Source of the DNA: an uncultured Anaerolineae bacterium
GTDB taxonomy: Bacteria > Chloroflexota > Anaerolineae > Anaerolineales > Villigracilaceae
Assembly (NCBI GenBank): GCA_903910795.1
Contig: CAIWAX010000115.1
Coordinates: forward strand, 1-50,023
DNA: 50,023 bases
Direction of reading: 5' to 3'
The number at the start of each line of letters is the position of its first letter. Position 1 is the first letter of the stretch. Under the pieces are notes generated by a model that saw only the letters and a program-made list of their open reading frames with translations, made no database searches and was not told the origin of the DNA. Both the position numbers and the translations under genes were made by a program. Shown here one piece after another: positions 1-50,023 of this stretch.

Positions 1-120
1 ACGTTTTCGCCCAGACATAATCACTTTCGCAAGAGGTCTAATAATTGGTAGAAGCGACCCTGAGATGTATCACGACTGGATGTGTATTTACAAAAATCGA
101 AATTTCAAAAAGGAATCTGC

Positions 121-1095
121 ATGACAACGCAATTACAATTTTCGAGACGGACACTCGGCAAAACAAATATCATGGTTACCCCGATTGGTTTGGGTATGAT
201 GGAGTTCTCAGGGGGTGGCAGCGGCATGATCGGATCCGCTTTTCCTGCCATCGACCAGGCAGAGAAAAATGCCACGGTAAAAGCAGCCCTGGATGGCGGC
301 ATCAACTGGTTTGATACCGCGGAACTGTATGGGGGCGGTACTTCAGAAGCCAGCCTGTCAAAAGCCTTGAAAGCTGCTGGAAAAACAGACCAGGATGTAA
401 TTGTGGCGACAAAATGGTGGCCATTGTTACGAACAGCCCGCAACATACCTATCACTATCCATGATCGCATCCGGTACCTGGATGGGTTCAGCATCAGCCT
501 GTACATGGTTCACCAGCCCTTCAGCTTTTCTACACCGGAAGCTGAGATGAACGCAATGGCTGATCTGGTTGAAGCAGGAAAAATTCGTTCAGTAGGTATC
601 AGCAATTTCAACGCAGAACAGATGCGCCGGGCTCATAAAGCCCTGCAAAAGCGCGGCCTGCCACTGGCGGTCAACCAGGTACGCTACAGCCTGGTGGATC
701 GCTCCATCGAAAAGAACGGCATCCTCGACACCGCCAGGGAGCTGGGCGTTACAATTATCGCTTACACCCCATTGGGCTCTGGCCTGCTGACCGGTAAATA
801 TCATAAAAACCCGGAACTGCTCAAACAGAAGCATTTTTTCTGGCGATCCAGAATGCAAGGCAACATAGAACGCAGCCGGAAATTGGTTGAAACAATGGAA
901 GCCATTGGCTCCAACTATGGCGCCACACCTGCCCAGGTGGCTTTGAATTGGCTGATCAGTTTTAATGGAGACAGCGTTGTAACTATCCCGGGCGCGACAA
1001 AAGTTAAGCAGGCAGATGAAAGCGCAGGCGCCATGCACTTCAAGCTGTCTGATGCAGAACTTTCCCAGTTGGACGAACTTTCAAAGGTCTTTTAA
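121..1095 (+). CDS. Aldo/keto reductase
   Basis: AKR-like protein (GGINWFDTAELYGGG, IRSVGISNF, IIAYTPLGSGLLTGKY). ATG at 121 is preceded by aaaggaatctgc; the ORF track start at 82 is upstream. Confidence 0.9.
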   Translation: MTTQLQFSRRTLGKTNIMVTPIGLGMMEFSGGGSGMIGSAFPAIDQAEKNATVKAALDGGINWFDTAELYGGGTSEASLSKALKAAGKTDQDVIVATKWWPLLRTARNIPITIHDRIRYLDGFSISLYMVHQPFSFSTPEAEMNAMADLVEAGKIRSVGISNFNAEQMRRAHKALQKRGLPLAVNQVRYSLVDRSIEKNGILDTARELGVTIIAYTPLGSGLLTGKYHKNPELLKQKHFFWRSRMQGNIERSRKLVETMEAIGSNYGATPAQVALNWLISFNGDSVVTIPGATKVKQADESAGAMHFKLSDAELSQLDELSKVF

Positions 1096-1159
1096 TCACC
1101 CCGCTTTTTCGATACTGAACTTACATTTGCCCTGTGGGTGGGTACCTTCCATATTGAAC

Positions 1160-1198
1160 ACCCAAACCGGCTCCGCTAGGAACGGAGCCGGTTTGGGT
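1160..1198. terminator. Strong hairpin between convergent genes (cccaaaccggctccg / cggagccggtttggg)
   Basis: Perfect 15-bp stem with a short loop between convergent aldo/keto reductase and lactate permease genes. Confidence 0.75.
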
Positions 1199-1250
1199 TA
1201 TTCTGAACACATGGGTACTTTCCATTTTTTTTTCTGCCAATTCTTAACAG

Positions 1251-2861
1251 TTACCTGATCATTACCAGTGTCACAACCCCCATCACCAGACCAATCAGCA
1301 GCCCATAAGGGATGGTTATTCTTAATACATCGCCATCCTGGCCCTGAATACCAACAGTGCTGCAGCCCACAATGATTTTGGCTGGCGCAATCATACTTCC
1401 AAGTGATCCACCGGTGGTTTGAGCGGCAATGATGATCGCAGGTGTAATATTTAGCAAGATAGCGATACTTTCCTGCAACGGCCCAAAAAGTACGTTGGAA
1501 TTGTTATTACTCCCGGTGGCAAATGCCCCCAGCATGCCAATATATGTTGATACGAGCGGAAATGTGGATTTAAAAATGCTGCTAAATAACTCGGCCAGTT
1601 GAAAGGTCATACCCGCGTGATCCATCAAGGCTGAAAGGCCAACCATGCTCAATATTCCAAGCATGGCAGGCCAGGATGACTTCCAGGTAATGGAAATTAT
1701 TTTTAAAAAATTGACTCGCTCGTACAGATGGGAACGCTGATTATACAAATAACTGATAACCGTCACCAATAATATGGATGTTCCTGGGTGAAGCAGTGGG
1801 CGATAGGTTTGTTTTAGCACCGCCGCAGTTACAAAACCACCCAGGGTTTTGACTTCCGGGAAGGCAACGCTCCAAATCATATTCCCTAATTGCTGGTTGA
1901 GCGGTTTGATAACCGTGATTAATATCATTAATAGTGTCAGCCCACCGTAACTCAACAACGCTGATTTGAGCGGCATGGTCAGGGAAGGCCATGCTGGTTT
2001 GTTTTGAACATCTTTTGTATAGAACCAGCTCAGGGCGATGCCCCCCAGTACACCGGATAAACCAGCGATGAGCCCAGCCAGAGCCGGAATTTGATTTACC
2101 GCAAAAATATACTGGACGAATGCCATAACCAGTGAAAGTATCACCACTGCGGGCCAACGATCCAGGCGTTTATATAAATGAGCCACAACCATACCGCATA
2201 ACAGGCAGGCAATTCCAAGTAAAACTGCGGCATAAAACGCCAGATCATGTGGGTTGGCTTTAACCACAGAAATAAGGGTTTGAAAAATTACTCCCATATC
2301 ACCAAAAGTCACCGACCAGGCATGGCCGATGGCAACTGAAGCGACAGCCAAAACAGGCGGGACGCCCAGACCGACCAATATGGGCGAAATGATCGCGACC
2401 GGTACGCCAAAACCCGCCAGACCCTCAAGCATGGAACTGAAGGCCCAGGCGACAATAATCAAAAGGATACCTCGATCGGTGATCAAACCTTCCAACGCCA
2501 GGACAATCGATTGAATACCGTTAGCCTGATTGACGGTGTTGTATAACAACAATGCTGGACAGAAAACAGCCAGAACATACAGGCTCAGCAAAAAACCCTT
2601 GCCCTGAGAAACCCAGAACACTTCTGATGTCAGGCCAAAAGCCTGATAAGCCACCAATATGCCAGCCAGCAATCCAATTGGGCCGGCGTACTGTCCTCCG
2701 ATACGAAACACTATCATACAGGTTAAAACAATCAGGATAGGTGCCGCTGCCAATAAATATTGAAGTACAACCAGGTGGTTGTGGGTATAGCTATTCATCA
2801 AGAGAATGATAGCCAGTGGAAGGCTAATAAAAAAGAGCATTCGCCTTACGATTAAAGCCAT
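1251..2861 (-). CDS. L-lactate permease family protein (LctP)
   Basis: 536 aa polytopic protein with LctP-like segments (EGLAGFGVPVAI, LGAFATGSNNNSNVLFGPLQ, AAQTTGGSLGSMIAPAKI). Confidence 0.88.
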   Translation of the reverse strand: MALIVRRMLFFISLPLAIILLMNSYTHNHLVVLQYLLAAAPILIVLTCMIVFRIGGQYAGPIGLLAGILVAYQAFGLTSEVFWVSQGKGFLLSLYVLAVFCPALLLYNTVNQANGIQSIVLALEGLITDRGILLIIVAWAFSSMLEGLAGFGVPVAIISPILVGLGVPPVLAVASVAIGHAWSVTFGDMGVIFQTLISVVKANPHDLAFYAAVLLGIACLLCGMVVAHLYKRLDRWPAVVILSLVMAFVQYIFAVNQIPALAGLIAGLSGVLGGIALSWFYTKDVQNKPAWPSLTMPLKSALLSYGGLTLLMILITVIKPLNQQLGNMIWSVAFPEVKTLGGFVTAAVLKQTYRPLLHPGTSILLVTVISYLYNQRSHLYERVNFLKIISITWKSSWPAMLGILSMVGLSALMDHAGMTFQLAELFSSIFKSTFPLVSTYIGMLGAFATGSNNNSNVLFGPLQESIAILLNITPAIIIAAQTTGGSLGSMIAPAKIIVGCSTVGIQGQDGDVLRITIPYGLLIGLVMGVVTLVMIR

Positions 2862-2966
2862 AAAAATTCCTCCAAAAGAAAAGCGCCAACTGATATACTG
2901 AATTTATGGGTACTTTCGATCAGGAATTTTACCTTACCCGCTCAATCCAAAATCGAATTAGTCTTT

Positions 2967-3067
2967 GCAACTGCTCACCCAGTTGTGGCATCGGCGAAAA
3001 TACCCCGCAAGTGGTGTTTCGCGAGGATAGGTCATCACCTAAAGTGAAGCAACCCGTGAGCAGTTAC
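2967..3067. repeat. Short inverted-repeat element (MITE-like), copy A
   Basis: Ends gcaactgctcac / gtgagcagttac are imperfect inverted repeats. The right half (aggataggtcatcacctaaagtgaagcaacccgtgagcagttac) recurs at 8292-8335. Confidence 0.6.
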
Positions 3068-3142
3068 TGGTCTTTTTATATTCTTAGCCCTCAGGAAAAC
3101 CTTAATTCGCCATTGGTTGCTATAATGAAAGAGAGGTGAGCC

Positions 3143-4573
3143 ATGCCTGATTTCAATTTTGAGGAGCATTACCAAATTTTGTTTGATTGCGCGCCAATCT
3201 CATTGTGGGAAGAAGATTATAGCGGGATCAAACATCTGTTTGATACTCTGCGCATGCAAGGCATTAAGTCCATGGAAGGCTACCTGGGAGAAAATCCTGG
3301 CTTTATTGATGATTGCATGAACCAGATCAAAGTCATTGATGTTAACCAGCAAACATTAAAAATGTTTGAAGCAGTTTCAAAACATGCTATTTTGGATAAT
3401 CTTCCCAGGATATTCCGCGATGGAATGCGCCATCACCTTGAGAGTGAAATCTATGCTTTGTGGAAAGGCGATTTGGAGTGGGCCGGTGAAGGCATCAACT
3501 ACACCTTGTCTGGGAAAGCCATCGACATCCTGCTGCATTGGCGCATTTTGCCAGGCGCCGAACAAAGTTGGGAGCATGTGCTGGTTACCATAGAAAATAT
3601 AAGTGAACGGAAAGCGACTGAAAGGCGTTTATCAGACCTGTTTGAAGCCTCACCCATTTCGTTATGGGAAGAAGATTACAGCGCGATCAAGGCCTATTTT
3701 GATGGACTGCGAGCCGAAGGAGTAACAGATCTATGGGATTATCTAGACAGCCACCCACTAGCAGTTACTCACTGCATGAGCCTGATTAAAGTCTTAAATA
3801 TTAACAAAAAAACCATAAGTCTTTTCGGGGCGAAATCGAAAGAACATCTGATTTCAAACCTTGATAAGGTTTTCCGCGATGACATGGGCACCCATTTCTC
3901 AAAAGAATTAGTCGATCTGTGGAATGGAAAACTGGCTTACGAGCGTGAAGGTCTAAATTATTCCCTGAATGGCGACGCAATCAATATTCACCTCGATTTT
4001 CGCATTATGCCCGGCTTTGAAGACAGTTTTGGATGGGCACTGGTGGCAATCCAGGACATTTCAGCCCGCAAAAAAGCTGAAGAATACTTACGTTACCTCG
4101 GCACCCATGACGTTATGACCGGTTTGTTCAATCGCGCTTACTTTGAGGAAACACTGCTGCATCTCGAGAAGAAGCGCATTGAACCAATTAGCATCATCCT
4201 TCTCGATTTGGATAGGTTAAAAAGCACCAACGATACACTGGGGCACCTGGCGGGCGACGCCTTGATTCGCCGCGCAGCGGAGGTTCTCAAAGCCTTTGTT
4301 GGCAAGAATCAAACAGCAGCGCGTATTGGAGGTGACGAATTCGTTATCATTCTGCCCGGTACGGATGGGCAGGGCACGGCTGACAAATTAATTCACTTCC
4401 AAGAACTGGTTGACTTCAATAACAAATTTTATCGTGAGCCTGAATTAAGTATTTCATTTGGCGCAGCCACCAGCCTGCCAGGAATTTCGCTTGAGAAAGT
4501 TATCAGCATGGCAGATCAGGCCATGTATAAAAATAAAATACAACATCATCAACGGCGCGTTACCGACAAATAA
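3143..4573 (+). CDS. Diguanylate cyclase with two tandem PAS-like sensor domains (GGDEF)
   Basis: Duplicated sensor units (APISLWEEDYSGIK / SPISLWEEDYSAIK), then a GGDEF domain with RIGGDEFVIILPG. RBS gagaggtgagcc. Confidence 0.88.
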   Translation: MPDFNFEEHYQILFDCAPISLWEEDYSGIKHLFDTLRMQGIKSMEGYLGENPGFIDDCMNQIKVIDVNQQTLKMFEAVSKHAILDNLPRIFRDGMRHHLESEIYALWKGDLEWAGEGINYTLSGKAIDILLHWRILPGAEQSWEHVLVTIENISERKATERRLSDLFEASPISLWEEDYSAIKAYFDGLRAEGVTDLWDYLDSHPLAVTHCMSLIKVLNINKKTISLFGAKSKEHLISNLDKVFRDDMGTHFSKELVDLWNGKLAYEREGLNYSLNGDAINIHLDFRIMPGFEDSFGWALVAIQDISARKKAEEYLRYLGTHDVMTGLFNRAYFEETLLHLEKKRIEPISIILLDLDRLKSTNDTLGHLAGDALIRRAAEVLKAFVGKNQTAARIGGDEFVIILPGTDGQGTADKLIHFQELVDFNNKFYREPELSISFGAATSLPGISLEKVISMADQAMYKNKIQHHQRRVTDK

Positions 4574-4626
4574 TTCGGGGAAAATATGTCGAATTTATTT
4601 GTATTTGTGAAATAATTCACAAACCC

Positions 4627-4655
4627 TTGACTGTTACACAAGAAAAATGTATAAT
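4627..4655 (+). promoter_or_regulatory. Sigma70-type promoter (TTGACT - 17 nt - TATAAT)
   Basis: ttgact at 4627-4632, tataat at 4650-4655, 17-nt spacer. Confidence 0.7.
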
Positions 4656-5014
4656 ATAAGTGAAACTGATTAGTAAAAGCAAAGCGTTTTTACTGATTGG
4701 TATGCGATCCGGCAGATCAGGAGTATTCAACCTGATGGATACGGAATTTATGGGTACTTTCCATTGGGCAGGGGTGTGGACAGCCAATACGGATTGATCG
4801 TCTGCAGATGGTTTACCTGGTGGACAGGGTAAACCATTAAATAATTCACTACAGCGACCACAAAATAGCAGGCCTGGGTCCAGAAGAATGGCCGTTTATA
4901 TACACGAAGCGCAGCAGGCAATCCCGCGGCGGGTTTATTTATGTTGCCGGAAATTGCAAAAAGCTGCCTGATTATTTTCTAAATCCTGGATTCGTTTAAA
5001 AGGAGTATAAGAAT

Positions 5015-5206
5015 ATGATTAACAACAGACACATCACCAGCAGCAAAGTACTTGAAAGTATCACTGGAGTTATTCTATTTGCCATCGCCGCCGCAATGCT
5101 TGTGGGGCCATTGGGAGTAAGAGCTGATAGCGGCGAAGCCTATATCATGATTGCCTTCCTGCTTATCCTGGGAAGCTGGTCGTTATTTGAAAGTTTATTC
5201 AAATAA
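5015..5206 (+). CDS. Small two-TM membrane protein (63 aa), unknown function
   Basis: RBS aaaaggagtataagaat before ATG; two hydrophobic segments (VILFAIAAAMLVGPLG, YIMIAFLLILGSW). Confidence 0.6.
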   Translation: MINNRHITSSKVLESITGVILFAIAAAMLVGPLGVRADSGEAYIMIAFLLILGSWSLFESLFK

Positions 5207-5407
5207 TTGAGTGTTGTACCTGCATGGATCAAAAACCGACGTGCCAAATGAGCAAACAATGCACCCGGCAAATTATGTTGCGCCACAAGCGAATTCAGAT
5301 ATATCAGTAGTCCAAAAGGCTTCGTTAAAATTATTATACCCAACCAGGCTCAAAAGATAAAAGTTATGCCTCTTATCCATTTTGCTACCAACACAGACAG
5401 CTCGTAA

Positions 5408-7984
5408 TTATTGATCAGATCGCCAAACCAGGGTGCGGTTCCTACCCGCCGATTTGGCGGCATACAAAGCATCATCCGCACTCTTCACCAGCATATCCAA
5501 ATTTAGATGCTCAGCCTTCAGAGTAGCCACCCCCAGGCTGATGGTAATCCAGACTTGTTGACCTCCGGGCAATTCAATTGGCACCTCAGCCACTACCTTT
5601 CTGACGCGTTCAGCCACCTGACACGCCTCAGATTGTTTTGTTTTTACCATTAACAAAACAAATTCTTCACCGCCAAAGCGCGCCGCAATGTCCACCACTC
5701 TGAGACAGCTTCGCACCCGCCGCGCAAGTTCACGAAGCACATCGTCGCCTACCAGATGACCAAAAGTATCATTCACCCGCTTAAAATAATCAACATCAAT
5801 CATCACAATCGAAAGATCGCTGTTATAACGTAGGGAACGCTCGAATTCCAGGTTCGCCAATTCAAAAAAATAACGACTTGTATGGAGCCCAGTCAAACCA
5901 TCTGTAATCGATAAAATATGATCCTGCTCGTAAAGCCGCGCGTTCTCGATCGCCACTGCTACCTGACTGGCAAAAGCCTGTAAACGGCTGGCAAGTTCCA
6001 TGGAGAAGAATTTAGTTGTGGAACTATTTAAATTCAAGAATCCAATTACTTGCTCACGCTTGCAGATTGGCACACCCGCATAAGAACGTATCCAGGCTGA
6101 ATTGGTATACTTAATCCACTTTGGGGAATGCAAGACATCCGGGATAATGCACGGCTGGCGAGTATTCAGCATTAAATTCAGCAAAGGAAAATCTGCAATA
6201 TTAAAATCAGCATTTTCAATATAAGTTTTCATGCCACGTTCAGCATAACCCCGGTGGCGCACCACTTTGAGCTTTTGACCTTCAAGCAACATAATGGTAA
6301 TCGAATCGTAAGCAATCACTTGCCCGGCATTCTCCAGGATCAAGTCGAGCACATCATTCAGTTTTAGCGTGCTGCTGAGTGCCTCGGCGGTTTTCCATAA
6401 GGCTTCCGCCATGCGGCGGTTTTCCCTTTCGGCCGCCTCAGCCTGCTTCCGGGCGGTGATATCCACAAGCGAACTCATCATGCAGAGTGGTTTGCCAGTG
6501 TCATCTCTGACCAGATGTGCCGAAATAGAAACATCGATCAATTTGCCATCGCTTCTTCTTACAGATAATTCACCTTGCCAACTGCCTTTTTCAAGCAAGC
6601 TATGAAGCCCTTGCCCATTCGACATATTTTCCTGCAAGAAACTCGTGAGTGGTTTCCCGATGACGTCCTCGGCATGCTGAAAACCGCCAAGATGTAGAAA
6701 TGCCTGGTTTACATACGTTAATCTACCATCCAACTCGGCCATCATAATGGCGTTGATCGAAGACTCAATCGCGCTGTCCTTTATGCGCAATGCCTGTTCA
6801 AGCTGTTTGCGTTCTGTGATTTCCTTGTTGATAGCCACGAAATTACATATCTGCCCTGTTTCGTCAAAAACTGGCGCAATGCTAACTTCTTCCCAAAACA
6901 ATGTCCCATCTTTTCGTTTATTGAGCAGTTCGCCTCGCCAGATTTGGCCAGATTTTATGGTTTTCCATAATTTACGGTAAAACTCCCGTCTGTGTTCTCC
7001 GGATTTTAAAAGCCTGGGGGTCTGACCAACAGCTTCGGCTAAGGTATAGCCTGTTCTTTGCTCAAACTGAGGGTTTACATACTCAATAGAACCATCTATA
7101 TCTGTAATAATGACGCTATCGCCGCTATGCACAACTGCCTGCGAAAGTTTACGGAGTTCAGCTTTCCCCCATTTGCTATCGGTAATATCACGACTAATCA
7201 ACAAAAAACCACAGGGCTTTTGAAATGTATCTACCAATAACGCCAGGTTTGTTTCAACCGGAAAAGTTGAGCCATCCCGCCGCAAAAATGTAAACTCCAC
7301 TCGACGGGGTGAAACTTCCAACAAACTTTTTAAAAGCCGGCTCTTATTCTGCAGCCAGGATGGCTCTGCAGCAAATTCGAATATCGTCAAACCACTGGTT
7401 TTCAATTCTTCAAGGCTGTGAAAGCCCTGCATTTCCAAAGCCTGCCGGTTGGCTGTTTGGAAATGACCATCCAGATCGGTTGTTAAAATCGCATCCGGTG
7501 ATGTTTCGCTAAGATTATCAAAACGCTGCTCACTGGCACGAAATAACAACTCATATTTCCTGATTTCAGAAATATCTTCGAAGGTTGTCCAAACCACACC
7601 TGTCCGATTAATTTCATCCACACACTCCAGTTTGGAATGGGTGCGTAACCAAACTGGGACATCTTTATCTGGCTGGCAAATTCCCATGATGACATTTTCT
7701 ACTGCCTGCCCGGTTCGGAGCGTTATATTTCCGGAAAAATCTTCAGCAGAAAATTCAGAACCGTCTTCATGGATAACTTTGAGGGGCAAATCTCGAAACA
7801 AGCAGCCCTGCAATTGCGATAAACTGAAACCAAGGATGCGCTCGGCAGCCGGGTTCACAGAGAGAATCCGGCCAGCAGTATCCTGACAAATAACTCCTTC
7901 AGATAGGATACCTAAAAGCGTACCACCCGGGCCCTTTTCAGCCAGGTTTTCCGTACTTGCAACGGCACTTTTAAGTTTTGGCAT
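5408..7984 (-). CDS. Multi-PAS / GAF / GGDEF diguanylate cyclase
   Basis: Several PAS domains (ITDIDGSIEYVNPQFEQRTGYT etc.), a GAF region, and a GGDEF domain (RFGGEEFVLLM) with an upstream RVVD I-site. ATG at 7984 preferred over the TTG at 8005. Confidence 0.9.
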   Translation of the reverse strand: MPKLKSAVASTENLAEKGPGGTLLGILSEGVICQDTAGRILSVNPAAERILGFSLSQLQGCLFRDLPLKVIHEDGSEFSAEDFSGNITLRTGQAVENVIMGICQPDKDVPVWLRTHSKLECVDEINRTGVVWTTFEDISEIRKYELLFRASEQRFDNLSETSPDAILTTDLDGHFQTANRQALEMQGFHSLEELKTSGLTIFEFAAEPSWLQNKSRLLKSLLEVSPRRVEFTFLRRDGSTFPVETNLALLVDTFQKPCGFLLISRDITDSKWGKAELRKLSQAVVHSGDSVIITDIDGSIEYVNPQFEQRTGYTLAEAVGQTPRLLKSGEHRREFYRKLWKTIKSGQIWRGELLNKRKDGTLFWEEVSIAPVFDETGQICNFVAINKEITERKQLEQALRIKDSAIESSINAIMMAELDGRLTYVNQAFLHLGGFQHAEDVIGKPLTSFLQENMSNGQGLHSLLEKGSWQGELSVRRSDGKLIDVSISAHLVRDDTGKPLCMMSSLVDITARKQAEAAERENRRMAEALWKTAEALSSTLKLNDVLDLILENAGQVIAYDSITIMLLEGQKLKVVRHRGYAERGMKTYIENADFNIADFPLLNLMLNTRQPCIIPDVLHSPKWIKYTNSAWIRSYAGVPICKREQVIGFLNLNSSTTKFFSMELASRLQAFASQVAVAIENARLYEQDHILSITDGLTGLHTSRYFFELANLEFERSLRYNSDLSIVMIDVDYFKRVNDTFGHLVGDDVLRELARRVRSCLRVVDIAARFGGEEFVLLMVKTKQSEACQVAERVRKVVAEVPIELPGGQQVWITISLGVATLKAEHLNLDMLVKSADDALYAAKSAGRNRTLVWRSDQ

Positions 7985-8115
7985 AGGTACCTTTTCCCGG
8001 ATCAAAAAAACGCATCTGGTTTCGTTAAAAATTCACCCATGACAATTATACTTCCTGCCTTAAAAACAAAATCACCCAATCTGGATGATTTACAGACACA
8101 CCAAAAAATAGGCGC

Positions 8116-8335
8116 CTACTCACGGGTTGCTCGTTTTTGGGTAACCTATTCCCCCGGCCCCAGGCGCTTCCGACGGACGTCCCCGGTAGATGCATCCGGG
8201 GTGAAACAAGGCACGATATTGCGTTCCGGTGCGATTTGCCAGGCAAATCGTGTGATCTTACCGGGTTCTTTCACCTCGCACGTTTTTAGCAAGGATAGGT
8301 CATCGCCTAAAATGAAGCAACCCGTGAGCAGTTAC
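8116..8335. repeat. Inverted-repeat element (MITE-like), copy B, about 220 bp
   Basis: Left end ctactcacgggttgctcgtttttgggtaacctattcc is an imperfect reverse complement of right end aaggataggtcatcgcctaaaatgaagcaacccgtgagcagttac; the right end is shared with copy A. Confidence 0.65.
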
Positions 8336-8338
8336 AGT

Positions 8339-9688
8339 TTAACTTAAAACGGCTGGCAGGCTGATCATAAACCTGGTACCCATCCCCGGCTGGCTTTCAA
8401 CAGATAAGTTGCCACCATGCAGTTCAACCAGTGCTCTGGATATTGCCAACCCAAGACCTGATCCATCCTGGATACGACCCGGAGATTGTTTGCCACGATA
8501 AAAACGCTCAAAAACAAAGGGCAGCTCTTCCGGCTGGATACCTGCGCCGGTATCCTGAACGGAAATGATCACATTCTTATCATCCAAATTCGCTGTCAAT
8601 TGAATCGTGCCACCGCTGGGGGTATGTTTCAAGCTGTTATCCACCAGATTGGCCAAAATCTGAAGAATACGCTCGACATCCACATCGATATCAGGCAAAT
8701 CCCGGGCAGCCGAGGTCTGGATGGTAAGTCCTTTTTCGCTGGCGCGTATGCCAAAAGCCGAGGCGCTCCGTTCAATAATATCCTGCGGCGAGGCCAGTCC
8801 TCGCTGCAAATGCAATTCGCCCGATTCTGAGAGTGACAGGGTGCGCAAATCATCCACGAGGCGTGAAAGGTGTTTGGCCTCATCGTAAATGATTTCTAAC
8901 GTTTCAGGGGTGGCCGGCAGCACTCCCTCGCTGAGGGCTTCAGCATTGCCCAGGATAATGCTGAGTGGGTTACGAAGCTCATGGGCAATATCGGCTGTCA
9001 TCTGGCGGCGCAAATCGCGAGAGCGCTTCAGGCTGACAATCATTTGATTAAAGGATGTTGCCAGGGTTCCAATTTCATCATGCGATGTAATAATAACCTG
9101 CCTATCAAGATCGCCCTGAGCGATTGATTGAGTTACTTCGTTTAGATGACGCAAAGGACGTATCATATTACGGGCCATGATCCAACCAAAAAGCAGCGCC
9201 AGAAAGGTGGCAAAAATCACTCCAAGAAACAGGTTTAGATTGATGCGTTGCAGAATATCGCTAAGATTATCAGCCTGGCCCTTGGGCGGTCGCAGAGGGA
9301 TCAAGTAAGCAACGACATGACTGTCAGATGTGATCGGGAAACCAAAGCGGGTAAACTCCGGCGAAGGTAGACCCGGTGGGATGTGTTGGGCTTGCGCCAG
9401 CAAAACGTTGCCATTCAGATCGACAACCAGATATTCCTTGGTTGGCAACCCCAACTGCGATTGGGCCCCTTCCAACAAATACGCCGCATTGGTAAAGTTG
9501 CCATTATTGGCGTAATACGTTGAAAGATCATCAACCAGACTCTGGTAACGACTTTCATTCACAAAACGACTGAATTCAAGTTGACTGACCCGGCCTGCCA
9601 GAAATGCCACGGTCACGATGCCCAATATGCTCACGATCCAAAACGCCAGGATCAGCTTAAGCAGAAGGGAACTCTTCAACCTGCGCAT
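8339..9688 (-). CDS. Sensor histidine kinase (HAMP, HisKA, HATPase)
   Basis: TADIAHELRNPLSIILGNAEAL H-box, FERFYRGKQSPGRIQDGSGLGLAI ATPase motif, two TM segments. Directly abuts the response regulator gene. Confidence 0.93.
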   Translation of the reverse strand: MRRLKSSLLLKLILAFWIVSILGIVTVAFLAGRVSQLEFSRFVNESRYQSLVDDLSTYYANNGNFTNAAYLLEGAQSQLGLPTKEYLVVDLNGNVLLAQAQHIPPGLPSPEFTRFGFPITSDSHVVAYLIPLRPPKGQADNLSDILQRINLNLFLGVIFATFLALLFGWIMARNMIRPLRHLNEVTQSIAQGDLDRQVIITSHDEIGTLATSFNQMIVSLKRSRDLRRQMTADIAHELRNPLSIILGNAEALSEGVLPATPETLEIIYDEAKHLSRLVDDLRTLSLSESGELHLQRGLASPQDIIERSASAFGIRASEKGLTIQTSAARDLPDIDVDVERILQILANLVDNSLKHTPSGGTIQLTANLDDKNVIISVQDTGAGIQPEELPFVFERFYRGKQSPGRIQDGSGLGLAISRALVELHGGNLSVESQPGMGTRFMISLPAVLS

Positions 9689-10384
9689 CTATTCGGCCTT
9701 CCGGTTGGGATTCAAACGATAGCCAACACCGTAAATTGTTTCAATATAAATGGGATTGCGGGGATCGGGCTCAATTTTGGCACGTAAATTTTTAATATGC
9801 CCATCAATCGAGCGCTCAATGCCTTCAAATGCTACGCCCTGAACAAAATCAAGCAGTTGCAGCCGTGACAGGGTGCGTCCCCGCGATGTAACCAGAGCAG
9901 CCAGTAAATCAAATTCCGAGCGGGTTAACGAAACAGGCTTATCATGAACTGTGACCAGATAGGCATCCCGATCCATGACAACATCGCCAGCCTCCAGCAG
10001 GTTTGTGGCTGGCAGACTCTTGCCAACACGCCTCAGAACTGTTCGAATACGCGCTGTCAACTCACGCAAACTGAATGGCTTGGTAATGTAATCATCAGCG
10101 CCAAGTTCAAGCCCTACCAGTTTATCGCTTTCTTCCAGTTTGGCCGTCAACAAGATAACCGGTTCATTGTGCGTTTTTGAGTACAAACGCAGGAATTCAT
10201 ATCCATCCATCTCAGGCATCATAATGTCTAAAAGGATAATATCGGGATGTTCCTGGTCAACCAACGGCAAAGCCAGTTCGCCATTGGCCGCTTGAACAAC
10301 CCTGAATCCTTCCTGGGTCAGATAAGCCTGAAGCAAGGCTCTGATGCGTTCTTCATCATCAACAACCAGGATGGTTTTGGGCAT
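9689..10384 (-). CDS. OmpR/PhoB-family response regulator
   Basis: MPKTILVVDDEERIRAL, PDIILLDIMMPEMDG, C-terminal winged helix ending YIETIYGVGYRLNP. ATG at 10384 preferred. Confidence 0.93.
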   Translation of the reverse strand: MPKTILVVDDEERIRALLQAYLTQEGFRVVQAANGELALPLVDQEHPDIILLDIMMPEMDGYEFLRLYSKTHNEPVILLTAKLEESDKLVGLELGADDYITKPFSLRELTARIRTVLRRVGKSLPATNLLEAGDVVMDRDAYLVTVHDKPVSLTRSEFDLLAALVTSRGRTLSRLQLLDFVQGVAFEGIERSIDGHIKNLRAKIEPDPRNPIYIETIYGVGYRLNPNRKAE

Positions 10385-10469
10385 GGCAGGGTCCTTCTTG
10401 GAAAAAATACTTCCCCAAACAAATTTATAGTTCAACTGGGAAAGTGCTGCGGTATGAAAATTTCTAAAA

Positions 10470-10499
10470 GCGTACAGCGAGGTCTGACTCGCTGTACGC
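10470..10499 (-). terminator. Terminator hairpin between the efflux operon and the downstream TCS
   Basis: Perfect 12-bp stem gcgtacagcgag / ctcgctgtacgc, followed on the minus strand by tttt-rich sequence. Confidence 0.7.
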
Positions 10500-10512
10500 C
10501 AATCCACAGAGC

Positions 10513-11202
10513 TTACTTTTTCTTTGGTTTAGGTTCTGGCTTGGGGAAATAATCCCGCACTGAGGGTAAAAAGCTGAGCCCAAGGATGGGAAGGGTCGCC
10601 AGCAAACTAACCGCATTCTCACCGATACGGAACCAGTTGATGTTACGGCCGATGGGGGATAACAAAGCTGATACGGCGCCGATCAGGAAAACCACTGCCA
10701 TGAGAGTAGCCAGATTAAGGCCCCACATCTTCATTTTCCAGACACCCCATGCGCAGAACAACACCAGAAGAATGCCAATGATCGGCAGCGCAATATTGAG
10801 AATACCGATTACCTGGAAAGGCAATCCCAGCGCCCGCACGATGGTAACCATGCTGAAACCACCGCTGTTGCGGCCCTGAAAGTTACCAGCATTACCGCCC
10901 TGGCCGCCGGTAAAATTGCCGCCGGTACCGCCATTACCCGTACCGGGGAAATTACCACCGCTGCCCTGTCCATTTCCGTTGCCCTGGGAATTGCCGCCTG
11001 TACCGGTATCGCCCGGTGCGGGTGTGCCATTGCCTAAGCCCCTGGCCTGGGGAGTGCCATTAAATTGACGGCCGCTGCCACCGGTAAAGTTCCTGGCAAG
11101 CACCAAACTGGTGCCAACCGAAATTGCGCTGACCACTGCCAGTAGAATAAGCATGGCTATGATGATCGTAACCGAAGTTGGACGTGCAGTAGGATTGTTC
11201 AT
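10513..11202 (-). CDS. Membrane protein with Gly/Asn-rich extracytoplasmic segment
   Basis: N-terminal TM, a roughly 80 aa Gly/Asn/Thr-rich stretch, then three or more TM helices. Co-directional with the ABC genes. Confidence 0.7.
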   Translation of the reverse strand: MNNPTARPTSVTIIIAMLILLAVVSAISVGTSLVLARNFTGGSGRQFNGTPQARGLGNGTPAPGDTGTGGNSQGNGNGQGSGGNFPGTGNGGTGGNFTGGQGGNAGNFQGRNSGGFSMVTIVRALGLPFQVIGILNIALPIIGILLVLFCAWGVWKMKMWGLNLATLMAVVFLIGAVSALLSPIGRNINWFRIGENAVSLLATLPILGLSFLPSVRDYFPKPEPKPKKK

Positions 11203-11229
11203 TTTTTGGTTCCTTTTATGAATAAAGTT

Positions 11230-12465
11230 TTATTCGGAGCGCAGCGCTTCCATTGGTTCGAGGTTGGCTGCGCGATAAGCCGGGTAAATGCCGAAGAACA
11301 GGCCAATGGCCACGGCAAATGAGAAGGACAACATAACTGAGGAAAATGTCACCTGGGCTGTTATCAATTTCAACAAGGTTACCACCTCGGCGATGCCCGC
11401 CCCCAGCAGGATGCCGATCACACCTCCAGTAATACTGAGCGTCATGGTTTCCACCAGGAACTGGAACAGAATATGATCTTTGCGCGCGCCGACCGCCTTA
11501 CGCAAACCGATCTCACGGGTACGTTCGCTGACCGAGACCAGGGTGATGTTCATGATGCCGATGCCGCCCACCAGCAGAGAAAGCGCAGCGATGGCCCCCA
11601 GGAAAGTCGTCAAGGTGCTGGTAACACCACTCAGTGTGGAAAGTAACTGCGCCTGGTTTGAAATACGGAAGTCATCGGCGTCGGCAAGTTTAAGATGGTG
11701 CTGGTGGCGCAGAATAAAGGTGATCTGGGAAGAAACACTATCGACTGTATCTGCCGAACTGGCGGAAACGGCGATCACATTGAGCACTTTTTGACCGTTT
11801 TGGGAGGCATTTGCGCAATACAAACGACTGTAGCCTGTTTCCAACGGGATCAAAACCAAATCATCCTGGTTGGTAAAACCTGTGGAACCTTTGGATTTTA
11901 GCACGCCGATCACAGTAAAATTTATATTGTTGATCCTAATTTCCATACCAACCGGATCCGGTGTGTTTGGGAAAAGATCTGTAGCAGTGGTAGCACCAAT
12001 CAAAGCCACATCGTTTTGCTTGGTACGGTCATTGGCGTTAATAGCCCGTCCATTAGCAATCTCATAATTATTAACCTTGAGGTAATCCTCGGTGACACCT
12101 GTAACGGATGTTGATGAACTGTTAATTCCCTGGGTAACAGTAAAACGACCCTGGTAGGCAGGCGCGATCCCGGCGATGTCAGTCAAGGTTCGGGCAAGGG
12201 ATTCGTAATCAGCATAATACAGGTAAGCCGGAGTGTACGGAGCGCCGGCAACCGGTCGTTGAGAGCGTCCGGCCTGGATGTTCAACATATTGGAGCCATT
12301 GCTGGCGATGCGGCTGGTAATGCTGCTCGTGGCGCCGTTACCAATAGCCATAAGCGCCACCACGGCTGCCACACCGATCACAATGCCCAGAATGGTGAGA
12401 GCAGAGCGTAGTTTATTGGCCATCAGGCCGCGCAGAGCTGTAAGGATATTTTGAGAGATTAACAT
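11230..12465 (-). CDS. MacB/FtsX-type ABC transporter permease
   Basis: LRGLMANKLRSALTILGIVIGVAAVVALMAIGNG N-terminus; GGIGIMNITLVSVSERTREIGLRKAVGARK C-terminal FtsX motif. Confidence 0.93.
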   Translation of the reverse strand: MLISQNILTALRGLMANKLRSALTILGIVIGVAAVVALMAIGNGATSSITSRIASNGSNMLNIQAGRSQRPVAGAPYTPAYLYYADYESLARTLTDIAGIAPAYQGRFTVTQGINSSSTSVTGVTEDYLKVNNYEIANGRAINANDRTKQNDVALIGATTATDLFPNTPDPVGMEIRINNINFTVIGVLKSKGSTGFTNQDDLVLIPLETGYSRLYCANASQNGQKVLNVIAVSASSADTVDSVSSQITFILRHQHHLKLADADDFRISNQAQLLSTLSGVTSTLTTFLGAIAALSLLVGGIGIMNITLVSVSERTREIGLRKAVGARKDHILFQFLVETMTLSITGGVIGILLGAGIAEVVTLLKLITAQVTFSSVMLSFSFAVAIGLFFGIYPAYRAANLEPMEALRSE

Positions 12466-12480
12466 ACCAGCTCCAGTTGT

Positions 12481-13236
12481 TTACATCTCGGCATCGGAGC
12501 GGCGAGCCTCTCCGGCTTTGAGTGGGTTCAGGTTGACGGCATCCGTGATGATGTGCCCATCCGCCAGACGCAGGATGCGATCCGTATGACGGGCAATGAA
12601 TGAATCATGGGTAACCATGATCACCGTTTGACCGATGTCTTTATGCAAGGATTGAAAGAGACCCATGATCTCCTCGCCGGTTTTGCTATCCAGCGCGCCA
12701 GTGGGCTCATCCGCAATCAAGATGGCTGGATCATTCACCAGGGCACGGGCAATGGCCACACGCTGCTGCTGTCCACCTGAAAGCTCATTCGGATGATGTT
12801 TGACACGATCTTTCAGACCGACGAGTTCAAGCGCTTGCATGGCCTTGTCCCGGGCCGCCCGCCTGTTCTTATTGGTATAACTGAGCGGCAGAAGTACGTT
12901 TTCCAGGGCGCTGGTACGGGCCAACAGGTTAAATTGCTGGAAGACAAAACCTATTTTTTTGCTGCGCACATCGGCCAGTTGAGTGTCGTTCATTTTTTCA
13001 ACCGGGAGACCGTCCAGGATATAACTACCGGAAGTTGGAACATCCAGACAACCAATAATCGACATGAGTGTGCTTTTGCCGGAACCCGATGGGCCCATGA
13101 TGGCCAGCATTTCACCTTTTTGAACAATGAAATTGACCCTATCCAGAGCATGCACTTCGTTTTCGCCCATGTAAAAGATCTTGGTCAGATCTACCACCTG
13201 GATCAAGGCATGCGGAGCATCCGATTGGTTATCCAC
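12481..13236 (-). CDS. MacB-type ABC transporter ATP-binding protein
   Basis: GPSGSGKST Walker [16 protein letters not shown] signature, ADEPTGALD Walker B. GTG at 13236 overlaps the stop of the upstream gene (ggtggataa) and follows gggagg. Confidence 0.92.
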
Positions 13237-14665
13237 CGAATCCTCCCGGGCCGCCAAAGCCGCCACGGTTGGTAGTGCTGCTGGAAGACGATGAGGAAGA
13301 AGCGCCCAACTGAATCGTGTCACCATCTTTTAGAGCACCCGCAGTGGTAGGCGTGATCGTGACCAGGCTACCGGAAAGATCGCCGCTCGTCACAGGGACA
13401 CGCTGAGTGGTGCCGTCGCCCAGAACACCCAATACATACTCTCCCTTGCTATCGCTGAAGACAGCGCCAACCGGGACAGCCAACATGCTGTGAGGTGCGC
13501 CTGTCAGAATGGTTACGTTCGTGGTTGCGCCAAACATCAAAGCCTTGTCCGTGGGGTCCACGGAAACTGTGACAGTATATTTGACCAGGCCGCTGACCGT
13601 GGCGCCAATTGGGTTGATTAAGGATACTTTGCCGGTCAGAGTGACACCCGGCAGGGAATCCATCGTGATTTGGGCCACATTACCAAGCTTGACGTTGCCG
13701 ATGGCACTCTCGTCCACCTGGGTGTCAATTTTGAGGGTGTTACGATCCACCATCGCAATCGCATTATCACCCTGCTTAACCGCACTCCCGGAAGCAACCT
13801 GGACAGCGATGATTTCGCCGTCGAAAGGCGCGATGGCATAAATGCCATTCACAATCGCCTGCTGAGCCCCCACCTTGGCTTGCGCTGCCGCAAGGGCAAG
13901 TGGATCGACGCCATTCGCGACAATGTTACGCTGGCGCTTGGCATCATCCCATTGAGCGCGGGTCACAGCCAGGGTAGCCTTGGCGGCATCATAATCTTCC
14001 TGCGTGGCCTTACCGGTGTACCAGTTGTAAGTAGAAATCAACGTATTCAAACTAAGCTGGGCATTGGTCAAAGCCAGCAAGGCATTGGTTTTTGAAGGAT
14101 CGCCATTTGGGTTGCTTTGAACTTGTTTATAAGCCTTATTCGCCAGGGTCAGTGTTTTCTCGGAATCCCAAATCTTGGCCTGGGTGTTAAGGATAAGCGT
14201 ATCAGATGCGCGCGGATATGCAAGCGCGTCAAAGTTGGTTTGAGCTGTCTCAACCGCCTTTTTGGCAGTGATAACCGCCTGATCAGCCTGAGCCAGCGTC
14301 AGATTTGTGCTGGTCAAATTTTGCAGATCACGCTGGGCTGTAGCTAGATCTGACTCGGCCTGGATCATAATGGTTGAAACGCTATCGGCCTTCAGGCTTG
14401 CCAAAATATCGTTTTCTTTTACTTTCTGACCCACCGTCACATTGACTTTATCAACCGAACCAGATGTGGCCCATGTAAGCTGCTGGAGCTGACTGGCGCT
14501 TAGATTACCGGTGGTCTGAATCTGATCTGTAATGGTAACAGTGGAAACCACCCCGGTGGTAGGCGTAGTGCTGCTCGAGGCTTGGCTGGCACAACTTGCC
14601 AACAAGAGCGCAGCTATAATACTGACAAAAATGATAATTCGGAACGTGGATCGTTCTTTTTTCAT
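13229..14665 (-). CDS. MacA/HlyD-type periplasmic adaptor-like subunit, lipoprotein-like
   Basis: MKKERSTFRIIIFVSIIAALLLASCAS signal/lipobox; biotinyl-lipoyl-like halves around a coiled coil; Ser/Gly-rich C-terminus. ATG 14665 preceded by tgagaggatgtgcc. Confidence 0.88.
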   Translation of the reverse strand: MKKERSTFRIIIFVSIIAALLLASCASQASSSTTPTTGVVSTVTITDQIQTTGNLSASQLQQLTWATSGSVDKVNVTVGQKVKENDILASLKADSVSTIMIQAESDLATAQRDLQNLTSTNLTLAQADQAVITAKKAVETAQTNFDALAYPRASDTLILNTQAKIWDSEKTLTLANKAYKQVQSNPNGDPSKTNALLALTNAQLSLNTLISTYNWYTGKATQEDYDAAKATLAVTRAQWDDAKRQRNIVANGVDPLALAAAQAKVGAQQAIVNGIYAIAPFDGEIIAVQVASGSAVKQGDNAIAMVDRNTLKIDTQVDESAIGNVKLGNVAQITMDSLPGVTLTGKVSLINPIGATVSGLVKYTVTVSVDPTDKALMFGATTNVTILTGAPHSMLAVPVGAVFSDSKGEYVLGVLGDGTTQRVPVTSGDLSGSLVTITPTTAGALKDGDTIQLGASSSSSSSSTTNRGGFGGPGGFGG

Positions 14666-14702
14666 GGCACATCCTCTCAATGCATGTATAAGTTGCACCA
14701 CC

Positions 14703-14769
14703 ATTATAGAGAGGCTGGAAAGCCAATGGTGTGCATCTTATGTGTAAACTATGCGTAAATTATGTGCGT
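14703..14769 (-). promoter_or_regulatory. Efflux-operon promoter (TATAAT) with 11-bp direct repeats at/upstream of -35
   Basis: Minus-strand TATAAT at 14703-14708. Plus-strand repeats cttatgtgtaa / actatgcgtaa / attatgtgcgt at 14737-14769, phased by 11 bp. Confidence 0.6.
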
Positions 14770-14796
14770 TTTACGAGGGATTTGGGGAGTAGAGCA

Positions 14797-14845
14797 AATC
14801 AGTCCCAATTGTGTCATAAAAATTTAGACACAACTGGGGCTGATT
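14797..14845 (-). terminator. Hairpin downstream of the histidine kinase gene
   Basis: aatcagtcccaattgtgtc / gacacaactggggctgatt inverted repeat (imperfect). Confidence 0.6.
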
Positions 14846-14857
14846 ATTGAAAATTAT

Positions 14858-16288
14858 TTATGCTGCCTTTGAAAGGCGCAATAATAATGTGCTGCCATGA
14901 CCTGGTTCGCTCTGCATGCTGATATCGCCGCCCATGGCTGTGATAAGAGATTTGGCAATCGGAAGGCCTAAACCAAAACCGGGGATGGTAGCAGAATCCT
15001 CACCGCGATAGAAACGATCAAAGATATGCTGTAGTTTTTCAGGGGCAATTCCGAGCCCATGATCCTGAATACGTACCTCAACCTGGGCACCTGCCTGGAC
15101 AGCACTGACCGCAACCGGCCCATTTGAATGCTTTAACGCGTTATCCAAACCAATCAACAAGACCTGTTTTAATGCATCCCGATCTCCGACAATGGATAGA
15201 TCCGCCGCTTCGAGCCTGATAGCGCGCAGGGGATCAAGCTGGCGGGCCTGACGGCAGGTTTCATCCAGGATAGGCAAAATGGGGAATTCTTCCCGCGCCA
15301 GGCTGCGCCCGGCATCTGCACGCGCCAGAACCAGCAGGTCGTTGACAAGGCGGATCATGCGATCGCTTTCATCAGTCATATCTGCCAGAATATCAGCCTG
15401 CTCATCTTTCGGAATAGCGGGAGTACGGCGTAACAGCCCGAGATTGCCGCGCAGAGTCGTAAGTGGTGTGCGCAGCTCATGAGAAACATCAGCCACAAAA
15501 TCGCGCTGCATTTCCAATGAATGGGCCACCTGTTGGTAAGCGTCTTCCAAACGGGTAAGCATCGAATTAAATGTCTTGGCAAGCTGGCCGACTTCATCCT
15601 GCGGGCCGTTATAAGTCACACGGTGAGTGAAATCACGTTCATCCCCAATCGCCCTTGCGGTCTGGGTAATGCGTTGAATAGGGGTCAGAATAATTTTGGA
15701 AAAGACCCAGCCAATTCCAAAAGCGATCAGGATCGTCAGGAGGCTGGCGGCCAGCATGGTGACAGCCAGAGATTGCAAAGAACGGTTTCGCTCGGTAAGA
15801 GGGCGGGCAACCTGGATAATGTAGGTAACCTGTCGACTGGACAGGATCGGGTGACTGTAGATCAATACGCTTTGATCCTGGAAACTCCCGGTTTCCCACC
15901 AATCCTGACCATTTTTCAATGAAGCCAGCCCGGCATCGGTGAGAGGCAGGTTATCTCCGTTGCTGCCAAATGGACTGGCGACCAGGTTTCCAGAACCATC
16001 CAGAATACGCACAATCTCACGCTCGGGAAGCCTTTGGAAAGCCTGATCCCGGGAAAATGTTTGAAAAGGCTCGGGCGGTGGTGGAGTAACAGATTTCGTG
16101 GTTGCGCCAGGGTTTGTAATCGATCTCAAAATCGATTCGCCCAATGTGCCACTGGTGTGAAGCATATCATTTTTCAGAGCATCATAGGTGGTTTGGGCCT
16201 GGATGGAATAAAGGGCTATCCCAAAGACAGCCAGGGTCAGCGCAAGGATGGCATTATATAGAAGTGTAAAGCGCAAACGAATAGACAT
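14858..16288 (-). CDS. Sensor histidine kinase (HAMP, HisKA, HATPase)
   Basis: VADVSHELRTPLTTLRGNLGLL H-box; IFDRFYRGEDSATIPGFGLGLPIAKSLI ATPase motif; N-terminal TM and extracytoplasmic sensor region. Confidence 0.93.
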   Translation of the reverse strand: MSIRLRFTLLYNAILALTLAVFGIALYSIQAQTTYDALKNDMLHTSGTLGESILRSITNPGATTKSVTPPPPEPFQTFSRDQAFQRLPEREIVRILDGSGNLVASPFGSNGDNLPLTDAGLASLKNGQDWWETGSFQDQSVLIYSHPILSSRQVTYIIQVARPLTERNRSLQSLAVTMLAASLLTILIAFGIGWVFSKIILTPIQRITQTARAIGDERDFTHRVTYNGPQDEVGQLAKTFNSMLTRLEDAYQQVAHSLEMQRDFVADVSHELRTPLTTLRGNLGLLRRTPAIPKDEQADILADMTDESDRMIRLVNDLLVLARADAGRSLAREEFPILPILDETCRQARQLDPLRAIRLEAADLSIVGDRDALKQVLLIGLDNALKHSNGPVAVSAVQAGAQVEVRIQDHGLGIAPEKLQHIFDRFYRGEDSATIPGFGLGLPIAKSLITAMGGDISMQSEPGHGSTLLLRLSKAA

Positions 16289-16291
16289 AAT

Positions 16292-16969
16292 TTATTCCTC
16301 GCGTAAAACATATCCCACACCACGCACAGTATGAATAAGACGCGAACCGCCATTTTGTTCCAGTTTTTTTCGTAAATAGCCAATGTAGATTTCAAGCACA
16401 TTGTCATCGCCGCCAAAATCATAGCCCCAAACATCACTCAGTATCTGGGCTCGTTCAAGCACCTGGCGAGGGTGCCGCAGCAACAGATGCAGCAGGTTGA
16501 ACTCGGTCAGGGTCAGGGCCAGGTTTAACTCACCGCGCCGCGCTTCGCGGGTTACGGGATCGAGGTTTACATCCTGATAAGAGACCGACTGACTCTCTGG
16601 TTTGGGTTCCACCCGCCGAAGTAAGGCGTGAACTCGCGCTACCAGCTCGGATGGAGCAAAAGGTTTGACCAGATAATCATCTGCGCCACTCTCCAACCCA
16701 TCCACGCGATTTTCAATTGCATCCCTGGCCGTCAACATTAATACCATCGTTTTGTCGTCATCCGCACGCAAGTGACGAACAAGCGTGACGCCATCCATTT
16801 TGGGCATCATCCAATCCACAATTAAGAGGTCTGGTTTTTGCTCATCCACAATCGGCAGAGCTTCCTCACCATTGGTGGCAGTCAACACTTTTAAATTTTC
16901 ATAAACCAGCGTACGCTGAAGCATTTTTAATAATTTTTGATCATCATCAACTACCAGGACTGTATGCAT
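16292..16969 (-). CDS. OmpR/PhoB-family response regulator
   Basis: MHTVLVVDDDQKLLKML, PDLLIVDWMMPKMDG, winged helix ending LIHTVRGVGYVLREE. ATG at 16969 preferred. Confidence 0.93.
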   Translation of the reverse strand: MHTVLVVDDDQKLLKMLQRTLVYENLKVLTATNGEEALPIVDEQKPDLLIVDWMMPKMDGVTLVRHLRADDDKTMVLMLTARDAIENRVDGLESGADDYLVKPFAPSELVARVHALLRRVEPKPESQSVSYQDVNLDPVTREARRGELNLALTLTEFNLLHLLLRHPRQVLERAQILSDVWGYDFGGDDNVLEIYIGYLRKKLEQNGGSRLIHTVRGVGYVLREE

Positions 16970-17005
16970 TTGTTTCTCGCTTTTTAGGTTTTCTGGAACA
17001 ATCCA

Positions 17006-17043
17006 ACTATACAAAAGTTTCCTGTGAAGGCGCTGTGAAAATA
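17006..17043 (-). promoter_or_regulatory. Candidate autoregulated promoter of the response regulator with two 11-bp repeats
   Basis: Minus-strand TATAGT at 17006-17011; ctgtgaaggcg (17022-17032) and ctgtgaaaata (17033-17043) around the -35 position. Confidence 0.5.
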
Positions 17044-17061
17044 ATTTTCCAAAAATGCTTC

Positions 17062-17126
17062 CACAGCATTCTCACAGTTATTTCATCGCTATTTCACAGC
17101 AAGCATCCTTAGAATAAGCTTATAAG
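17062..17126 (+). promoter_or_regulatory. Candidate operator (four 11-bp direct repeats) plus -10 TATAAG
   Basis: cacagcattct / cacagttattt / catcgctattt / cacagcaagca at 17062-17105; tataag at 17121-17126. Confidence 0.55.
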
Positions 17127-17327
17127 TGAAATTTATCACAACTTATCTCAAAAACATAATAGGCTTACTGTAGAAATAAATTTTACACCAACACTCCAGC
17201 ACGCCTTTATGAAACACCCAGATAACTAGATCAAAAACGGATAAATGGGCTAAATTTCAAAAACCGCAACCATGAACCCTGGAGGCCGGCGCAAGCTGCT
17301 CCGAGTTCCAAAAATCAGGAGGAAGTC

Positions 17328-18560
17328 ATGTTATTCTCACAGAATTTTCTAACCGCACTGCGTGGTCTGATGGCAAATAAGCTGCGCTCCGCTCTCACTA
17401 TCCTTGGAATTGTAATCGGTGTGGCCGCCGTGGTAGCGCTGATGGCGATCGGAAACGGCGCAACGAGCAGCATCACAAGCAGCATTTCTGCAAATGGCTC
17501 AAACCTGCTTAACATCCAGGCAGGGCGTTCCCAGCGGCCATCCTCCGGACAAATGTCGCCTCAAACCTTCCTGACCTATAAAGATTATCTGGCGCTTTCA
17601 AAAACCCTGACAGATGTAGCTGGTATTGCGCCAGCATACGAATCCAATTTCACCATCACAGCGGGAACCAACACAGAATCCACATCTGTCATCGGGGTAA
17701 CTGAAGACTATGTCAACGTGCACACATTTACGGTGAGCACAGGCAGGAATCTGACAGCCAACGATCGCACGAAATACAACATGGTAGCAATTATCGGCGC
17801 AACCACGGCTGAAACCTTATTCCCAAATGAAGACCCGCTGGGTCAGATCATTAAGATTAATAACACAAATTTCACCGTGGTTGGTCTGCTTAAATCCAAG
17901 GGCTCAACAGGTTTTGACAACCAGGATGATGTGGTCTTTGTGCCGCTTGAAACAGGTTATATGAAATTGTTTGGTGCAAACGCCATCCAAAATGGCGAGA
18001 GAGTAGTCAGCGCCATCGCAGTCTCAGCCAGTTCAGCCGGCAAGGTGGATACTGTCTCATCAGAAATTACCTTTGTTCTGCGCCACCAACATAAACTGGC
18101 AACCGCCACTGAAGATGATTTCCGCATTATGAATCAGGCAGAACTGCTTTCCACCCTGACAAGCGTTTCAGCCACCCTGACAACCTTCCTGGGCGCCATT
18201 GCCGCGCTCTCCCTTTTAGTCGGCGGCATCGGTATTATGAACATCACGCTGGTTTCAGTCAGCGAACGTACACGAGAGATTGGTTTGCGCAAGGCTGTTG
18301 GGGCGCGCAAAATACAAATCCTGCTGCAATTTTTGGTGGAAACCATGACCCTGAGTATCAGCGGAGGTTTGATCGGCATTGCCCTGGGCGCAACGATTGC
18401 CTGGGTGGTGACTCTTATGAAGCTGATCACTGCCACCGTTACGTTATCCTCAGTTTTGATGTCCTTCCTCTTTGCCATGGGCATTGGTTTGTTCTTCGGG
18501 ATTTACCCGGCCTTCCGCGCAGCAAATCTGCACCCAATGGAAGCCTTGCGCTCTGAATAA
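17328..18560 (+). CDS. MacB/FtsX-type ABC permease, orphan paralogue of 11230-12465
   Basis: Near-collinear with the 11230-12465 product (LTALRGLMANKLRSALTILGIVIGVAAVVALMAIGNGATSSITS...). RBS aggaggaagtc. No adjacent ATPase gene. Confidence 0.93.
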   Translation: MLFSQNFLTALRGLMANKLRSALTILGIVIGVAAVVALMAIGNGATSSITSSISANGSNLLNIQAGRSQRPSSGQMSPQTFLTYKDYLALSKTLTDVAGIAPAYESNFTITAGTNTESTSVIGVTEDYVNVHTFTVSTGRNLTANDRTKYNMVAIIGATTAETLFPNEDPLGQIIKINNTNFTVVGLLKSKGSTGFDNQDDVVFVPLETGYMKLFGANAIQNGERVVSAIAVSASSAGKVDTVSSEITFVLRHQHKLATATEDDFRIMNQAELLSTLTSVSATLTTFLGAIAALSLLVGGIGIMNITLVSVSERTREIGLRKAVGARKIQILLQFLVETMTLSISGGLIGIALGATIAWVVTLMKLITATVTLSSVLMSFLFAMGIGLFFGIYPAFRAANLHPMEALRSE

Positions 18561-18573
18561 AAAAACCATTCCT

Positions 18574-18610
18574 ATGCAAACAGACACAGCTTTGCTGTGT
18601 CTGTTTGCAT
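18574..18610 (+). terminator. Hairpin downstream of the orphan permease
   Basis: Perfect 16-bp stem atgcaaacagacacag / ctgtgtctgtttgcat; only a weak T-tract follows. Confidence 0.6.
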
Positions 18611-18629
18611 TTAAGGCTTTCAAAGCAAT

Positions 18630-18674
18630 TTCACAGCTTTTCCTTGGCTGCTTCACAGCCTCAAAAACTAGAAT
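18630..18674 (+). promoter_or_regulatory. Candidate promoter/operator with TTCACAG boxes 22 bp apart
   Basis: ttcacag at 18630-18636 and 18652-18658, tagaat (-10) at 18669-18674. Same box as in 17062-17105. Confidence 0.45.
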
Positions 18675-18740
18675 GACCGTGCAAATTGAAATACCCAAAT
18701 AAACAATCACCCCACACCGGGGGAAGAAAAGAGGAAAACC

Positions 18741-19277
18741 ATGAACAAGCCTGCTTCATCCAAGACCAACCTTATCCTTGACCTGATCATTTTCACCACC
18801 TTTCTGGTGGTTGCCAACCCTCGCCTGACCGGCAATTCGATCCATGAATGGCTGGGAATATCTTTCGCAGCCGGGATTATCACTCACCTGTTATTTCACT
18901 GGCAATGGCTGGTAAAGATCACGATTGAGTTCTTCAAAAAACTTATTCATGAATCTCGGCTCAATTATGTGATCGATGCTTTATTTTTCATCACAATGAC
19001 CGGCGCCATTTTCAGCGGTATCCTGATCTCCCGCGATGTTCTACAAGTTTTCGGGCTGCAATTCAACGCAGGTTCAAGCTGGAGAATGGTTCATAACCTG
19101 ACCGCCAATCTGTCCTTGATCACGCTCGGGATCCATGTTGCCATGCACTGGAAGTGGATTACCGCAAACGTAAGCCGTTATATCGTATACCCGGTGGCCG
19201 GCCTGTTCGCAAATCAACCCTTATCCAACCAGGGAACGCAAATCGCCCAGACAGTTCGGATTGAAAAAAACAAATAA
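18741..19277 (+). CDS. DUF4405-like membrane protein (cytochrome b561-like fold)
   Basis: Four TM segments with spaced His residues (HEWLGISFAAGIITHLLFHWQW, MVHNLTANLSLITLGIHVAMHWKW). RBS agaggaaaacc. Confidence 0.7.
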   Translation: MNKPASSKTNLILDLIIFTTFLVVANPRLTGNSIHEWLGISFAAGIITHLLFHWQWLVKITIEFFKKLIHESRLNYVIDALFFITMTGAIFSGILISRDVLQVFGLQFNAGSSWRMVHNLTANLSLITLGIHVAMHWKWITANVSRYIVYPVAGLFANQPLSNQGTQIAQTVRIEKNK

Positions 19278-19345
19278 CAGCCCATGAACACCATCAGAAA
19301 AGCAATAAACCATCGGACACACTACACACAAAAGTGGAAAATAAC

Positions 19346-19618
19346 ATGAAAATCATCCTTCGAATTATCATCATCCTGACCATAGCAGCACTGGTCGCAT
19401 GGGCCTTTACCCTGGCTTTTGGCAGCCCCACAAACAGCGGGCAGTTCTCCCAAAGGTTTGATGGCGGGGAACGCCGCTCAGGATCACCGACAGCTGGCCT
19501 ACTTGGAATATTCAGCTCGCTCCTGGAAATATCAGCTATTGTCGGGCTGGTCACCTTCATCCAAAACGGGATCAAATATCTGCAAAATAAGGGGATTGAA
19601 ACAAGCAGGGAAGGCTGA
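19346..19618 (+). CDS. Small membrane protein, unknown function
   Basis: Two hydrophobic segments (IILRIIIILTIAALVAWAFTLAF, LLEISAIVGLVTFI); same strand, just downstream of the DUF4405-like gene. Confidence 0.5.
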   Translation: MKIILRIIIILTIAALVAWAFTLAFGSPTNSGQFSQRFDGGERRSGSPTAGLLGIFSSLLEISAIVGLVTFIQNGIKYLQNKGIETSREG

Positions 19619-19629
19619 AAATAATCTTT

Positions 19630-19682
19630 CAGGTATAAAAAGAGTGCGGGCAATTTCATCGTCCGCACTCTTTTTATACCTG
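19630..19682. terminator. Terminator hairpin
   Basis: caggtataaaaagagtgcgg / ccgcactctttttatacctg perfect inverted repeat with A/T flanks. Confidence 0.85.
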
Positions 19683-19773
19683 AATAACGATTGCAAATCC
19701 AACAAACTGATAGAATATTCACGCCGAACAACCCCAAAACACAAGTGTTGAACCATCCTGCCAAGGAAATAGT

Positions 19774-21192
19774 ATGCGCCTCTTTGAAATCATATTACCC
19801 ATCATCCTGACAATCCATATAATCTGGCCATTCACAGGCCGCAAACGCCCGGAAGTTATAAACTTGTTACCCGCCCTGGCGTTGATTATTGTAATTTTGC
19901 ATGGGTTTCTTGAAGGCACGCGCTGGCAAATGTTTCCCTTATATGCCATAACTGTATGGGTATTCCTGGCAAGCCTCATAACCTGGGGGAAAAACCGTAG
20001 ACCGAATAACATCTCCTTTCCCAGGGGTTGGCGATTGGCCGGGCTACTCTCAACTCTCCTCGTTTTAGCAATTTCCACGAGCCTGCCGGCCCTGTTGCCT
20101 GTCCCCACTCCGCTGTCGCCAAGTGGGCCCTTTGCCATCGGAACCCGAACAATGGAACTCACCGACCCGAGCCGCAAAGAGATTTACTCCGGTAAGGATG
20201 AAGCCCGCAAATTCCTGATCGAAATCTGGTATCCGGCCATGCCCCCTGCGTCTGGCATCAAACCCGCGCCCTGGATGCCTGAGGCAAAAATCGTGGCGCC
20301 GGCCATCGCTGATTACATCAACCTGCCACATTTCTTTCTGGATCACCTGACGCTTGCGAAATCATCAGCCTATGCAGACATACCCGCCAATCGCAGCGCA
20401 GGAATGTTTCCAGTTTTAATTTTCTCGCACGGATGGAATGGTTTCCGTCAGCAAAGCACCTTTTTAATGCAAGAACTCGCCAGCCACGGCTACATCGTTG
20501 TCGCCATGGAACACCCGTATGGTGCACGGTTGACGGTTTTCCCGGATGGAAGCCTGGCAGCCAACAACCCGGCAGCCTTGCCCAAAGGCAAACCCGATGA
20601 CGAATACGAAGCTGCCGGGCGCATCCTTGTTAACCAATGGGCGGGGGATATCAGCTACGCGCTCGACACGCTCGCCAAAATAAACCAAAACGACCCCGCG
20701 GGCCAGTTATCGGGCTTGCTCAACCTCAACAAAGTAGGTGTCTTTGGGCATTCGACCGGCGGTGGCGCAACCATCCAGTTCTGTGGAATCGATCCACGCT
20801 GTAAAGCCGGTCTGACGCTGGATGCTTTCATGCGTCCGGTTGGCCTGGAAGTACTAGACCAGGGTACCAGGCAGCCATTCTTTTATATGTTCAGCGAATT
20901 GTGGCCCTTTCCACGCAATACCGAGCTATTCAACCGGTATTACAGCCACGTGTCTCCGAGTAACCATGTAGTGACCATCCTCGGCGCGGATCATTATGAT
21001 TTCAGCGATCTGCCAGCCCTCAGTCCCCTGGCTCCGCAACTGGGTTTAAAAGGCCCGATCAACGGCGCGCGTGTTCAAAAGATTATTGATACCTATGTGC
21101 TGGCTTTTTTCGACCTGCAGTTCAAAGACACCACAACGATATTATTTGATGGTCCGCAAGCAGCCTTTCCTGAAGTCAGATACGATCATTAA
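19774..21192 (+). CDS. Platelet-activating-factor acetylhydrolase-like alpha/beta hydrolase with N-terminal TM region
   Basis: GVFGHSTGGGATIQFCGIDPRCKAGLTLD nucleophile elbow, PVLIFSHGWNGFR, GADHYDFSD; hydrophobic N-terminus. Confidence 0.8.
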   Translation: MRLFEIILPIILTIHIIWPFTGRKRPEVINLLPALALIIVILHGFLEGTRWQMFPLYAITVWVFLASLITWGKNRRPNNISFPRGWRLAGLLSTLLVLAISTSLPALLPVPTPLSPSGPFAIGTRTMELTDPSRKEIYSGKDEARKFLIEIWYPAMPPASGIKPAPWMPEAKIVAPAIADYINLPHFFLDHLTLAKSSAYADIPANRSAGMFPVLIFSHGWNGFRQQSTFLMQELASHGYIVVAMEHPYGARLTVFPDGSLAANNPAALPKGKPDDEYEAAGRILVNQWAGDISYALDTLAKINQNDPAGQLSGLLNLNKVGVFGHSTGGGATIQFCGIDPRCKAGLTLDAFMRPVGLEVLDQGTRQPFFYMFSELWPFPRNTELFNRYYSHVSPSNHVVTILGADHYDFSDLPALSPLAPQLGLKGPINGARVQKIIDTYVLAFFDLQFKDTTTILFDGPQAAFPEVRYDH

Positions 21193-21227
21193 CCACAGGT
21201 TCCCCACGAACAGTGGGGAACCTGTGG
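21193..21227. terminator. Terminator-like hairpin downstream of the hydrolase
   Basis: ccacaggttccccac / gtggggaacctgtgg perfect stem. Confidence 0.65.
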
Positions 21228-21288
21228 AAATAGAAACTTGGGGCACAAGCAGTATGATCTGCGCACAGTTTCTACTTTAATAACTGGT

Positions 21289-21625
21289 GCCTCAGGCCGG
21301 TCTATAAGCCACATTCTGTCCAGCGCGTGAGCGCCTGGACGGCCATCTCTCTAGGCGGTCTACCCGGGACTCACTGAGACGAGCAGTCTCTCATCCCTGC
21401 TTGACCTTGCTCCCGACGGGGGTTACCAGGCCGCCCGCATTACTGCGGACGCCGGTGGTCTCTTACACCACCTTTTCACCATCACCCACAAGGGGCTGTT
21501 TGTTTTCTGTGGCCCTATCCGGCAGATTGCTCCACCCCGGGATTTCCCCGGCATCGCGCTCTTTGGAGTGTGGACTTTCCTCGACCCTATTAAACAGAGC
21601 CGCGACCGTCCAACCGACCTGAGGC
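21289..21625 (-). ncRNA. rnpB: RNase P RNA, bacterial class A-like
   Basis: Minus-strand hallmarks: GAGGAAAGTCC, ACAGAAA, GGTAAACCCC, AGAATGTGGCTTATAGACCGGCC, and P1 pairing of gcctcagg with cctgaggc. Confidence 0.95.
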
Positions 21626-21808
21626 GGGTTTCATCATACCTTTTCCCATCCATCCGGTCAATACGCTTTGACAAATCAAGAAAATTCCTGGCAGGGCTGA
21701 ACGTTTATTGATCGCTACAAGATTCACAGATAAGCGAGAACCTTTGACATTCTCGGGGCGTGCGACTAAAATGAAAGCAGCAATCCATCCACTCTACAGG
21801 AGCACGAG

Positions 21809-22942
21809 TTGAAGAGCAAATGGCCAGAGAAGTACGTCATCGGTTTGACCGGTAACATCGCTACCGGGAAAAGCGTGGTGCGCAAAATGCTTGAGCATCT
21901 TGGCGCTTACGGCATCGATGCCGACGCACTTTCTCACCGGGCCATTGCCAGAGGCGCTCCGGGTTACCAGGCCGTCATAGATACGTTTGGAAAATGGCTG
22001 GTCAAACCTGATGGCGAGATTGATCGGGGTAAGCTTGGAAAACAGGTTTTCAACGACCCCGAAGCCATGAAACAACTGGAAATGATCATCCACCCACTTA
22101 TCGAACAGGCCGTGGATTTGATGATCAGGCGTGCCAGCCAGAAAGTGATTGTGATCGAAGCTATCAAGTTATTGGAAAGTGATTTGCGCGGGGCGTGCAG
22201 TTCGGTTTGGGTGGTCAATGTTCCGCTGGAACAGCAGCTTCGCCGGTTGATGGAAAAACGCGGTATGAGCCGAGGTGACGCCCTTCAAAGAATCGAATTT
22301 CAGAACGATCAGCACAGCAAACTCAGCGCTGCGCAGGTTGTTATTCAGAATAACGGCTCTTTCGAAGAAACATGGAAACGGGTTGTGTCTGAATGGAAAA
22401 AAATCAACCCAGCTACGGACACAGGACGATTGGTTGTTTCACCCAGCCAGGGTGAATTCATGGTGGCCCGAGGACGTCCACGCGATTCAGTTGTGATCGC
22501 AGAACTTGTCACTCGACTAAGCCTGGGCGCTCATAAAATGTCATCCGAAGATGTCATGGCCGCTTTTGGAGAAAAAGCCTTCATGCTGCTACAATTCAAC
22601 CGTAAAAATGTCGGCATCGCGGGCTGGCAGGTGGAAAACCTGGTGGCGCGCACTACAGAATTTTACATTGATACGGGCGTGGAATTGGAAAAAGGCTTGA
22701 AGATATTGCTTAACGAAGTTGAACGCGCCTCGCTTGATCTGCAGTGCGAAGCTTCCATCATCTTCCTGCCAGAAAATCTGGCAGTCCTGCAATCCATCTG
22801 GAAAAATTTAGGCTACGAAGCACGCACCGCACAGACTCTGGGTGTTCAGGCTTGGACAGATGCAGCGATGGAGTCCGCCCGGCCCAATACCCGCTTATTT
22901 TTCAAGCAGTTACGTACAGACCGCGTTTTACGCCCCATTTAA
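21809..22942 (+). CDS. coaE: Dephospho-CoA kinase with about 170 aa C-terminal extension (possibly GNAT-like)
   Basis: IGLTGNIATGKSVV P-loop, GIDADALSHRA, IEAIKLLES. The C-terminal region after about residue 205 (GWQVENLVARTTEFYI...) is not part of a standard CoaE. TTG start. Confidence 0.85.
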   Translation: MKSKWPEKYVIGLTGNIATGKSVVRKMLEHLGAYGIDADALSHRAIARGAPGYQAVIDTFGKWLVKPDGEIDRGKLGKQVFNDPEAMKQLEMIIHPLIEQAVDLMIRRASQKVIVIEAIKLLESDLRGACSSVWVVNVPLEQQLRRLMEKRGMSRGDALQRIEFQNDQHSKLSAAQVVIQNNGSFEETWKRVVSEWKKINPATDTGRLVVSPSQGEFMVARGRPRDSVVIAELVTRLSLGAHKMSSEDVMAAFGEKAFMLLQFNRKNVGIAGWQVENLVARTTEFYIDTGVELEKGLKILLNEVERASLDLQCEASIIFLPENLAVLQSIWKNLGYEARTAQTLGVQAWTDAAMESARPNTRLFFKQLRTDRVLRPI

Positions 22943-23009
22943 GGCGGCAGGGAACTGGTAATCAGGATGTCAAGGGCTGATTACCCATTCTGATTGCCGA
23001 TTCTCTGAA

Positions 23010-23870
23010 ATGACCGAACTGTTCAACGATCTTTTCTTCATTTTTCAACGCGTAAATTTACTCAGCGTCATCGATATCCTTCTCGTGACGTTGGTATTCT
23101 TCAGCCTGTTGTATCTCCTGCGAGATACCCAGGCCATGGTGCTTTTACGCGGCGCCATCTCGTTGATGGTATTACTGGCACTTCTGACCGCGTTGGTAGA
23201 TTTACCCGCCTTTTCATGGCTGGTGCGTACCACTCTACCGGCGCTTTTGTTTGCCATCCCCGTTATTTTCGCTCCCGAAATCCGGCGCGCACTCGAACGG
23301 ATTGGGCGCGCCGGCACTTTTGTTCGTGGAAACAGCCACAGGGAAGATCTGGAAATCCAGGCCAGCATACGAGCCATCGTTAGCGCCTCTGCGCGGCTTT
23401 CTTCGCGCCAACATGGAGCCCTGATCATCATTCAACGCATGGATAACCTGAATGAATTTGTCAGTACAGGTGTAGTATTGGATGCCCGGCTGACTCCTGA
23501 ACTTCTTCTGCAAGTCTTTTATCCCAACACCCCGCTGCACGATGGGGCTGTGATCGTGGACAAAATGCGCGTAAGGGCCGGTGCCTGCGTGATGCCCCTC
23601 TCGGCCAGCGGTATCCTTGTACGCTCGCCCGAACGCCAGATGGGATTGCGACACCGCGCCGCTCTGGGTATTTCAGAAGCTTCGGATTCCATCGCAGTGG
23701 TTGTCTCTGAAGAAACCGGGTCTATTTCCATTGCGCATGCCGGGCGGATGATCCGCCGCCTGGATCCGGAGAGGTTGGAAAATATCCTGAGCGCCTTTTA
23801 TCGCCCAGAACAAATGCACAAAGGTTTCTTCCAGCGTCATTTTCCGTATCTATTCAAATTGGAAGAATAA
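23010..23870 (+). CDS. cdaA: Diadenylate cyclase (CdaA/DisA_N)
   Basis: TPLHDGAVIV (DGA) and RHRAALGISEASDSIAVVVSEETGSIS (RHR) motifs; three N-terminal TM segments. Confidence 0.95.
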   Translation: MTELFNDLFFIFQRVNLLSVIDILLVTLVFFSLLYLLRDTQAMVLLRGAISLMVLLALLTALVDLPAFSWLVRTTLPALLFAIPVIFAPEIRRALERIGRAGTFVRGNSHREDLEIQASIRAIVSASARLSSRQHGALIIIQRMDNLNEFVSTGVVLDARLTPELLLQVFYPNTPLHDGAVIVDKMRVRAGACVMPLSASGILVRSPERQMGLRHRAALGISEASDSIAVVVSEETGSISIAHAGRMIRRLDPERLENILSAFYRPEQMHKGFFQRHFPYLFKLEE

Positions 23871-23879
23871 GCTCTTAAA

Positions 23880-25166
23880 ATGGAATGGTTTTTCCGTAAT
23901 TTACGCACTTTTTTTCTGGCACTGATCCTGGCGCTGGCTGTTTGGGTGTCGGCCGTTACATCGGCTGACCCGGATGAAGTCCGTGAATACCCGCGTCCGG
24001 TAGCAGTTCAAATCATCGGCCAGGATCCGGGTCTTGTGATCGTTGGCAGCGTACCCGCCCTGGTAACTGTGACTTTACGCGCGCCTCATTCAGTTTGGAA
24101 CCAGTTGAACGCCAATGACAACCAGGTGCGAGCCATTCTTGACCTTTCAGGGCTGCAGGCCGGGTCACACGAGGTAAAGATTCAAACCCAGGTCACCGCC
24201 AAGCCGGTACGGGTGGTATCAATTTCGATGCAGAGCCTGCAAATCAGCCTTGAGCCGCTCGCCACGGTTTCACTTCCCATTCAGCTATCCCTGCTCGGCG
24301 AACCAGCAGTTGGTTACGCCTCTGGTGCTCCAGGGTTGGAGCCGGCAGATGTACTCTTATCGGGACCAGAATCACAAATAAAACAGGCTGCCAGCGTTCA
24401 GGTGGATCTCAGTATCGCGGGGCTGCGCAAGGATGTTCAAAACAGCCTGCCAGTCAAGGTAATGGATGTTACAGGGAAGATCGTAACAGGGCTGACCGTC
24501 AGCCCGGAGAATATCCAGGTCAGCCTGCCGATAACCCAACAGGGCGGTTATCGCGACATCGCGGTCAAGGTCAGCGTACGAGGGCAGCAAGCGGGCGGCT
24601 ATCGGATCACGAATATTTCTGTATTTCCGCCGGTGATCACGGTATACTCACAGAACCCGGCCATCGTAAATGACCTGCCGGGTTACGTAGAAACAGAACC
24701 GCTGAATCTGAACGGTGAATCTCAGAACATCGATGCACATCTCAAGCTCAACCTTCCGCAAGGAGTTAGCATCGTTGGGAACCAGACTGTGCAGGTTCAG
24801 GTGGAAATTTCTGCCATTGAAGGCAGCCTGAGCCTGACCGGCATCCCAGTTGAAGTGACCGGACTGGGGCCCGGTCTGACTTCCCACATTTCGCCTGGTC
24901 TGGTGGATGTGATTTTGACCGGGCCACTGCCTCTTTTGGACAAATTGACGCCAAATGACATCAAGTTTATTGTTGACCTGACCGGTTTAGACAGCGGAAC
25001 GCATCAAGCCACACCTCAGGCCCAAATCCTGATTTCTGATATAAAGGTACAATCCCTGAACCCTGCCTCGATTGAAGTGACTATCAGTACCGGTAATTCA
25101 CTGACCCCTTCACCTTCGCCAACCATATCGGCAACGCCGACACCCACACGGAAACCAACTCCGTAA
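23880..25166 (+). CDS. YbbR-domain protein (CdaR-like)
   Basis: N-terminal TM then repeated YbbR-like units; directly follows cdaA, the canonical arrangement. Confidence 0.88.
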   Translation: MEWFFRNLRTFFLALILALAVWVSAVTSADPDEVREYPRPVAVQIIGQDPGLVIVGSVPALVTVTLRAPHSVWNQLNANDNQVRAILDLSGLQAGSHEVKIQTQVTAKPVRVVSISMQSLQISLEPLATVSLPIQLSLLGEPAVGYASGAPGLEPADVLLSGPESQIKQAASVQVDLSIAGLRKDVQNSLPVKVMDVTGKIVTGLTVSPENIQVSLPITQQGGYRDIAVKVSVRGQQAGGYRITNISVFPPVITVYSQNPAIVNDLPGYVETEPLNLNGESQNIDAHLKLNLPQGVSIVGNQTVQVQVEISAIEGSLSLTGIPVEVTGLGPGLTSHISPGLVDVILTGPLPLLDKLTPNDIKFIVDLTGLDSGTHQATPQAQILISDIKVQSLNPASIEVTISTGNSLTPSPSPTISATPTPTRKPTP

Positions 25167-25200
25167 TTTTGTCTCTTGCACGCTTACAGGAAATATATTA

Positions 25201-26571
25201 ATGCCAAAGCCAGTTGTTGCACTTGTTGGACGCCCAAACGTGGGCAAAAGCACCCTTTTTAACCGGCTTGCCGGAGAACGTCTCGCCATTGTAGACGATA
25301 CCCCGGGGACCACCCGTGACCGTATCTTCGCTGATTCTGAATGGAATGGAATTCCGTTTACCATCGTGGATACCGGCGGTATTGATCCATCCCATGGCGG
25401 AAAAACACCGCTTTCCACCGGATCAGCCGACTTTATTACCGAAATTCGAAATCAGGCCGGGGTTGCCATTCAAGAAGCAGATGTAGTTCTGCTGCTGACT
25501 GATGGGCAGACAGGCCCAACACCTGCTGATCACGAGGTTGCCGAGATTTTGCGCCGCAACCAGAAAATTATCAATGGAGAACCCTTTCCACCCGTTTTGA
25601 TGGTTGTCAACAAATGCGAATCGCTGCCAGAACGTGAAGCCGCCTCTCAGTTCTATGAGCTCGGGCTGGGTGATCCTTATCCCATTTCGGCTGTACATGG
25701 GACAGATACCGGCGAATTATTGGATGTGCTGGTAAAGATTTTCCCAAAGGAAATCGACAACACCGAGGATGACTCGGTTAAAATTGCCATCGTGGGAAAA
25801 CCCAATGCTGGGAAATCCAGCCTGTTGAACCGGCTTGTCGGGCACGAACGCTCTATTGTCAGCGCCATTGCCGGGACCACCCGCGACGCGGTGGATACAC
25901 TGATCAAGGTCAATGATCTGAACGTAACACTGATCGATACGGCTGGAATTCGGAGACGCGGCAGGATCGATCCAGGCGTGGAAAAATACAGCGTGCTGCG
26001 CGCCTTTAAGGCAATCGAACGCGCAGATGTGGCACTATTAATGATCGATGCCGTGGAAGGGATCACTTCACAGGATGCTCATATCGCCGGATACATCCTG
26101 GATGAATGGAAAAGCTGCGTTGTGCTTGTGAATAAATGGGACGCGCTCGAAAAAGATAATTACACAATGGACAATTTCACCAAAACGGTGCGCCGCGACT
26201 TGAATTTTATGGATTACGTACCGATCCTGTTTATTTCTGCGAAAACCGGTCAACGGGTAGATCAGGTTTTACCAATGGCTTTGCAAGTTCAAGAGGAACG
26301 GTTGGCGCGCCTGACAACCTCCAAGATCAATGACATCATTCAAAAAGCCATAGACTACCAGCCCCCGCCTGCGCACGCCGGTATCCAGCTCAAGATATAT
26401 TACGGCACCCAGGTGCGGTCTGACCCGCCGACTTTTGTATTATTTGTGAACAATCCGAAGCTCTTGCATTTCTCTTACATGCGTTACCTGGAAAACTGCA
26501 TCCGCAAAGAATATGGTTTCCTGGGTACGCCAATCAAACTGGCAGCCAAAGGACACAACGATAAAAACTGA
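25201..26571 (+). CDS. der: Ribosome biogenesis GTPase Der (EngA)
   Basis: Two GTPase domains (GRPNVGKSTLFNRL, GKPNAGKSSLLNRL), KH-like C-terminus. Confidence 0.97.
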   Translation: MPKPVVALVGRPNVGKSTLFNRLAGERLAIVDDTPGTTRDRIFADSEWNGIPFTIVDTGGIDPSHGGKTPLSTGSADFITEIRNQAGVAIQEADVVLLLTDGQTGPTPADHEVAEILRRNQKIINGEPFPPVLMVVNKCESLPEREAASQFYELGLGDPYPISAVHGTDTGELLDVLVKIFPKEIDNTEDDSVKIAIVGKPNAGKSSLLNRLVGHERSIVSAIAGTTRDAVDTLIKVNDLNVTLIDTAGIRRRGRIDPGVEKYSVLRAFKAIERADVALLMIDAVEGITSQDAHIAGYILDEWKSCVVLVNKWDALEKDNYTMDNFTKTVRRDLNFMDYVPILFISAKTGQRVDQVLPMALQVQEERLARLTTSKINDIIQKAIDYQPPPAHAGIQLKIYYGTQVRSDPPTFVLFVNNPKLLHFSYMRYLENCIRKEYGFLGTPIKLAAKGHNDKN

Positions 26572-26664
26572 GTCCGACGTGTTTACTTTCCCACTCTATC
26601 AGTCAATGCAAATTTACAGGAAAGTGGGCGAATAAACCGGGATTAACTTCAAGGCAAGAACAAA

Positions 26665-26712
26665 AAAATCATAAAAATGGGCCGGCGTATGCCGGCCCAT
26701 TTTTATGATTTT
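26665..26712. terminator. Bidirectional terminator hairpin
   Basis: aaaatcataaaaatgggccggc-gtat-gccggcccatttttatgatttt, between convergent genes. Confidence 0.85.
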
Positions 26713-26742
26713 GATTTTTACTGATTGCCAATCCCAAACTGT

Positions 26743-28713
26743 TTAATGCTCTATGCGCGGGTAGACCCAGGGCGCCTGATCACCAGTGGGAGATCCGTTG
26801 GTGCCAATGGCAAGGATAAAGTTACCGGTCTGTCCAACCAGTGATGTAAGGGGGATATCAATAGCGCGAGTCAGCCCAACGGGAGTATCAAATTTTTCGC
26901 CATAATCTGCGATCGTATAAAGCGTGCCGCCACTGGCTCTGAAATACAGCCAGAATTTCACATTACAATCGGGATATCCAGACCTGCAGCCAATGCGGGC
27001 TTTGAAACGATCTCCGCTCTGGACTGTGTAGGATGGATAGGTTCCCTGAATTAACCCATCGGTAATATTTTGTGGAACCATCATCAAAGATGGGTTACTG
27101 TTATAAGTAACGCCGTCTTCAAGCTGTACACTTGCCAGCTTGTAAGCATAGCCCGCATCACCCGAAGTGCTGCCAAAGGTTAATAAAGCGCCTGAACCAT
27201 TTTTCCACTCAGCCAATTCAGGGTGAGCGGTAAAGTCAAAACCACCGGTGATGGGTGTAGCAGTGCTGGAAGGCGTGCTGGTTGGGGTTGGCGAGGGTAC
27301 AGGAGTGCCCGGGGTAACTGGGGTGGAAGTTGGTGCGCTGGCGCTCACTGCAATATCAACCCACCAGGCTTTATCAGCATGATAGCCGATGCCAAAGAGA
27401 TTACCGCTCGCATTTTTCAATTGCCAGTAACCGCGATAGGATCCGGATGTGGCAGGTGAAGTCAGGGGGACTGATATATTAAAAGAAGTATTCGGACCAA
27501 CGGTCGATGTCAGGTTGGTGGGGCTGGAACCGCCCATCTGATTACCGCTGACAAAAACCAGTTGATAGCTGGTGGTCCAAGTGCAGGTGCCAATGTTCTT
27601 GATACGCCAGGTTTTGGTAAAGGCTGTGTTAGGCGCAAAGACAGTACCGTCCGGCACGTTTATATCCGAAATAAAAGTAGCATGATCACAATCGACACTG
27701 GGAGGCGGGGGCGGAGTAACGGGGGGAGGCGGAGGCGGTACAACCAGGCCACCGTTTGTAATACGCGGGGCACCCCACAGCGCGCGGTCGCCATCTGCAT
27801 AACCAGCCGAACCAATATACAGGATAAATTTGACATCCTGACCTGCCAGCGCTGACAGGTCAAAATTGGCGCGATAAAACAGGCCATCATAGCGCTCAGA
27901 ATAACTCCAGAAGGTCTGAACCGGGCCGCTGCCAATTTGGTAATTCAACCGGAAATTGACAAAACAAGATGTGGCGTTGTACTCGCAATTAACAATTGAT
28001 TGGAAGTGATCACCGTTTTGAACATGATAAACAGGGTATTGACCCTGGATATATCCGTTATATACTCTTTGTGGAACCGTTAACAAACCCGGGGCGGAAT
28101 CTGTTGTACCGTTCTCGAGATGAGGGGCCGCGATGGTGTAAGCAAAACCATTGTCGTTGCCTTCGGCTCCTGGGAACAGCAAACTGCCAGCGCCGCTTGT
28201 CCAGGTGGCAGAGCCAGCATTGGCGACAAAATCGTAGCCGGTTGAACTGCCAGGCGTGCCAGATACAACAATCTCAACCCAAAAAGATTTATCTGCAGTT
28301 GAGCCGATGCCAAACATCACACCGCCTGCATCCTTTAGCTGGAAATTCCCCCGGTAAGTACCTGCGGAGCCTGGGGCTGTCAGGGCAACTGTCAAGTCAA
28401 CTGTATTGCCTGGAGCTACACTGGCAGGCAGGCTGGTTGTGGCCGGCGCGCCCATCTGGGTGCCATCCACGTAAACAAGCGTATAACTTGTCGACCAGGT
28501 ACAGGTGCCCACATTCATAATGCGCCAGGTCTTACTAAAAGTAGCTCCAGCTGCATATATTGTGTCATCTGGAACGGTAACATCAGCCACAAATTGGGCC
28601 GCGTTACAGGTTGAAAGAGCAGCAGCAGGCTGGGGTACTGAAATGAAACTGACCATCATAACCACCAGCAAACAAACTGCAAACAGTCTGTTCTTATTCC
28701 AATTCGGTTTCAT
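26743..28713 (-). CDS. Secreted protein with two NBR1-like (four-tryptophan/N_BRCA1_IG-like) domains, each followed by an uncharacterised beta-rich domain
   Basis: Signal peptide; repeats of FxxDxxxPDxTxxxxxxxFxKTWRIxNxGTCTWxTSYxLVxVxGxQMG... twice; Pro/Thr linkers. ATG at 28713 preceded by aaaggagaatcag. Confidence 0.8.
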   Translation of the reverse strand: MKPNWNKNRLFAVCLLVVMMVSFISVPQPAAALSTCNAAQFVADVTVPDDTIYAAGATFSKTWRIMNVGTCTWSTSYTLVYVDGTQMGAPATTSLPASVAPGNTVDLTVALTAPGSAGTYRGNFQLKDAGGVMFGIGSTADKSFWVEIVVSGTPGSSTGYDFVANAGSATWTSGAGSLLFPGAEGNDNGFAYTIAAPHLENGTTDSAPGLLTVPQRVYNGYIQGQYPVYHVQNGDHFQSIVNCEYNATSCFVNFRLNYQIGSGPVQTFWSYSERYDGLFYRANFDLSALAGQDVKFILYIGSAGYADGDRALWGAPRITNGGLVVPPPPPPVTPPPPPSVDCDHATFISDINVPDGTVFAPNTAFTKTWRIKNIGTCTWTTSYQLVFVSGNQMGGSSPTNLTSTVGPNTSFNISVPLTSPATSGSYRGYWQLKNASGNLFGIGYHADKAWWVDIAVSASAPTSTPVTPGTPVPSPTPTSTPSSTATPITGGFDFTAHPELAEWKNGSGALLTFGSTSGDAGYAYKLASVQLEDGVTYNSNPSLMMVPQNITDGLIQGTYPSYTVQSGDRFKARIGCRSGYPDCNVKFWLYFRASGGTLYTIADYGEKFDTPVGLTRAIDIPLTSLVGQTGNFILAIGTNGSPTGDQAPWVYPRIEH

Positions 28714-28955
28714 TCTGATTCTCCTTTGAAAATTCACAACTTCACTCGATGTGCCCATAGCTACCAGCGAATAGTACAAAAGCTTAAAACATAAATTGCA
28801 ACTTCGCTATTTAGAAACATTAATATCATTATATACTGTTTTTGCGTTACACGAATACCTTAAATGAGTAAAATCATCAGAAAATCAAACAAATTAAATC
28901 AAATCCGGCTTTTTTTCAAATCATTGCCCTGCAATTTAAAAGCTCAAACCGAGGA

Positions 28956-29462
28956 TTACTTCACCTCTAGCGTGCCATTGAAGAATGAAACATTGATCGC
29001 AGTTCCTCTAGAATTGGAGAAAATTGCGCCATCCGGGGCAGCTTGCGTTTTATGGAAATTAATCAGAGCCTGGCCCTTTTCTTTAGCGCGAAATACAATC
29101 TCCAGCAATGTACCGCTTCCACTGGCTGGGGAGCCTGCAATTTGCGCCACCGCATAATCAAGCGTACCGTTAGTATTGTCAAAAGTGTTTTGGACAACAT
29201 AATCGGCCTTAACGAAACCACCATTTTTCAATTGCACCACTTCCAGTCTGGCCGGATCAAAAGATAGATGGATTTCCATTGCAATCAGGTCGGAGATATT
29301 CTCAACTTTTACGGGGATTGTGATGGTATCGTTGACGGTAACAGGAGCAGCCTGCGTATCAATCTTGAGAGCAGTGCTCGAACCAGCACAGGAAGTTAGT
29401 ACAAAGATACCTGAAATAGCCAAAAAAACCAGCTTATTCCAAAACAAAGAAACTTTGAGCAC
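28956..29462 (-). CDS. Cohesin-domain lipoprotein
   Basis: Lipobox VLTSC; cohesin-like IPVKVENISDLIAMEIHLSFDPARLEVVQLKNGGF...GTLLEIVFRAKEKGQALINF. GTG start. Confidence 0.75.
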   Translation of the reverse strand: MLKVSLFWNKLVFLAISGIFVLTSCAGSSTALKIDTQAAPVTVNDTITIPVKVENISDLIAMEIHLSFDPARLEVVQLKNGGFVKADYVVQNTFDNTNGTLDYAVAQIAGSPASGSGTLLEIVFRAKEKGQALINFHKTQAAPDGAIFSNSRGTAINVSFFNGTLEVK

Positions 29463-29476
29463 GCGCTACCTTCAAA

Positions 29477-29520
29477 TCAGCGCGCCAGAAAAGTGGGTTT
29501 TCCACCGCCTGGCGCGCTGA
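29477..29520 (-). terminator. Hairpin upstream of the cohesin lipoprotein gene (terminator or leader structure)
   Basis: Perfect 12-bp stem tcagcgcgccag / ctggcgcgctga with an internal gtgg/ccac stem; ends about 14 nt from the GTG start. Confidence 0.55.
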
Positions 29521-29583
29521 AATTATTAATTTAGCACTTTCATTTGCAGATTTCACTCTAAAACTACAGACGCTATTTGAGGC

Positions 29584-30705
29584 CTATGGTATGCACAATC
29601 GCTGCCCAACATAGATCAATCGCGGATTGGAAAGATGATTGGCGCTGGCAACCTGCGCATAACTCGTACCATACCTTACTGCAATATTATAGAGTGTATC
29701 GCCTCTTTGAACAGTGTAGTAATACCGGCAGCCTGTTTGGGCGCTCGTAGGAGCGGGAGTCACAGAAATTGGAGTTGCCGTAACGCCAGGAACAGCCGTA
29801 GGAGTCGGCGTGAGAATTGGTGAGCTGGTTGAAAATTGGGCAGGACAGATATTACCAGCAGGGATAGGCGACCAGGGTATATTGGGGATCAGGAGGGCCT
29901 GGTTGGGGAAAATAATATACGGCCACCAGATACCATTCGTGCTGGCAATCGCCCAGGGTGAAACCCCATAAGCTCTACCAATGCAATAGAGCGATTCCCA
30001 TAAACGTACAACATGCGTACCCAGAATGGCTCCATTAGGCGACGGCGAAGGGACGGGTGTCGAAGTGGGCAGGCCTGGAACTGGGGTAGCGGTAGGCGGC
30101 GCCGGTGTGACTGGCGTTGAGGTGGGGGTGCCCGGCCCTGGAGTAACCGGGGTCGCTGTCGGCTGCGATGGCGTGGCAGTAGAAGGCACCTGAGTTCCAA
30201 CGGTAACGCTGCCATTCGACCAGGAGGTCAGTATGGCGACCCCGTTCGCGTCTGACAATATCAAGCCGCTTGGAGATGCCTGCGTAGCGCGCAAGGTCAG
30301 GTTTGAACTTCCATTGGCCTTGGCATGAAATGTGATATTCAACAGAGCGCCGCTTCCCTGAGCAGTGGGGCGATTCATTTGGGCAATTGCGTAATCAATT
30401 GTGCCAGCGGCATTATTAAAGATGTTCTGCGCAACAAAATCAGCCACAACAAAACCACCGTTTGTTATCTGGGTCACTTCCAGTATTGAAGGGTTATAGG
30501 CCAGGTGCAATTCAACTGCAGAGAGATTCGATACATTATCAACTTTTACGGATAAAGTAAAAGTGTTATTTATTTGTACTGCTGTCACAGCCGGATCAAC
30601 CCTTACAACGGTGCCCCCCTGGGCAAAAGCCGATGTGCCCACCATTGAGCCAGTTATGACCATCATCGCAAGAAATATTCTCAAAATTGTCCAGTTACGC
30701 TTCAT
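29584..30705 (-). CDS. Secreted cohesin-LysM protein
   Basis: Signal peptide; cohesin domain (LSVKVDNVSNLSAVELHLAYNPSILEV); Pro/Thr linker; LysM-like regions, the second canonical (YYYTVQRGDTLYNIAVRYGTSYAQVASANHLSNPRLIYVGQRLCIP). Confidence 0.85.
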   Translation of the reverse strand: MKRNWTILRIFLAMMVITGSMVGTSAFAQGGTVVRVDPAVTAVQINNTFTLSVKVDNVSNLSAVELHLAYNPSILEVTQITNGGFVVADFVAQNIFNNAAGTIDYAIAQMNRPTAQGSGALLNITFHAKANGSSNLTLRATQASPSGLILSDANGVAILTSWSNGSVTVGTQVPSTATPSQPTATPVTPGPGTPTSTPVTPAPPTATPVPGLPTSTPVPSPSPNGAILGTHVVRLWESLYCIGRAYGVSPWAIASTNGIWWPYIIFPNQALLIPNIPWSPIPAGNICPAQFSTSSPILTPTPTAVPGVTATPISVTPAPTSAQTGCRYYYTVQRGDTLYNIAVRYGTSYAQVASANHLSNPRLIYVGQRLCIP

Positions 30706-30750
30706 CTGTAACTCCTTATCAAGATTTAATGATTACCATCCTCTTCAAGA

Positions 30751-30795
30751 AAAACGCTGCTCATCCACTGTTCTTCAACGAATGAGCAACGTTTT
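30751..30795 (-). terminator. Hairpin between the dockerin and cohesin-LysM genes
   Basis: aaaacgctgctcat / atgagcaacgtttt inverted repeat downstream of the 30805-31872 gene. Confidence 0.6.
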
Positions 30796-30804
30796 CAATC
30801 AGTT

Positions 30805-31872
30805 TTACGGGGTTGTACTCCAGATGGTTGGGCCAACCTTGCCCCAGTTTCCTGCAGCAATCGCCAGATCACTGATGTTGATCACTCCGTCATCATTCAC
30901 ATCGATGGGATTGTCAGCAATACTTGGATTCGCACAATTTGCTACAGTAGAACCCACAGCAGCGCCTGTTTGGCCAAACTTGCTGATAATGGTGCCAATA
31001 TCCAGGATATTGATGGCATTATCATTATTGACATCGCCACCGCGCAGGCTGGTAGTTCCAATATCGAAAACCTGCGCATTACTCGCAACCACAACACCTG
31101 ATTTCTCAGATGGCAAGTAGCCCGGATATGTTGCCCGGAAGGTGTATGTGCCAGCAATGATATTGAATATACTAAAAGCGCCGGTTGTGTCAGTGAACGA
31201 AGGGCCATAATTCGATGGGCCCGATGCCGTGACACTGGCACACTTCAAAGTACCGCCACCCGGGTTCGGGTTTCCAGGTGTTCCTTGACGTAGAACAGTA
31301 CCGGTGCCCCTGGCACTGACCACTATATTCACACAGACTGGCTGAACCGTTCCAACATCAACTCTGAAACCATCTGCATCCACCAGGGTGGGTTGATTAA
31401 TATAAAAGCACTGCTGTCCCTGGTTCAGGCCAATGAAGTGGAATCGCACCGCCACACCAATCTGATTAACTTGCGGAGGACCGGCCAATACGAGGTGAAT
31501 ACAGGGCAGGCTGCCACCAGCCGGCAAACATTGAGCAGCCGGCAACACTTCATTAATACTCACGGTCGAAACACCAAAGAAATCCGGCCGGATTTCTGCG
31601 GCAGTAGTACCCGGCGTTGTGGGTGGCGTTACATTTTTATCATTGAAAGATAAATAAATCTCGGCGCCGCCAACACCCGGGTTGATATTAGCAACAGAAA
31701 AAACCAGATTAAAAGTAACTTCCTGGCCGATGCCAATTGTAGGTGGATTAGGAGTATCAAAATACATTGTGGCAGAGCGAGCTACTTGAAGAGGCGCCGC
31801 TCCCACAGACACCGCTGGCAAAGCCAGCGATAGAACAAGCACGATCGTGAATAACCATTTATAAATTTTCAT
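30805..31872 (-). CDS. Secreted protein: cohesin-like N-terminus, carboxypeptidase-regulatory-like middle, C-terminal type I dockerin
   Basis: Two dockerin Ca-binding repeats GDVNNDNAINILDIGTIISKFG and IDVNDDGVINISDLAIAAGNWGK; signal peptide. Confidence 0.85.
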   Translation of the reverse strand: MKIYKWLFTIVLVLSLALPAVSVGAAPLQVARSATMYFDTPNPPTIGIGQEVTFNLVFSVANINPGVGGAEIYLSFNDKNVTPPTTPGTTAAEIRPDFFGVSTVSINEVLPAAQCLPAGGSLPCIHLVLAGPPQVNQIGVAVRFHFIGLNQGQQCFYINQPTLVDADGFRVDVGTVQPVCVNIVVSARGTGTVLRQGTPGNPNPGGGTLKCASVTASGPSNYGPSFTDTTGAFSIFNIIAGTYTFRATYPGYLPSEKSGVVVASNAQVFDIGTTSLRGGDVNNDNAINILDIGTIISKFGQTGAAVGSTVANCANPSIADNPIDVNDDGVINISDLAIAAGNWGKVGPTIWSTTP

Positions 31873-32118
31873 AAACTACCCTCCGTTTCTGAATGTGAAT
31901 TGAGTTTAATATAACATTCAGGATTTTATTATCCGTTGCAAAGACGTGATAACAAAATTACGAAACCATTGCCAAAAAACATCTGTAGAGAACACCCACT
32001 TTCAAGTTACAATAAAAAATGTACCCAGCAAGCCCGACTCAGAAGCGGCGACGCCATACGCCTGGGGAGAGTTTTGCTGGTTTTCAAGTTGGTTTAGTCT
32101 TCTGGGAGATGTTTGTTA

Positions 32119-33279
32119 ATGACGCGCACTATTCTGCATCTTGATCTGGATGCCTTTTTCTGTGCAGTGGAAGAACTACGCCAGCCCGATTTGAGGGGCA
32201 AGGCGTTTGCGGTGGGTGGACAACCCGATCAACGCGGTGTGGTGGCATCATGTTCGTATGCGGCACGGGCTGTGGGGATCCACTCGGCCATGCCAATGAG
32301 CCGGGCATTACAAATGTGCTCTGATCTGATTGTTATTCCTCCCGGCCGCAAAGAATATGAAAAATTTTCACGACAGGTGATGGATCGGCTGAAGAACCTG
32401 GCCCCACTGGTTGAACAAATCTCCATCGACGAAGCCTTTGTTGACATCAGCGATCTGCGCGAGCCGGCCGTTGATACGGCGCGCAAACTGCAAACACAAA
32501 TCATGGAAGAGCTCGGACTGCCTTGTTCGATTGGGATCGCATCCAATAAACTGGTAGCCAAGATCGCAACGGAAACCGGCAAAAAATCCAAACGCGGACC
32601 GGATTACCCCTATGCACTAACGATCGTCCCCGCGGGAACGGAAACTAAATTTCTGGCCGGGCTGCCAGTCTCAATGTTATGGGGAGTGGGCCCAAAAACA
32701 GAGAAACGCCTGGCTGAAATGGGTGTGCATCGCATTGGGGAACTGGCTACGCTTGGAGAAACAGCCTTGCGAGGCATGTTTGGGGAAAACGGCCGCGAAC
32801 TGGCCCACCATGCGCTAGGGCAGGATGACCGCCCGGTGGTCAATGAACATGTCACCAAATCAATCAGCCAGGAAAACACCTTTGCCCGTGATGTCAGTGA
32901 GGATGCAATTCTCGAAAGCATGCTGAAGAGGCTATCAGCAGAGGTGGGGAGAAACCTGCGGCAGGAACATCTGGCAGCCGCAACCGTCAAGCTCAAAATC
33001 CGTTGGCCGGATTTCACCACACTTACCCGACAAGCCACTCTCCCCGTACCTACCAGTCTGGATGAAGAAGTCTATCAGGCCGCAATCAACCTGTTCAGGC
33101 AGGTACGCAGCCAGCATCAGGCAGTCCGGCTGATTGGTGTGGGTGTCAGCAACCTTGGGCCGCCAATTCGCCAAATGGAACTATGGGGACAGGGGAACGA
33201 AAAAGCGTACAAACTGCAAGAAGCCCTGGATGATCTGCAAGCAAAATATGGGAAGAAAATTATCGACCGGGGTCGTTAG
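32119..33279 (+). CDS. dinB: DNA polymerase IV
   Basis: MTRTILHLDLDAFFCAVEEL, ASCSYAARAVGIHSAMPM, SIDEAFVDISD, GVGPKTEKRL. ATG at 32119. Confidence 0.95.
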   Translation: MTRTILHLDLDAFFCAVEELRQPDLRGKAFAVGGQPDQRGVVASCSYAARAVGIHSAMPMSRALQMCSDLIVIPPGRKEYEKFSRQVMDRLKNLAPLVEQISIDEAFVDISDLREPAVDTARKLQTQIMEELGLPCSIGIASNKLVAKIATETGKKSKRGPDYPYALTIVPAGTETKFLAGLPVSMLWGVGPKTEKRLAEMGVHRIGELATLGETALRGMFGENGRELAHHALGQDDRPVVNEHVTKSISQENTFARDVSEDAILESMLKRLSAEVGRNLRQEHLAAATVKLKIRWPDFTTLTRQATLPVPTSLDEEVYQAAINLFRQVRSQHQAVRLIGVGVSNLGPPIRQMELWGQGNEKAYKLQEALDDLQAKYGKKIIDRGR

Positions 33280-33324
33280 AGAGAAAAACGGACGTTCCAA
33301 AACAGGGAACGTCCATTTTTCTCT
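33279..33324. terminator. Bidirectional terminator hairpin
   Basis: agagaaaaacggacgttcc / ggaacgtccatttttctct between convergent dinB and glpK. Confidence 0.8.
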
Positions 33325-33339
33325 ACGCCAGGCTCTGGT

Positions 33340-34818
33340 TTACATCCAATCAAAAGTACGCGTGACGGCCTTCTTCCAGCCTGAATACAATTCTTCGCGC
33401 TTTCCAGCCTCCAATTTTGGCTGCCATTCCTTTCCAACACCCCAGTTAGCGCGCAATTCATCAAAGTTTTTCCAAAAACCAACCGCCAGACCGGCAGCAT
33501 AGGCCGCGCCCAAAGCCGTGGTTTCGGCCACCAATGGGCGAATTACCGGAACATTAACCATATCGGCCTGAAATTGCATTAACAAGTTATTGAAAACCAT
33601 ACCGCCATCCACCTTTAACGCCTTAAGATTCACGCCAGAATCTTTTTCCATCGCATCCAGCACCTCACGTGTCTGGTAGGCAGTGGCCTCCAGAGTGGCG
33701 CGGGCAATATGACCCTTATTGACATAACGGGTCATGCCGACGATGGCGCCGCGCGCATCCGAGCGCCAGTAGGGGGCAAACAGTCCGCTGAACGCCGGCA
33801 CAAAATAAATACCGCCGTTATCTTCGACCGTGTTCGCCAGTGTTTCAACATCCGCCGATTTTTCGATCATGCCAAGGTTATCCCGCAGCCACTGTACCAG
33901 CGCCCCTGCAATGGCTATCGAGCCTTCCAGGGCGTAAACAGCCGGCTGTTGGCCGATTTTATAACCCAGGGTGGTTAACAATCCATTTTGAGATGGAACC
34001 GGTCTTTCGCCCGTATTCATTAACATAAAGCAGCCAGTCCCATAAGTATTTTTAGCTTCTCCAGGCTGAAAACAAGTCTGCCCAAAAAGAGCAGCGTGTT
34101 GATCACCCAGATCCCCAGAAACAGGGATGCCGCCCAGAATACCTCGGGCATGCCCGTAGACTTCGGAGGATGATGCAATGCGCGGAAGCATCACACGCGG
34201 CACCCCCAGTAGATTTAATAACTCTTCATCCCAATCGAGGGTTTGCAGGTTCATCATCAGCGTCCGGCTGGCATTGGTCACATCCGTGACATGTGCGCCG
34301 GTCAGGTTCCAGATAACCCAGGTATCAATATTGCCAAAGAGCAATTCCCCATTTTCAGCTTTTTCGCGCGCACCCGGAACGTTATCCAGAATCCATTTAA
34401 TTTTGGGGCCGGAAAAGTATGTAGCCAGTGGCAGGCCGGTTTTAGCACGCAAACGATCCTGTCCGCCAGATTTTGCCAATTCATTGCAAATCTCATCGGT
34501 ACGCGTATCCTGCCAGACAATCGCATTGTACACAGGCTTCCCGGTGGCTTTTTCCCAAACTACCGTGGTCTCGCGTTGATTGGTGATGCCAACCGCAGCC
34601 AACTCTGAAGAATCAATTCCCGCGCTGGTTAGCGCAGCGCGCATCACTTCCTGGGTACGCTCCCAAATTTCCAGCGGGTCATGCTCCACCCAACCGGGTT
34701 TGGGATAAATCTGTGTGTGCTCCTTTTGATCAACGGCGGCGATGCTTCCGGAGTGGTCAAAGATAATGAAACGAGTGCTGGTGGTACCCTGATCAATTGC
34801 TGCAACGTATTTTGGCAT
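33340..34818 (-). CDS. glpK: Glycerol kinase
   Basis: [85 protein letters not shown]. Confidence 0.96.
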
Positions 34819-34860
34819 GCGAGTCTCCTGAATAAGAATCATGGTTATTTTTTGAGCCGG

Positions 34861-35775
34861 TCAAATGCTTTCCCAATCCCTGGCACCAGACATGAAAGCT
34901 TTGCCTGACATTGGCTTTTTCCCGGCTGGTTGAAGTTCATCAAAGACAAGTAAACCATTGGATGCGGCAATGGCAGGCAGCATTTCAATCACCAGGTGCT
35001 TACCGGCCGCTTCTTTTCCATCCATCACATGTGCCCGTAGAATCTTCAACGGCCCGCCCTGCCACTGAAGATAGGTTCCGGGCCAGGGAGAAAAAGCGCG
35101 GATTTTGCGTTCCAGATCAGCCGCGGGCAGCGTGAAATCAAGCAGGCCATCTTCTTTCTTAATCATTCCAAAATAGGATGCGCCTTCTTCCGGCTGCGGA
35201 TGAGGCAAGATTTCGCCGGAGAGATATCCGGGCAGGGTTTGCAAAAGCAGCTCCGCGCCAAGCTCGGAAAGTTTTTCAAACAGGCTTCCACCAGTATCCT
35301 CAGGTTCAATCGGGATGGCCTGCTGTCTAAGCATTGGGCCGGTATCCAGACCCGCTTCCATTTTCATAATGGTAATGCCGGTTTGCCTATCGCCGGCCAG
35401 AATAGCCGCTTGAATGGGTGCCGCGCCGCGATGACGCGGTAAAAGCGAAGCATGGATGTTGATACAACCATATTTCGGGAGATCCAGCACATTCTGGCGC
35501 AAAATCTGTCCAAAAGCGGCCACCACGATCAAATCTGGCTGCCAATCCACAAGTTGTTGGAATGCCTCGGGGGAACGCAGCTTTTCGGGCTGGATCACAG
35601 GCAATCCCATATTTTGAGCGGCTATTTTTACGGGTGGAGGGCTGAGTGTCATGCCCCTACCAGATGGGCGATCAGGTTGAGTAATAACCCCACAGATGCT
35701 GTAATGCGCTGTGAGTGCCTGCAATGCAGGCACGGCAAAATCGGGAGAACCCATGAAAATAATTCGAATGGCCAT
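34861..35775 (-). CDS. fmt: Methionyl-tRNA formyltransferase
   Basis: IIFMGSPDFAVPALQAL, CINIHASLLPRHRGAAPIQAAILAGDRQTGITIMKMEAGLDTGPML. Confidence 0.96.
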   Translation of the reverse strand: MAIRIIFMGSPDFAVPALQALTAHYSICGVITQPDRPSGRGMTLSPPPVKIAAQNMGLPVIQPEKLRSPEAFQQLVDWQPDLIVVAAFGQILRQNVLDLPKYGCINIHASLLPRHRGAAPIQAAILAGDRQTGITIMKMEAGLDTGPMLRQQAIPIEPEDTGGSLFEKLSELGAELLLQTLPGYLSGEILPHPQPEEGASYFGMIKKEDGLLDFTLPAADLERKIRAFSPWPGTYLQWQGGPLKILRAHVMDGKEAAGKHLVIEMLPAIAASNGLLVFDELQPAGKKPMSGKAFMSGARDWESI

Positions 35776-35864
35776 TTTTCTATTTTAACACGAGATAAAT
35801 CGGTTGATTTTTGTCCAGTTCCGTTGTAGAATTATTGCAACATATTCCAAAGGAGAAATAAACT

Positions 35865-36191
35865 ATGACTGATTTTAATTCCGAAGTAACCAGCGATGAT
35901 AAGTTATGGGCGGCACTGGCGTACGCAATACCAGTAGTCATCCCCGTAATAATCCTATTAATGGCGGATAAAAAAGATCGCCCATTCATCAAGGCCCACA
36001 ATGTTCAGGCACTTGTGCTTGGAGTGGGTAACGGTGTTATATCTGGCGCCCTTTCCGCAGTTTTCATCGGTCTCTGCACTGGCCCAGTAATCTGGTTTTA
36101 CATGCTTTACTTGGCCTATCAGGCTTACCAGGGAAAGCTTGTCGAAATTCCGGTTATTACAAAGTTATGCAAAGATCAGGGTTGGGCTTAA
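35865..36191 (+). CDS. Small DUF4870-like membrane protein
   Basis: LWAALAYAIPVVIPVIILLMADKKDRPFIKAHNVQAL; RBS aaaggagaaataaact. Confidence 0.7.
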   Translation: MTDFNSEVTSDDKLWAALAYAIPVVIPVIILLMADKKDRPFIKAHNVQALVLGVGNGVISGALSAVFIGLCTGPVIWFYMLYLAYQAYQGKLVEIPVITKLCKDQGWA

Positions 36192-36204
36192 TCGACCCTT
36201 CAAG

Positions 36205-36251
36205 ATATCAAAAAGACCTGCGCAGAATAACTGCGCAGGTCTTTTTGATAT
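36205..36251 (+). terminator. Terminator hairpin
   Basis: atatcaaaaagacctgcgcag-aataa-ctgcgcaggtctttttgatat. Confidence 0.85.
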
Positions 36252-36338
36252 GGCAGCAACTTTACCATGGAAAGCGCGTAAGTATGATTGTAATAAAAAC
36301 CCAACCGATAAATCAACACCGCTTTTCGAGGTAAAAAT

Positions 36339-36785
36339 ATGACAACCGACGCTATGCCAACACCTTTTTCAACTACTCCAACATCGCTATCCCAAACCGA
36401 TGAGCGCACCTGGGCCATGCTGGCCCATCTCAGCGTGCTCGTCAATCTCTTTACCGGGGTTTTGGGCCCAGTGGTCGCTTTAACGATATACCTGATATTT
36501 GCCAAACGCTCCCGGTTTATAGCCTACCATGCCATGCAATCCTTCCTTTTCCAACTGGTGGTCTGGTATGGGATCGGCCTCATGTGGGGCATTGTTGGCC
36601 TTTTATGCGCGGTACTGATCGGCATTGTTTTGATCCCATTCGCATGCTTGCTGACGCCCTTCCTGCTGCTCGGTATGGCCATCGCGCCCATTTATGGCAT
36701 TATCGGTGCTGTGCAAACATCCCAGGGCCAGGATTTTAAATACTGGCTGATTGGCGACTGGGTTCGCGCCACTCTGGAAAGCTAA
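36339..36785 (+). CDS. DUF4870-like membrane protein
   Basis: ERTWAMLAHLSVLVNLFTGVLGPVVALTIYLIFAKRSRFIAYHAMQSFLFQ. Confidence 0.75.
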   Translation: MTTDAMPTPFSTTPTSLSQTDERTWAMLAHLSVLVNLFTGVLGPVVALTIYLIFAKRSRFIAYHAMQSFLFQLVVWYGIGLMWGIVGLLCAVLIGIVLIPFACLLTPFLLLGMAIAPIYGIIGAVQTSQGQDFKYWLIGDWVRATLES

Positions 36786-36971
36786 AATTCACATGGAAGT
36801 TACTGTATTTCAATAAATATCCAGACAAATGGGGGATATTGTTATTAGAAAATCTAATAGTATATGGCGGGAAACTTTCGATCTCATTATGTGTTATAGT
36901 ATCAAAGTTCTTTGCGTACCGTTTTACAGACTTAAAAATCCCGTGATCTTTATATCATAGAGGTAGGCTGT

Positions 36972-37412
36972 ATGTACAAAAAGATTGTGGTTCCACTGGA
37001 TGGTTCACCGCTCGCAGAAGCGGTATTGCCTCATGTGGAATCGCTTGCAAGTTTGGAAGGGGCGGAAGTGTTTTTGATGATGGTGGTTGTGAAACCGGTC
37101 GCCGAATTTTCTCTCGCAGTGCCAACTATGGTTCCAGATGTAATTGACACTCTGGAATCCGAAACCCTCACTTATATACAATCGATTCGCGCCAGACTGC
37201 AAAAAGCTGGCATACGCACCTCCATTCTGGCCCGTGAAGGCCCCGTCGCTGAAACGATTCTGGAGGTTTGTTCAGAGCTTCATGCTGACTTAATTGCCAT
37301 GTCAACGCATGGGCGCTCAGGCGTAAGCCGATGGCTGATGGGAAGTGTAGCGGAACAGATATCCAAACAGTCCTCTGTTCCTGTGCTATTAATCCACCCG
37401 AAACCGGATTAA
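36972..37412 (+). CDS. Universal stress protein (UspA family)
   Basis: MYKKIVVPLDGSPLAEAVLPHV; IAMSTHGRSGVSRWLMGSVAEQISKQSSVPVLLIHP. Confidence 0.95.
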   Translation: MYKKIVVPLDGSPLAEAVLPHVESLASLEGAEVFLMMVVVKPVAEFSLAVPTMVPDVIDTLESETLTYIQSIRARLQKAGIRTSILAREGPVAETILEVCSELHADLIAMSTHGRSGVSRWLMGSVAEQISKQSSVPVLLIHPKPD

Positions 37413-37582
37413 TTTTGCATCCGCGCCTTGCCTGCCGGCAGATTTTTCGACTCTGCCTGTATAGGTCAGGCAAAGTCTGTATCCGGTAAAAGACCGGATT
37501 TCCTTTGTCGCTTAGAGGGATGGGAGGCCGTTGCGCAGCAGCGGACATCCTTCTTTAAAAAAATGTCCAAGGAGAGAAAGCC

Positions 37583-39025
37583 ATGTCAGCACAAGCAGCA
37601 GCAAAACAACCTGAAGAGAAGGCTCAGGGTCTGCCACGCATCATTTTGGCGTCCGCGGCAGGGACGATGATCGAATGGTACGACTTCTATATTTTTGGCA
37701 GCCTTGCATCAGTCATTGCTGGTAAGTTCTATCACACAGGCACTCCGCTGGGAGATATTATCGCATGGTTGGCAGCCTTTGCCGTTGGATTTATCGTACG
37801 CCCCTTTGGCGCCATTGTTTTTGGCCGCGTTGGTGATATCGTTGGCCGCAAATATACCTTCCTTGTGACCATGACCCTGATGGGTTTGTGCACTTTCTGC
37901 GTTGGCCTGCTGCCCACACAGGATGCGATTGGGCCGGCGGCTGGCATTATTTTGATCCTGCTGCGCATCATTCAAGGCCTGGCCCTGGGTGGTGAATACG
38001 GCGGCGCGGCGACCTATGTGGCCGAACATTCCCCGGATGGCAGACGCGGTTTCTTTACCAGTTGGATCCAGATCACGGCTACCCTCGGCCTGTTCCTTTC
38101 TCTGGGTGTCATCCTGATCACCCGCAGCCTGGGCGGTGAGGATTGGTTCGCTGGCAAAGGCGTTTATGCCAATGATTGGTGGCAAGGCTGGCGCGTTCCC
38201 TTCTTGATTTCCATCCTGCTTGTGGCTGTTTCTTTGTGGATCCGCTTCTCGCTGCGAGAATCACCCATGTATGCCAAACTCAAACAGAAGGGTGCCACCT
38301 CCAAGAACCCACTGCGCGAAAGCTTTGGCAACAAACTCAACCTCTCCTATGTCATCCTGGCACTGTTTGGCGCCACAATGGGACAGGGTGTAGTCTGGTA
38401 CACCGGACAGTTCTATGCTCTGTATTATCTACAAAACATTTTCAAAGTCAGCCTGATCGATTCAAACCTGATCATTGGCGGCGCTCTGCTGGTTGGCACG
38501 CCCCTGTTCGTGTATTTCGGCAACCTGTCGGACAAGATCGGACGCAAACCCATCATGCTGACTGGTATGGTGCTGGCGGTTTTGCTGTACTACCCGATCT
38601 ACGGCGCCATGGCGTCCTTCGCCCCCAAAACCGGCCAGCTTCTCTGGTTCCCATATATCGGATATAACCCATTCATGCTCGGCGTCCTGGTGTTCCTGCA
38701 GGTTGTCTTTGTGACGCTGGTGTACGGCCCAATCGCTGCTTTCCTGGTGGAGCTCTTCCCAACCAAGATCCGCTACACGTCCATGTCCCTGCCGTATCAC
38801 ATTGGCAACGGCGTCTTTGGCGGCATGGTGCCGATCATCGGTCTCTCGTTGATCTCTGCAACGGGCAATAACTTCGCTGGGCTATGGTACCCCATGGGTG
38901 TGGCGGCCATTTGCGCAGTGGTTTGCTATCTAAAAATCCCGGAAACCAACCAGGTGGACATTTCCTCGGAAGCTTCAGTTGCGAATCTACAAGCTGGCGG
39001 TACTGGCAATATGAGCGGTAAGTAA
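37583..39025 (+). CDS. MFS transporter, metabolite:H+ symporter (MHS)-like
   Basis: GTMIEWYDFYIFGSLA, RPFGAIVFGRVGDIVGRKYTFLVT, GGEYGGAATYVAEHSPDGRRGFFTS; RBS aaggagagaaagcc. Confidence 0.92.
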   Translation: MSAQAAAKQPEEKAQGLPRIILASAAGTMIEWYDFYIFGSLASVIAGKFYHTGTPLGDIIAWLAAFAVGFIVRPFGAIVFGRVGDIVGRKYTFLVTMTLMGLCTFCVGLLPTQDAIGPAAGIILILLRIIQGLALGGEYGGAATYVAEHSPDGRRGFFTSWIQITATLGLFLSLGVILITRSLGGEDWFAGKGVYANDWWQGWRVPFLISILLVAVSLWIRFSLRESPMYAKLKQKGATSKNPLRESFGNKLNLSYVILALFGATMGQGVVWYTGQFYALYYLQNIFKVSLIDSNLIIGGALLVGTPLFVYFGNLSDKIGRKPIMLTGMVLAVLLYYPIYGAMASFAPKTGQLLWFPYIGYNPFMLGVLVFLQVVFVTLVYGPIAAFLVELFPTKIRYTSMSLPYHIGNGVFGGMVPIIGLSLISATGNNFAGLWYPMGVAAICAVVCYLKIPETNQVDISSEASVANLQAGGTGNMSGK

Positions 39026-39049
39026 TTTATTTTTTGAACCACTATAACA

Positions 39050-39085
39050 CCTTGCGTTGAGGGTTAAAAAAACTTCAACGCAAGG
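39050..39085 (+). promoter_or_regulatory. Intercistronic hairpin between the MFS gene and acs
   Basis: ccttgcgttga / tcaacgcaagg 11-bp stem with no clear downstream T-tract. Confidence 0.5.
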
Positions 39086-39107
39086 AATATATTAAGGAGG
39101 AAGTTTT

Positions 39108-41009
39108 ATGGCCGGTAATAAGCCTGAAATGGAAGGGGAAGTCTATTATCCATCCGCCGAAGTGATCGCCCAGACCAACTTGAAAGACTGGGATGAACTC
39201 GCTGATTTTGCCCGCAAGAGTCCGACTGACTTTTGGGAAAAGGAAGCCGAAGAACTGGAATGGTTTAAGAAATGGGATCAGGTGTTGGATGATTCAAACA
39301 AACCATTTTTCAAATGGTTTGTGGGCGCCAAAACAAATATCGTGCACAATGCCATTGACCGGCACTTGAAGACTTACCGCAAAAACAAGCTGGCGTTGAT
39401 TTGGGAAAGCGAAGACGGCAAAGTAGACCGCACGTTTTCTTATTACTCCCTCAACCGCGAAGTTTGCCGCATGGCCAACATCATCAAGGCCATGGGCATC
39501 ACCAAGGGCGAACGTGTCACCATTTACATGGGCCGCATCCCTGAAATCGTTTTCGCCATGCTGGCCTGCGCCAAGATCGGTGCCATCCATTCGGTGGTAT
39601 TTGGCGGTTTTTCGGTGGACGCGCTGGCTGGCCGCATCGCCGACAGCGAATCCAAACTGGTCATCACCTGCGACGGTTCCTTCCAAAACGGCAAGCTGGT
39701 TGAATTGAAGCGCATCGTGGATGATTCGATCAAGCACTGCCCAACCGTAGAAAATGTGATCGTGGTCAAACGCACCGGGCATGATGTCCCGATGGAAGCT
39801 GGACGCGATCACTGGTATCACGATCTGTGCGCCCTGCCGGTGGCAAATGGCAAGTGCGCCACCGAAGTGATGGATGCAGAAGACCCCCTCTTCATCCTGT
39901 ATACCTCAGGTTCCACCGGCAAGCCCAAGGCCATCCTGCATACCCACGGCGGATACATGGTGGGAACCTACTCCACTCTGAAATATGCCTTTGATGTCAC
40001 AGACGAAGACCGCTTCTGGTGTACCGCTGACCCGGGCTGGATCACTGGACACTCCTACATTGTTTATGGCCCGATGATCAATGGCGCCACCACCTTCATG
40101 TTTGAAGGCGGGCCAAACTTCCCTTACCCCAACCGCTGGTGGCAGTTGATCGAACGCTATGGCATCACCATTTTCTACACCGCCCCGACTGCCATCCGCG
40201 GCTTGATGCGTTTTGGCGAGGCCTGGCCGGCCAAGCACGATCTGTCTTCGCTGCGCCTGCTGGGTTCCGTTGGTGAGCCGATCAACCCCGAGGCCTGGAA
40301 ATGGTTCCATCATGTGATTGGCAAGGATAAATGTCCGATCATCGACACCTGGTGGCAGACTGAGACCGGCGCTTTCATGATCACTCCCACCCCGGTGGTA
40401 CCGCTCAAACCTGGTTCGGGCACCCGGCCGTTCTTTGGACAGGAAGCCGAAATTGTAGATGAGGAAGGCAATCCAGTCGCAGATGGCGCTGAGGGGTTCT
40501 TGTTGCTCAAGAACCCGTGGCCTTCCATGCTGCGCACCATTTACGGCGACCCGGATCGCTATGTGAAATCCTATTGGAGCAAGTTCCCCGGCAAATACAT
40601 GACCGGAGATTCCGCCCGCCGCGACAAGGATGGATATTACTGGATCATTGGCCGCGTAGACGATGTCATCAAGGTTTCCGGCCACCGCTTGGGAACGGCT
40701 GAAATCGAGTCCGCATTGATCACACACCCGGCAGTAGCCGAATCAGCCGCCATTGGGTTGCCGCACGAGCTCAAAGGCCAGGCCATTTACTGCTTCGTAC
40801 AACTCAAACCGGGCTTTGCCGCCACTGATGATCTTTCTGAGGAACTGCGCCAGCATGTGGCCAAACATCTTGGCCCGATCGCGCGCCCCGAAGAAGTCAA
40901 GTGGATTGACAAGCTGCCCAAGACCCGCTCCGGCAAGATCATGCGGCGCGTCCTGAAGGCCCGCGCCCAGGGCCTGCCAGAAGGTGATCTTTCAACCCTC
41001 GAAGAATAG
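39108..41009 (+). CDS. acs: Acetyl-CoA synthetase
   Basis: LYTSGSTGKPKAILHTHGGYMVG, DTWWQTETGAFMITP, GRVDDVIKVSGHRLGTAEIESAL, KTRSGKIMRRVLKA. Confidence 0.96.
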   Translation: MAGNKPEMEGEVYYPSAEVIAQTNLKDWDELADFARKSPTDFWEKEAEELEWFKKWDQVLDDSNKPFFKWFVGAKTNIVHNAIDRHLKTYRKNKLALIWESEDGKVDRTFSYYSLNREVCRMANIIKAMGITKGERVTIYMGRIPEIVFAMLACAKIGAIHSVVFGGFSVDALAGRIADSESKLVITCDGSFQNGKLVELKRIVDDSIKHCPTVENVIVVKRTGHDVPMEAGRDHWYHDLCALPVANGKCATEVMDAEDPLFILYTSGSTGKPKAILHTHGGYMVGTYSTLKYAFDVTDEDRFWCTADPGWITGHSYIVYGPMINGATTFMFEGGPNFPYPNRWWQLIERYGITIFYTAPTAIRGLMRFGEAWPAKHDLSSLRLLGSVGEPINPEAWKWFHHVIGKDKCPIIDTWWQTETGAFMITPTPVVPLKPGSGTRPFFGQEAEIVDEEGNPVADGAEGFLLLKNPWPSMLRTIYGDPDRYVKSYWSKFPGKYMTGDSARRDKDGYYWIIGRVDDVIKVSGHRLGTAEIESALITHPAVAESAAIGLPHELKGQAIYCFVQLKPGFAATDDLSEELRQHVAKHLGPIARPEEVKWIDKLPKTRSGKIMRRVLKARAQGLPEGDLSTLEE

Positions 41010-41028
41010 CCGCTGCATCAATACATTC

Positions 41029-41067
41029 AAAAGTCCCTGTGGATAATTTTTATCCACAGGGACTTTT
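41029..41067. terminator. Terminator hairpin downstream of acs
   Basis: aaaagtccctgtggata / tatccacagggactttt. Confidence 0.85.
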
Positions 41068-41123
41068 ACTGAAAATTAATAAAAACAATGGCAGTCAACC
41101 GAAAATTACCTGACATTGTTCAC

Positions 41124-41152
41124 TTGACTTCCCCTATCCATCACCATAGAAT
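41124..41152 (+). promoter_or_regulatory. Sigma70-type promoter of the gcv operon (TTGACT - 17 nt - TAGAAT)
   Basis: ttgact at 41124-41129, tagaat at 41147-41152, upstream of the riboswitch. Confidence 0.7.
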
Positions 41153-41175
41153 AAAAGTACAATCAAATAGTTATA

Positions 41176-41388
41176 GGGAAGAGACTCAGGTTCAATTTTA
41201 GCAACAACGAATTACTGAGCGCCGAAGGTGCAAATCCGTGACGGGCACGTCCGGACGAAACTCTCAGGCAAAAGGACCCTGTTACTCAAAACTCTGGAAA
41301 GTTCCGCAAGGAACACCGACGGGGCAAGCCTTCCCAATCATTGGACAACCGATGACTGGCGGCGGAATCTCTCAGGTTATGGACAGAG
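41176..41388 (+). ncRNA. Tandem (two-aptamer) glycine riboswitch
   Basis: First aptamer ...gcgccgaaggtgcaaatc...ggacgaaactctcaggcaaaaggacc; second ctctggaaagttcc...caccgacggggcaagcc...ggcggaatctctcaggttatggacagag. Confidence 0.92.
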
Positions 41389-41419
41389 GGCGCACGATTA
41401 AATTCGTGCGCCCTTTTTT
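41388..41419 (+). terminator. Riboswitch expression-platform terminator
   Basis: gggcgcacga-ttaaat-tcgtgcgcccttttttg, between aptamer 2 and gcvH. Confidence 0.85.
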
Positions 41420-41453
41420 GCATCTACATTCATACCCAAAGGAGAATTACAAA

Positions 41454-41831
41454 ATGAATACCCCTGCCAATCTTAAATATACGAAAAGCGACGAATGGTT
41501 CGATGCCGCCAGCGGAAAAGCCGGCCTGACTGATTTTGCCCAGAGCCAGTTATCTGATATTGTCTTTGTTGAAATCCTGGTTTCCGCCGGCGATAAGGTT
41601 GAAGTTGGAACCCCGATTGCCTCGGTTGAATCAGTCAAAGCCGCCGCAGAGATTTACTCACCTGTAGCCGGGAAAGTTACGGCGGTGAATGGTGAACTGG
41701 CCGGAGCCCCTGAAACCCTGAACAGTGATCCATTTGAGGCTGGCTGGATGATTCAGGTGGAAGGCGCAGATGCCGCCGGTATGCTGGATGCCGCCGCTTA
41801 TGAAAAAGACTGCGAAGGCCGCGCGCACTAA
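41454..41831 (+). CDS. gcvH: Glycine cleavage system H protein
   Basis: Lipoylation region VESVKAAAEIYSPVAGKV; ATG at 41454 with aaaggagaattac. The 41238 ORF start runs through the riboswitch. Confidence 0.95.
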   Translation: MNTPANLKYTKSDEWFDAASGKAGLTDFAQSQLSDIVFVEILVSAGDKVEVGTPIASVESVKAAAEIYSPVAGKVTAVNGELAGAPETLNSDPFEAGWMIQVEGADAAGMLDAAAYEKDCEGRAH

Positions 41832-41921
41832 TCCGGGATTGGGAACTGGCCACAAGCGCCACAGATTTTTAGGTGTGCTTGAGGCAAATTAACCAACCTC
41901 CCAATCATTAAGGAAACCATT

Positions 41922-43274
41922 ATGACTTATATTCCCCACTCGCCAAATGAGCGGGATGAGATGCTTAAAACGATCGGCGTCAAAAGCCTGGATGATCTTT
42001 TTGATGCGGTTCCAAAAAAGTATCGCTTCCCCAAACTTGATTTACCCGCAGCGTTGACCGAAATGGAAGCCGCTGATTTACTGGATGAGCTGGCAGGCGC
42101 CAATGAATCCACACACCAGTTGGTTTCATTCCTGGGCGCTGGTATGTATAACCATTACATTCCTTCGGTGGTCGACCATATTCTACGCCGCGGCGAATTC
42201 TATACAGCCTACACCCCCTACCAGCCGGAAATTTCCCAGGGCACCCTGCAGGCAATTTTCGAATACCAATCATTGATGACCGCTCTGACCGGTATGGAAC
42301 TCTCCAACGCCTCGCATTACGATGGCGCGACAGCCACCGCCGAGGCCGTAAACATGGCCTTCGCCAACTTCCGTGGCAAACGGCGCAAGATCGTTCTTTC
42401 CCCGGCCGTCAACCCGCAGTATCGCGAAACAATCCGCACCTATACGCAAGGTATGGAATTAAGCGTGGCCGGTGACGATGCCAACGCTGATCTGCTGGCA
42501 GGGCCTGAAGCCCTGCTGCCCCTGGTGGATCGGGATACCGCCCTGTTAATCGTCCAGTATCCCGATTTTTTTGGGCGTGTGTTTGATTACACAAAAGTGA
42601 TTGAGGCAGCTCACGCCCAGGGCGCCCTGGTATGTATCGCAGCCAACCCGACCGCGCTGGCCCTGTATAAGACACCTGGCGAAATGGGCGCGGATATCGT
42701 GGTCGGTGAAGGACAACCTCTCGGCCTTCCGCTCTGGTTTGGCGGGCCTTCACTTGGATTCTTCACAACTCTTAAGAAATATGTACACAAAATGGCTGGC
42801 AGGCTGGTCGGAGAAACCGTCGATTCCAACGGTGAAAAAGCGTATGTTCTGACCTTGACCGCCAGAGAGCAGCATATCAAGCGCGAAAAGGCTACTTCCA
42901 ATATCTGTTCAAACCAGGGTCTGCTTGCGCTCGGATCTGCGGTTTATTTATCCGTTGTCGGAAAAACGGGCTTGCGCCAGGTGGCAAATTTATGCTATCA
43001 GAAAGCTCATTATGCAGCCGCAGAACTCAGCCGGATCCCTGGGATGGGTCTGTGTTTCAGCCAGCCCTTTTTCCACGAATTCGCGTTATGTGTAGGCAAG
43101 CCAGTTGAAGAAGTCAATGCGCACCTGCTCGAACACGGCATCCTGGGCGGTTACGATTTAGGCAAAGATTATCCGAGCCTGAATGGGTACATGCTGGTGG
43201 CCGTCACTGAAATGAACAGCAAGGAAGAGATTGACATGCTGGTGGAAGTTTTAAAGGAGGCCGTTCATGCGTGA
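41922..43274 (+). CDS. gcvPA: Glycine dehydrogenase (decarboxylating) subunit 1
   Basis: MTYIPHSPNERDEMLKTIGV, FLGAGMYNHYIPSVVDHILRRGEFYTAYTPYQPEISQGTLQAIFE. Confidence 0.96.
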   Translation: MTYIPHSPNERDEMLKTIGVKSLDDLFDAVPKKYRFPKLDLPAALTEMEAADLLDELAGANESTHQLVSFLGAGMYNHYIPSVVDHILRRGEFYTAYTPYQPEISQGTLQAIFEYQSLMTALTGMELSNASHYDGATATAEAVNMAFANFRGKRRKIVLSPAVNPQYRETIRTYTQGMELSVAGDDANADLLAGPEALLPLVDRDTALLIVQYPDFFGRVFDYTKVIEAAHAQGALVCIAANPTALALYKTPGEMGADIVVGEGQPLGLPLWFGGPSLGFFTTLKKYVHKMAGRLVGETVDSNGEKAYVLTLTAREQHIKREKATSNICSNQGLLALGSAVYLSVVGKTGLRQVANLCYQKAHYAAAELSRIPGMGLCFSQPFFHEFALCVGKPVEEVNAHLLEHGILGGYDLGKDYPSLNGYMLVAVTEMNSKEEIDMLVEVLKEAVHA

Positions 43275-44736
43275 GCCTACTATTTTTGAGCTATCATCAC
43301 CCGGCCGCACAGGCGTAACCTTCCCCGTTTCGGATGTGCCCAAATTTGATCTACCCGATGATGCCCTGTTACGTAAAGAACTGCCTATCCCGGAATTGGC
43401 AGAAGTGGATGTGGTGCGCCATTATACGCACCTTTCCCACTATAACTACAGTGTAGATGAAGGCTTCTACCCCCTGGGTTCCTGTACGATGAAGTACAAC
43501 CCAAAAATCAACGAAGACACCTGCCGCCTGCCAGGATTCCTGTTCACCCACCCTCTGCAACCCATCGAAACCATCCAGGGCAACCTGGCACTGATGTTCG
43601 AAATGCAGGAATGGCTCAAAGAGATCAGCGGCTTCGCGGCGGTAACTTTGCAGCCAGCCGCCGGGGCACATGGTGAATTTACCGGTGTGCTGATGATGCG
43701 CGCCTACCATAAGGCCCGCGGCGACAGCAAGCGGATCAAGATGCTCATCCCGGATGCTGCCCACGGCACCAACCCTGCCTCGGCTGGCATGCTCGGCATG
43801 GAAGTTGTCACCATCCCATCAGACGCGGACGGTAACGTTGATTTGACCGCACTCAAAGCGGCCTGTGACGATAGGGTTGTTGGCATGATGCTGACCAATC
43901 CCAACACGCTTGGCCTGTTTGACCAGCACATTGTGGATGTGGTCAAGCTAGTGCATGACTGCGGCGGTCTGATGTATGGCGACGGCGCCAATCTGAACGC
44001 GCTGTTGGGCATCGTGCGCCCCGGCGACCTGGGCTTCGATGTAATGCACTTCAACCTGCATAAAACATTTGCGGTTCCGCACGGCGGCGGCGGCCCGGGT
44101 TCAGGCCCGGTGGGCGTCAGCAAGCGCCTGGCCGATTTCCTGCCAGCCCCGTTGATTTGCATCCAGGAAGAAGCTGACGAAGAGAACCCGCCTCTCTACG
44201 GGTATGAGACACCCAAGCAAACCATCGGCCGTATGAAGGCTTTCCATGGTCATTTTGGCGCGATTGTGCGCTCTTACACCTACATTGCCATGCACGGCCC
44301 GGACGGTCTAAAAGCCATCTCACAATACGCAGTGTTGAACGCCAATTACCTGATGGCCCGATTGAAAAAATATTATAGGGTGCCCTTTGACCGCATTTGC
44401 ATGCACGAATTCGTCATGGAAGGGCGTTTCGAAGGCACTGATATCCGCGCGCTGGATATTTCAAAGCGTCTGATGGATTACAAATTCCATCCGCCAACGA
44501 ATTACTTCCCGTTGATCGTGCATGAAGCACTGATGATCGAACCGACCGAGACCGAGAATAAACAGACTCTGGATTCGTTCACGGATGCCTTGATTGCCAT
44601 CGCCGGAGAGGCCCAAACCAACCCGGACATCATCAAAACCGCGCCGCATACGACACCCTTTGGGCGCATGGATGAAGTGAAAGCAGCCCGAGAACTGGTA
44701 TTGTGCTGCTGGCTTCCTGAAAATTTACCCGATTAG
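43267..44736 (+). CDS. gcvPB: Glycine dehydrogenase (decarboxylating) subunit 2
   Basis: PLP site NLHKTFAVPHGGGGPGSGPVGV; 8-nt overlap with gcvPA, RBS aaaggagg. Confidence 0.96.
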   Translation: MREPTIFELSSPGRTGVTFPVSDVPKFDLPDDALLRKELPIPELAEVDVVRHYTHLSHYNYSVDEGFYPLGSCTMKYNPKINEDTCRLPGFLFTHPLQPIETIQGNLALMFEMQEWLKEISGFAAVTLQPAAGAHGEFTGVLMMRAYHKARGDSKRIKMLIPDAAHGTNPASAGMLGMEVVTIPSDADGNVDLTALKAACDDRVVGMMLTNPNTLGLFDQHIVDVVKLVHDCGGLMYGDGANLNALLGIVRPGDLGFDVMHFNLHKTFAVPHGGGGPGSGPVGVSKRLADFLPAPLICIQEEADEENPPLYGYETPKQTIGRMKAFHGHFGAIVRSYTYIAMHGPDGLKAISQYAVLNANYLMARLKKYYRVPFDRICMHEFVMEGRFEGTDIRALDISKRLMDYKFHPPTNYFPLIVHEALMIEPTETENKQTLDSFTDALIAIAGEAQTNPDIIKTAPHTTPFGRMDEVKAARELVLCCWLPENLPD

Positions 44737-44759
44737 CAATAACCAGATTATCTGCAACG

Positions 44760-44797
44760 AAAAGCATCCGAAGTCTAAACGACTCCGGATGCTTTTT
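44760..44797 (+). terminator. Terminator hairpin after gcvPB
   Basis: aaaagcatccg ... cggatgcttttt. Confidence 0.8.
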
Positions 44798-44875
44798 ATC
44801 TTCTCCAAAGATCATCTTGAAACGCCTCTGGTATACTTTTAGGTGGCAAAAAAAATTCAGAACCTGGATGAGCAC

Positions 44876-46042
44876 ATGAAAATATTGACCATTGACATTG
44901 GCACTGGAACCCAGGATATTTTCCTGTACGATTCTGAACTGGATGTAGAGAACGGCTTTAAAATGGTGGTTCCATCGCCAACCTTAATGATTTACCGCCA
45001 GATCAAAGCTGCCACAGCGCGCCGTGACTCCATCTTGTTGACAGGCGTAACGATGGGCGGCGGGCCATCCACCTGGGCGGCCGAAGCGCACGCCAGGGCT
45101 GGACTGCCCATTTATGCCACACCAACCGCCGCGCGCACATTCAACGATGAACTGGACAAAGTCAGACGCATGGGCATTCAGGTTGTTTCGGAAGATGAAG
45201 CCAGGAGCCTGCCAGACAAAGTTGTGCGATTAGAGCTGAAAGACCTGGACTTTGGGCTTATTGCAGAGAGCTTTAAACGCTTCCAGGTTTCTTTATCCCA
45301 CCTGGAAGCCGTTTGCGTTGGCGTTTTTGATCATGGCAATGCCCCAGCCGGGGTTTCTGATCGACAGTTCCGTTTTGATTACCTGGATGAGCGTATTCGG
45401 GCGCACAACAGGCTCTCAGCCTTTGCCTTTACTACTGAAAACATTCCACCCATCATGACCCGCTTGCATGCAGTCGCCCAAAACGCCGGTGATCTGCCCT
45501 GCCCGCTGTTGGTGATGGATACTGCCCCGGCCGCCATCCTGGGTGCAAGTTTTGATTCAGTTGGCGCCGCACGAGACCGTAAACTGATCGTGAACGTGGG
45601 CAATTTCCACACAATTGCATTCAGAATGAGCGAGACCGGCATTGAAGGCGTCTTTGAACACCACACAGGCGAAATAGACCGTCCCAAGCTGGAAGTCTAC
45701 CTGCGCGCCCTGGCAGATGGGACCCTGAAACACAGTGATGTCTTTAACGATATGGGACACGGTGCGCTCGTTTACAGCCAGGATCCGCTGCCATTAGGTT
45801 CAGGATCCTGGGATTTGATTGTTACTGGCCCGCGCCGGGCATTGTTTGCACAGGCACAAACTGATCAAAGTTTGAGACCCTGGTTTGCCGCACCTTTCGG
45901 AGATATGATGTTGACAGGGAATTTTGGCCTGCTGGCGGCAGCTACCGATCTGCTGCCACCCACTGCAGGAGAAATTCTACGAAACGGGCTATCTGGAAGA
46001 TTAAAAAATCATTCCGCGCCCTGGGATCTGGACAGCGAATAA
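44876..46042 (+). CDS. DUF1786 family protein (putative pyruvate formate-lyase activating enzyme-like)
   Basis: MKILTIDIGTGTQDIFLYD, VTMGGGPSTWAAEAH, LIVNVGNFHTIAF (ASKHA-like). Confidence 0.8.
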   Translation: MKILTIDIGTGTQDIFLYDSELDVENGFKMVVPSPTLMIYRQIKAATARRDSILLTGVTMGGGPSTWAAEAHARAGLPIYATPTAARTFNDELDKVRRMGIQVVSEDEARSLPDKVVRLELKDLDFGLIAESFKRFQVSLSHLEAVCVGVFDHGNAPAGVSDRQFRFDYLDERIRAHNRLSAFAFTTENIPPIMTRLHAVAQNAGDLPCPLLVMDTAPAAILGASFDSVGAARDRKLIVNVGNFHTIAFRMSETGIEGVFEHHTGEIDRPKLEVYLRALADGTLKHSDVFNDMGHGALVYSQDPLPLGSGSWDLIVTGPRRALFAQAQTDQSLRPWFAAPFGDMMLTGNFGLLAAATDLLPPTAGEILRNGLSGRLKNHSAPWDLDSE

Positions 46043-46119
46043 AGCCATTCGGTCAACCGCTGGATTGTTATAAAATGACATAAACGTAATGATCTCGAAC
46101 AAAGGATGATCAAATAATC

Positions 46120-47130
46120 ATGTCCGATAATTCGATTTTAGTAACAGGAGCGTCCGGCCATATCGGCAATGTACTTATCCGCCAATTGCTCGCGCAGGGC
46201 AAGCACGTTCGCGCAATGATATTACCCGGCGAAGATACCACTTCTTTGCATGGATTGGATATTCAGAAAATCATAGGTAACGTACTTGATAGCTCATCCT
46301 TGAGCGCCTGTTTTGAGGGAGTTCAACAAGTTTTTCATCTGGCCGGTATTATCTCAATCATGCCCGGAAAGAATCCACATGTTCAACATGTAAATATTGA
46401 TGGCACCGCCAATGTATTGGCTGCTGCGAAACAAGCCGGCGTCAAACGCCTCGTATACACGAGTTCTATCCATGCTCTTGCGCGCATCCCGCATGGCAGG
46501 ATCATCGATGAGAGTGTTGCTTATGACCCCGAAAATCCTTACGGCGCCTATGATCAGTCAAAAGCGCGAGCCACCCTGTTGGTACAGGAGGCAGCGCAAG
46601 CTGGTTTCGATGCGGTGATCGCCTGCCCAACCGGTGTGATTGGCCCCTATGACTTTCGCAACTCGATGATGGGAGATGTGATCCGTTCGGCGGCCCTGCG
46701 GCATGTGACCCCTTATGTAGATGGCGCCTATGATTTTGTGGATGTTCGTGACGTGGCTGGTGGGTTGATTTCTGCGGCAGAGAATGGCGCAACTGGAGCC
46801 AGCTACATCCTCTCCGGCCATCGTATTTCGGTGCGTTATCTTTTGGAAACAGTACGCGAAATTACCGGTAATGGATTTGCTCAATTCAAGATACCCTTTC
46901 CATTGGCAAACTTCATTTCGCGTTTTACGCCATTTTATTACCGTCTTTCAAATGCTGTCCCGCGGTTCACTCCGTATTCCCTGGAAGTACTTCAGAGTAA
47001 TTCATTCATCAGCCATGCCAAAGCATCGCGCGAACTTGGCTACCTGCCGCGCCCCATATATGAAAGCGTCGAAGATACCATACACTGGTTCTTTGAACAA
47101 AACCGGCCAACCCGGCACCCGGCAGCTTGA
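46120..47130 (+). CDS. NAD-dependent epimerase/dehydratase (extended SDR)
   Basis: ILVTGASGHIGNVLIRQLLAQG; YTSSIHAL; YDQSKARATLLV (YxxxK). Confidence 0.92.
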   Translation: MSDNSILVTGASGHIGNVLIRQLLAQGKHVRAMILPGEDTTSLHGLDIQKIIGNVLDSSSLSACFEGVQQVFHLAGIISIMPGKNPHVQHVNIDGTANVLAAAKQAGVKRLVYTSSIHALARIPHGRIIDESVAYDPENPYGAYDQSKARATLLVQEAAQAGFDAVIACPTGVIGPYDFRNSMMGDVIRSAALRHVTPYVDGAYDFVDVRDVAGGLISAAENGATGASYILSGHRISVRYLLETVREITGNGFAQFKIPFPLANFISRFTPFYYRLSNAVPRFTPYSLEVLQSNSFISHAKASRELGYLPRPIYESVEDTIHWFFEQNRPTRHPAA

Positions 47131-47211
47131 CCAATTGCGAGTGACAACTTTCCATGACGTGCCCGCAACTGGCTATTTATTGTGAATAGATTTGGATCAA
47201 GGAAATTTAAA

Positions 47212-47682
47212 ATGTCAATTGAAACGGTAAAGAGGTATCTTGAAAAATTTGGAGTAGCGAACCGAGTGATGGAATTCGAAATTTCCAGCGCAACTGTCGA
47301 ACTGGCCGCGCAGGCGCTAAATGTAAAACCAGAGCGTATCGCCAAAACACTCTCTTTCAAGAATGAAGATAGCTGTGTTTTACTTGTTACTGCCGGGGAT
47401 GCCAAAGTAGATAATCAAAAATTCAAATCAGCTTTTGGGTTCAAGGCCAGGATGCTGGCGCCGGAAGAAGTGCTTGAATTGGTGGGGCATGAAATCGGCG
47501 GGGTTTGCCCCTTTGGGATTCGGCAAGATATTCCTGTTTACCTGGATGTGTCATTAAAACGCTTTTCAACTATTTTTCCCGCCTGCGGAAGCAAGAACAG
47601 TGCCATAGAACTGAACTGTGATGAACTTTATCAATATTCGAACGCTAAAGAATGGGTTGATGCCTGCAAAGGCTGGGAATAG
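47212..47682 (+). CDS. YbaK/EbsC-family (aminoacyl-tRNA deacylase-like) protein
   Basis: RIAKTLSFKNEDSCVLLVTAGDAKVDNQKFK; GGVCPFGIRQDIPVYLDVSLKRF. Confidence 0.9.
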   Translation: MSIETVKRYLEKFGVANRVMEFEISSATVELAAQALNVKPERIAKTLSFKNEDSCVLLVTAGDAKVDNQKFKSAFGFKARMLAPEEVLELVGHEIGGVCPFGIRQDIPVYLDVSLKRFSTIFPACGSKNSAIELNCDELYQYSNAKEWVDACKGWE

Positions 47683-47693
47683 CTGGGGCAGGG

Positions 47694-48077
47694 TTACTCG
47701 ACAAAAATTTCGACATGTTCGCCATCTTTTTCATCCACCACATCCACAATCTTGCCAGTTACCCCGGAGCGCAGCGCTTCCATAATTGTGGGCATATCAA
47801 CCCCATCCACTTCGGGGGCAAAATGGGCGCCAATCTTCATTCCCGATTCAATCAAAGCCAGGGGAATCTGAACAGTTGCTTTTGAACGACCCGTTACCAC
47901 ATCGGTGACGCGCACACGCAGCCAGCGAGCAGTTCCCGCCTGTCGCGGCGGCAGTGAAGCGTTTGTCCCTCGCCGGGATTCGCTCAGCGCAGATAGCAAT
48001 TTGGCGCCTTCTTCGGCGCTTATTTTGCCTTCATCGACCATTTTTAAAATTCTCATGCGCTCTTCAGCAGTTGCCAT
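47694..48077 (-). CDS. Small protein with N-terminal SHOCT-like helical motif
   Basis: ERMRILKMVDEGKISAEEGAKLLSAL; C-terminus VDEKDGEHVEIFVE. ATG at 48077 overlaps the preceding gene. Confidence 0.75.
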   Translation of the reverse strand: MATAEERMRILKMVDEGKISAEEGAKLLSALSESRRGTNASLPPRQAGTARWLRVRVTDVVTGRSKATVQIPLALIESGMKIGAHFAPEVDGVDMPTIMEALRSGVTGKIVDVVDEKDGEHVEIFVE

Positions 48078-48300
48078 CGCAAGACTCCTCAACCATATAA
48101 ACCTGCACATGCTCGCCGTCTTCATCATGAACATCCACCAGGAGCGGCTCTGTCAGCTTATTACTCGCAAAGATGGCATTCACTTCCAAAAAGGAATGGC
48201 CCACAGGTTGCGAAACCAGTAATACAAGCCCCTGCTCGGCAGAGATTTTACCATCCTGAATCATTTTAAGTGCTTGTTGGCGTCCAGTATCAGTCATCAC
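48064..48300 (-). CDS. Small protein with N-terminal SHOCT-like helical motif
   Basis: GRQQALKMIQDGKISAEQGLVLLVSQ; C-terminal DVHDEDGEHVQVYMVEE resembles that of the 47694-48077 product. Confidence 0.7.
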   Translation of the reverse strand: MMTDTGRQQALKMIQDGKISAEQGLVLLVSQPVGHSFLEVNAIFASNKLTEPLLVDVHDEDGEHVQVYMVEESCDGNC

Positions 48301-48306
48301 AGCACC

Positions 48307-49491
48307 TTATTTTCCATCCAGAGCAGAAAGTAATTTTTCCGCATCCTGAATGGATATTTTCTTGTCTTGCAGCATTTTCAGTACCACAAACCGTTCAGCA
48401 TCGCTGACTGGTTCAGACATCGGGCGCGGCATAGGTGCTGGCACAGCCGGACGAGCATTATCAGACGGAAATCCAAAACGGCCGACCTTAATACCCATGT
48501 GTCGGGAGCGTTGTTCAGCATTTCGCATTTTTTCTTCGGCACGCCGCATTGCGCTATCCACCTTACGCTGCACACGGTCACTTTGCTCCTGCGCACGCAG
48601 GGAGGCTTCCTGCGCCCGTTTCGTTGCGTCTTCCACTTTCTGTGAGATGCTTTCAGGCTGGTTGGAAAAAGACCCGACAAAATCGCCGGGTTTCAGAAAA
48701 CCATCGCGACCTGAAGGATCAAATTCAACCCTATTTTCCCATTCTTCATCACGATTGGTTACAATAATTTCTGAGCCTGCGACGAGGTTGATCTTAGAGC
48801 CGCCGGCGCCGATCACCACTGAACGAAACAAACCCTCCTCTACTGGCCGCACCCCCGGGAAATCAACACGGATCGATTCATCGTCACTTCCTTTCAGGCT
48901 CAATTCGACATCTACTTTGACAGGCAGCCGCAGGAGGATGTCACTGCCAGCCTCTACATCAATAAAACAGCCGGGCAACGGATTGAGATAAAGCGCCGCA
49001 TCCGCGCCCACACTCGCCTGAACATTCTTTTCAGCATCGCGCAGATACAAATCCGCTCCAACTTCTATCTTTACATTACCTTTGATTGAGTGAAGGGAGG
49101 CATCCCCGCCCACAGATTCGGTTGACAGGTCACCACTACAGCCATGCACAGACAAATCGCCGCCCACACTTTTTAAGCTGACAGGGCCTACATTGCGCAT
49201 CTGTAAATCACCGCCAATATCCATTAGTTCTGTACTGCCAGATAATAGGCGTAAATCGGCATCGCCACCCACATCCCGAATGCGAAAGTTTGCTTCCCGA
49301 GGGGCATACAGAATCAGGTCACCGTCACTGTGAACACGGACGATCTGTCCATCAGCGAATAAATTTAATTCATCATCATCCGTTTTGGCTACGATCTCCT
49401 GACGCTCCCATCCCACAATTTGAAGATCGCCGCCAACATCATCAATCCGAATCGTCACCGTACCACTAACAAGTAAAACACTCTGCTTCAT
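48307..49491 (-). CDS. DUF4097-like beta-repeat protein with coiled coil and C-terminal SHOCT-like motif
   Basis: Repeated VGGDLSVxG/IGGDLQMRN beta units, Ala/Gln/Arg coiled coil, C-terminal ERFVVLKMLQDKKISIQDAEKLLSALDGK. Confidence 0.8.
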   Translation of the reverse strand: MKQSVLLVSGTVTIRIDDVGGDLQIVGWERQEIVAKTDDDELNLFADGQIVRVHSDGDLILYAPREANFRIRDVGGDADLRLLSGSTELMDIGGDLQMRNVGPVSLKSVGGDLSVHGCSGDLSTESVGGDASLHSIKGNVKIEVGADLYLRDAEKNVQASVGADAALYLNPLPGCFIDVEAGSDILLRLPVKVDVELSLKGSDDESIRVDFPGVRPVEEGLFRSVVIGAGGSKINLVAGSEIIVTNRDEEWENRVEFDPSGRDGFLKPGDFVGSFSNQPESISQKVEDATKRAQEASLRAQEQSDRVQRKVDSAMRRAEEKMRNAEQRSRHMGIKVGRFGFPSDNARPAVPAPMPRPMSEPVSDAERFVVLKMLQDKKISIQDAEKLLSALDGK

Positions 49492-49871
49492 GCTTCCTCC
49501 CCGCGCAAGATACGCATGGCTGCATCTGCAGTCAGTTTGCCAGTATCGAGATCTTCCAAAATCTGCCGCCGCCGGTCTTCGGACACATCCGCAGACTCTT
49601 CCTTGCCTGGCTCATATCCCAGAACGCGAATGATATCGTGCAACCTGTTTCTGAGAGTGGGATAGGAAAGACCAAGCTCACCCTCCACTCGATTCAACTT
49701 ACCTTCGCAACGGATAAATGTCATAATAAAATCCATCTGTTCGCGTGTCATGTGCGCAAAAGGGCCACCTGCAAAACGGCCATCCAGAGTGGTGTCACAA
49801 GATTCACAGTGCAAACGTGTTATGACAAGCTCATTCTGACACACAGGGCAGCGGGTGAGAGCATTGTTCAT
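49488..49871 (-). CDS. DUF2089-family zinc-ribbon/HTH protein (putative transcription regulator)
   Basis: CPVCQNELVITRLHCESCDTTLDGRF zinc ribbon, LGLSYPTLRNRLHDIIRVLGY HTH. 4-nt ATGA overlap with the next gene. Confidence 0.85.
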   Translation of the reverse strand: MNNALTRCPVCQNELVITRLHCESCDTTLDGRFAGGPFAHMTREQMDFIMTFIRCEGKLNRVEGELGLSYPTLRNRLHDIIRVLGYEPGKEESADVSEDRRRQILEDLDTGKLTADAAMRILRGEEA

Positions 49872-49990
49872 TTGAACTCCTTAATAACAAAGCGCAAAGA
49901 TGAAGTTATTCAACAACGAATAGACCTGCCTTCCAAAAGCGAGGTACTGTTATTCAACTAAAATAAGCGGTAATCCGGACGATAACTTTC

Positions 49991-50018
49991 ATTATACAAA
50001 TATTTTTATTATTGTCAA
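49991..50018 (-). promoter_or_regulatory. Sigma70-type promoter (TTGACA - 16 nt - TATAAT)
   Basis: Minus-strand TTGACA at 50013-50018 and TATAAT at 49991-49996, upstream of the DUF2089 operon. Confidence 0.75.
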
Positions 50019-50023
50019 GTTAT

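Follow-up and report, generated by a model that had tools for sequence, protein, structure and literature searches.

What cohesin, dockerin and LysM domains are doing side by side, in proteins that carry no recognisable catalytic domain, is the question raised by four adjacent minus-strand genes (positions 26743 to 31872) of the window, the 50,023-nucleotide stretch of an uncultured Anaerolineae bacterium analysed here (G000:C115). A first-pass annotation had proposed that a cohesin lipoprotein and a cohesin-LysM protein could be two anchoring points, in membrane and wall, for a dockerin-bearing protein, serving something other than cellulose degradation. All four open reading frames were found there, between ordinary flanking genes for an EngA-type GTPase and an impB/mucB/samB-family DNA polymerase. 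Pfam profiles assigned a cohesin to two of them, a dockerin to the third and two N_BRCA1_IG domains to the fourth, and matched no catalytic family in any of the four, in line with the annotation.

The dockerin protein and its proposed cohesin sockets

The dockerin protein (355 residues; 30805 to 31872, on the minus strand like the other three genes and their domains) is predicted to consist of a signal peptide, a cohesin-like domain, an X module and a dockerin. The dockerin itself (30808 to 31044) was matched by Dockerin_1 (1.9e-5; 25.2 bits against a cut-off of 22.9) and contains two calcium-binding repeats, GDVNNDNAINILD and IDVNDDGVINISD, in both of which the calcium ligands (D/N) are invariant or nearly so among 14 orthologues. 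Immediately N-terminal to it lies the X module (31045 to 31311), related in Pfam to CarboxypepD_reg (1.6e-7). Profile matches to solved type II X-dockerins span the X module together with the dockerin (4u3s_B, 5.9e-12; 2b59_B, 7e-12; also 4wi0_B, 3kcp_A and 5g5d_B), and the predicted fold superposes on 4u3s_B with a TM-score of 0.72 by target; the two modules thus form an X-dockerin dyad of type II style. Taken alone, the dockerin matched dockerins of either type, I or II, to a similar degree.

The N-terminal domain (31315 to 31788), hereafter DocN, belongs to the cohesin superfamily according to profile comparison and fold model, and displays two conserved Cys residues. It gave no Pfam match and no significant PDB sequence match, although its alignment to our cohesin profile reached an hhalign probability of 96.5 (E 8.7e-10) and its predicted fold also appears cohesin-like. 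For the whole protein (pLDDT 81.9, pTM 0.64), the top PDB fold match in Foldseek was 3kcp_A, the cohesin-X-dockerin end of CipA (342 columns, E 4.8e-19), the orientation of one module relative to another being unreliable (TM-score 0.36). Judged from profiles and predicted fold, the protein is a cohesin-X-dockerin trimodule, an organisation overlooked in the first-pass annotation, which had described a dockerin protein with a cohesin-like N-terminus; Pfam supports the dockerin part of that description, while the N-terminal part stands by hhalign and fold.

The two cohesin proteins were both borne out by Pfam (PF00963, cut-off 24.1 bits). The first (373 residues; 29584 to 30705), the proposed wall socket, combines a cohesin domain (30193 to 30621; 2.5e-11, 44 bits) with two LysM repeats (29884 to 30018 and 29587 to 29721; 3.8e-27), and its orthologues are 51-57% identical to it. 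The second (168 residues; 28956 to 29462; 7.7e-16, 59 bits), the proposed membrane socket, is a predicted lipoprotein with a signal peptide and a lipobox, LTSC, whose Cys25 does not vary among 10 orthologues. In the fold search the cohesin region came closest to 2xdh, a cohesin of Archaeoglobus fulgidus (TM-score 0.81 by target), and PDB sequence matches include 4u3s_A, 2b59_A, 5g5d_A and 3kcp_B, so that in these solved complexes one chain resembles the X-dockerin and its partner chain the cohesins. By sequence the cohesins score best against the type II cohesin of Acetivibrio ScaB (49 bits, versus 36.6 for type I), while the fold search instead puts non-cellulosomal and type I cohesins at the top. 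Since the dockerin forms part of a type II-style dyad and the cohesin sequences are nearest to type II, the type I pairs invoked in the annotation do not appear to be the closest comparison. A model of a read-through fusion of X-dockerin, intergenic stretch and cohesin, with stops read as Ser, left the dockerin unfolded (pLDDT ~45; pTM 0.47) and so speaks neither for nor against docking.

A maximum-likelihood tree was built from 29 cohesins; in it a single branch (support 100/99) separates the lipid-anchored from the wall (LysM) ones, which suggests that both sockets have been retained since an early duplication; an early split into wall and membrane cohesins is the simplest reading of this sequence tree.

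Between the dockerin and cohesin-LysM genes lies a 20-bp hairpin (30751 to 30795, minus strand; -26.1 kcal/mol, z -5.0) with a U-run at the end of its 3' arm, a possible terminator or attenuator. Such a terminator-like element makes one shared transcript doubtful, and the dockerin and its sockets may thus differ in transcript level. The region between the two cohesin genes (z -5.0) holds a G+C-rich hairpin that lacks a U-run (29477 to 29520, minus strand), and a strong bidirectional terminator closes the whole region (26665 to 26712).

A three-gene set within the family

The protein encoded at 26743 to 28713 contains two N_BRCA1_IG domains (Pfam 4.9e-51), which also matched the solved NBR1 and ILRUN domains, and an unknown domain of ~165 residues; its start is most likely the ATG at 28713, downstream of an AAAGGAG-like site, rather than the TTG at 28779. 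This gene was rejected as a fourth component, as NBR1 homologues are generic in the family (148 of 152 genomes) and, among the core loci, the gene adjoins the others in the window only. The four-gene cluster of the annotation is thereby reduced to three members, encoding the trimodular dockerin protein, the cohesin-LysM-LysM protein and the cohesin lipoprotein, with the NBR1-domain protein as a neighbour outside the unit.

In the core loci these three genes follow one another on one strand in the order dockerin protein, LysM-LysM protein with one or two cohesins, and cohesin lipoprotein; the contigs of three genomes (G137, G117 and G011) break within the set. Relatives picked up by the search were Chloroflexota, mostly Anaerolineae. 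Cohesins of this kind, counted at E below 1e-45, are carried by 14 of the 152 genomes of the family, every one with at least two of them, and all 14 fall among the 16 genomes with the dockerin gene (hypergeometric 5.5e-18 over the 152 genomes, a value that ignores relatedness). The two genomes with a dockerin and no detected cohesin (G151 and G158) are incomplete, and in both the gene lies at a contig end. The lipoprotein of G006 was once thought not to be intact, wrongly: its cohesin frame is open and had been masked by an antisense ORF.

Carriers are patchily distributed over five genera. Flanking genes are common only to small related groups (G125/G153/G154/G158/G151, G116/G119/G117 and, for one gene, G163/G173), which amounts to about nine genomic surroundings within the fetched stretches. 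Considering that (i) the order of the genes is kept in the core loci, (ii) cohesins and dockerin co-occur, and (iii) the set is found in about nine different surroundings, the three genes behave as a unit.

This conservation bears on whether the locus is a functionless remnant of a lost cellulose-degrading complex. Its domains are indeed those of cellulosomes, and no dockerin-bearing glycoside hydrolase was found; nonetheless, open frames, calcium ligands, lipobox and the three-gene set itself are conserved across genera at 50-60% identity, and we regard such a remnant as very improbable. The locus would work in the manner of a cellulosome's anchoring end, yet it is not a cellulosome: neither a multi-cohesin scaffoldin nor a CBM3 turned up, and each anchor has one cohesin in the window and at most two in orthologues. 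In the genome of the window, which is fragmented (496 contigs, with several cohesin proteins cut at contig ends), three dockerins were found; no catalytic domain was recognised alongside any of them, and glycoside hydrolases bearing a dockerin were not encountered.

Proposed payloads of the X-dockerin and competing readings

The reading that we prefer, with a probability of roughly two in three, is that the three genes make up a self-contained cassette that anchors proteins at the surface by cohesin and X-dockerin, outside any cellulosome, with one socket in the wall and another in the membrane. What it holds would appear to be surface proteins, not cellulases. The secreted dockerin protein would dock by its X-dockerin, probably with calcium, onto either socket, one being a cohesin that two LysM domains would retain at the cell's own wall and the other a cohesin presumably tethered via its lipid. 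The payload would be whatever precedes the X-dockerin: in the window a cohesin-fold domain, which may be either a payload proper or a further socket, and in two relatives what appears to be a metzincin protease with leucine-rich repeats.

In these two relatives (G163 and G173), the dockerin slot is occupied by proteins of 1132 and 1150 residues (L111 6265-9663 and L112 4086-7538) that contain, in this order, a metzincin-type protease, unassigned stretches, an X-dockerin and leucine-rich repeats. The metzincin assignment is based on the HExxHxxGxxH motif, present as HEMGHGFGLPH, and on weak, sub-cut-off Pfam matches. Both X-dockerins are of the same subtype as that of the window and 56-57% identical to it, and this natural protease swap supports the X-dockerin as an anchoring tag. 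Elsewhere in the class, X-dockerins are found on subtilase, VWA, beta-helix, PKD or fibronectin-type proteins, often with cohesin genes, sometimes cohesin-LysM genes, adjoining. In G006, the LysM protein has acquired a copy of the N-terminal domain of the dockerin protein. Such domain exchanges are the trace expected from a tag-and-socket system. The conserved gene order, the co-occurrence, the ancient division of the cohesins into two clades and the swap of the client together lend good support to the earlier proposal of wall and membrane cohesins as two predicted anchoring points unrelated to cellulose degradation.

In another interpretation, the dockerin protein would be a monovalent adaptor scaffoldin in the true sense: the X-dockerin would sit on the anchors, DocN would recruit a dockerin protein encoded elsewhere in the genome, and the cassette would be the base of a larger complex. 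By fold and profile the protein does have the layout of an adaptor, one dockerin plus one cohesin, resembling the CipA cohesin-X-dockerin end, DocN is homologous to cohesins, monovalent adaptors built in this way are recognised as a class (PMC11557425), and contigs C221 and C129 of the same genome encode further dockerin proteins. These other dockerins, however, belong to another subtype, and that on C221 has cohesins of its own next to it; DocN is far in sequence from dockerin-binding cohesins and has its own conserved Cys pair; and its replacement by a protease in G163 and G173 indicates that the slot can do without cohesin function. An adaptor role is held to be the less probable of the two readings.

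The cohesin-like-X-dockerin protein could also polymerise head to tail, each dockerin entering the cohesin-like domain of the next copy, so that a pilus- or sheath-like fibre, its base caught by the wall and membrane cohesins, would form for purposes unrelated to polysaccharide degradation; this appears quite improbable to us.

Finally, the LysM-cohesin protein might face outward and bind glycans, of the peptidoglycan or chitin type, on other cells or debris, with cohesin-dockerin pairing tying these to the membrane lipoprotein. LysM domains do bind peptidoglycan and chitin (PMC5817068), a separate membrane-anchored cohesin is present, and several cassette copies adjoin surface-polysaccharide genes. 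Against this, no feature specific to external glycans was found, and both cohesins would bind the same dockerin, present as a single copy per protein, so that a bridge between wall and membrane needs a second contact, either through DocN or through a dual-binding dockerin. A role in adhesion rather than anchoring is considered unlikely.

Relation to known cohesin-dockerin systems

The surface-anchoring cassette most invites comparison with the type II anchoring of CipA/ScaA to SdbA, OlpB and ScaB-type proteins in Clostridium thermocellum and Acetivibrio cellulolyticus. In both, an X module directly precedes the dockerin and cohesins are placed on surface anchors, and the two chains of the solved complexes of that system match the two sides of the cassette. 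Anchoring there proceeds by SLH domains, whereas LysM domains and a lipid would be used here, with one or two cohesins per anchor. Unlike the CipA/ScaA system, the cassette has no multi-cohesin scaffoldin, CBM3 or cellulase, and its three genes are adjacent.

A 2024 survey of cellulosome bacteria (PMC11557425) lists monovalent adaptors and nonSLH anchors (Lysin motif, TM-helix) as classes; the cassette resembles them in its single cohesin plus dockerin (adaptor) and in its cohesin plus Lysin motif (anchor). Those classes, however, were defined on genomes, mostly of Bacillota, that produce cellulosomes and whose glycoside hydrolases bear dockerins, and the cohesin-like domain of the adaptor-like protein is divergent here. 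Non-cellulosomal cohesins and dockerins have been reported in other lineages, including ANME archaea (PMC9012536); like the cassette, those of Archaeoglobus fulgidus (2xdh) and ANME comprise few cohesins and dockerins outside cellulose degradation, while in the ANME systems the clients vary and links to the S-layer occur (PMC9012536). In the literature searched, no description was found of a conserved cassette of dockerin, wall cohesin and lipid cohesin, nor, in the open-licence literature, of natural LysM-cohesin fusions in Chloroflexota. Novel relative to these systems is a conserved set of three Chloroflexota genes in which one X-dockerin partner is matched with two proposed sockets, a wall one and a lipid-anchored one.

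Typical anchoring modes, according to a recent review, are sortase- and SLH-based attachment (PMC12484212). Paired lipid-anchored and LysM-anchored sockets would add to the modes by which bacteria display proteins, and the cassette offers a compact display tool. Cohesins and dockerins that occur outside cellulosomes were recognised decades ago and, to our knowledge, have no defined job. As the cassette comprises three proteins and is self-contained and conserved, it makes that job directly testable, and the payload swapped for a protease in nature argues that it serves secreted proteins generally as a docking port across a large and for the most part uncultured class.

Intergenic hairpins and the NBR1-domain neighbour

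Two strong hairpins are located between the genes of the window cassette, at 30751-30795 and 29477-29520 (z about -5 each). Since the former ends in a U-run and lies between the dockerin gene (30805-31872) and the two cohesin, or socket, genes, it suggests attenuation or separate transcripts for the dockerin gene and the socket genes. The neighbouring protein encoded at 26743-28713, outside the cassette, has two NBR1 domains, and after each comes a further conserved domain, roughly 165 aa long (at about residues 155-320 and about 490-655), this pairing occurring twice. The additional domain lacks a Pfam match, and homologues of the protein are present in nearly all genomes of the family.

Second cluster in the same genome

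At loci L010 (contig C221, 3-2604) and L013 (contig C129, 3-3655), the window's own genome also contains a second cluster, formed by an X-dockerin-type protein and two cohesin proteins whose C-termini resemble membrane helices, and two more dockerin-type proteins of a different dockerin subtype.

Surroundings and rearrangements in relatives

Surface-polysaccharide genes, encoding UDP-glucose dehydrogenase, epimerase, flippase, glycosyltransferases and an ABC-2-type exporter, adjoin several cassette copies (flanks of loci L103, L108, L110, L113, L045 and L047), and none adjoins the window copy in its flanks. In relatives G163 and G173, the dockerin gene slot is occupied by a metzincin protease-X-dockerin-LRR protein (L111 6265-9663 and L112 4086-7538, respectively). 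The cohesin-LysM protein of G006 (L047 2731-4365) carries a copy of the dockerin protein's cohesin-like N-terminal domain, inserted between its two LysM repeats. Finally, proteins of 1905-1908 aa ending in cohesin-X-dockerin-cohesin adjoin cohesin-LysM genes (L158 3673-9390, L160 10023-15749 and L161 6657-12383), and these are possible chain-forming clients.
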